Virus record (IMG/VR): IMGVR_UViG_3300032308_001081
Span: 1 to 34,556 of that record
DNA from: a virus
Strand: one strand, 5' to 3'
DNA: 34,556 bases
How positions within the stretch are numbered: the stretch's first letter is position 1; every line of letters starts with the position of its first letter. The position numbers and the translations under genes are program-made. The notes below the pieces were generated by a model. That model saw nothing but the letters and a program-made list of their open reading frames with translations, did not search any database and was not told the DNA's origin. Of this stretch, positions 1-34,556 are shown one piece after another.

Positions 1-123
1 ACGTACCTTTTCGTGTTCATTTGGACGTTGTTTATCAATCAGTTCCGCAGGATATTTCTTGTCGGAATAATAACGGAAATTGGTGTACTCCTTAAAGCCT
101 TCAGGCTCTATTTTTTTGCTGAT
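1..123. repeat. Terminal direct repeat, left copy
   Basis: Bases 1-123 are identical to 34434-34556. The repeat lies inside the portal coding region, and joining the ends restores one open reading frame, so it is best read as the overlap of a circular assembly. This fits a circularly permuted, headful-packaged genome. A physical short terminal repeat that happens to cut the portal gene is the less likely alternative. Confidence 0.95.
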
Positions 124-162
124 GAGTTCCTTTATCAGGTCAGCGTTTGCGATGTGTTCCAT
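1..162 (-). CDS. Portal protein, N-terminal part (gene split by the window ends)
   Basis: This is the start of the portal gene whose main part lies at 32820-34556. Reading minus from the ATG at 162-160 gives MEHIANADLIKELISKK and continues in frame through base 124 into base 34556 of the other end (bases 1-123 duplicate that end). Seventy-five residues precede the internal TTG at 34370, giving a full protein of 591 residues. The ATG shares one base with the TGA of the glycosyltransferase gene upstream (TGATG), the tight coupling seen throughout this operon. The reconstruction depends only on the exact terminal repeat. Confidence 0.9.
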   Translation of the reverse strand, partial: MEHIANADLIKELISKKIEPEGFKEYTNFRYYSDKKYPAELIDKQRPNEHEKVR

Positions 163-1031
163 CAGATAGTGTGGCGGGTTGACTCCCACCTCTTTTTATT
201 CTCACATTTGAAGATGTGTCGCACGTTCATTCTCTTGCAATGAATCGTTGCCAATAGGTCGTAATTGTTTTTTTGCACCTCATTAATAACCGCCCCGCCA
301 ATGCTGACTAATGCGTAATCTGATAAGTCGCGTATGCGTAATTTCTTGGCAGAATCCATCGGCCAAAATGATGGATGGTACATGAGTTCATGTGGCTTTC
401 TTCCCGCGATGCTCATGGCTATCCATAGCGGCAACTCATCAGGAATGCACCCGCCAAACTCAACGGGTTCGACCTTTAATGTTTCAAAGGTGTCGTTCCA
501 TAACTTAAACAACGCCTCATTTTCGGGCGTTTTCTTCCACCAGATAAACTCTGAATGTACGTTCCAGACCATGTCGTCGTCATGCAGGTTATACGCGGCT
601 TGCACCTGCTTTATGTCGGCCCATTGCTTTTGCCCGTCTTTCACGTCCGAGAACTTAACGCCTCCTGAATTTTTAATTGCAAAATCCACGTTTTTCAGCT
701 CCTCTAATACCTCAACAAGCCTACCGTTGTTCAGCGCCATGCAGTCAACGTCAAGGAACAGAGTTGCATCGAACGGGCTTAACTCGTACATGTGGCTTTT
801 CGCTTTGATATAACAAGTGTTTTCACCTAACTTGGTGCAATGGTCAGGAATCAACAAAAAGTCAGTAAAAAAAGCCTTGTATTCGCTTGGGATGTACTTA
901 ATTGTATTCTGGTCATGTGCGAGTAGAATAGGCATATTAATCCCATTCGCGCGAATGCTACACGCTAATTGCGCGGCCATCTTGCCGTAATTTCCATGCC
1001 CGACGGCTATGAGTAGAATCCCTGTTTTCAT
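162..1031 (-). CDS. Glycosyltransferase-like protein (GT-A fold type)
   Basis: The 289-residue protein has an N-terminal beta strand and small-residue loop (ILLIAVGHGNYGK) and an acidic DVD triad at residues 94-96 (LFLDVDCM). That triad is the usual metal and nucleotide-sugar site of GT-A glycosyltransferases of the GT8-like kind. No signal peptide or membrane segment is seen, so it should act in the cytoplasm. It sits between tail genes and the portal gene and overlaps its upstream neighbour by ATGA. Its substrate is unknown. From context it may modify a virion protein or host surface sugar, which is inference only. The family assignment is moderately sure, because the rest of the sequence is divergent. 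Confidence 0.65.
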   Translation of the reverse strand: MKTGILLIAVGHGNYGKMAAQLACSIRANGINMPILLAHDQNTIKYIPSEYKAFFTDFLLIPDHCTKLGENTCYIKAKSHMYELSPFDATLFLDVDCMALNNGRLVEVLEELKNVDFAIKNSGGVKFSDVKDGQKQWADIKQVQAAYNLHDDDMVWNVHSEFIWWKKTPENEALFKLWNDTFETLKVEPVEFGGCIPDELPLWIAMSIAGRKPHELMYHPSFWPMDSAKKLRIRDLSDYALVSIGGAVINEVQKNNYDLLATIHCKRMNVRHIFKCENKKRWESTRHTI

Positions 1032-1228
1032 TGCATTAAAACTGTTTGACGTTGTGCTGATATTTCATGTTCCCAAAACGTGTTAGATACCATGCCCTGG
1101 CTCAGTTCATAGCATACACCGTTAGGGGTGACTTGTAGAATCGTTACCATCCACGGCAGTTGGTCAACGTCCGTTCTAAGATACACTATCTGCCCGATTT
1201 TGTATCGGTGTTCAATCGTTGTTGTCAT
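1028..1228 (-). CDS. Small conserved-type phage protein, 66 aa
   Basis: The start chosen is the ATG at 1228, which overlaps the TGA of the upstream tail gene as ATGA. A TTG six bases further upstream is possible but less likely. The gene also ends in an ATGA overlap with the glycosyltransferase gene. The product begins MTTTIEHRYKIGQIVYLRTD and looks like one small beta-barrel or SH3-like fold, judging from alternating hydrophobic strands (IGQIVYL, WMVTILQV, GVCYEL). No catalytic motif is seen. Placement among tail genes suggests a structural or assembly role, but function is unknown. Confidence 0.7.
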   Translation of the reverse strand: MTTTIEHRYKIGQIVYLRTDVDQLPWMVTILQVTPNGVCYELSQGMVSNTFWEHEISAQRQTVLMQ

Positions 1229-2076
1229 ACGCAATTCGAGTTTAACTCATTGAATGGGGTTTCATATACAACAAATTCTGCCGGCCATTGTGATACAGGT
1301 AGCATCATTGATGGGAAGATGTTGTTGTATTCTTGTTCAAAGGTACATTCTATTGGCGAAAATACACCTTTTGGGTCAAGAAAAAGCACTTTATCATGAT
1401 TTAATGCAACTACAAGATTCTCATGCATCCTTTCGCTCATGACGTCAGTAATAACCTGATATTGCTTACTCAGTCGCGCATATAACTTTTTTCGCGTACC
1501 ATTCGAGCGCACATATACCTCTTGCTCGGTGTTAACGACGGGATTTTTGAAGTACAGCGGCAGTCTGATTTGATTGTACCACGGCACGGCACCAGACGGG
1601 CGCGGGTTGATGTACCTAAAACCGAAGGCGTCTTCATGGTTCCAGTATCTGAGCGCGGTCGTAAAGCAGGTATCGGTTATCTTTTGGAAGCACTCATTTG
1701 ATGTGTAAATTTGCCGTTCATCGAAGTTGGTTTCAATGACAATTTGAAAACACTCTCCGTCGTTGTACGCGCTCGATAAATTAGCGTTGCTGAAATCAAA
1801 AAACAAACCGTAAACCGTCGGGCTGATGACAAGCGCGAACACGCTCCAATTCGTAACCGTCATACCTACTCCGTTGCTCAATGTCGTAATGGTGATATCA
1901 TCTGCGGGATTTAAAGGAACTACCGTCGGCATAGGCACGTTCATCTGGAAGCTGACATCCCGAGAAAAACGTATCGGATAGCACACATTGGGCGGTGTGG
2001 TACATGGATTGTCGGTAACATAGTATCGTTGGTCGAACGACACAAAGCTATTTTCAGGGCTTAGGCTGAAGCTCAT
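1225..2076 (-). CDS. Putative tail protein, 283 aa
   Basis: This soluble protein is rich in beta-type sequence and aromatic residues and has no membrane segment or enzyme motif. It overlaps the preceding 726-residue tail protein by four bases (ATGA) and is the second gene after the tape measure gene. In siphoviruses that slot usually holds distal-tail, baseplate or tail-tip components, so a tail-tip role is inferred from position alone. Several cysteines near both ends (NPCTTPPNVC, NSNC) resemble those in other virion proteins of this genome. No named family could be recognised. Confidence 0.65.
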   Translation of the reverse strand: MSFSLSPENSFVSFDQRYYVTDNPCTTPPNVCYPIRFSRDVSFQMNVPMPTVVPLNPADDITITTLSNGVGMTVTNWSVFALVISPTVYGLFFDFSNANLSSAYNDGECFQIVIETNFDERQIYTSNECFQKITDTCFTTALRYWNHEDAFGFRYINPRPSGAVPWYNQIRLPLYFKNPVVNTEQEVYVRSNGTRKKLYARLSKQYQVITDVMSERMHENLVVALNHDKVLFLDPKGVFSPIECTFEQEYNNIFPSMMLPVSQWPAEFVVYETPFNELNSNCV

Positions 2077-4253
2077 CTTGCTAACAATAACTTGACGGAT
2101 GCCATCCCGTCCTTCGGCTGATGTTCAAGGCTCATAATCCATCCTTGATATGTTGTCGCACCGCATGAGAATGTCACCAAACCGTAAGGGTCTGCTTTCA
2201 CATCTTCATATTGTGCCATGCTCATTGGCGCGTCGAATGTCGCGACAAGTGTCTGCCAGTACGGATCGCCTTGATTCGATGCAATGTCCGATATGTCGAA
2301 GCCTTGATTCTCGAATATGCTAACGGCCTCGATGTCGCACTGACTATTCATCCCGCCTTTTGCCAAATAGTTACCCGTCCCTGATGAGAATTCAATCTCT
2401 TCAGCCGTGAACGTTGGCCTTGCCGCGCAAAGTGTTTTGAACCATCTGAGCAGATTCCGCGCAGGAGTTAAACGATAATTCATCCGCGTCGTTGGGCTGA
2501 ATATGTTGGCCGCGTCGTAATCAACACCGCGAAAAGCATGGTAATCGTCGCCTATTAATTCCGTGTTAATGATAAACAAGTCGTTATCATACCTCCAATC
2601 CTGAGTGCCTGTACGCGCTTGGTTTTTGCGTCGCGTGACTTCGATGGTATATCCTGCGGTAATGATATTACATACAATGTCGAGTATATTCTGCGAATTC
2701 TGCACGTTCCTACGGTATTGCCGCGTCGTGTTCATCTCATCTAATCCGTTGTACTCTTCTGCTTCCCACTTTGAATATCCAACGTTAATAATGCCGTATA
2801 TTAACTCCTTCGCGGTAGTGAATGTGACCTCGCGAATGCTTCCAAGATTAATAATATCGTTGAATGTGTAGAACAGATTCAAGTCGCCAACAAGCAATGT
2901 GGTTTCATCATTTGTAAAGCCCCATCCGTAGTTGAATATCTTGCGTATTGCATCAAATAATTCCCGCCAATTCAAGAACAGCTTGGGCGCGTTCGGATTC
3001 GTTACGTTTCTAATATGTAAACCGTTGGTCAGATGGTAATTCTGCAAGCACTCGTCAGATACCTGAACATCAAAGCATTCATCTCCAACATAGGGCTTAT
3101 TCAGCCATTCGAATACTCTGTCAAGTCGATATGCTTTTGCTGTTGTTGCCTCGCACGCGCTGACAAGATTCATCTCGAAAAATGAAACGCTATCGTAATT
3201 AATGCTGATGCTGTACGGCACATTAGGCGCGGCTGTCGTTGCGAGAAATTGAGTAAAGAAAAACACTCCTAACACCTCTGCTTCGCTGTATGCAGGGGTG
3301 TTGCTATACGTGTAATCAAAAGCGGTAACATCAGGGGCGCCTGACACGAAAGCGCGGTTAACCGTTCCGAAAACGTTGTTATCAATGACGGTGTATGTAC
3401 GCGTATTAATGTCATACTTGAAGAACACGATGTTAGTGGTCAGCGTGCCATTAAACTGAGCAAGAAAAGTGAACGTCCCCTTGATGCGAAATTCGATTGT
3501 TGCGTCGTTGTTAATGCAATTTAACGGATCATCTGTCCTATCCCATATCGAAAGATACTGACCGTACTCCTGCCAATCAAGTGGGTCTGCCCAGTCAATT
3601 GGCGTCAATCCGTTGCCTTGCAGAATTAATGTTGTTGGGTTGGCGTTGATAGCGAAATCCCCAAACTCATTACGGATGAAGTCAGGAAAATAAGGCGCGG
3701 CATAAACTGAGTATGTTCCCGTAGTGCTGATGGTTTCATTGTAGCTTCTGTCTGCACCTTGATTATTCTCAACTCTATTGCTCAGTAGTATATCTTGACC
3801 GTCAAGAGTCAAAGTATCCGATACAATCCCGGGAATTGCGTTGCCGTCCATGTCAACGGTGGCGTCAATATCGACGTCTTGGTCTAAGCGCGTCAAAAAG
3901 ATGTCAGAACACCGCTGATTTATCACATCACAGGTGATGTAACACTTGTCACCGCACACGCGCTGAAACGTGTTGAAATCAAACTTGCCGCGATACAACT
4001 CATTGAAATCTCCGTTGCATTCATACCCGATTGCAAGTTCCATCCTGCCGTCCGCGCCGTTGGTGTCGAATTCGTCGCTGAGTAATGCAAAGGCATCTTC
4101 ATAATACTCCAATCCCGACGTGTTGACGCTCGAAATGATGCCATGTGTCTGCATATTGCGCGTAAATTGAACGCTTATGCTGTCACCGTTGACGGGGTCA
4201 TCAATAATGTGCTGAGTGCCGTCAGATTCGTATATAGCCCATGAGAGAATCAT
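2073..4253 (-). CDS. Large tail-tip/baseplate protein, 726 aa
   Basis: The gene immediately follows the tape measure gene with a four-base overlap, the usual place of the distal tail or tail-associated lysin/hub protein. The first 130 residues (VNGDSISVQFTRN, then YRGKFDFNTFQ) read like a beta-sandwich domain of a tail hub or distal tail protein. The remainder is Asn/Thr/Tyr rich with repeated beta strands, typical of an elongated structural protein. No peptidase or lysozyme motif was found. Role as a tail-tip structural protein is inferred from position and composition. It is one of the largest genes, so it probably contributes much of the tail tip. Confidence 0.65.
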   Translation of the reverse strand: MILSWAIYESDGTQHIIDDPVNGDSISVQFTRNMQTHGIISSVNTSGLEYYEDAFALLSDEFDTNGADGRMELAIGYECNGDFNELYRGKFDFNTFQRVCGDKCYITCDVINQRCSDIFLTRLDQDVDIDATVDMDGNAIPGIVSDTLTLDGQDILLSNRVENNQGADRSYNETISTTGTYSVYAAPYFPDFIRNEFGDFAINANPTTLILQGNGLTPIDWADPLDWQEYGQYLSIWDRTDDPLNCINNDATIEFRIKGTFTFLAQFNGTLTTNIVFFKYDINTRTYTVIDNNVFGTVNRAFVSGAPDVTAFDYTYSNTPAYSEAEVLGVFFFTQFLATTAAPNVPYSISINYDSVSFFEMNLVSACEATTAKAYRLDRVFEWLNKPYVGDECFDVQVSDECLQNYHLTNGLHIRNVTNPNAPKLFLNWRELFDAIRKIFNYGWGFTNDETTLLVGDLNLFYTFNDIINLGSIREVTFTTAKELIYGIINVGYSKWEAEEYNGLDEMNTTRQYRRNVQNSQNILDIVCNIITAGYTIEVTRRKNQARTGTQDWRYDNDLFIINTELIGDDYHAFRGVDYDAANIFSPTTRMNYRLTPARNLLRWFKTLCAARPTFTAEEIEFSSGTGNYLAKGGMNSQCDIEAVSIFENQGFDISDIASNQGDPYWQTLVATFDAPMSMAQYEDVKADPYGLVTFSCGATTYQGWIMSLEHQPKDGMASVKLLLAR

Positions 4254-6394
4254 GCCTCCAATCTCATTTTAGAATTTCTGTATGCCGTGCGGCCTCTTTC
4301 GCGTATTACGTGCTTGGTGAATCCGCGCTCATCAAGATTAATAACTACCTTACTGCTTGGCTTGCCGTTGATAATCCTTCCAAATCTATCATAATCAAAT
4401 CCCGCGCTGTTTCCGTTTCCGTTGTATGCGAGTTCTTCGATTACGCTGTTGGCCAATTGTGGCGACACCTTGCGGTTATGAATTGCGCTGAGTGCCGTCC
4501 AATAATCCGCGTTAATACCCGCAGGTACAACGCGTTCACCGTGCGATAGCCATGCCATGCCGCTGTCAGATGTTCCCGTTCCCGATGTTTTGAACATTTC
4601 CGTTCCTTGCGCGAATCGCGGCATCGGTTGAGATGCGATGAGTGCTACTTGCGCACCTCCTGCAATACCCGCAGCGGCAGCAAGGGCTACGTTGGGCGCG
4701 GGCGGCGTGCTTAACGCGCGCGTTACGGCAAGAGCGGTGTTAATTGTAGCGGTAATGATGTCGGCTTGCTTTTGATTCTTAAACGCTTGTTCTTTTGCGC
4801 GTCGTTCCTGCTGTCGGTAGCGTTCCTCAATTTGCGCGCGTTGCGCTTCGGTAAGGTCTTTTGTTTGTAATTCAGCATTCATTCTATCCTGCATTGCTTG
4901 CAGGTCGGCATCGAGTTTGCGCTGATTCAATTCTTTGAAAACGTCGAGGCCTACTTGGATGACGGACGCGGCAGTTTCAGCGGCCATCATCATGCGTTTG
5001 CGTTCATCATCTGCGGCCTTTTGCAGGTCGCGTTTGTGGTTCAAAAAGTCCTCGAAGTTCTCAATGTCCGATGCATAGAATTCCTGCATGAGTTGTTCTT
5101 GCGAGATATTGAACTCCTTTGTGGCTTTTAATTGTGCATCCTCAAAGCTGCTGAACTCATCAATCAGATGCCCTAATTTCATCTTAGGTTTCAACTCGAA
5201 TTTTGCGTTCATGTCCCGCGTTATCTCGGTTACATCCTTCATGAGTTCTTCCCGCTTTCTTCGCATCTCGGCCAGTCGCTTATCTTCTATTGCCTGACGT
5301 TTTTTTGCTTCTTCCTCGGCTTTGCGTCGCGCTTGCTCGTCATACTTCGCATTTATCTCTGCTATCTTCCTGCGGTGTTCGTCGTTTAATTGCTCGATAG
5401 CAAAACGGTAGGTTGACTCGGTTATCTTTTGTTCATCGAGTTGTTGCTTTAGTTGCCGATGCTCGCGGTCAAACAATCTCATCTGTTTTAATACTTCCTG
5501 CTCCCTTCCTTTGAATCTGTTTTCAATCGCCCTATCATTAGCTTTCTCCATAACAGATAAATTTTCCTCAAACACGTGCGCTAACCGCGTACTGCTGTCT
5601 TCCGCGTCTGACATGGCCGCCACCACACCCGCGATTGCAGCAACAAGCAAGCTAATACCCATTGTTGCCGCTGCCATTGATGTTGTGATGGTAACACCCA
5701 ACACCCGGGAAGATACAGTGGCAAGTTTTTGAGCGTTGTCGAGGAAAAGCGTTTTCAGTGCTTGATTTCCCGTTGCAAGCGTCGCCAATTCATTTATACC
5801 AGTTAGCACGGCCATTGCCGCCTGAACTTTCAGAAGTGTTTTTTCAAGTTCTTTGTTATCCGCACCCAATGCGGCATAAACACCAGTTGCAATTGTGCCA
5901 ACAGCAGCCAATGCTTGGAATGCTTGAACCGTTGCATCAATTCTCTTTGTGTCTGATGCCAATGCTTTTATACGTTCATTAACGTCACCTATCGTATCCT
6001 CAAGTTCTGCGGCTCTTTTAGTCGCTTCTCGCATCTCCTTCTCTCCGAGCGTTCCGCGCGCTATCTGCGCCTTTAATTCGCGCAGTTCCTGCTTCATGGA
6101 CTTAACCTTTTGCGCTCCCTTTTGCGCTTCTTCGCCCATGTTGCCTATCTCAGTAGCGGCTTCTTTAAGCACTTCTCCGCGTATGCTATCAGCCACGTCC
6201 TTTGCTTCGGTGGCAAGTTGCCCCATCGCCGTTGCTGACTGATTTACAGATGCAATGTATTCGCGCTGCTCTTTGTTGAGTTGCTCAACTTTCGCGGCAT
6301 CTTCGGCAGTTATTTTCCCGATGAGTTCAAGCTGCCTTATCGCAGGTTGAAGCCCTTCGGTGTCTGCGGTGAATTTTATTATGACATTATCCAC
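4250..6394 (-). CDS. Tail tape measure protein, 714 aa
   Basis: This is the length ruler of the tail tube, expected inside the tail lumen. The N-terminal half is Ala/Glu/Lys/Gln-rich coiled coil (residues about 20-150). Next come hydrophobic, Ala/Gly/Val-rich stretches (about 160-260), a long charged coiled coil (about 280-560) and an Ala-rich hydrophobic region (AAAAGIAGGAQVALIA). This alternation is characteristic of tape measure proteins. It lies directly after the tail assembly chaperone pair and before tail-tip genes, as in most siphoviruses. With the family rule of thumb of about 1.5 angstrom per residue, the tail would be near 100 nm. There is no lysozyme or peptidase motif. Confidence 0.85.
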   Translation of the reverse strand: MDNVIIKFTADTEGLQPAIRQLELIGKITAEDAAKVEQLNKEQREYIASVNQSATAMGQLATEAKDVADSIRGEVLKEAATEIGNMGEEAQKGAQKVKSMKQELRELKAQIARGTLGEKEMREATKRAAELEDTIGDVNERIKALASDTKRIDATVQAFQALAAVGTIATGVYAALGADNKELEKTLLKVQAAMAVLTGINELATLATGNQALKTLFLDNAQKLATVSSRVLGVTITTSMAAATMGISLLVAAIAGVVAAMSDAEDSSTRLAHVFEENLSVMEKANDRAIENRFKGREQEVLKQMRLFDREHRQLKQQLDEQKITESTYRFAIEQLNDEHRRKIAEINAKYDEQARRKAEEEAKKRQAIEDKRLAEMRRKREELMKDVTEITRDMNAKFELKPKMKLGHLIDEFSSFEDAQLKATKEFNISQEQLMQEFYASDIENFEDFLNHKRDLQKAADDERKRMMMAAETAASVIQVGLDVFKELNQRKLDADLQAMQDRMNAELQTKDLTEAQRAQIEERYRQQERRAKEQAFKNQKQADIITATINTALAVTRALSTPPAPNVALAAAAGIAGGAQVALIASQPMPRFAQGTEMFKTSGTGTSDSGMAWLSHGERVVPAGINADYWTALSAIHNRKVSPQLANSVIEELAYNGNGNSAGFDYDRFGRIINGKPSSKVVINLDERGFTKHVIRERGRTAYRNSKMRLEA

Positions 6395-6403
6395 GCCATT
6401 CTA

Positions 6404-6544
6404 TTATCGGCGTTCGTGTGTTGCGTGTCGGCGTTGTTGCGCGGCGTGTTTGCGCGCTTCATTCGCCCAGAAAAAGAATTCATACAAAGATAATGTATTC
6501 TCGTTATACTTCGCACCCATGTAGTCAATAACTATCTTCTTCAA
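6404..6544 (-). CDS. Tail assembly chaperone extension (T-like, read by -1 frameshift)
   Basis: This short frame begins with a TTG at 6544 that overlaps the TGA of the upstream chaperone (TTGA), with an ATG at 6520. It encodes 46 residues ending NENTLSLYEFFFWANEARKH plus a His/Arg-rich tail, and stops ten bases before the tape measure ATG. The frame is -1 relative to the upstream gene. It stays open back to the U-run at 6703-6695, just after an in-frame TGA, so it is best read as the C-terminal part of a frameshift fusion of about 251 residues (154 + 97). Expression from TTG or ATG alone is possible. The position before the tape measure gene fits the lambda G/GT arrangement. Confidence 0.65.
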   Translation of the reverse strand: MKKIVIDYMGAKYNENTLSLYEFFFWANEARKHAAQQRRHATHERR

Positions 6545-7158
6545 TCGCTCTCGCTGTTCAATTCCGCTGACAACGTTTTGAGTTCGGCTGCTTGTCGGTG
6601 AAGCCTCTCGATTTGCTCGACCACCTTCAAATAGGTCAGGGAACTTGCGCCTGATTCCTTCAAAAACGGAATCAATCTTTGAAGTGGTTCTGACAAAAAA
6701 AAACTTGCATCAGCATCTTTCTTCCATGCCTCGATTTTCCGCGCGTTGAAAGCATGGTCATAATGCAGTGGGTCTTCGTCTTTCGTCACGAAAACGACCG
6801 AAGCGCAGTTGAATATGACGTTCTTCGATATGATGTAATTCAAACGGTCTTTCAATCGGTAATTCAATACCGTTATCTGACCAACGTTGATTTTCTTCGG
6901 GTCAGACAAAACCTTGTCGACAGCATCGACGTGTTCAAGCAGATACTTTCTATCAACGCCGTTCTGTAATTCTTGAAAGAACGTCAACGCTTCGAGGCCG
7001 CGCTGATACGGCAGATTATTGTAATCTGCAAACTCGTAATAATCCACACCTCCGCAAGTGAAGGCGTATTTAAGCGAAAACGTGCCTTTGTTTACTATCG
7101 GCTCAGTGTTGAACGCTTTCCAGGCTTCGCGTAATCTCGCTGTCAGTGAATAACTCAT
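6541..7158 (-). CDS. Tail assembly chaperone (G-like), 205 aa
   Basis: This soluble, mixed alpha/beta protein lies two genes upstream of the tape measure gene, the place of the chaperone that keeps the tape measure soluble during tail assembly. The ATG at 7158 (MSYSLTARLREAWKAF) is preferred; a GTG at 7200 is the alternative. Either start overlaps the upstream 76-residue gene by at least 56 bases. About three quarters of the way along, a run of nine U residues gives the slippery heptamer U_UUU_UUU in the zero frame (codons AGT TTT TTT TTG). Assignment rests on position and the frameshift signal rather than on sequence similarity. Confidence 0.65.
   Translation of the reverse strand: MSYSLTARLREAWKAFNTEPIVNKGTFSLKYAFTCGGVDYYEFADYNNLPYQRGLEALTFFQELQNGVDRKYLLEHVDAVDKVLSDPKKINVGQITVLNYRLKDRLNYIISKNVIFNCASVVFVTKDEDPLHYDHAFNARKIEAWKKDADASFFLSEPLQRLIPFLKESGASSLTYLKVVEQIERLHRQAAELKTLSAELNSESD
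6652..6703 (-). promoter_or_regulatory. Candidate -1 ribosomal frameshift signal
   Basis: On the minus strand the sequence AG-TTTTTTTTT-G at 6705-6694 contains the zero-frame slippery heptamer T_TTT_TTT (6703-6697). About 22 bases downstream a perfect 7-bp inverted repeat, TGATTCC (6674-6668) and GGAATCA (6658-6652), could form a hairpin with a 9-base loop. The spacer is longer than the usual 5-9 bases, so the hairpin may not be the true stimulator. The -1 frame is closed by TGA a few codons before the run and open for 97 codons after it. Confidence 0.6.
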
Positions 7159-7333
7159 GTAATCGTTTTTTGATTCTGTTTTCAGTGTAATAAACCTCAC
7201 GTTTCGGCAATATGTTCAACTGCTCATCTCCGCGCGCGTACTTGCGTTTTTTTGGCATGCCGTTACATCCGCAAGATTCGCCAAGGTACAAGTACCCGAT
7301 GCTTAAAAGATATTCGTGCGCTTGCTCAGTCAT
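7103..7333 (-). CDS. Small Cys-containing phage protein, 76 aa
   Basis: Start chosen at the ATG at 7333 (MTEQAHEYLLSIGYLYLG), which overlaps the TGA of the upstream membrane gene by eight bases. The longer frame up to 7369 would run deeper into that gene. The protein has a compact SCGCNG motif followed by basic residues (MPKKRKYARGD), suggesting a small metal- or nucleic-acid-binding fold, but no family is recognised. It overlaps the following chaperone gene by 56 bases, unusually long here. It lies between head/tail-linked small genes and the tail chaperone. Confidence 0.6.
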   Translation of the reverse strand: MTEQAHEYLLSIGYLYLGESCGCNGMPKKRKYARGDEQLNILPKREVYYTENRIKKRLHELFTDSEITRSLESVQH

Positions 7334-7598
7334 TGATGATAAGATAATTCGCAACAGCAAGAACACCATGCAAGCACATCACATGTATGATTGCTTGCGG
7401 TGTTAATCCGTATAGATACAACGCAACGGGGATGCCATGCACGCTACTCATACACGGCCAACATGAGAACAAAGGCTTAGTCCATGTCGGGAAATCAACG
7501 CGGTCTTTCATCAATCGGAAAATCGAGTGATCCCACGTGAACAACGTGCTGACGCCGATAATCCATAGCGCATTCCAGATAAGGTCAAGCAAGCTCAT
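7326..7598 (-). CDS. Small membrane protein, 90 aa
   Basis: The ATG at 7598 (MSLLDLIWNALWIIGVSTLF) lies inside the end of the upstream gene with a 14-base overlap. The frame could extend to 7715 but would then overlap that gene by 131 bases. Two or three hydrophobic segments are visible: LDLIWNALWIIGVSTLF near the start, VHGIPVALYLYG in the middle and AIIHVMCLHGVLAVANYLI at the end. A CWPCMSSVHG motif sits before the second. It is probably an inner-membrane protein. Holin or superinfection exclusion are possibilities, but neither is supported by a recognised motif. Confidence 0.6.
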   Translation of the reverse strand: MSLLDLIWNALWIIGVSTLFTWDHSIFRLMKDRVDFPTWTKPLFSCWPCMSSVHGIPVALYLYGLTPQAIIHVMCLHGVLAVANYLIIND

Positions 7599-7950
7599 CG
7601 CATTCGCAAACAAAATCCACGTTACCAGTATTCGATGACGCGGTGAAGTTAAAACCAAACGTGTCGTATTCCACTCCGCAGATGTCGATAATCTCTGGAT
7701 TGCATTTATTACCAAAAAATATCTGCCATGTTACAAGGCCGTCGGCATACGTCCAAAACCCTGCAATGTCCTCACCTTGCTCAAGAACTATCACCCCGTC
7801 GATGTCGGTAGTGTAGTTAATCGCGTACTTGTTACCAGACCTTAATGAGAAAACAATCGTGTACTCTGTTTCGCCTGTCAATCCCATGTCAATGGTAATG
7901 CTTTCAGCGCATCCGCTCACATCGCGCGTGTATATCGTCGGGCAACTCAT
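7585..7950 (-). CDS. Small beta-rich virion-type protein, 121 aa
   Basis: Soluble, acidic, beta-rich protein with cysteines at both ends (MSCPTIYTRDVSGC and FVCECDELA at the C-terminus) and no enzyme motif. It is translationally coupled by ATGA to the methyltransferase gene upstream. The mix of Thr, Asn, Gly and aromatic residues resembles other likely virion proteins of this genome, so a minor structural part is inferred. Function is not recognised. Confidence 0.6.
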   Translation of the reverse strand: MSCPTIYTRDVSGCAESITIDMGLTGETEYTIVFSLRSGNKYAINYTTDIDGVIVLEQGEDIAGFWTYADGLVTWQIFFGNKCNPEIIDICGVEYDTFGFNFTASSNTGNVDFVCECDELA

Positions 7951-8474
7951 GCTTTTCTTTTGATTCCGTAAAAGTATAAGTCCGCAGGATTTTGTCGAGT
8001 GCTAAATCCATATTTCTCGAAAATAGTATCAACGCTGATACACGCGCGAATATCTGACTCGGTGAGATTCTTGTAGTAGTCGCCCACGAAAGGCGCGTCA
8101 GCGGGCGACGTCCTTCGCGTGCCATGTTCGGGTCTGCCAACGGTAGCGCAGGTGAACACAAGCAATCCCCCTGGCTTTAGGTGTCGATTGTAAACGGCTT
8201 GCAACGTCTGAGGATAAAACTCGTCATGTTCAAAGCATTCTGTTGAGATGACAACATCGAAGGGAGCATCAGCAACGTACTGATGCCCGCGCGCCACCAC
8301 ATCGACGTTCTTACCCGCGCCAATGTCGATGCCTGTGTAGTCGCAATTATTGAAGAACTGCCTGTTATTGCCGTTGATGTCAAGGCTTCCAATATCAAGC
8401 ACCCGCGTGCCGTGAAAATACTCGGGAAAGGCGGTTTTGACGGTTTCGATAAAGAAAGATTGTTCAGGGTGCAT
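7947..8474 (-). CDS. SAM-dependent class I methyltransferase, 175 aa
   Basis: The Rossmann methyltransferase signature is clear. Motif I is VLDIGSLDINGN (residues 25-36), an acidic end to strand 2 is TGIDIG (47-52), and motif IV-like FDVVISTECFEH (72-83) precedes an LKPGGLLVF strand typical of the Methyltransf_11 family. The product is a soluble cytoplasmic enzyme using S-adenosylmethionine. No DNA target-recognition domain or DPPY/PCQ motif is present, so DNA methylation is not indicated. It lies next to a GT2 glycosyltransferase with a three-base gap and is followed by an ATGA overlap. A joint role in modifying a sugar or virion component is inferred. Confidence 0.85.
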   Translation of the reverse strand: MHPEQSFFIETVKTAFPEYFHGTRVLDIGSLDINGNNRQFFNNCDYTGIDIGAGKNVDVVARGHQYVADAPFDVVISTECFEHDEFYPQTLQAVYNRHLKPGGLLVFTCATVGRPEHGTRRTSPADAPFVGDYYKNLTESDIRACISVDTIFEKYGFSTRQNPADLYFYGIKRKA

Positions 8475-8477
8475 ATC

Positions 8478-9086
8478 TCAAGCGTATTTTTCTTGCCAAA
8501 CCTTGGCGTCCTTTTCAGCCTGTTCAATAGCCCACGGTTCGGATGAGGTTGTGCTCATTTCGGTTTCAAACCATTCCATAGGCATAGACCATGCAGAACA
8601 AGCTACATATTTGGTCGAGAAGGAGTGCATGAATAACCAATCGTCGCCAAAAGAAACTTTTAAGTCGTTGGGAATTGGATTGTACATTTCGCGTTTCATA
8701 AACATAAAAATACCCCATCCGTGACGACGTTTTTTATCAAACGACGTCCATTTTGAGCCGCCCGCTCCAATTGTCGATATCGGGTCTTTTTCTATTATTC
8801 TGAAACATTCATTAAACACCTTGGCCACATCAAACGTCACGTCATCGTTAACGATGCACAGATATTCACCTTCTGCAATTGCCGCGCCGAGGTTCCATGA
8901 TGGGTTAACAAATAGGTTCTCGCTTGCGGTGATAAGTTTCACCTTCGGAATCTTCGGCAAGGTGTCTGGCGCGTTTGCGATGACAATAATTTCGAGAACG
9001 TCGGGATGTTCCGCGTAGCGTTCTATCATGTCAACGGTTCGGTGTGACCGCCACATGGTGGGAATGATGACTGAGATTTTTGGCAT
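8478..9086 (-). CDS. Family 2 glycosyltransferase, 202 aa
   Basis: The N-terminus MPKISVIIPTMWRSHRTVDM is the classic first strand of GT2 enzymes. It is followed by WNLGAAIAEGEYLCIVNDDV (residues 64-83), the conserved NxG...A.GEyl.fvNdD region with the metal-binding acidic pair. The ATG at 9086 is chosen because the longer frame would run 110 bases into the terminase gene. The gene starts 10 bases after the terminase stop, with the leader AATCACACTCAA before ATG. There is no membrane segment. It likely transfers a sugar in the cytoplasm; the acceptor is unknown. Confidence 0.85.
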   Translation of the reverse strand: MPKISVIIPTMWRSHRTVDMIERYAEHPDVLEIIVIANAPDTLPKIPKVKLITASENLFVNPSWNLGAAIAEGEYLCIVNDDVTFDVAKVFNECFRIIEKDPISTIGAGGSKWTSFDKKRRHGWGIFMFMKREMYNPIPNDLKVSFGDDWLFMHSFSTKYVACSAWSMPMEWFETEMSTTSSEPWAIEQAEKDAKVWQEKYA

Positions 9087-9096
9087 TTGAGTGTGA

Positions 9097-10395
9097 TTAA
9101 ACAATTGCAAACTTAGGCAAAAATATGTTACATGCGTATCGAAAGCAGTCCAACAAATCAAGCTGTTGCTCAATCTTGTTCCTGTCACCCTTAACAAGCG
9201 TACCATCAGGCCTTACTGTTGCGTTGTTCAAATCGAAGATTAAAGCCTTGCATTTAGGCGCGAAAAGTTTAATGTCGGCACGACTCAGGCTGCCGTTAAC
9301 GTGCGCGCGATTCTTTTCGATGCTCGGATTTACCGTCGGCACGTGTAGCTGATAACGCCCGATATTCAATCTTTCGCGGATAATCTTGTAGTAAGTGAGG
9401 TTATCTTTCACCATTGCGCTACCGCTGTTACCTGACGCGTCGCCCGTTACCTGAAAAATAGAATCAGGATACTGAGCTAAAATGTAATCGCATATCTCAT
9501 ATACGTTCGAGTTAGGTATCTTAATCGATTCGTAAACGTGCAATTGCTGCGCCCTATCCGTCGTAAACACGATGCACGACATTGGGTTACGGTTGAAGTC
9601 AAACGACAAGAACACCTCACCGCGCGGCGCTTGCATCTCGTTTGTAACGTGCTTAAATTCGTCGAAAGCATAAGCCCATCGGTTTCCGTCGAGGTCGAAA
9701 TTCGACCAGTCACCCTCAACAAATTGTCGCCTGAGTCGCTCATCCATCCGATTCCAGTTATCCCATTGGTCTGCCGTTACAAGCGGGTTATCCGTTGGTT
9801 TTGCGTTCAAATAGTAAAATCCATCGGGCAATGTTTCAGGCTCGTAAAACACGCGCTTCGGCCATTTCTGAGTCGGGTTGAACGTCAAAAAAACAAACGC
9901 GGGCGGCATTGGCGAGATGTAATGACTTCCCGCGCGTTGCATGGCCATTTCAAACATGGCTTCTGAAAGCTCCTCTCCTTGCTCTAAAAAAAAACCGTTA
10001 CATTCTAATCCAAGATAAGCGTCGAGCTTGGGGTCGCGATCGATGTTTTCGCCATAAAAAAAGATTTTCGCACCTGTGGCAAGATTTGTCAAGTGGTAGT
10101 TACCCTTATTCCTGCTCCATCGGTAGTTAGGCGAGTTGCCTATCATCTTCTCAAACGTTGGAATAGTAGTTGCTTCGAGTGTTGTGAAATCCGTTCTAAT
10201 TACTACCCATTTCGAGCGCGGAAACATCTTGCAGAGCAAAAGCAGAATCCCGGCAATACAGAACGTCTTGCCGCCGCGAATCGCGCCACCGTATGCCATA
10301 ATACGCGCGTCTGACTTTCCGCGCGTCGCCAACATGACTTCATTCAAGAATTGTTGTTGTTTGACATTAATAGACCAATCAATGCTTACCGCCAT
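9097..10395 (-). CDS. terL: Terminase large subunit, 432 aa
   Basis: This is the ATP-driven DNA packaging motor and nuclease. Walker A is GGAIRGGKT (residues 36-44), and the coupling motif is TFNPT (171-175). The RNase H-like nuclease carries acidic residues in LSFDFNRN (D266), VTGDASG (D319) and LDLLDCFRYA (D413/D416). The Walker B equivalent reads FFLEQGEEL (135-143), where the usual DE pair appears as EQ, followed by GEE. Length and order fit phage terminases of the Terminase_3/6 type. It follows the small subunit gene by 33 bases and opens the late operon. Confidence 0.95.
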   Translation of the reverse strand: MAVSIDWSINVKQQQFLNEVMLATRGKSDARIMAYGGAIRGGKTFCIAGILLLLCKMFPRSKWVVIRTDFTTLEATTIPTFEKMIGNSPNYRWSRNKGNYHLTNLATGAKIFFYGENIDRDPKLDAYLGLECNGFFLEQGEELSEAMFEMAMQRAGSHYISPMPPAFVFLTFNPTQKWPKRVFYEPETLPDGFYYLNAKPTDNPLVTADQWDNWNRMDERLRRQFVEGDWSNFDLDGNRWAYAFDEFKHVTNEMQAPRGEVFLSFDFNRNPMSCIVFTTDRAQQLHVYESIKIPNSNVYEICDYILAQYPDSIFQVTGDASGNSGSAMVKDNLTYYKIIRERLNIGRYQLHVPTVNPSIEKNRAHVNGSLSRADIKLFAPKCKALIFDLNNATVRPDGTLVKGDRNKIEQQLDLLDCFRYACNIFLPKFAIV

Positions 10396-10428
10396 TGCGT
10401 TACCATTTTTGCGCTTACTGCCGTTCCG

Positions 10429-10875
10429 TCAGATTTCTATTTCAGTACCATCGGGTAGCCTCATGACTGTTTTTTCCTTGCCCTCAATGGGTTTAGATGC
10501 TTCCTTGCCGCCATACTTCCACGGGCAGAGTGCCGCCGCTTTTTTCAATCGAATCTCAACCTGCAATCGCGCGCGCTGCGCATCTCCTCGTGGCATTTGG
10601 CCCGTGAACAAATCAGGCTTGAGTTGCATCTGCTCATCCGCAATTCGCATGGCAGCGTTAACGAGAATATCGGCTTGGATTTCATTTGCGGCCTCAAATT
10701 TCGATTTTCTCGGCTCGGACGCCTCAATATAGGCGCGAAGGTCGAAAATTGAAATTTCGCGCTCTTTTGCAAAAATCACGGCGTCGCATTCACGAGTGGT
10801 TAATTCGTAAATCAGGTCGTTGAATATGTCCTCGGTGACTTTCACGGTGTCAAATATACTGACTTTTACACTCAT
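10429..10875 (-). CDS. terS: Terminase small subunit, 148 aa
   Basis: DNA-recognition partner of the large terminase. The region ASEPRKSKFEAANEIQADILVNAAMRIADE followed by RARLQVEIRLKKAAALCPWKYG matches the layout of small terminases: helix-rich residue run, then the conserved R(L/V)..R.....PkkYG segment. The ATG at 10875 is preferred over an in-frame GTG at 10890 that lies within a repeated 9-bp motif. There is no Shine-Dalgarno sequence. As first gene downstream of the 400-bp control region it should be expressed late. Confidence 0.8.
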   Translation of the reverse strand: MSVKVSIFDTVKVTEDIFNDLIYELTTRECDAVIFAKEREISIFDLRAYIEASEPRKSKFEAANEIQADILVNAAMRIADEQMQLKPDLFTGQMPRGDAQRARLQVEIRLKKAAALCPWKYGGKEASKPIEGKEKTVMRLPDGTEIEI

Positions 10876-10881
10876 GTTTTT

Positions 10882-11175
10882 TGTTGACACTTAAAACATT
10901 GATTTACAATTACTTGCAGAAATGTAAACAAAAAAATCGGATTTTGTTTACATCGATGTTGACACGGAAACCCGCGCCAGACGAAGGATATTTATATATA
11001 TTTATATGTAAACAATATATATACATACATACACGCGTCCGCGCCCTTGCATATATGTGTGCATGTGTGTATGCCTTTTTTTGCGTTTACATCGTTTACA
11101 CGCTGTAACTCTCTGAGCCTGTGCAAAATAAGTGTCAACATTCGTGTCAACAAAAAATCTAAAAAGTGTTTACAT
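10882..11175. repeat. Cluster of nine 9-bp iteron-like repeats (RTGTMAACA family)
   Basis: Exact copies on the plus strand are: TGTTGACAC at 10882-10890 and 10957-10965; GTGTCAACA at 11132-11140 and 11144-11152; ATGTAAACA at 10922-10930 and 11006-11014; TGTTTACAT at 10945-10953 and 11167-11175. The variants CGTTTACAT (11084-11092) and CGTTTACAC (11093-11101) form a direct pair. In one orientation all fit (A/G)TGT(A/C)AAC followed by A or G. Pairs lie 9 or 12 bp apart centre to centre. Confidence 0.85.
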
Positions 11176-11187
11176 TTATCATTATTG

Positions 11188-11222
11188 ATAAAAAAAACGC
11201 GAAATCTTACGGGACTTCGCGT
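11188..11222 (-). terminator. Intrinsic terminator (minus strand) after primase gene
   Basis: On the minus strand ACGCGAA (11222-11216) pairs perfectly with TTCGCGT (11203-11197) around a 12-base loop and is followed by a run of eight T. It would end transcripts from the early/replication block 56-90 bases after the primase stop, insulating the terminase operon. Confidence 0.8.
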
Positions 11223-11223
11223 T

Positions 11224-11240
11224 AGGGGTTGTCAACCCCT
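11224..11240. repeat. Near-perfect palindrome between the two terminators
   Basis: AGGGGTTG-T-CAACCCCT is an 8+8 inverted repeat with a one-base centre. It lies exactly between the minus-strand and plus-strand terminator hairpins. It could extend either terminator structure or be a protein-binding site; neither can be decided from sequence. Confidence 0.7.
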
Positions 11241-11267
11241 CGGACGTGGAGCGCGTCCGATTTTTTT
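11241..11267 (+). terminator. Intrinsic terminator (plus strand)
   Basis: CGGACG (11241-11246) and CGTCCG (11254-11259) form a 6-bp GC stem with a 7-base loop followed by A and seven T on the plus strand. No plus-strand gene precedes it, so either an untranslated plus transcript starts in the control region or it protects the primase gene from antisense reading. Confidence 0.65.
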
Positions 11268-11277
11268 GTCGATTAAG

Positions 11278-13851
11278 TTAAAAAGGTGCTTCAGCTTCAA
11301 GTTCAATTTCGGAATTCGTTGACGTGAAAAAAGGAATTTTCACCGCTCTTGATGTTACCATCCCGAACCTTTCCGATGTGCATTTTTGAGCGTTGGGAAT
11401 CCGCGTAAGTATCTTTGAGTAATTCGACGCCCACGGGGTATCTTTTAAAATTCGTTGCATCTGAGTATTAGAATTGGCAATTACAAGATAGTGACCAGAT
11501 GTATCGCGTGCCACTTTGACACCTATTCTGTAAAGCCTTTTAATTGCATCAAGGTCTTGATTTGCGGCATCTTCGCATATTTCTTGAATGCTTCGATTGT
11601 GCTTTCCGTGCCTGTCCTCAACTTCAATTATGGTTTCCATAATGTACTGTAATAGCCGCGTCTCATCCTTGCTATCATCGAGTGCCTGTTCTTCATTCCA
11701 ATCATGCTTGAGAACGAAATCCCGGGCTTGCTCGATGGTCACAGCAACGTCATAAGCAAGAGAGAAAGCGCCGGCAAGAATTGGCGCAAGTTGGTCGCCC
11801 ATATTGATGTCGCCCAGATGCTCGGTTACGGCTTGCCTGAAAGTGTCGATGTTGCGAAGGATGACGGGTATCATACGAATAGTGCGCGCTTGCAATCGGT
11901 CGCAAAATTCAGGCGTTATTAGGTGCGCTATTTCTGCGGATAGTTTTTTCCACTTTTCGGCCGCGTCTTCCGAACGGTCGCGAACAAGACTTAGGATGGT
12001 AGTACGGCGTCGGTCGGCCTGTTGCTTAAGCTGAGGCGTGATGGACGAAAACGCAAACATGGATTGAAGCTCATACGACATAACCGAACCAGTGCCTGAG
12101 CCTTTCAATACTTGGCCTGAGTCACCAGATGAAGCACCGCGAATGGCTACGAGAATAGCTTGCATACGCATCTGATCGGAAAACGAATCCCCCTCTGCCT
12201 CATCGAATAGCACCGGCACGGCATCATGTTGTAACGCTTGCCGCAATCCTGCCGCTGTGGTGTCACCTTGCACAGATAACGCGCACTTGCCGATAAGCCT
12301 TCGCATGATGGTACGATATACGGTAGTCTTACCCGTTCCTGCCGCGCCTGTCACCCATAAGTGCGGCCTCCATGATAACACGCCACATATAGGCGCAATG
12401 ACACACCATCCTGCGAGAAGATAGCCGTTAACTTTTCGCTCCCAATGGAATTGAGACAGCAACGTAAGAACTTGCCGCGCTTCTTTTGCCGTTAAAGGGT
12501 TTTCTGTTGATATGTGCAGCTCGCGCGCTTGCTCGTAAACGAATTCAGACTCAAAAGCGTTAAGAGGTGTCACCGCCCCATCAACGATAAGATGCTTTCC
12601 CGCGTGAATTACGATGTGATTATTATCCACCCACGCACCGCGTCCGCGGATTCGTGATGGATTGAAGATACCCTTGATGTTGGCTTGTTGAATCAATGAG
12701 TTGCAAGCCGCGTTGATGTCGAATTTACCCTGCTTTGCGGGGTACATACCCTCCCACCAGTTAAGAGGCGCAAGCGTCATAAGGTTGACAACGCTTAGGG
12801 CTGTTGCTTTGAAAATGTTAAGCGTCTTGGTTGACTTAGAATAAAATACATACGCCGGAACATCGCCTGACTTGACGAATCCCATCACACGGAAAGGCTC
12901 ATCTGTATCAGGTGGTGGTGGTGGCGGCGCGGGCGGTTCGGGCTTGGGTATTGGCCTTGCAATATAAAGCTGCTCAGGCGTCAGCCAATCGCGAAATTGC
13001 TCAGGCGTGAGGGTTATATCTGCGGCATCTCCTTTATGTGGCAACTGCGGATGTATTCGCATTACCTTGACCTTGCATGATAACTCGGTAAGAATTGCCG
13101 CAAGTCCTTTCAATTCGCGCGGTTCTTTTTTTGTCATGAGCCATCCGCCGTTCATGCATACTTGCCCTGGCTCATCATTATCAGGCCAAAGAATAACGTT
13201 ACGACCAGTTAGACACGTCCAATCTACGTGTTCAATGCTGTCAATACCGCCATGCCATGTGGTTATGATGAAATCGGGCAATAATCGCTTCGCCGCATCC
13301 ATCGCTTTTTCCCCTTCTGTAATCACCACGGGAACGGATTTATTCGCGGCAAGCTTCTGTCTGTTATACGGATACCGCTTAGGCGGGGCTTGCTTCTGCC
13401 ATGATGCTGCCACGCCGTCGGTGCAGTACGTCATGGGGTAGATAATCTTTTTCTGCCCTGGCGGATCATAACGCACGACAATCGATTCCATTCTTCCGAG
13501 CTCATCGCAATTTTCCCACACAAAAGACGCTCCTTTTGTTGGTGGCGATGGCGCGTCATCAGGTACGGGTATAATTGCGGTGTAAGTAACCTTTATAGGC
13601 TTTTCCTTCATCGGCGGCGCATCACCTGTTATAGACTTAGCTTCGGCATAAGTTATGCCTTGCATTTTCATTATGAAGGATTCAGCCGTCTTGCCTGATT
13701 CGCCGCAAGCAAAGCACTTCCAAACGTTTTTCTCGTCGTTAATCTTTAGCGATTCATGTTTGTCGTCGTGGAACGGGCAGATGCCGACGTGTTCTTTTCC
13801 GCGCTTTTTCAAGTTGACGAATCTCGAAAGCGCGTCTGATAATTGCTCCAT
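11278..13851 (-). CDS. Primase-helicase (CHC2 zinc finger, TOPRIM, P-loop ATPase), 857 aa
   Basis: Replication protein joining primase and helicase modules. The DnaG-type CHC2 zinc finger has C25-x2-H28 and C46-x2-C49 (CPFHDD, CFACGESG). The TOPRIM domain shows VVITEGEKAMDA (E180) and LWPDNDEPG (D223/D225). A Pro-rich linker at about 302-316 precedes a middle domain. The C-terminal ATPase has Walker A GAAGTGKT (503-509) and Walker B VLFDEAEGDS (547-556), in the style of DUF927/SF3-like phage helicases. It synthesises RNA primers and unwinds DNA at the fork. It closes the replication block and abuts the putative origin. Confidence 0.92.
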   Translation of the reverse strand: MEQLSDALSRFVNLKKRGKEHVGICPFHDDKHESLKINDEKNVWKCFACGESGKTAESFIMKMQGITYAEAKSITGDAPPMKEKPIKVTYTAIIPVPDDAPSPPTKGASFVWENCDELGRMESIVVRYDPPGQKKIIYPMTYCTDGVAASWQKQAPPKRYPYNRQKLAANKSVPVVITEGEKAMDAAKRLLPDFIITTWHGGIDSIEHVDWTCLTGRNVILWPDNDEPGQVCMNGGWLMTKKEPRELKGLAAILTELSCKVKVMRIHPQLPHKGDAADITLTPEQFRDWLTPEQLYIARPIPKPEPPAPPPPPPDTDEPFRVMGFVKSGDVPAYVFYSKSTKTLNIFKATALSVVNLMTLAPLNWWEGMYPAKQGKFDINAACNSLIQQANIKGIFNPSRIRGRGAWVDNNHIVIHAGKHLIVDGAVTPLNAFESEFVYEQARELHISTENPLTAKEARQVLTLLSQFHWERKVNGYLLAGWCVIAPICGVLSWRPHLWVTGAAGTGKTTVYRTIMRRLIGKCALSVQGDTTAAGLRQALQHDAVPVLFDEAEGDSFSDQMRMQAILVAIRGASSGDSGQVLKGSGTGSVMSYELQSMFAFSSITPQLKQQADRRRTTILSLVRDRSEDAAEKWKKLSAEIAHLITPEFCDRLQARTIRMIPVILRNIDTFRQAVTEHLGDINMGDQLAPILAGAFSLAYDVAVTIEQARDFVLKHDWNEEQALDDSKDETRLLQYIMETIIEVEDRHGKHNRSIQEICEDAANQDLDAIKRLYRIGVKVARDTSGHYLVIANSNTQMQRILKDTPWASNYSKILTRIPNAQKCTSERFGMVTSRAVKIPFFTSTNSEIELEAEAPF

Positions 13852-13869
13852 GTATTTTGAGGGTTGGGG

Positions 13870-14196
13870 TTAACGCTTCATAAGCTCAAGCCAAATGCAG
13901 AAGATGGTCACAAACGCGGTAATACCAATCGAACACGCGAAGAGGATGAGCCATTCTTTGAGGGTAATTTTGTTTTTTTCGAGGCGCAATTTATGTATGA
14001 GCCTTGCAATGCCGTTCAAGCCTTTTGCGCTCTGTTGTCGATCTTGCTCAAGGCAGTATTGTGCGTATCGGGAACTAATCTCAAGATAGCCTACCATAAA
14101 ATAATCATCTGTATTATCATGCTGATACGTGTGCCAATCACGCGCATGCTCAAAACTTCCTATCGGATGCTCAGAGCGAAATTCTGGTGTGTTCAT
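13870..14196 (-). CDS. Small C-terminally membrane-anchored protein, 108 aa
   Basis: The first 70 residues are soluble and polar; the C-terminus has one strong membrane helix (LILFACSIGITAFVTIFCIW, about residues 84-103) ending in a basic KR. It overlaps the VRR-NUC gene by ATGA and lies 18 bases before the primase gene. No family is recognised. A tail-anchored membrane protein in a replication operon could tether replication proteins, but that is speculation. Confidence 0.65.
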   Translation of the reverse strand: MNTPEFRSEHPIGSFEHARDWHTYQHDNTDDYFMVGYLEISSRYAQYCLEQDRQQSAKGLNGIARLIHKLRLEKNKITLKEWLILFACSIGITAFVTIFCIWLELMKR

Positions 14197-14504
14197 TGGG
14201 GTTCTCGGTGTATAATTGCTATTCCTCCCGCCTTCTTGACCTGCTCGAGAAAATTCTGCTGTTCAGGTGTTACGCGGACGTTTTTTGTTTTCAGCTCAAC
14301 GGCTGTGAAAATTGCTACTTTTTGACCTACCATCTCGGGCGTGATTTCGCGCGTAGTCCATCCAATCAAATCGCTGCTTCCCGTGCATAATCCGTAGCGT
14401 ATGGTATGGCCATTGCGCGTTGTTGCAAGCCCGACGTTATTGCGAAATAATCGCGTGTTTTCAGGTAAGGAAAGCAGGTACTTTTTGATGAGATTTGCCT
14501 CCAT
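14193..14504 (-). CDS. VRR-NUC domain nuclease, 103 aa
   Basis: Stand-alone PD-(D/E)xK nuclease of the VRR-NUC type: RNNVGLATTRNGHTIRYGL leads to the catalytic GSSDLIGW (D45), then VELKTKN (E70, K72) and TPEQQNFLEQVKKAGG (the conserved Q and G). Length agrees with single-domain phage members, which cut DNA junctions or flaps. The ATG at 14504 overlaps the upstream TAA by one base (TAATG). A TTG at 14513 is the alternative. Located just upstream of the primase gene, so a role in replication or recombination intermediates is likely. Confidence 0.88.
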   Translation of the reverse strand: MEANLIKKYLLSLPENTRLFRNNVGLATTRNGHTIRYGLCTGSSDLIGWTTREITPEMVGQKVAIFTAVELKTKNVRVTPEQQNFLEQVKKAGGIAIIHREPQ

Positions 14505-15001
14505 TAACGGCAACGTGTTTTCTGATTAACGATTAACAACCCATGAGCGTCTTTTTGATGCTTGAGGAACGTGTTATCCTTTTCGTATTGGCGCGGGTTT
14601 TCGTTAACCTCCACGTAGAAAGTAGCACTATTGTTAGTGATAGTGGTGTCCATCAAACTAATGTACGCGGTGCGCGTTTCAATCGTGCATTCATGCGGCT
14701 TAGCGCAGGAGGTCAAAGCAGTTGCAAAAGCAATCAAAATTGGTAGGCTTTTTTTCCATAATTTGTACTCATCATATATCGCGAAGCAGGTTCCCGCGAT
14801 AAATGCGGCAAGGACAATCCAAGCCCACCAATCATAGCGGGTATCGAATGCACCGCCGATGAATCCGGCAATGAATACCTGCCAGCCGACGGTGAAGAGT
14901 GCGAGTGCCATTTTTCGCGTGCGGAAAAAGGACGAAAAAGCGAATAGGCAGATGGACGCGGCCAAGCCTAAGATGCTGAGGAAAATTTGCATGGTGTTCA
15001 T
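14504..15001 (-). CDS. Multi-spanning membrane protein with internal lipobox-like segment, 165 aa
   Basis: Three membrane helices fill residues 1-75 (MQIFLSILGLAASICLFAF, LFTVGWQVFIAGFIGGAF, WAWIVLAAFIAGTCFAIY). A basic stretch YKLWKK is followed by a fourth hydrophobic segment SLPILIAFATALTSC that looks like a lipoprotein signal with lipobox (ALTSC). About 60 polar residues follow (AKPHECTIETRT onward). The protein therefore resembles a holin-like membrane protein joined to a small lipoprotein. It lies in the replication block, away from the lysis cassette. No family recognised. Confidence 0.65.
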   Translation of the reverse strand: MNTMQIFLSILGLAASICLFAFSSFFRTRKMALALFTVGWQVFIAGFIGGAFDTRYDWWAWIVLAAFIAGTCFAIYDEYKLWKKSLPILIAFATALTSCAKPHECTIETRTAYISLMDTTITNNSATFYVEVNENPRQYEKDNTFLKHQKDAHGLLIVNQKTRCR

Positions 15002-15034
15002 AGTGGTGTGTGATTTGGGGTTGAATTTACTGAT

Positions 15035-15202
15035 TTATTTTGAATGTGAGTCAGGCGAGGTTTCATGCTTCTTTTCTTCCTTCTCCATCACTTCGCGGTA
15101 CTTTTCAAGAGCCTTGCAAAAAGCCCAATGTTCCCTTTGGAGGTCTTTATCCTCTCTGCGAGCCTCAATCTTGCTTTCAAGCCATTTGATGTATTCGTTC
15201 AT
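15035..15202 (-). CDS. Small coiled-coil protein, 55 aa
   Basis: Highly charged helical peptide MNEYIKWLESKIEARREDKD with heptad-like hydrophobics. The start at 15202 is preferred because the longer alternatives (ATG 15283 or 15301) add a basic, low-complexity N-terminus partly overlapping the phosphoesterase gene. The 15283 start, with an 11-base overlap, remains possible. Function unknown. Confidence 0.5.
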   Translation of the reverse strand: MNEYIKWLESKIEARREDKDLQREHWAFCKALEKYREVMEKEEKKHETSPDSHSK

Positions 15203-15272
15203 GTTTTCAGTTTTTGTTCGCTTTATCCATGAGTACAGGTTTTGATTTTTTTTTCTACTATTTCGTCGCGGC

Positions 15273-16232
15273 TTACATTGCATTGAGGCGGCCTTTTTCA
15301 TTGATCAACCAATTAAATATACTATAATCACCATCTTCATACATCTGCGCTTCAATAAAGCCGTTATTCCAACGGTTTACACGCGCATACTCAGACTTTA
15401 AAGAACAGGCGCAACCTGCTGCATAAACGCGAAAAAAACTATCGTCGATTCTCTTAAACGGAAAAGAGTTAGTCTGATGCGAATGGCCTACAATGGTGTC
15501 TGAGTATGTCTTTAACCCAACTGAACGAGCTATACCTATTGGCGACATTGCACCAGATTGGCACTCATGACCGTGCAGTATGAATACTTTACCCCATTGC
15601 GTAAATTGCTTGCTTTCAATGAAAGTAAGGTTCTTCAATCCAAATTCATGTTCTAATATCCATGCAAGAGAGGCTGCTTTAAATAGCGCAAAAGTGGTTT
15701 TATTTGCGGATTTCTCCCATCTTTCCTCATGGTTGCCTATCTTGAGATATATACGTTTGCATTTAATAGTTTCAACCCACTTTGCAAACATCTCAAATTC
15801 TTCTTTCATCTTAGGCACGGTTGGCTTTTTATCAAACCTGCTCGCTTCATAACAATCTAACGCATCACCATTAATATATAACGCGGTGTCATCATTCAGC
15901 TTATCGGCAACTACTTCAAGCGTTTGCGGATCGTGATGCGGAAAGTGAATATCTGATACAATGACAAGTTTTTTTTCATCTAAAATATAATTGTCGGGTA
16001 TCTCGTTAAACGGCTGAGGAATATACATATCACTTGACCTTCCCCTGTTAATTGTTAAGATTGCTCTTAGTTTTTCAAGTATTAAATCTTTGTCTTTTGT
16101 TTCATAATGTTTTGAAAGATATTTAAATTCTTGCTCAACAACATATCGAACATAGGAGCGTTCAGAAGCGAAGTCTCCCCTTAAATGATAGTGTTTTTCA
16201 AGCAACTGTGTTAGTGGCCGACGTTTATTCAT
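15273..16232 (-). CDS. Calcineurin-like metallophosphoesterase, 319 aa
   Basis: All five metal-binding motifs of the metallophosphatase superfamily are present in order: SDIH (D94, H96), NGDALD (D123), GNHEER (N167, H168), HGHE (H220/H222) and GHSH (H250, H252). The fold begins at about residue 87, and the first 80 residues are a separate helical extension. Substrate could be a phosphodiester in nucleic acid or a nucleotide, as for phage relatives, but is not set by sequence. The gene appears clearly more AT-rich than its neighbours, hinting at later acquisition. It overlaps the preceding gene by eight bases. Confidence 0.9.
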   Translation of the reverse strand: MNKRRPLTQLLEKHYHLRGDFASERSYVRYVVEQEFKYLSKHYETKDKDLILEKLRAILTINRGRSSDMYIPQPFNEIPDNYILDEKKLVIVSDIHFPHHDPQTLEVVADKLNDDTALYINGDALDCYEASRFDKKPTVPKMKEEFEMFAKWVETIKCKRIYLKIGNHEERWEKSANKTTFALFKAASLAWILEHEFGLKNLTFIESKQFTQWGKVFILHGHECQSGAMSPIGIARSVGLKTYSDTIVGHSHQTNSFPFKRIDDSFFRVYAAGCACSLKSEYARVNRWNNGFIEAQMYEDGDYSIFNWLINEKGRLNAM

Positions 16233-16620
16233 GGTGATTTAATTTTTGTATACATAACATCAATTCCCCATACTTTAGGCAGTGAGCCGATACCACTTCC
16301 ACGACGGCATCCCAGTTCTTTAACAACGATGCCGCGTGAATTGTGCGCCAGTATTGCGCGGGGTCGGAGGTAGGGTTGAAGGACCATGCAGCAGGCACTT
16401 TAATACCTGCATCTTTATTATGGCCAAGATATATTTTAACATCAGAGGAAAGAATTATACTGTCCTTCTTTTTGTAAATGCCAATCGTAACGCTTTTTTC
16501 GCGCAATTCGGCCACTGCCTCCTCTTCCAGTTCCACTCCCACATTTCGGAGTTCTTCAATTACTGATTTGTTCAGCGCGTTTATGGCCGCCTGTCTGCCT
16601 TCGGGTGTTGTGAGGTTCAT
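16225..16620 (-). CDS. Hypothetical protein, 131 aa
   Basis: Soluble protein with an N-terminal helix rich in Glu/Ala (VIEELRNVGVELEEEAVAEL) and a middle part with DVKIYLGHNKDAG and an aromatic FNPTSDPAQYWRTIH. It is coupled to the gene upstream by ATGA and to the phosphoesterase by an eight-base overlap. No family recognised. Member of the replication-block operon; function unknown. Confidence 0.65.
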   Translation of the reverse strand: MNLTTPEGRQAAINALNKSVIEELRNVGVELEEEAVAELREKSVTIGIYKKKDSIILSSDVKIYLGHNKDAGIKVPAAWSFNPTSDPAQYWRTIHAASLLKNWDAVVEVVSAHCLKYGELMLCIQKLNHHE

Positions 16621-17024
16621 AAATCCTCCATTAATTCGTCATACATTGCCATCTTCGAGCGTTCAGCTTTCAGCATTTCTTTTGCCTGAAAATCCGTCGG
16701 ATTATCCGCTACCGTATCCTCTAACATCGCAATATCCTCCGAAATCTGCTTAATCTTCTCTTCTACTCGCTGATAGACGGTTTTGAATCGGTCTATTCGC
16801 TCGCAATCCGGGCATTTTTGCACGGCCATTTCGCAGGGAAGGAATACGCGATCTTGCAAGCCGTCGTGAATGCAGGAGAATACATGATTCCCGTGGTACT
16901 CAATCTGATTGAAAATCGGATTCGGATTCCATTCAGGCATTAGTGATTCACGGCGCGGGGGCACGTGAAAATCGTATTCGCGGGTTAATTCGCGGGTGCT
17001 GAGGTAGGTGTCGTGGTCTTGCAT
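16617..17024 (-). CDS. Hypothetical protein with CxxC and coiled coil, 135 aa
   Basis: The N-terminal half contains CIHDGLQDRVFLPCEMAV and KCPDCERID (possible zinc-binding cysteines around residues 50-75). The C-terminal half is a coiled coil (KTVYQRVEEKIKQISEDIAM to the end). It begins just after the terminator of the 72-residue gene, so its own promoter or read-through must supply transcription. Function unknown. Confidence 0.65.
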   Translation of the reverse strand: MQDHDTYLSTRELTREYDFHVPPRRESLMPEWNPNPIFNQIEYHGNHVFSCIHDGLQDRVFLPCEMAVQKCPDCERIDRFKTVYQRVEEKIKQISEDIAMLEDTVADNPTDFQAKEMLKAERSKMAMYDELMEDL

Positions 17025-17034
17025 TTAATGAGGG

Positions 17035-17057
17035 AAAAAAGGGGCGGTTGCCCGCCC
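17035..17057 (-). terminator. Intrinsic terminator with GCAA tetraloop
   Basis: On the minus strand GGGCGG (17057-17052) and CCGCCC (17047-17042) form a 6-bp GC stem closed by the GNRA loop GCAA, followed by C and six T. It lies 10 bases past the stop of the 72-residue gene and before the next gene, making that small gene a separate transcription unit. Confidence 0.85.
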
Positions 17058-17066
17058 GTGGGTTGG

Positions 17067-17285
17067 TTAAAATACAAATTCTTCGTGGATTACTTCTCCG
17101 TCCTCGTTGCAGACTACCTGAACAACGCCACCTTTGTAGTTTGAAAAGTAACTTTCATCAGTACCGTTGTGATTCTTAATGTAATCAAAGCAATACTCCT
17201 CAGTTGCCTTAAAGCCTTTTGAGTTAGAATTGTTGTCGTCGATGAATACTACATCGAAAGTGCGGGCGTTGTTAGCTGTTGTCAT
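17067..17285 (-). CDS. Small acidic early protein with its own promoter and terminator, 72 aa
   Basis: Soluble, acidic protein (MTTANNARTFDVVFIDDNNS; C-terminus EDGEVIHEEFVF) with no known family. It is preceded by a full promoter and operator and followed by a strong terminator, so it can be made alone and in quantity. Such small, acidic, singly expressed early phage proteins often act on host enzymes, but no specific target is visible. Confidence 0.75.
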   Translation of the reverse strand: MTTANNARTFDVVFIDDNNSNSKGFKATEEYCFDYIKNHNGTDESYFSNYKGGVVQVVCNEDGEVIHEEFVF

Positions 17286-17290
17286 GATGT

Positions 17291-17366
17291 GTGTGATTTT
17301 GATGATGCAAAGATATATCAGGCTTGATACATTCCAAACTATAAAATGTTAAAAAATGTTAAAAAT
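17291..17366 (-). promoter_or_regulatory. Promoter P1 with operator, leader and upstream repeats
   Basis: Minus-strand Bacteroidota-type promoter: -33 TTG (17337-17335), 19-base spacer, -7 box TATCTTTG (17315-17308). The spacer holds the palindrome TATCA-GGCT-TGATA (17316-17329) directly against the -7 box. Upstream are two direct TGTTAAAA repeats (plus strand 17347-17366, 10-bp period). The 21 bases 17291-17311 of leader and box are identical to those at 21014-21034. A repressor binding the palindrome would block RNA polymerase. Confidence 0.8.
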
Positions 17367-17652
17367 CCAAAATTTCCCCCGTGTATCGATGTATAATCGT
17401 ACCCTTGACTACATGCACATCGCCAACACGCGGATTTGCGAATTTTCGCTCCATGTAGATTTCTTCCTCGGTCTTATCGACAAAGGTACGCTCGCGGGTT
17501 TTTTTGTGCTGTTCCATCTCAGAATCGTAATGTATCTGAGTGATGCGATTCTGTATTGACTGATACGTCACACCGAATTTTGCCGCGATTTCCCGCGCCT
17601 GAAATCCGCGTTCCAACAGTTCAATTATCTGTTCGTTTGTGGGTAGTTTCAT
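17359..17652 (-). CDS. Helix-turn-helix protein, 97 aa
   Basis: Residues about 6-40 (NEQIIELLERGFQAREIAAK then FGVTYQSIQNR) form a helix-turn-helix like those of resolvases, sigma region 4 and phage regulators. A charged linker and a small beta-type C-terminal part follow (VGDVHVVKGTIIHRYTGEI). The ATG at 17652 overlaps the helicase stop by ATGA. It ends just upstream of promoter P1, so it is a candidate binder of the TATCA-N4-TGATA operator. That link is inferred from proximity. Confidence 0.7.
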   Translation of the reverse strand: MKLPTNEQIIELLERGFQAREIAAKFGVTYQSIQNRITQIHYDSEMEQHKKTRERTFVDKTEEEIYMERKFANPRVGDVHVVKGTIIHRYTGEILDF

Positions 17653-19013
17653 TGCTTTTGTTTCTGTTGTCTCGATTTCCATACATACTGCGCCCATCCG
17701 CGCTTATATCCGCGTTCGCGCTCAATCCGTTGCAAGTCCTCCAATGTCTGAGCCTTGCCTTGCTGTCGTCGTATCTGCTTGCGTTGGTGTTCCTGCTCAA
17801 TTAATTCTTCCTCGGTAATGACTTTCTTCTCCTTGACCTTTGGCATCTCAACCTCTGCGCCGCATGACGGGCAGAACGGCGCAGGACGGAATACCATGTA
17901 ACACGATGCACACGAAAGTGTTCTAATTGTCGCCTCAACGTCGCGTCGTTTACGCCTCCTGCCCTCAAGCGTCCATTCACGGTAATCATCGGGCATACCG
18001 TGCCGCGTGCAGTTGCCTACATGGTCGAAGATTAACGCATCTTTCTTATCTGCTGTAACCCGAAGCGCGCGCCCACATTGTTGCAGATGCAACGCTTCAC
18101 TCATCGTTGGACGGCCTAAGAACACCGCGCGTATTGCGGGAATATCAACGCCTTCGCCGATTAAATCCACGTTGACAAGTCCGTGATACTTGCCGCCCAG
18201 TCCTTGAATCAACTCGCGTCGATATGCCTTATCGGTGTCGCCTGATATTACTTGAAAATTCCATTTACGCTCACGAAATGTTTGCGCTATGTGTTCCGCG
18301 TGCCTAAGATTCACCGCGAAAACTACCGCAGGGTCAGATGCGCAATACTGCTCATAATGCCGCACCATGTCTCCAATGATTACTTGCGTGTCAAGCATCG
18401 CGGCTAATTGCGTCGGATCGTAATCGCTTCCCCGCGTTGCTACATGGCTTAGGTCAATGTGCTGCTTTCCTCGGAATATTCTTGGACGTGCGAGATATCC
18501 CATGTCAATAAGCGATGCCGTGTCAACGCCGACAATTATATTATCGAAAAAGTCATCCAATCCCGCACCATCCGTTCGAATAGGCGTCGCTGTAACTCCT
18601 AACCGCCTGGCCGACGGAAAGGCATCGAGAATCTTTCTCCACGTCGTCGCCTCTGCATGGTGCGCCTCGTCAATGATAATCAAATCGGGCGCGTGCATGG
18701 GTGTATTCAAGCGTCTAACGAGCGTCTGCACCGATGCTACCTGTATCGGATGTGAGTAGTCGGGCGTATATTCCGCGTGAATGATGCCGCATGAGTGCGG
18801 TAATAACTTCGCCACGGTCTGCTCAAGCAATTCCTTTCGATGAACAAGAATTAGCACACGCTTTTGCCGATTAGCGGATTCCTGCGCGATATAGTTGAAT
18901 ATAACCGTCTTACCCGCGCCAGTAGGCAATACAAGCAATGGAGCGCGAAAACCGTCAATATAGGCTTTTCTAACCCTATTAACCGCGTCTGTTTGATATC
19001 CTCGTAAATTCAT
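17649..19013 (-). CDS. SF2 DNA/RNA helicase (DEAH type), 454 aa
   Basis: Helicase motifs in order: Q-like RGYQ (4-7), Walker A LPTGAGKT (29-36), Ia-like LILVHRKEL, DEAH (115-118), GVTATP (139-144), then domain 2 with SGDT, LIGEGVDIP (284-292) and QQCGRALR (motif VI, 311-318). A C-terminal zinc ribbon has C368-x2-C371 and C381-x2-C384, then a basic coiled coil. It resembles phage and type III restriction-like SF2 helicases that act in replication or recombination-dependent replication. Coupled by ATGA on both sides. Confidence 0.93.
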   Translation of the reverse strand: MNLRGYQTDAVNRVRKAYIDGFRAPLLVLPTGAGKTVIFNYIAQESANRQKRVLILVHRKELLEQTVAKLLPHSCGIIHAEYTPDYSHPIQVASVQTLVRRLNTPMHAPDLIIIDEAHHAEATTWRKILDAFPSARRLGVTATPIRTDGAGLDDFFDNIIVGVDTASLIDMGYLARPRIFRGKQHIDLSHVATRGSDYDPTQLAAMLDTQVIIGDMVRHYEQYCASDPAVVFAVNLRHAEHIAQTFRERKWNFQVISGDTDKAYRRELIQGLGGKYHGLVNVDLIGEGVDIPAIRAVFLGRPTMSEALHLQQCGRALRVTADKKDALIFDHVGNCTRHGMPDDYREWTLEGRRRKRRDVEATIRTLSCASCYMVFRPAPFCPSCGAEVEMPKVKEKKVITEEELIEQEHQRKQIRRQQGKAQTLEDLQRIERERGYKRGWAQYVWKSRQQKQKQ

Positions 19014-19204
19014 CCAACAATTACCTTAATTCCTTCCTTATCTCGCTTAATGCCTTGCTTTGTTTCTTTCGCTTTGCACCACTCAGGCGCAAACGCCCTG
19101 AGGTACGTGTTACCATTGCGGCTTATCTGCGTGTATATGCGAGTATCACCGTATCCTTGCGCCGCGTAGGTGTTGAGTAGTTCGCGCAATTCATTCACCG
19201 TCAT
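19010..19204 (-). CDS. Small protein, 64 aa
   Basis: Begins MTVNELRELLNTYAAQGYGD, a short helix followed by a compact fold and a basic C-terminus. The start overlaps the previous gene by 14 bases and the stop overlaps the helicase ATG by ATGA. The phrase ELRELLNTYA..GYGDTRIY resembles small phage proteins of unknown function often found near helicases. No activity can be assigned. Confidence 0.65.
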   Translation of the reverse strand: MTVNELRELLNTYAAQGYGDTRIYTQISRNGNTYLRAFAPEWCKAKETKQGIKRDKEGIKVIVG

Positions 19205-19409
19205 ATCCCAACGCTTTCTTTATTCCTTGCGCTTGCTTTTTGTGCTGATACGCTGTCTTCAGCTTGATTCGCTCGTTCGACAATTGCGATGCAAGAGACG
19301 TGGTAACTATTGCCAGTGCTTCTGCCGCTGTGATTCTTTCGGTGAACATATCATCCTCCCTTACCACGTATAGATTTGCGCTGACTCGCTCAATCGTTAT
19401 CTTTTGCAT
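19191..19409 (-). CDS. Small protein, 72 aa
   Basis: Start taken at ATG 19409 (MQKITIERVSANLYVVRED); a GTG at 19415 adds two residues. The N-terminal half is beta-like, and the C-terminal half is a basic helix (NERIKLKTAYQHKKQAQGIK). It overlaps both neighbours (20 and 14 bases). Function unknown. Confidence 0.6.
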   Translation of the reverse strand: MQKITIERVSANLYVVREDDMFTERITAAEALAIVTTSLASQLSNERIKLKTAYQHKKQAQGIKKALGYDGE

Positions 19410-19587
19410 TTTCACGTGGTGTCAATCGTTCAACTTCGCGCTTAATCTTGTTGTATATTACAACTGATTCAGGCAATCTTATACGATATCGGTATAGTGT
19501 GATGCGCGGTACTCCCGCGCGCTCACACAATTCCGTTACACTTATACCGGCCTTTGAACAGGCCTTAATGATGTCGTCGTAGTTCAT
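19390..19587 (-). CDS. Small helix-turn-helix DNA-binding protein, 65 aa
   Basis: The segment AGISVTELCERAGVPRITLY (residues 13-32) is a clear XRE/AlpA-type helix-turn-helix, followed by YRIRLPESVVIYNKIKREVE. It is the size of Cro-like regulators and is coupled to the RecT gene by ATGA. It is another candidate regulator of the early promoters. No repressor partner or integration genes accompany it, so a lysogeny switch is not indicated. Confidence 0.75.
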   Translation of the reverse strand: MNYDDIIKACSKAGISVTELCERAGVPRITLYRYRIRLPESVVIYNKIKREVERLTPRENAKDND

Positions 19588-20234
19588 TCGAAAAGATTGT
19601 TAACTGGTTTCGGTTCTTCTGTAATTTTCGTTTCAACAACAACAGCTTCGGTAAATTCCGATGTGGGTGTCTGTTGCTTTGCGCCGATGTCTTGCAATTC
19701 GTCCGTTGAATACATCCCAAAAAGAATATCAGGTGCGTAAATTCGCGAGAAAAATGATGCCGCGCGGTATTGTAGCATCTGACGTGGCATCGTCGGCCAT
19801 TTCGAGCCTGAGCGCGAATACCATCCTTCTTTTTTAGCCATGTCGATGGTGATTCGCTCTCCTTTCAGCACTTCACCTGTTGCCACCTCTACCGCTGTCA
19901 TCTGACATCCAAAAGAATCCTTGCCCTCGTCGCCAAAGAAATCGAATCTGATGTCGCGGAATCTGCCACAGGAACGCAAGGTGCTAATGGTGAACTTGGC
20001 GTTCCATGTTGGGCGGCCATGAATAATGTCGAGATTCTGCATCACAAGGAAAGGTGAACACCCTACGCGCGATGCAACATCAAGCGCAATCATGCAGTTT
20101 CCGACGTTGTTTTGATATTCTTTTGGCACGACGGTCGATGTCGCCATTGATTGTGCCATTCGTTGAGCAAGCGCGAAATTATCTGCATTTGCGTAGGCTT
20201 GTAAGCCAGTGTTGGGTGTTAAGTTGTTGTTCAT
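19584..20234 (-). CDS. RecT-like single-strand annealing protein, 216 aa
   Basis: Phage recombinase that anneals complementary strands. Family-type features include NVGNCMIALDVASRVGCSPF, the aromatic GWYSRSGSKWPTMPRQML and the FSRIYAPDILFGMYSTDE segment (about residues 135-180), where RecT proteins share W..MP..ML..RA and P....G.Y..eE. The C-terminal 35 residues are a flexible acidic tail ending VNNLFE, as in proteins that bind SSB or other partners. Its start overlaps the stop of a 28-residue gene by ATGA. The RecE-like exonuclease gene lies about 1 kb upstream. Confidence 0.85.
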   Translation of the reverse strand: MNNNLTPNTGLQAYANADNFALAQRMAQSMATSTVVPKEYQNNVGNCMIALDVASRVGCSPFLVMQNLDIIHGRPTWNAKFTISTLRSCGRFRDIRFDFFGDEGKDSFGCQMTAVEVATGEVLKGERITIDMAKKEGWYSRSGSKWPTMPRQMLQYRAASFFSRIYAPDILFGMYSTDELQDIGAKQQTPTSEFTEAVVVETKITEEPKPVNNLFE

Positions 20235-20317
20235 TGTTGAGGGGTGTTAGTGTTACTTTTCGCTGCCGCTGCAATCAGCAGCACGGCAAGAATGGTGATG
20301 GTGAGGGAAAGGGGCAT
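20231..20317 (-). CDS. Very small hydrophobic peptide, 28 aa
   Basis: Encodes a short basic-free N-terminus, one hydrophobic helix (SLTITILAVLLIAAAA) and a polar end KSNTNTPQQ, so a single-pass membrane peptide. Support comes from a strong Shine-Dalgarno sequence (AAGGAGGTG eight bases before ATG), the tight fit after the TGA of the 77-residue gene (three bases) and an ATGA overlap with the RecT gene. It may serve mainly to couple translation into recT, or be a toxin-like or membrane regulator peptide. Confidence 0.6.
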   Translation of the reverse strand: MPLSLTITILAVLLIAAAAKSNTNTPQQ

Positions 20318-20320
20318 AAC

Positions 20321-20554
20321 TCACACCTCCTTGTATTCAGTTGTTGGCATCAATACCTTACCCCCTGCATCCTTGATGATTTGAATGGCTTGGTCGAGGG
20401 TGAGCGGAGAAGGAAACTCGCGTTGGTAGCGGGAAAAGGTTTCATAGGTTGATTCTCTACACCATTGAAGCAGATTATTGTCTGCTTGCCATTTCTTCCA
20501 TTCATTAAAATGCTCTTGGGTCAGCGGCGGGTGTTCAGATTTGAATTGTGTCAT
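20321..20554 (-). CDS. Hypothetical protein, 77 aa
   Basis: Polar, Trp/Gln-rich helical protein (MTQFKSEHPPLTQEHFNEWK) ending GGKVLMPTTEYKEV. The last codons (AAG GAG GTG TGA) double as the Shine-Dalgarno sequence of the next small gene. It starts 32 bases after the 140-residue gene, and a G-rich spacer separates them. Function unknown. Confidence 0.65.
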   Translation of the reverse strand: MTQFKSEHPPLTQEHFNEWKKWQADNNLLQWCRESTYETFSRYQREFPSPLTLDQAIQIIKDAGGKVLMPTTEYKEV

Positions 20555-20586
20555 GGTGGGGTGGGGTTATGAGGGTTAGTGATTGA

Positions 20587-21009
20587 TTATTGAGCAAGAA
20601 ACATCCGTACTGCTCCCATTGTAAATCTCTTTGTGTAGAATTGCTGTCTGATTTCTTTCGTAGCTTTTACGAAAGCATAAAAATCCTTGAGATTCCTTCC
20701 TGCCGCCTTAACAGCAGCAAGTTCATCGGAAGACGCTGCTTTGTTTGCGGCCAACTTAGCTTTTCTCGCATCATCCTTGTTATCTTCGGCTACCGCCTGA
20801 GTGAGAAAGAACAATTTCCATTCGCGCTCTAATTCCTTGTTGCCATTCATGATGCCTTCAACGATTCCGTTGTGGTGATTGCAACGTTCCTCAGCCTCAG
20901 CGCGGCCAATGAATTCAGGCTTAAAATCAGATACTGATTTGAAAACAAGCATATCGTTGTATGCTCTTCTTGCGCGTTCAATCTGTGATTCGGTGTATTT
21001 GAGTGCCAT
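20587..21009 (-). CDS. Hypothetical early protein, 140 aa
   Basis: First gene of the operon driven by promoter P2. The ATG at 21009 (MALKYTESQIERARRAYNDM) is chosen over a TTG-like longer frame because the -7 box lies only 21 bases upstream. The protein is helical and charged, with an Ala/Lys/Asp-rich centre (DNKDDARKAKLAANKAASSD), and has no enzyme motif. It precedes recT and may belong to recombination, though no family is recognised. Confidence 0.7.
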   Translation of the reverse strand: MALKYTESQIERARRAYNDMLVFKSVSDFKPEFIGRAEAEERCNHHNGIVEGIMNGNKELEREWKLFFLTQAVAEDNKDDARKAKLAANKAASSDELAAVKAAGRNLKDFYAFVKATKEIRQQFYTKRFTMGAVRMFLAQ

Positions 21010-21013
21010 TGTC

Positions 21014-21080
21014 GTGTGATTTTGATGATGCAAATGTAGTATCAATTTTGATACATCAAATGTTAAAATTTGTTAAAACT
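21014..21080 (-). promoter_or_regulatory. Promoter P2 with operator, leader and upstream repeats
   Basis: Minus-strand promoter with -7 box TACATTTG (21038-21031) and -33 TTG (21059-21057), spacer 18. The spacer contains the perfect palindrome GTATCA-ATTT-TGATAC (21039-21054), the same operator type as in P1. Two TGTTAAAA-type direct repeats with 10-bp period lie immediately upstream (21061-21080). The leader and box share 21 identical bases with P1. Confidence 0.8.
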
Positions 21081-21325
21081 TACTTAGTTTGCCTTCTTCT
21101 CTCCTTCAATCCTTCTATCTCTTTAATCCACTCTTCACGGGTACGGCGACGCGGGTCATCGAATAACCTAAGCACATCATCTATTGCCGCAGAGTACGCA
21201 ATATCGCACGCGTCGAGGTCAACGAATAATCCCGCATCTACCATTCCCATAATAGCCTTTGTCCAGGGTGCTACCACTGAATCAACTGCGGCGTGTAGCC
21301 TGTCCACTTGCCCGTCGTTCGACAT
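21080..21325 (-). CDS. Hypothetical protein, 81 aa
   Basis: Acidic/basic helical protein: MVDAGLFVDLDACDIAYSAA then RRRTREEWIKEIEGLKERRR at the C-terminus. From the ATG at 21325 it overlaps the exonuclease gene by 55 bases. The downstream ATG at 21250 avoids overlap and may be the real start (about 56 residues). It ends just before the TGTTAAAA repeats of promoter P2. Function unknown. Confidence 0.55.
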   Translation of the reverse strand: MSNDGQVDRLHAAVDSVVAPWTKAIMGMVDAGLFVDLDACDIAYSAAIDDVLRLFDDPRRRTREEWIKEIEGLKERRRQTK

Positions 21326-22011
21326 TCCATGTATGTGTTAAGATTCCTGATGTACGCTTCCCTACCTTCCGCTATTGCTTCCTCAGGTAATTCATATATG
21401 CCAACTCCGAAAGGTGCTGACTTTTCAACGGCCACGAATATAAAGCCCTTGCACTCGATACCATTTGCTGCTAACCCGTCAATGTAGAACGCACCCTGCA
21501 CATGATAACGGTACTTTTTCGCGCTGTATCGAAAATTCGACGGTGTAGCTTCCTCAATGCTTTTCCAATCGAAAACGTACCCATCATGTAGGCAATCCAC
21601 TCGCATCTTGCACGGCGCGCCTGTTGCGGGGTCATCCCATACAAAGGTGCGCTCATGCTCTCCGTGCTTAATCGCGTCCACCAGACGCGGGTATCGCATT
21701 AAGGCTGTCTGCATGCCCTTAATCGTGTTGCTGTCGTCCTGAGATATGATTTTCTTTCCCGATTCAATAAGCGCGGCGTATTCGGCTTTTCCCGCGTTAG
21801 TACGCCTGTCACCCGCGAATACGGCGTATTCCTTTTCAAACTCAATCGGGTGACTGATGGCGCGGTGAAACGCTTGCCCGAATTCGAGCGCGGGAGTTGA
21901 TTTTTCCACGCGCTCGGGATTCAAGTACCTGTCCCAGTAATGCAGAGGTGACTTGTTGATTAAGTCAAGCCCTGACTTGCTTATTCGGGATGTGTCGGTG
22001 TGGTAGGTCAT
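21271..22011 (-). CDS. RecE-like exonuclease (PD-(D/E)xK), 246 aa
   Basis: Exonuclease VIII-like enzyme that makes single-stranded DNA for RecT. From the ATG at 22011 (MTYHTDTSRISKSGLDLINK) it shows the family start, GQAFHRA (H49), KMRVDCL (D139), FDWKS (D148, K150) and the HVQGAFYIDG motif with Q172 and Y176, that is the RecB-family nuclease core. The start follows the upstream TGA after one base; longer frames overlap the DUF4406 gene. Together with the RecT-like gene it forms a two-protein homologous recombination system. Confidence 0.9.
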   Translation of the reverse strand: MTYHTDTSRISKSGLDLINKSPLHYWDRYLNPERVEKSTPALEFGQAFHRAISHPIEFEKEYAVFAGDRRTNAGKAEYAALIESGKKIISQDDSNTIKGMQTALMRYPRLVDAIKHGEHERTFVWDDPATGAPCKMRVDCLHDGYVFDWKSIEEATPSNFRYSAKKYRYHVQGAFYIDGLAANGIECKGFIFVAVEKSAPFGVGIYELPEEAIAEGREAYIRNLNTYMECRTTGKWTGYTPQLIQW

Positions 22012-22012
22012 G

Positions 22013-22372
22013 TCAGCACCCATTTTCAGGAATGAATACATCCTTCCCACTCTGCACGGCATGAATGAACACTTTCAGCGGCACTACCTTCATGCCGAGG
22101 ATGTGTGCAATTCTGACTTCTAATGTCGCGCCTTCGGATTTCTCCCATCCGTCAAGGGTTACAAGTTGGTCAGCTTCGGTCATGGCTGCGATGCACTTTC
22201 TCATGCACTTCTGCCACAATTCGATGTCGGTTTCGCCTGTAATGCCTTCGCATACTTTGTGGGGATTTATGGCATCATTGCCGCTTTCAATGATAGCATT
22301 CTCCGCGTCTGTGAATGCTTCACGGTTAAGATTCGGTTGGCCTGTGATTTGGCCGCTGATGTAGATTTTCAT
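22013..22372 (-). CDS. DUF4406 / nucleoside deoxyribosyltransferase-like protein, 119 aa
   Basis: Matches the DUF4406 pattern: KIYISGQITGQPNLNREAF at the start, NAINPHKVC, WQKCMRKCIAAMTEADQLV and the GWEKSEGATLEVRIAHILGM segment with the conserved W.S.GA..E. The fold is related to nucleoside 2-deoxyribosyltransferases, so a nucleotide-related role is possible, but the family has no agreed function. Common in early regions of phages. Six bases after the first early gene. Confidence 0.85.
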   Translation of the reverse strand: MKIYISGQITGQPNLNREAFTDAENAIIESGNDAINPHKVCEGITGETDIELWQKCMRKCIAAMTEADQLVTLDGWEKSEGATLEVRIAHILGMKVVPLKVFIHAVQSGKDVFIPENGC

Positions 22373-22378
22373 GAGTTG

Positions 22379-22585
22379 TTATCGAGTTAAAAAGACCCTC
22401 CCAACATAAGCATATCCCAATCTTTTCGCGGCACGCTCTGCGCCCCTTTTCGCGTTCCAACTTTTCGCGTAATCTTTGATAATCTCCGGCTTCGCTTTCA
22501 CCTGCTTATTGGGTGATTTGTGCATGATAACGACTGCATGTGAGCCATTCTTGAGGGTAGTGTACCCAACTGATTTTGGTTTCAT
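22379..22585 (-). CDS. Small basic protein, 68 aa
   Basis: First gene of the leftmost-transcribed early operon. The ATG at 22585 (MKPKSVGYTTLKNGSHAVVI) is chosen over a TTG at 22591. Strongly basic with many Lys/Arg and a C-terminal RGAERAAKRLGYAYVGRVFL, so a nucleic-acid-binding role is possible. Function unknown. Promoter P3 is 20 bases upstream. Confidence 0.65.
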   Translation of the reverse strand: MKPKSVGYTTLKNGSHAVVIMHKSPNKQVKAKPEIIKDYAKSWNAKRGAERAAKRLGYAYVGRVFLTR

Positions 22586-22604
22586 GTTCAATGATTTTGT
22601 GCCG

Positions 22605-22656
22605 CAAATATATCAAGTTTGTAACACGCGGAACATTATTTAACAAATTTTAACAA
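22605..22656 (-). promoter_or_regulatory. Promoter P3 (minus) with degenerate operator and AT repeat
   Basis: The -7 box TATATTTG is at 22612-22605 on the minus strand. At the -33 position only a partial match (GTT) is seen. TATCA-AGTT-TGTAA at 22611-22624 resembles half of the P1/P2 operator. A TTAAC repeat with 10-bp period (22640-22656) sits where the P1/P2 upstream repeats sit, and is shared with the divergent plus-strand promoter. Confidence 0.6.
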
Positions 22657-22665
22657 TTAACTTTG
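22640..22665 (+). promoter_or_regulatory. Plus-strand promoter (possibly leaderless) of the 181-aa gene
   Basis: TAACTTTG (22658-22665) is a perfect TAnnTTTG box and ends only four bases before the ATG at 22670. Transcription starting at the usual distance would begin at or within a base or two of the start codon, giving a leaderless mRNA. The -33 position reads TTA rather than TTG. The upstream TTAAC repeats are shared with P3. Confidence 0.65.
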
Positions 22666-22669
22666 CCGT

Positions 22670-23215
22670 ATGAAAACAACCATCATCACCCAAGCCATAT
22701 TCGCTGCGATCATCATTGCCGCATTTTGGTATTTGCGCCCCGCTGCCGTCAATAAGGCTACCACGACAACAATATCACGTGATACTACCACGGTGCAGAA
22801 TTACTACCCTCAGACGACAATTAACAAGCATTTTCACATTGATTCAAGCAGAACGATTATTCCCAACATCATTGATACTGCTGCAATAATCGAGCGTTTT
22901 TTCACGACAAAAGAATACCGTCAGACTTTGACAGAAAATGAAGTTGAAGTCAGCATTACAGATACCATCGGCAGGAATGCGCTTTTAAGCCGCGTTGTAC
23001 GGGTGCAGAATAATCGAGCGACACGAATTGAGACCGTGCTGCCCGCGCCTAAGATTGGATTCTATGGAGGCCTTCGCGCGGGGTATATTCAGCGCGGCCA
23101 AGTGCCGGTAATGGTTCAGCCAGTTGTTGGCTTAGAGGTCAAGCGGTGGCGCGTTGACGCGGGATATGATCTGCTTAACCGCGCGGGAGTGGTGGGGGTG
23201 TATCGGAGGTGGTGA
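22670..23215 (+). CDS. Membrane-anchored envelope protein (DUF6808-like), 181 aa; only plus-strand gene
   Basis: An N-terminal membrane helix (IITQAIFAAIIIAAFWYL, residues 4-21) is followed by a Thr-rich periplasmic stem with repeats such as TTTTISRDTTTVQNYYP. The C-terminal domain (KIGFYGGLRAGYIQRGQ to VGVYRRW) reads like the short glycine/aromatic strands of membrane-facing barrels. The layout resembles DUF6808-type proteins of Bacteroidota phages and elements; this match is from memory and moderate. Alone on the plus strand with its own promoter between lysis and early blocks, it could be a spanin-like or superinfection-exclusion protein. Confidence 0.75.
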   Translation: MKTTIITQAIFAAIIIAAFWYLRPAAVNKATTTTISRDTTTVQNYYPQTTINKHFHIDSSRTIIPNIIDTAAIIERFFTTKEYRQTLTENEVEVSITDTIGRNALLSRVVRVQNNRATRIETVLPAPKIGFYGGLRAGYIQRGQVPVMVQPVVGLEVKRWRVDAGYDLLNRAGVVGVYRRW

Positions 23216-23241
23216 GAGGGAATGATTCGCGAATAGAATAG

Positions 23242-23463
23242 TTATAATGCATTAAAAAAAGACAGAACAGCCCTTGCCATTTGGACAGCTTGAACAGGGT
23301 CTAATTCGCACAAATGGACTACCTCCCCGTCTTCTTTTTTTGCTTTAATGTTTATTCCTTCATCTGGAATGCAATGAAAGTCAAGTCTTACATATTCTTT
23401 ATTTACATCTAAGTAAGGAACTTCATCAACCTTTGGGTAAGTTTTAATTTTAATATCAATCAT
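23242..23463 (-). CDS. Hypothetical protein, 73 aa
   Basis: Small acidic protein (MIDIKIKTYPKVDEVPYLDV) with a C-terminal helix (DPVQAVQMARAVLSFFNAL). It is separated from the lysis cassette by 139 non-coding bases and converges on the plus-strand gene with a 26-base gap. The coding region looks more AT-rich than neighbouring genes. No clear TAnnTTTG box precedes it. Function unknown. Confidence 0.6.
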   Translation of the reverse strand: MIDIKIKTYPKVDEVPYLDVNKEYVRLDFHCIPDEGINIKAKKEDGEVVHLCELDPVQAVQMARAVLSFFNAL

Positions 23464-23602
23464 TATGTGAAAATTAACGCCCTATAACACATTATTTGCA
23501 TCATTGGGACTTTGTTGTGCATTCTCCATGTTCGTCTTTTTTGACCCCGCGAAGAAAAACATTTTCCTTCAGCCCTGCCAAATTTTAACAAATTTTAACA
23601 AA
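23464..23602. other. Short non-coding interval with TGTTAAAATT repeats
   Basis: Contains a perfect pair of 10-bp direct repeats (23581-23600, TGTTAAAATT twice on the minus strand) like those upstream of P1-P3, but no recognisable -7 box follows at the expected distance. On the plus strand a frame opens with ATG-TGA at 23465 and then stays open to 23644; see findings. No RNA gene or strong hairpin seen. Confidence 0.5.
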
Positions 23603-24100
23603 TCACCTTTCCACCACGCAAACTACTTTTTCCCCCGATGCTAAAGCGCGTGCCACGCGCGGGTAGAAAGTACGGGTGTAGAAATCGCGGGATTGAATGA
23701 CGGCATCGCGGCCATTAACAACACCGATTGAACGGCCAACGAGCGGGCATCCGAGGCTTTCCTTATCGGTGTTGCCCCAGTGAAACATAACGTATTGAAA
23801 GCCTTTAATTCCTGTGATTTCAATCATGGGATGGTTTGGCTTAAAATGTTTGTATGCTTCAGCGTATTTCGGGCTTACAAGCTCATAGGATTTCGGGTCA
23901 TATAAATACTGCTTGCTCATGGATGGTGAATGTCTGAATTTGCATTCATACGTTCCCGCCCATATTGCCGTTTCCCCGTGTACCTTTTCCGTGCGAATTT
24001 CATCTTCGCACACATATCCGATTTGAACACCGTCAATTAATAACGATGATATCGTCCAATCAGCCTTCTTGATTAGTGGCTTCCCGATTCTGAGTTCCAT
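23603..24100 (-). CDS. DUF5675 / L,D-transpeptidase-like protein, probable endolysin, 165 aa
   Basis: The core PMIEITGIKGFQYVMFHWGN followed by TDKESLGCPLVG (H107, C118) is the H...GN...S.GC..vG motif shared by DUF5675 proteins and YkuD-like peptidoglycan enzymes. The N-terminal half has two beta hairpins (WTISSLLIDGVQIGYVCED; TAIWAGTYECKFRHSP). It lies at the end of a cassette of small membrane proteins, the expected place of a cell-wall enzyme for lysis. No other lysozyme-like gene was found, so it is the best endolysin candidate. It overlaps the holin-like gene by 41 bases. Confidence 0.75.
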   Translation of the reverse strand: MELRIGKPLIKKADWTISSLLIDGVQIGYVCEDEIRTEKVHGETAIWAGTYECKFRHSPSMSKQYLYDPKSYELVSPKYAEAYKHFKPNHPMIEITGIKGFQYVMFHWGNTDKESLGCPLVGRSIGVVNGRDAVIQSRDFYTRTFYPRVARALASGEKVVCVVER

Positions 24101-24311
24101 TTCTCAACTTTATTACCTGTTCAGCCGTAACGATTCCAAGCGAGATAAGCACGACGCAACAATCACAGATTAGGAACGATAGCGGATCTGTATCTGCATG
24201 CTTAATGTGAAGATATGCTGCGAAAATGACGAATGCAAAAGCGGTCAGTTTTCGCGCTGAACCGTTCTCTCCGTTGGCCGTAAATCCGAATAACTTTAGG
24301 AATCTTCTCAT
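24060..24311 (-). CDS. Holin-like membrane protein, 83 aa
   Basis: Two hydrophobic helices (KLTAFAFVIFAAYLHIKH and LSFLICDCCVVLISLGIVTA) separated by a short polar turn, with a charged N-terminus (MRRFLKLFGF) and a hydrophilic tail. Size and topology fit phage holins. It is coupled by ATGA to the coiled-coil membrane gene and overlaps the DUF5675 gene, strengthening a lysis role. Confidence 0.7.
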   Translation of the reverse strand: MRRFLKLFGFTANGENGSARKLTAFAFVIFAAYLHIKHADTDPLSFLICDCCVVLISLGIVTAEQVIKLRNGTQNREATNQEG

Positions 24312-24667
24312 GGCCTTGTCAGCTTTTCGGTAATCTCAATCTTGTACTTGTTATGCTCATCTTTCAGATGGTCGAGCTTATGCGATAGTTCGCGTATCTG
24401 CTCGGTCTGCTCCCTACCTTGCTCCTGAATGAACACCCTTAGATTTGTCTGCATCTGCCCGATGTTTTTTTCCAAGTGCTTAAAGTCATTGCTCAGGTTT
24501 TCGAGCATCTTCTGAAACTGCTCTCTGTCGTGCTTCATTGCTTCTTCCAGGTGCGCCGCCTTAAATTCCAAGCGGTCAATTCGTGAATTAAGCCTCACAA
24601 TTAATCCCACCAACATAACGGTGATGGTAATGATGCCAATGATTTCTTTCGTTACAATAACGTCCAT
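24308..24667 (-). CDS. Membrane-anchored coiled-coil protein (i-spanin candidate), 119 aa
   Basis: An N-terminal membrane helix (EIIGIITITVMLVGLIVRL, about residues 8-26) is followed by a long coiled coil through the periplasm-facing remainder (KAAHLEEAMKHDREQFQKML and onward). This layout matches inner-membrane spanins, which bridge to the outer membrane at the last lysis step, though no Rz1-like lipoprotein overlaps it. Overlaps neighbours by 16 and 4 bases. Confidence 0.6.
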   Translation of the reverse strand: MDVIVTKEIIGIITITVMLVGLIVRLNSRIDRLEFKAAHLEEAMKHDREQFQKMLENLSNDFKHLEKNIGQMQTNLRVFIQEQGREQTEQIRELSHKLDHLKDEHNKYKIEITEKLTRP

Positions 24668-25062
24668 ATTGCCGATGCGATTAATAACGCGATGCCAACT
24701 GCCAAGAGCATAACGCGCTGATGATACGTGAAATTGATTGCCGCCGTTGATGTGTCCGATGGTTCAGCCTTCCATCTTTTCTCATAGATACGCGGATTGA
24801 GTTTATGCCGGCATGAATACATCGTCCCTGCGTGAAAGTACACGAACACCGCTGCACATCCAAAGGCATACGGTATGCCCTGCCAACCCATGTACACTGC
24901 CTGAATTGCCACGGGAAGATAAAGCAATGCGCGGATTTTAATCAACGCGCCTGATTCATGAGGGTTTGTGTATCTTTCATCGAGATAATGCCAGTAATGG
25001 GCTTCAATGTAGCCGACAAGGCATGACACGAGAATCCAGTATGTGAGAGTAAGGATGGGCAT
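24652..25062 (-). CDS. Multi-spanning membrane protein, 136 aa
   Basis: Four hydrophobic segments are visible: ILTLTYWILVSCLVGYI, IKIRALLYLPVAIQAVYM, YAFGCAAVFVYFHAG and VMLLAVGIALLIASAIWTLL at the C-terminus. It opens the lysis cassette between the fibre-like gene and the spanin candidate. It may act as a second holin or antiholin, but position is the only evidence. Confidence 0.6.
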   Translation of the reverse strand: MPILTLTYWILVSCLVGYIEAHYWHYLDERYTNPHESGALIKIRALLYLPVAIQAVYMGWQGIPYAFGCAAVFVYFHAGTMYSCRHKLNPRIYEKRWKAEPSDTSTAAINFTYHQRVMLLAVGIALLIASAIWTLL

Positions 25063-25066
25063 GATA

Positions 25067-26170
25067 TCAGAAATTACCTTGAACTGCTTGTGCTGTTACC
25101 CATACATCTACCACTGCGTCTCCACCTGTTCCCGCAACAACATCACATACGAGTTTGTCAGCCGTTAAGAATTGATTTGTATCAACAAGGTCATCGACAA
25201 ACGCAAAAGAACCTACCCATGATTGGGTTGCACCGTCAAAAACCCTTGACTGCATGATTTGCCTCGTTCCGTTTTCGCATTTAATCAATAACCTTAATCC
25301 TGTGTATGCTGTTGTTTGATGAACATATTGATATTGACCCGACAATGGAGACCAATACCATCCTGTGGGTAATTTCGGCAACAAATCAAACATGCCACCT
25401 GCGGCCAAATCGGCGGCAGATAATTGAAGATAAGCCGTTACGGGTGCTGTTGGAATCAATCTGTCAATAGCAAAATTAACGACACATGCTCCCATGCTGT
25501 AATTACCGTTGTATGATTCAGTAGTAACGTATCCTAATTCATGTGGTGCATTGCCCTTAGTAGTACATTTAACAATTGCCGCTGTGCCATCAATGGCATC
25601 TGCTTCAATGTTTACGGTAATGTTATCCGCAAAGGTTAAAACCCCGCCGGGAGTGTATGTTGTGATGATTGCGCCATTCAAATTAAAATTCACATCATCG
25701 CAATTACAAATTACATTCGACGTGAAGTCAATATTCACTAACAATGGAACCCACGGACACGATTGCACCGCACCAATACGCGGATACCCAAATGCCTTAT
25801 CACGAATTGTGTTTGTGCTATCTGCCAAAACAAGTGCATCCCAACCGTAAGACCAGATGTTATCGGTGAAAGCACCGCGAACAAGATACCAATAATTCAC
25901 CTTCAATGAACTACCCGCCACTAAAGCATCAAACGCTGCGCGGGTTACGACATTAACTCCTGACAACGCTGCATACACCGCCGCGCTGTTGGGCACTTTT
26001 GTCGGGTCATTGTTCACCACGCTTTCAACGTCGGAAAGCCAGTTCACCGCGCTGTCGTTGAGATTGGTCAGCGAGGTGTTTACATCGTCGCCTGTTATCT
26101 CGTTGTTGGTGTTTGTGTATATATCCGCATCAATTTGCGTCTGAATCGTTGTTCTTGTTTGTTGGCTCAT
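25067..26170 (-). CDS. Tail fibre / receptor-binding-type protein, 367 aa
   Basis: The N-terminus is a short helical segment (TRTTIQTQIDADIYTNTNNE) typical of fibre attachment regions. Long beta-rich, Asn/Thr/Val/Gly-rich repeats and a C-terminus of regular strands (VCDVVAGTGGDAVVDVWVTA) follow. It lies after probable tail-tube genes and before lysis genes, a common site for receptor-binding proteins. No glycosidase motif is visible. Host-range function is inferred. Confidence 0.6.
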   Translation of the reverse strand: MSQQTRTTIQTQIDADIYTNTNNEITGDDVNTSLTNLNDSAVNWLSDVESVVNNDPTKVPNSAAVYAALSGVNVVTRAAFDALVAGSSLKVNYWYLVRGAFTDNIWSYGWDALVLADSTNTIRDKAFGYPRIGAVQSCPWVPLLVNIDFTSNVICNCDDVNFNLNGAIITTYTPGGVLTFADNITVNIEADAIDGTAAIVKCTTKGNAPHELGYVTTESYNGNYSMGACVVNFAIDRLIPTAPVTAYLQLSAADLAAGGMFDLLPKLPTGWYWSPLSGQYQYVHQTTAYTGLRLLIKCENGTRQIMQSRVFDGATQSWVGSFAFVDDLVDTNQFLTADKLVCDVVAGTGGDAVVDVWVTAQAVQGNF

Positions 26171-26176
26171 GTTTTC

Positions 26177-26761
26177 TCAATTAAAACTGTCATCAAAACT
26201 ATCGTCGAAACTGCCTGACGATATAGGCTCATTCGCGTACTGACAACTCAACACGCTGTCGTCGCGTGTGAATTGCAAGGGCATCTTATCTGCCGTCCAT
26301 CTACACTTAATCTGCCACACTACCTCGGTTTTCAAGTCGTTGGCAACGGGCGCGGAAACGCTAACTAAAACGGGTCGTGTGCTTGAATACAACATTGTTT
26401 CTGTCGCCCACAATACATAGTAGTCACGCGTTCCGTTAATGCCGTTAAAATGACTTCTGTTACCAACGTAATTAGGTTCGCGAACATCGAGTGAATACTG
26501 CTTCGCCACTTCCATATCTTCGGTCGATGCAAAGCCGCGCACGTTGATAGGCACGCCGCCGTCGAACTCTCCTTGCACGTTGGGATATACGAATATCTTG
26601 CGCGCTGTTCTGCCGGCATCCCACGTGTTAGCGTCCTCAATGTTACTCAATAGCGTGTTGATATATGAGCGGTGAACAAGAACGAGTTTACGGACTCGTC
26701 CAAGTTCAGTCGCACATACGTCGCAATTATTCTCCGTTATGTCAGCGCAATAGTAATGCAC
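26177..26761 (-). CDS. Virion protein B of a paralogous tandem pair, 194 aa
   Basis: Start taken at GTG 26761, right after the upstream TAA. From there VHYYCADITENNCDVCATEL aligns with MAYYPQGC...HVCGTCGDEL of the preceding gene, and similarity runs the whole length (WDAG / WNAG; VQGEFDGGVP / TQGEYDGGNP; PVANDLKTEVVWQIKCRWT / PIANDLKVERVWNVQVKWT). This protein carries an extra C-terminal repeat SFDDSFDDSFN. The place after connector and terminator genes suggests tail-tube subunits. Confidence 0.75.
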   Translation of the reverse strand: MHYYCADITENNCDVCATELGRVRKLVLVHRSYINTLLSNIEDANTWDAGRTARKIFVYPNVQGEFDGGVPINVRGFASTEDMEVAKQYSLDVREPNYVGNRSHFNGINGTRDYYVLWATETMLYSSTRPVLVSVSAPVANDLKTEVVWQIKCRWTADKMPLQFTRDDSVLSCQYANEPISSGSFDDSFDDSFN

Positions 26762-26763
26762 AA

Positions 26764-27306
26764 TTACGGCACGTAACAAGTGAATAATCCGTCTGGTGTA
26801 ATAACCTCGTCGGGGAAGTTCTCGCTTGTCCATTTCACCTGCACGTTCCACACGCGCTCAACTTTCAAGTCGTTTGCGATTGGATTCTGCGGAACGATAA
26901 CACACGGCTCGTCGCTGATAGCCAAAACGGTTTCAGAACGGAACGCCACGTGCCAGTTCAACGAGCGTTTAATCTCGTTGTAAAACGGTTGATTGTTGAT
27001 GTAGGTCGGGTCCATGTAAGTAAGCGTGAAGGTATAGCTGTTCAGCTTTTCTTCCACGTCTCCGTAACCTTGCCCCATGTTCGGGTTTCCGCCATCGTAT
27101 TCGCCCTGAGTTTCAGGAATTACAATGATGTCACCTGTTGCGATACCCGCGTTCCATACGCTGATGTCGTCGGGATTTGCGGCAATTGCCGCGTAATAGG
27201 ATTCGTTGATGAAAGCGACACCACGGACGCGGCTCAATTCGTCACCGCAAGTTCCGCACACGTGCGCGCTGATATTCTCATCACATCCTTGAGGATAGTA
27301 TGCCAT
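26764..27306 (-). CDS. Virion protein A of a paralogous tandem pair, 180 aa (tail-tube candidate)
   Basis: ATG at 27306 (MAYYPQGCDENISAHVCGTC) follows the upstream TAA by two bases; a longer frame would overlap that gene. Beta-rich with an N-terminal CGTCG motif. Paralogous over its length to the following gene. In siphoviruses the major tail protein directly follows the tail terminator gene, so this is the best candidate for it. Ordinary sequence recognition alone did not identify the family. Confidence 0.65.
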   Translation of the reverse strand: MAYYPQGCDENISAHVCGTCGDELSRVRGVAFINESYYAAIAANPDDISVWNAGIATGDIIVIPETQGEYDGGNPNMGQGYGDVEEKLNSYTFTLTYMDPTYINNQPFYNEIKRSLNWHVAFRSETVLAISDEPCVIVPQNPIANDLKVERVWNVQVKWTSENFPDEVITPDGLFTCYVP

Positions 27307-27308
27307 TT

Positions 27309-27869
27309 TTATGAGCATTTTTCGCAAGGGTCAATACATCCCCTGCGATAGGTACATTCAAGTGTGTATCGCACTTTTATGAGTGCCTTGTTCAGCCCCG
27401 CTCTCACTTTCGGTTCTGAAGTTTCTTCACGCCAAATCTTGACGGGGTCTGCGTCGTAACCTGTCACGATAATACGGCATCCTTCAATTCCGATACTCTC
27501 ACATACGGATTTTGAAAGGTAGCTTGGAATTGCCGCGATAAACACGTCGCAAACCTGCAAGGGTGTGAAGTTTATGTCTGTTGCGAAAGCTACAAGTTCC
27601 ATCTCGTTAACCTCGATGACCTTGTCTGACTTGTCGCCGTAATCTTCTCTGTTAAGTTCGCGCATTACTCCCCGCACTTGTCGGTGATAATACGTCAGCG
27701 GTGATGTGTCCTGCAAAAAGCAGTTAATCACCTCTCCGCGTTCTGATACAATGCCTGGAAAGAATGTTTCCGCGTTTTCGTAATAACGCTCGGCAAGCCC
27801 AAATTTAACCGCCACAATAGGCGTGTTAATCTGCTTGTCAACCTCTGCTATGATACGCGATAATCTCAT
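27309..27869 (-). CDS. Putative tail terminator / neck protein, 186 aa
   Basis: Mixed alpha/beta protein without enzyme motifs, ending in a Cys-rich tail (CTYRRGCIDPCEKCS). It comes after the gp10-like gene (ATGA overlap) and before the tail-tube candidates, which is the position of tail terminator proteins. Assignment is positional. Confidence 0.55.
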   Translation of the reverse strand: MRLSRIIAEVDKQINTPIVAVKFGLAERYYENAETFFPGIVSERGEVINCFLQDTSPLTYYHRQVRGVMRELNREDYGDKSDKVIEVNEMELVAFATDINFTPLQVCDVFIAAIPSYLSKSVCESIGIEGCRIIVTGYDADPVKIWREETSEPKVRAGLNKALIKVRYTLECTYRRGCIDPCEKCS

Positions 27870-28306
27870 CCCTGAATCAGTTTTACGGCGGTATCAGCAG
27901 CAGCGATACGCGCCATGTCTTGTTCTATTTGTGATAACATCCACAAATCACCGTACATCTCGGTCAGATACTTAACCTTTTCGTTTCCGTCCTCAGATAT
28001 ATTACCGATGACGTATCCATTACCCTCTGCTTTTAAGGTGTAACCGTTCTGCAGAGCGCGCGTAAACGATGCGATGACCTTAGCATCTGCACCTTTCCCT
28101 TTGCGCTCTCGCAGTCTTAGGTAGCTGTTGGAATACGTGCCGATTGGCGTACCGTCCGATTTCTCACCGCGTTCATGTATCCGTTCACGCAATTCAGGCA
28201 ACACCGCAGCAGCAGCAGCGCGTGAAACGGTTTCGGGATTGTTAATCTCCCCGATGCCGCTTAATATCTTGCCGACTATTTGCGTTATGTTGCTTTCTAC
28301 TCTCAT
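27866..28306 (-). CDS. HK97 gp10-like tail completion protein, 146 aa
   Basis: The region LRERIHERGEKSDGTPIGTY then SNSYLRLRERKGKG is typical of the gp10-like/virion-morphogenesis family, with an N-terminal helix and a strand-rich C-terminus (TLKAEGNGYVIGNI). Such proteins sit at the head-tail joint. Coupled by ATGA on both sides, in the run of connector genes after the major capsid gene. Confidence 0.65.
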   Translation of the reverse strand: MRVESNITQIVGKILSGIGEINNPETVSRAAAAAVLPELRERIHERGEKSDGTPIGTYSNSYLRLRERKGKGADAKVIASFTRALQNGYTLKAEGNGYVIGNISEDGNEKVKYLTEMYGDLWMLSQIEQDMARIAAADTAVKLIQG

Positions 28307-29325
28307 GGTATTCTTGTTATGATTCCCACCGCAGGGTTACATTCAATGCAAGTGTCGCATCCAAATCTCATTCCCGCAATAGCGTTATCAAGCGCTTGCT
28401 CATAACGTACCTGATAGAGTGCCATCAAGTCTTGAGTTTCTTCGCGTCTTACGGATGTTGCGAAATTCACGCGCTCAGAATAAAGTCTCTCGGTCAAGAA
28501 TTCGATGCCGAGAAGATACCAATATGCTTCCGCGAATAAAAGCCTGTTTGAGCATATTGCCGCGTTATATTCGCATCCCATCGTTATCACGGCAGTAATG
28601 CCCGTGATGGTGTCGATAACCGATAAATTGCCGTCTTTTGTGCGCGTATCGCTAACGAATCCGCGAAGGTATCCGCAGTTGATGTCGAAGCAATAGTCAA
28701 GGCATCCTCCGTATGTTGTGTTAGCGTCGTTATCGCTATATGATACCGTGTGGATGTTTGAATCGTCATATCCGATGCCTAAGATAGCGCAATCGAATCG
28801 GTGCATAATGTCGGCAGTAATCCACTTATTGTTACTTGGGTTTCCGTCGAGATTGATACGCTTAGTCAGTAGCACCTCTTTTGTAAGATAGTTGAAAAAA
28901 ACGATGTCAACATGGTAGGCAGTCGTGCCTGTTCGCTTGTAGAATCGCACCTTGTCAACGGTAAACGATTGAAAGGGGCTTGATACCCAGTTTTCGGTGT
29001 ATGTATATCCGTTGTTTAATACGATACCCTTGAATAACCCTGCATCTGTTACGTCTGCAAGTGGCAGACTTCCCGCAGTGTCAACAGTTTTACGAACGCG
29101 CCTGATGTCGTATCGCTTGGCCATGCGTGCCGTAATCTCGGCAAGCATTCGCGCCTCAGCACGTATGTTAATGTTATTCCATACGCCAATGTAATTCACC
29201 TGCTCGGCATTCGCAATATCATTGAAATCGCGAAGGCTGATGCCTGGGAGCGTGTTCAGTTGAAACACGCCCCCTGCATCGTCATTGCATCCTCTCAGCG
29301 TTACTATTCCGCTAAAGCAGCTCAT
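28303..29325 (-). CDS. Putative head-tail connector region protein, 340 aa
   Basis: Begins with MSCFSGIVTLRGCNDDAGGV and ends with cysteine pairs (FGCDTCIECNP). The first 100 residues include a helical region (ARMLAEITARMAKRYDIRR) and the rest is beta-rich. It directly follows the major capsid gene, where head completion or connector proteins are encoded, but is longer than typical adaptors. It may fuse an adaptor with a decoration-like domain. No family recognised. Confidence 0.6.
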   Translation of the reverse strand: MSCFSGIVTLRGCNDDAGGVFQLNTLPGISLRDFNDIANAEQVNYIGVWNNINIRAEARMLAEITARMAKRYDIRRVRKTVDTAGSLPLADVTDAGLFKGIVLNNGYTYTENWVSSPFQSFTVDKVRFYKRTGTTAYHVDIVFFNYLTKEVLLTKRINLDGNPSNNKWITADIMHRFDCAILGIGYDDSNIHTVSYSDNDANTTYGGCLDYCFDINCGYLRGFVSDTRTKDGNLSVIDTITGITAVITMGCEYNAAICSNRLLFAEAYWYLLGIEFLTERLYSERVNFATSVRREETQDLMALYQVRYEQALDNAIAGMRFGCDTCIECNPAVGIITRIP

Positions 29326-29327
29326 TG

Positions 29328-30437
29328 TTATGAGTTGGTAGCGGTGTAACGGAGTGAACCGTTGTTGCCGGTCAAACGATCAGCGGCTTGATACGCATCA
29401 TTTGGAATCTGCCACAGGGCAAAGTTCTTCTTCATGATAAGCGTCCATCCGCGATTGATGGTTTCAGTTTCGTACCCGACGGTAGCCTCAGTGATGCATT
29501 CGTTGTACTTGAACTGAAAGTCAATGTTGAGCATACGCGGAATCTCGCCCGCGCCTGGAAGCATCAACGGAAGCGCGGCATTGAAGAAGGTAGAAGTACC
29601 TTTTGTTCCTGCGCGGAATCCTACATACTCGTTCAATTCAACAAGTCCGAAAGTACCGGGTTGAAATACTCCGAATTGATTTGCTCCCCAAGAAGAAGCG
29701 GAATGCAAGTCGAGGTAGTAATCAAGCATTGAATACAGCGCGTTGTTGTTCACTTGCGCCATGTTTGTAACACCTGCAAGCAGCTGATGTCTGAAAGCAG
29801 CAGAGATACCAGAACCAACAACGATTGGACGGCCATGTCCTTCGTTCTGTTCATAGTCCTGCATGATTTTCGTCCATCCTTCGGTAACGAGATTCACGGT
29901 CACGTCATCGTTAAAGTTGACGGTAGTAGCGTTGTTGTTTCCGCTTACCTGATTGACTCCCCATGTAACGCTTGAAAGCAGTGTTTGGTCAATCTTTCCA
30001 ATGAATCCGTTCATGCTTGACATGATGACAGCAAGCTGCTCCTGCATGAATGGTGTAGGTGCGTCACCAACGGCAACACTGCGAGATGCCTCATCGCAAT
30101 AGCGCGCGATGGTTTCGTCGTCCAGATGGATAGCGAATTTCACCACATCGGTTGAGTCGATGGTAATCTCATCGTATGCAGGTAACAGGTCAATGTCACA
30201 TGAATCCGATGTCTGCATTTGCGCGGGTGTGGTACGTTGGTAGTACTTCAAACGCAAGTCTTTGATGTGACCGTTAACGTTTGTCAATGTGAAGGGGTCT
30301 CCGATAGGCTGAGCCTGTACTCCCTTTTCGAGTGCAGCGGCAAGAAATCCGCTTGCGGTTACTTTTGTTTCAGGGGCGTTTTCTCCAGCAACAAATTTCA
30401 TGTGCATGAGTAACGCCTCGCAAAATCCAAGTGCCAT
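29328..30437 (-). CDS. Major capsid protein, 369 aa
   Basis: Of expected size for an HK97-type coat protein, and immediately follows the scaffold gene (12 bases). It contains the helix-rich middle (PTPFMQEQLAVIMSSMNGFI), the AFRHQLLAGVTNMAQ segment and a C-terminal strand region (ETINRGWTLIMKKNFALWQI). Position between scaffold and connector genes is the main evidence, since this lineage's capsid sequence is divergent. The N-terminus begins MALGFCEALLMHMKF; no protease gene was found. Confidence 0.75.
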   Translation of the reverse strand: MALGFCEALLMHMKFVAGENAPETKVTASGFLAAALEKGVQAQPIGDPFTLTNVNGHIKDLRLKYYQRTTPAQMQTSDSCDIDLLPAYDEITIDSTDVVKFAIHLDDETIARYCDEASRSVAVGDAPTPFMQEQLAVIMSSMNGFIGKIDQTLLSSVTWGVNQVSGNNNATTVNFNDDVTVNLVTEGWTKIMQDYEQNEGHGRPIVVGSGISAAFRHQLLAGVTNMAQVNNNALYSMLDYYLDLHSASSWGANQFGVFQPGTFGLVELNEYVGFRAGTKGTSTFFNAALPLMLPGAGEIPRMLNIDFQFKYNECITEATVGYETETINRGWTLIMKKNFALWQIPNDAYQAADRLTGNNGSLRYTATNS

Positions 30438-30449
30438 TTTTGGTTATTG

Positions 30450-31292
30450 TTAGCCGCTGATAGCCTTAATCATATCGTCAAAGGCTGATAAGTCAACGGC
30501 AGTACGTTGGCCTCCTTTTGTAGGAGGGTCTTGTTTCGGCGGGTCGCCCTTGGTGTTGTCGCTAACCTTCAAGAACTTGTTCTTTGAAAGTGTCGCCTGT
30601 GTGAGAGTTTGGTAATCGAGTTCTTTACCGGCTTCAAATATACGCAGATTTTCATCTTCTGCGTTAACGAGAACTAATTTTCCATCAATTTCTTTCACCT
30701 TTGCTTTGCGCGCTTGCATCTCAGCATCGACAAGCGTGCGCGCGGTAATAATTTCAACGTCATCAGGCAGTGCTTTGGGCAGCGGCATTGAACGCAGAAT
30801 CGCGTCCTGTTGCGTTCTTAAAAATTTCTCGCTCCATGTGTTGCGCTCGGCTGATACAGCATCTTGAATTGCCTTCTGAGATGCCGACAACTGCTGATTC
30901 AACTCATTGATTTTCTTTTCAAGTTCGGCCTTTTCTCCCTTCGATGTTCCCGTAGCATTAGCCTTTTCCTGCAACTTATCAACGAGTTTATCCAACTTCG
31001 CAAATGTTGACTTATCGGCAATATCTTCAGGATTAATCTGAAACTTTTCGACCGCGCCTTGAATCTTCATGTCAATCGTATCAAGCACCTGCTTTGTGTA
31101 GTGTGACTTGATTGCCACGTGTGACTTCGCTTCTTGCTCGGTCAATAATCCGGTATTGATAGCGTCAACAATTTCGGAATGTAGTTCCGTGTTGGCGAAA
31201 TCTGACTTGCTGAGAGCGTCGATGAATGACTGCTTGTTCGTGTCGAAGCCTACTTTATCAAGTAGTGACTTCAAAAAATCTCCCGCTTTCAT
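30450..31292 (-). CDS. Scaffolding protein, 280 aa
   Basis: Charged, helical protein with a central coiled coil (AELEKKINELNQQLSASQKA, about residues 120-150), no cysteine, and a Pro/Lys linker before a short C-terminal helix (GDPPKQDPPTKGGQRTAVDL). This is the usual build of phage scaffolds, whose C-terminus binds the coat. The ATG at 31292 has a Shine-Dalgarno sequence (GGAGG) inside the preceding 18-codon gene and an ATGA overlap with it. Lies just before the capsid gene. Confidence 0.75.
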   Translation of the reverse strand: MKAGDFLKSLLDKVGFDTNKQSFIDALSKSDFANTELHSEIVDAINTGLLTEQEAKSHVAIKSHYTKQVLDTIDMKIQGAVEKFQINPEDIADKSTFAKLDKLVDKLQEKANATGTSKGEKAELEKKINELNQQLSASQKAIQDAVSAERNTWSEKFLRTQQDAILRSMPLPKALPDDVEIITARTLVDAEMQARKAKVKEIDGKLVLVNAEDENLRIFEAGKELDYQTLTQATLSKNKFLKVSDNTKGDPPKQDPPTKGGQRTAVDLSAFDDMIKAISG

Positions 31293-31345
31293 CTTGCGCC
31301 TCCACAACAAGGTTTACTTGGCTTGGGTCTAACTGTCTTAGCCAT
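31289..31345 (-). CDS. Tiny Lys/Pro/Cys peptide, 18 aa
   Basis: Encodes MAKTVRPKPSKPCCGGAR. Support: a perfect Shine-Dalgarno (AAAGGAGGT) five bases before its ATG, an eight-base overlap with the gene upstream, and an ATGA overlap with the scaffold start. It could be a translated coupling leader for the scaffold gene or a very small virion peptide with a CC pair. Confidence 0.6.
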   Translation of the reverse strand: MAKTVRPKPSKPCCGGAR

Positions 31346-31736
31346 TTTGACCTCCTTTTACTTTAGGTTCAGCATCAACACCTGATTCCTTTTTCGGTGG
31401 CTTTACACCGGCTTGCTTGTCGGCAGTCAACGCCTTAATCAACTCCGCGTTTTGCGCTAACAACGCGGCGAGCGTGTCTTGCGTTGTAACGCGTTGGACG
31501 GGCTTGTTTGACGGCTTGACAAATCCGAGTTCTGCGGCTTCTTGCTCAGTCAGCGTCACACGCTCAATGAGATAGCGTGCTTGCTTTTCGCGCGTGCAGA
31601 AACTTTTTTTTGATTTGTGAAAATCAAGATTTGCTTTGTTGTCGGGTACGTAATCCGTGACCCCGTTTGGTCTGGTAATTTTCAGCAATTTAACGCCTGA
31701 TTGAGGCGCGATTTGCTCGTTTAGGTTGTTTTCCAT
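31338..31736 (-). CDS. Hypothetical head-region protein, 132 aa
   Basis: Basic N-terminal half (KSKKSFCTREKQARYLIERV) with a short TEQEAAELGF helix, then a Gln/Ala helix (TLAALLAQNAELIKALTADK) and a Lys/Pro/Gly-rich disordered tail ending KVKGGQNG. It precedes the scaffold gene and may be a head accessory protein. A terminator-like hairpin with T-runs lies directly before its start codon. Function unknown. Confidence 0.65.
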   Translation of the reverse strand: MENNLNEQIAPQSGVKLLKITRPNGVTDYVPDNKANLDFHKSKKSFCTREKQARYLIERVTLTEQEAAELGFVKPSNKPVQRVTTQDTLAALLAQNAELIKALTADKQAGVKPPKKESGVDAEPKVKGGQNG

Positions 31737-31751
31737 GACACAAAAAAAACG

Positions 31752-31778
31752 AAAAAAAACCGCCTTAAATCAAGCGGT
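31752..31778 (-). terminator. Terminator or attenuator in front of the 132-aa gene
   Basis: On the minus strand ACCGCTTGATTTAAGGCGGT forms a 7-bp stem with one bulge, followed by eight T, then CG and eight more T. The start codon is only four bases past the second T-run, so transcription of the head genes must read through it. Confidence 0.6.
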
Positions 31779-31823
31779 GAAAGATTGTTACATTAGTGAT
31801 ATATAAACGCGGTACGAGTGCTG

Positions 31824-31899
31824 TATCTTTGGCTCGTTGTCTTATGGGGGGATGACGTGTTTTTTGACACATGAAAGGCGGCTTCGGCTGCCTTTTGTG
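31824..31899 (+). ncRNA. Possible small plus-strand RNA (about 60 nt)
   Basis: A perfect -7 box TATCTTTG (31824-31831) is followed about 40 bases later by an intrinsic-terminator hairpin: AAAGGCGGC-TTCG-GCTGCCTTT (31874-31895) with a UUCG tetraloop and U-rich end. No -33 TTG is present, and only short ORFs lie between. The RNA would end at the 3' end of the minor head gene, antisense to it by a few bases. Confidence 0.35.
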
Positions 31900-32823
31900 T
31901 TACTTCCCCACCGCCTTTCTAACGCTCGCAGGAACTAACGCCGCAGGTATCGGATACGCCTGATGCCCGCAATTGTATCCGCCGCGATATTGCAGAAAAT
32001 TCGATGTGTTGGTGTCGTCGTACATTCCCTGCGGCAAGCCTGTTTTATCGTATATCTTACCCTTCATATCGCGAAACTCTTGAAAGTCACCTTTAATGAT
32101 GCGACTCATCTCTGACCGATGAAAATACTTTTTCTTCTTCAATGCCGAGCAAAAGGTACGTGTATCGCGTACATTGCTACCCTGATAACGATACCACTCC
32201 CATCCCAAATCTTGCGTCATTACCTCGTTCACCGTTGCGCTGTATTGGTTTATCGCATCTGTCGTTATCTGCCGAGTAAACTTCTGCAACTGACCTTCAA
32301 CCATACCCGCGTCTGATTGATAACCCGTGATGTAATTACCTAATTCCGTTGCCAACTTCGAGTAACTGCCCCCTGTGGTAACATACGTGTTGATTATTTC
32401 TCGCACTGGATTGATGAGATTTGCTTCAAGCCCTGCCTCGGTCAACCCTTCAAGAACAAGCGACACCGACTGCTTTCGTATCTCGTTCACGATTTTCGGG
32501 GGCGTGAATTTTTTTTCCAAGGCCTTAAAATATGCCGCGTTCAGCTTATCCACCTTGCCGTATAGTTCCGCGAATTGTGACACGCTTTCCATGTAGTCTG
32601 AGTCGTCGAGAATTATCTGATACAAGTCAGACTTGAGGCGGCCTAACATACGAATGTTCTTCGCGCTGTTGGTGATAGTTCCGCCTTGCACTTGTAGTTC
32701 TTTCGAAAACAACATCAGGCGCGAATAAATACGCTGTTGAATCTCAGGAATTGCATCTTGAAAATCCAACACGCCCTTGTCGATTGCCTCAAGCGTTGCG
32801 TTTATTTCTTTGTCACCTGTCAT
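31900..32823 (-). CDS. Minor head protein (SPP1 gp7 / Mu F-like), 307 aa
   Basis: The C-terminal part has the signature of this family: WYRYQGSNVRDTRTFCSALK, KYFHRSEM, then LPQGMYDDTNTSNFLQYRGG and YNCGHQAYPIP (conserved R-D-T-R..C and GGyNCrH). The N-terminal two thirds are helical. Such proteins enter the procapsid and are associated with the portal and DNA delivery. It starts as ATGA on the portal stop, the usual gene order. Confidence 0.88.
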   Translation of the reverse strand: MTGDKEINATLEAIDKGVLDFQDAIPEIQQRIYSRLMLFSKELQVQGGTITNSAKNIRMLGRLKSDLYQIILDDSDYMESVSQFAELYGKVDKLNAAYFKALEKKFTPPKIVNEIRKQSVSLVLEGLTEAGLEANLINPVREIINTYVTTGGSYSKLATELGNYITGYQSDAGMVEGQLQKFTRQITTDAINQYSATVNEVMTQDLGWEWYRYQGSNVRDTRTFCSALKKKKYFHRSEMSRIIKGDFQEFRDMKGKIYDKTGLPQGMYDDTNTSNFLQYRGGYNCGHQAYPIPAALVPASVRKAVGK

Positions 32824-34556
32824 GAGTTGTCCTCAGAATCGTCTTCGGTATCGTCTTCAAGCTCCCCGTTATCATTCCGCATCTGCACCGCTGCCGCGCT
32901 GTTCACCGCTTTCAACTTCTCGTCCGCATACTTCCTCAGCACGGTTAGTTTTTGTTCCGTCGTTTTCTCGCCAAATCCCGCGTCTGATTCATAAGCGCGC
33001 TTGATGAAATCGGTGATGTAGCTGCTAATGATGTAATCCTGCTTTGAAGCCCCTCTGTTAGACACGCGAAGTGCTTTTTCATCCTCAGTTAATCCACTCA
33101 TGGGGTCAAGGTCATAAGCGTCGAAAAGCTGCTTTTGTAGTAACGGTTGGTCGGCAAATCGCTTTCTGATTAACTCCTTCTCAATGTTGCTCAACACGGC
33201 ATCGTTAATGCCGGCATCCTTCGCTTGCTTCATTTCATCAACAAGGAATCCCGCGCCTACAACGTCGAATGTATTAGGTATCAACACGTGCGGTAACATG
33301 GTCGAAATATCCACATTCATATCCTTGTATCTCCAACGCGCGCACAAATCCGCGATACCTTCATATATCCGCGCCAAATCCGTCGCAATCCCGTAAAATG
33401 TGTTGTTGGTTTCGTCGCGATCGTAAGCCTTTGCGATGCCACTCTGCGCGGCAGGTGAATTATCAAGGAACTGCATATTGACCGATGCAAGTGCTTTGTA
33501 TCTGTACCCTTCGATTCGTTCCGCTTGCAGCTTCGCTATCTCGGTCTGCTTCTGCACGTATCCCGCAGGTGGCGTCGGGACGGCAGACTCGCCCATGTTT
33601 TCGCGCGTCGGCCTAATACGGATCACATCAAAAGGACTTGACGGAATATGACCATTGATACATTGCGCGTTAGTGCATCTTACCTTCTGATTATCGCGTG
33701 TGATATATCCAGTTCCAACGCACGTGGGACATTGTTGGTCTTCATATATCCACATCGTTGAGTTTTGGTGCAGCGTTATCTCGGCTCGAAGGTCTGAGAA
33801 TTCAACCGTTGCCACGTTAAGCCACGGCAGTATGCCCTTGATACGGCTTTCGTATTCAATACGGTTTTTTTCTTCCTCATTAACGACACCGCCTAACGCG
33901 AAGAAAGGCACAACATCAAGCGTCATAGGTATTTCTTCGACCAATTCAACGCGGTTATATCGTCCGAGCTTCCACTTCGCCCACCTTTCGCGGTCAAGTG
34001 AATAGTATTCCTTCTGCGACTGACGGACGTATTCATCAATGCTATCGTTATACTCAAGCATCGGTTCAGATGCCCAAATGAGCAACTCGCCGTCTATCAC
34101 TTTCATGATGTGACTGCACGGAATAATCGTCGCGTATGGCTTTCGGTATTCAGTCGGTAATGCTGGTTCTTTCGCCCATACAATAACCTGCGAGTTAGCA
34201 CCGATAAGGTACTGCTTCAATGCCACATTAAAGCACCAACGCATGAGGCTTTTTTGCGACCCAAATTGATATGTAAGATAATGCTCGAGCGTCTCATCTG
34301 GCGCAATTATAGCGTTATCGTTTGGCGGAAATTTCGCCATGTATCCATCCGCGCGCTGTATCTTCTGCAATGAGTTCAGAATCCGCTCGAATATCTCAGC
34401 GAATACAGGTTGATAAGTTTCACGGCGGTATAAACGTACCTTTTCGTGTTCATTTGGACGTTGTTTATCAATCAGTTCCGCAGGATATTTCTTGTCGGAA
34501 TAATAACGGAAATTGGTGTACTCCTTAAAGCCTTCAGGCTCTATTTTTTTGCTGAT
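32820..34556 (-). CDS. Portal protein, main part (591 aa in full)
   Basis: Forms the dodecameric DNA gate of the head. The frame continues without a stop past the TTG at 34370 to the window end and, through the terminal repeat, to the ATG at 160-162. Residues 289-315 hold a DnaJ-like cysteine set (CPTCVGTGYI, then C-x4-C-x-NG). The C-terminus is acidic (DDTEDDSEDNS). Size, adjacency to the minor head gene (ATGA) and helix-rich C-terminal half support a portal. Terminase lies far away in this genome rather than next to it. Confidence 0.85.
   Translation of the reverse strand: MSKKIEPEGFKEYTNFRYYSDKKYPAELIDKQRPNEHEKVRLYRRETYQPVFAEIFERILNSLQKIQRADGYMAKFPPNDNAIIAPDETLEHYLTYQFGSQKSLMRWCFNVALKQYLIGANSQVIVWAKEPALPTEYRKPYATIIPCSHIMKVIDGELLIWASEPMLEYNDSIDEYVRQSQKEYYSLDRERWAKWKLGRYNRVELVEEIPMTLDVVPFFALGGVVNEEEKNRIEYESRIKGILPWLNVATVEFSDLRAEITLHQNSTMWIYEDQQCPTCVGTGYITRDNQKVRCTNAQCINGHIPSSPFDVIRIRPTRENMGESAVPTPPAGYVQKQTEIAKLQAERIEGYRYKALASVNMQFLDNSPAAQSGIAKAYDRDETNNTFYGIATDLARIYEGIADLCARWRYKDMNVDISTMLPHVLIPNTFDVVGAGFLVDEMKQAKDAGINDAVLSNIEKELIRKRFADQPLLQKQLFDAYDLDPMSGLTEDEKALRVSNRGASKQDYIISSYITDFIKRAYESDAGFGEKTTEQKLTVLRKYADEKLKAVNSAAAVQMRNDNGELEDDTEDDSEDNS
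34434..34556. repeat. Terminal direct repeat, right copy
   Basis: Identical to bases 1-123; see the left copy. It covers portal codons between the ATG side (bases 124-162) and the main part. Confidence 0.95.

Follow-up and report, generated by a model that had tools for sequence, protein, structure and literature searches.

The window, which is the whole stretch of 34,556 nucleotides analysed here (IMG/VR record IMGVR_UViG_3300032308_001081), represents a circular or circularly permuted phage genome whose ends overlap by 123 bp. Its longest intergenic gap (387 bp; the second longest measures 215 bp) separates a gene encoding an 857-aa primase-helicase (11278..13851, minus strand) from terS (10429..10890, minus strand; open frame as listed), which encodes an Sf6-type terminase small subunit and is the first gene of the late operon. 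The primase side of the gap is closed by terminators on both strands, with an intrinsic terminator following the primase-helicase gene (11196..11223, minus strand) and another on the opposite strand (11240..11260, plus strand). Rfam gave no match, and no tRNA was found.

Positions 10882-11175 contain eight exact matches to TGTTKACAY, and three more are present in the rest of the window; 1.5 are expected in the whole window, and the maximum over 100 shuffles was six. The cluster of 9-mers that the initial annotation had described in a long non-coding region is thereby borne out, as is its concentration there relative to the rest of the genome. Including two one-mismatch sites, CGTTTACAT and CGTTTACAC, the array comprises ten sites. 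Site 1 (TGTTTACAT, 11167..11175, plus strand) is the outermost on the primase side and is followed by an inner pair with 12-bp spacing, sites 2 and 3 (both TGTTGACAC, 11144..11152 and 11132..11140, minus strand). Sites 4 (CGTTTACAC, 11093..11101) and 5 (CGTTTACAT, 11084..11092) form a 9-bp pair on the plus strand, and site 6 (TGTTTACAT, 11006..11014, minus strand) lies within an AT-rich core. A second 12-bp inner pair on the plus strand consists of sites 7 (TGTTGACAC, 10957..10965) and 8 (TGTTTACAT, 10945..10953), followed by site 9 (TGTTTACAT, 10922..10930, minus strand) and site 10 (TGTTGACAC, 10882..10890, plus strand), which adjoins the terS promoter. The pair spacings of 9 and 12 bp were correctly noted before; back-to-back sites 22-23 bp apart recur as well. 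The versions carrying G (GTCAA) had been placed at both outer sides of the cluster, but the outermost primase-side site (11167) is a T version.

The sites flank the AT-rich core, as had been proposed. With duplex stability calculated from nearest-neighbour energies over 50-bp stretches, the least stable 50 bp of the window (10983..11032) lie inside the array and constitute a putative DNA unwinding element. The least stable 50 bp of every relative tested (L004, L020 and L021) likewise lie inside the respective array. A switch in cumulative GC skew at this position had been suggested as a check; none is present, the detrended extremes falling at 7.9 and 15.1 kb, and GC, AT, purine and keto skews over the window show no switch at the array. 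The skews thus speak neither for nor against an origin here. Beside site 7 and the core lies a GC-rich box of 14 nt, CTGGCGCGGGTTTC (10967-10980, minus strand), which is invariant in all relatives and outside what a model based on the iterons explains.

The same cluster is found upstream of terS in three relatives (L003, L004 and L005) whose large terminase subunits (TerL) are 82-83% identical to that of the window. L004 and L005 do not differ within the array and were counted as one lineage. All ten sites occupy the same alignment columns in the same orientation in three lineages, and a distance of 168-171 bp separates the mirrored inner pairs in every genome. In the alignment of the window with its relatives, 73 of the 80 site columns are identical, versus 109 of 263 other columns (p=2.5e-16), and the intergenic DNA of the window is just 62% identical to that of the relatives. 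Of the seven site columns that vary, five correspond to the G/T position. The G and T versions, which had been taken for two kinds of site, are therefore interchangeable forms of a single site type, exchanged at the same positions between relatives.

The only plus-strand gene of the window (22670-23215) has a homologue that lies between the primase-helicase gene and the array in L004 and L005, where it is the one gene separating them, and ahead of the array in L003. As its location differs among the window, L003 and L004/L005, this gene has moved. The circular relative G004 (L030 16071-16443 plus L029 1-331) contains an AT-rich non-coding region of 580 bp, which precedes SSB-like and terminase genes and has TGTCA/GTGTTAA-like repeats. 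This region is probably a diverged origin, with repeats too indistinct to be called an array. In L003, short tandem repeats (acttgaaaaaacgtattacacaaatcaaaaa) at positions 1-160 precede a gene for a small basic protein. Nucleotide searches identified no close relative of the window among named phages, and the relatives of the primase-helicase in named phages share less than 60% identity with it. A prophage search of 84,980 species genomes did not recover the array pattern, and a TerL search of species genomes found no relatives.

The primase-helicase consists of a CHC2 zinc finger, a TOPRIM-like region, an AAA+ helicase and a C-terminal winged-helix-like domain, whose last helix and beta hairpin (codons 811-840; 11332..11421, minus strand) are predicted to form the specificity element. 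The first site lies ~100 bp past the stop codon of its gene, which would place an origin directly downstream of the helicase gene. The predicted structure of the protein (mean pLDDT 75) had the SCCmec helicase Cch (5dgk) as its first-ranked Foldseek match (E 2.5e-10). Residues 318-846 align with Cch over 415 residues (Z 13.2), and the SaPI5 Rep scores similarly (Z 13.0). On the complete model, MCM helicases reach scores equal to that of Cch, the likeness lying in the ATPase core. The C-terminal domain alone gives weak structural matches (best Z 4.5; Cch 4.0, SaPIbov1 Rep 3.9), winged-helix DNA-binding proteins among them, and in Foldseek it retrieves nothing at E <0.001. Searches of the protein for Pfam DUF927 or D5/D5_N (E 1e-3) and for the VapE-like domain PF05272 gave no hit. 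A profile search of PDB sequences produced a confident link for the primase end only, and profile comparison of the window's primase family with VapE linked the ATPase core alone, and weakly. Arrays are missing next to the genes of the distant primase relatives L037-L043. The window has no recognisable phage polymerase gene and encodes two HTH-like proteins of 65 and 112 aa. Of these candidates only the primase-helicase has a counterpart in the circular relative G004, and the earlier hint that it is the only candidate initiator is well supported.

Scanning for one array module revealed further arrays of the same word on contigs with 6-11 sites; of the 37 single-module matches that had only 2-3 sites, most were attributed to chance. 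On most of these array contigs, the array directly follows a gene for a 770-820-aa VapE-domain primase-helicase and precedes genes for VRR-NUC and SNF2-like helicase proteins, and in L138 and L147 it is located before terS. A VapE gene is present in eight of nine array contigs tested, the ninth being a 10-kb fragment. These arrays share a common spacing grammar of direct pairs at 9 or 12 bp, back-to-back sites at 21-23 bp, 40-44 bp between pairs and an AT core, and arrays built from other words have spacing peaks at 8-9, 12-13, 20-22 and 44 bp. When the 450 bp after each vapE gene were searched for repeated words of 6-8 bases, a strong array was found directly after the gene in 67 of 93 vapE loci, with many different, mostly TGT-led words. 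In Streptococcus pneumoniae phage phiARI0399 (L161), a 1-kb non-coding gap after a VirE-domain gene (4297-5327) contains seven copies of ATCGGTAG and is predicted to be another origin, with a non-TGT word.

Among near-identical VapE proteins, the word of the array changes only with the last ~25 residues of the protein. Phages that share a word are no more alike than others over VapE residues 1-640 (permutation p=0.20) but resemble each other more over residues 741-773 (p=0.0005, the lowest value reachable with 2000 shuffles). For VapE pairs at least 97% identical over residues 1-735, tail identity (745-773) is at least 0.97 where the word is shared and 0.59-0.69 where it differs. In Clostridioides-type prophages, whose VapE proteins are 99-100% identical over residues 1-650 and differ mainly in residues 745-769, the array is composed of TGTTACCA, TGTCTACA or TGTTGACA according to the VapE tail; the layout of these arrays is much alike, and identical DNA resumes downstream. 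This covariation was observed in the VapE family, and the primase of the window belongs to a different family.

Several known replicons resemble the locus. The satellite phage P4 encodes the alpha protein, a fusion of primase and helicase that reads its own iterons at ori and crr. PMC7145576 describes such a fusion of an initiating helicase with a primase. P4 has two separated sites, in contrast to the single compact array of the window. The annotated origin of Streptococcus phage Sfi21 (NC_000872) is a 302-bp non-coding region that directly follows the primase gene and has mirrored repeat pairs with 9-bp spacing around an AT-rich core, although its word is AGTAAC rather than TGTTKACA and its primase is another one. 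Unrelated vapE phages with such arrays (for example Clostridioides phage phiCDKH02, L122 and L149) share with the window the TGTTKACA word, the spacing grammar, the AT core and an adjoining primase-helicase, while VapE represents another primase-helicase family. As described in PMC7581432, SaPI Rep and SCCmec Cch and Cch2 are AAA+ initiator helicases with a short-repeat origin directly downstream of the gene, the repeats being read by the C-terminal domain; SaPI Rep reads the iterons directly downstream of its own gene in this way, and the isolated C-terminal domain of Cch2 binds its own repeats. The predicted structure of the window protein aligns with Cch, SaPI5 Rep and SaPIbov1 Rep. Characteristics of a SaPI/Cch-type replicon found in the window are the many short repeats, the position after a helicase gene, the repeats flanking an AT-rich core and a Cch/SaPI Rep fold, for which MCM AAA+ cores score alike. 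Unlike those systems, the window protein contains a DnaG-type zinc finger and a TOPRIM-like region, and the window is a free phage with Bacteroidota-type promoters, for which iteron binding is predicted.

Comparison with many other phages indicates that arrays of this type are very probably where DNA copying starts, and the locus in the window is a further case of a known kind of origin. We propose, with a probability of roughly 0.8, that the phage replicates from this array, an origin of the SaPI/Cch kind read by its own primase-helicase. This proposal draws on the array itself, its conservation, the melting-prone core, the like layout elsewhere and the covariation of word and tail in vapE phages. 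The initial annotation had suggested a replication origin with sites bound by a single phage protein, a view well supported by the conservation, the melting core and the similar layout in other phages. The adjacent primase-helicase, probably in the form of two hexamers assembled on the mirrored site sets, would bind the ten 8-9-bp sites via its C-terminal winged-helix domain, melt the AT-rich core at 10983-11032 and then load itself. It could subsequently unwind the DNA in both directions and lay primers for the host polymerase. Through site 10 (10882), located directly before the terS promoter, late transcription may also be tied to occupancy of the origin. An unexplained intergenic repeat cluster would thus become a predicted origin with a named reader, and a repeated, mostly TGT-led word just after a primase-helicase gene could serve as a rule for finding origins in many phages.

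The initial annotation had favoured an activator-driven late promoter, on the grounds that no TAnnTTTG promoter precedes the terminase operon. The premise of this preference is false: a Bacteroidota-type -7 box, TATATTTG, is located before the terminase genes at 10858-10851 (minus strand) and is conserved at the same place in relatives (TATATTTG in L005, TATCTTTG in L003). An activator-dependent promoter would be expected to lack such a host-type box. The region is nevertheless the start of the late operon, and a distance of 23-24 nt separates the box from the terS-proximal site in the window (23 nt) and all relatives, which puts that site at the position of a -33 element, in a range without TTG. 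A control region whose sites are recognised by a phage activator or repressor to turn on the terminase operon is still quite unlikely, because ten mirrored sites around the least stable DNA far exceed the need of a promoter, most arrays of vapE phages follow the primase-helicase gene and precede replication genes, away from the late operon, and the word of the array follows the helicase tail. Given the constant distance between box and site, a regulatory side effect is possible, with the last site (10882) having a secondary role in late transcription. In the window, the box ends a few nucleotides before a GTG that is a potential terS start (box and GTG within 10843-10858), and in L003 an ATG follows it at a similarly short distance. 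The late mRNA may lack a leader; alternatively, translation of terS may begin at a codon more downstream.

We consider it very improbable that the array is a packaging site (pac or cos) recognised by the small terminase subunit, the gene for which begins next to it. Although terS adjoins the array in the window, its relatives, L138 and L147, and the invariant 14-nt GC-rich box beside the core might suit such a function, terS is absent from the neighbourhood of most arrays built from the same word. Moreover, the terS genes that do adjoin arrays belong to three Pfam families (Sf6_terminase, Terminase_2 and GP3_package), and the layout equals that of the annotated Sfi21 origin. Another alternative retains the origin and assigns its recognition to a small phage HTH protein or a host protein; the primase-helicase would be recruited in a later step. 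The window does encode HTH-like proteins, and the covariation evidence comes from VapE, outside the primase family of the window. We regard this version as unlikely, as the HTH proteins have no counterpart in G004 and the word of vapE phages follows the helicase tail, which is not expected from a host protein.

Recognition by the primase-helicase itself leads to a further proposal, which we judge somewhat better than even: the last ~25 codons of the primase-helicase gene and the array just behind them would form an exchangeable specificity cassette, in which the word is rewritten at all sites when the tail changes and the spacing stays fixed. The array of the window would be one instance, with a word common to unrelated helicase families. 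A formal alternative is linkage alone, as the tail codons and the array adjoin on the DNA and one recombination tract could carry both with no functional tie; for every site of an array to change in concert, however, the reader must have changed too. If the cassette proposal is correct, swapping could protect the initiator from titration or hijacking by origin decoys or satellites. The new part of these findings may be the cassette-like way in which phages exchange helicase tail and array word; no report of such exchange was found in the literature searched, which covered few subscription journals. The near-identical VapE proteins that differ mainly in tail and word provide a ready-made test of how an initiator helicase chooses its DNA, and bear on whether phages diversify their origins to escape satellites or origin decoys.

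Elsewhere in the window, two early TAnnTTTG promoters on the minus strand (17315 and 21038) have a downstream stretch in common, CATCATCAAAATCACAC. Directly upstream of both lies the palindrome TATCA-N4-TGATA (17316-17329 and 21040-21053), a candidate operator of an early regulator.
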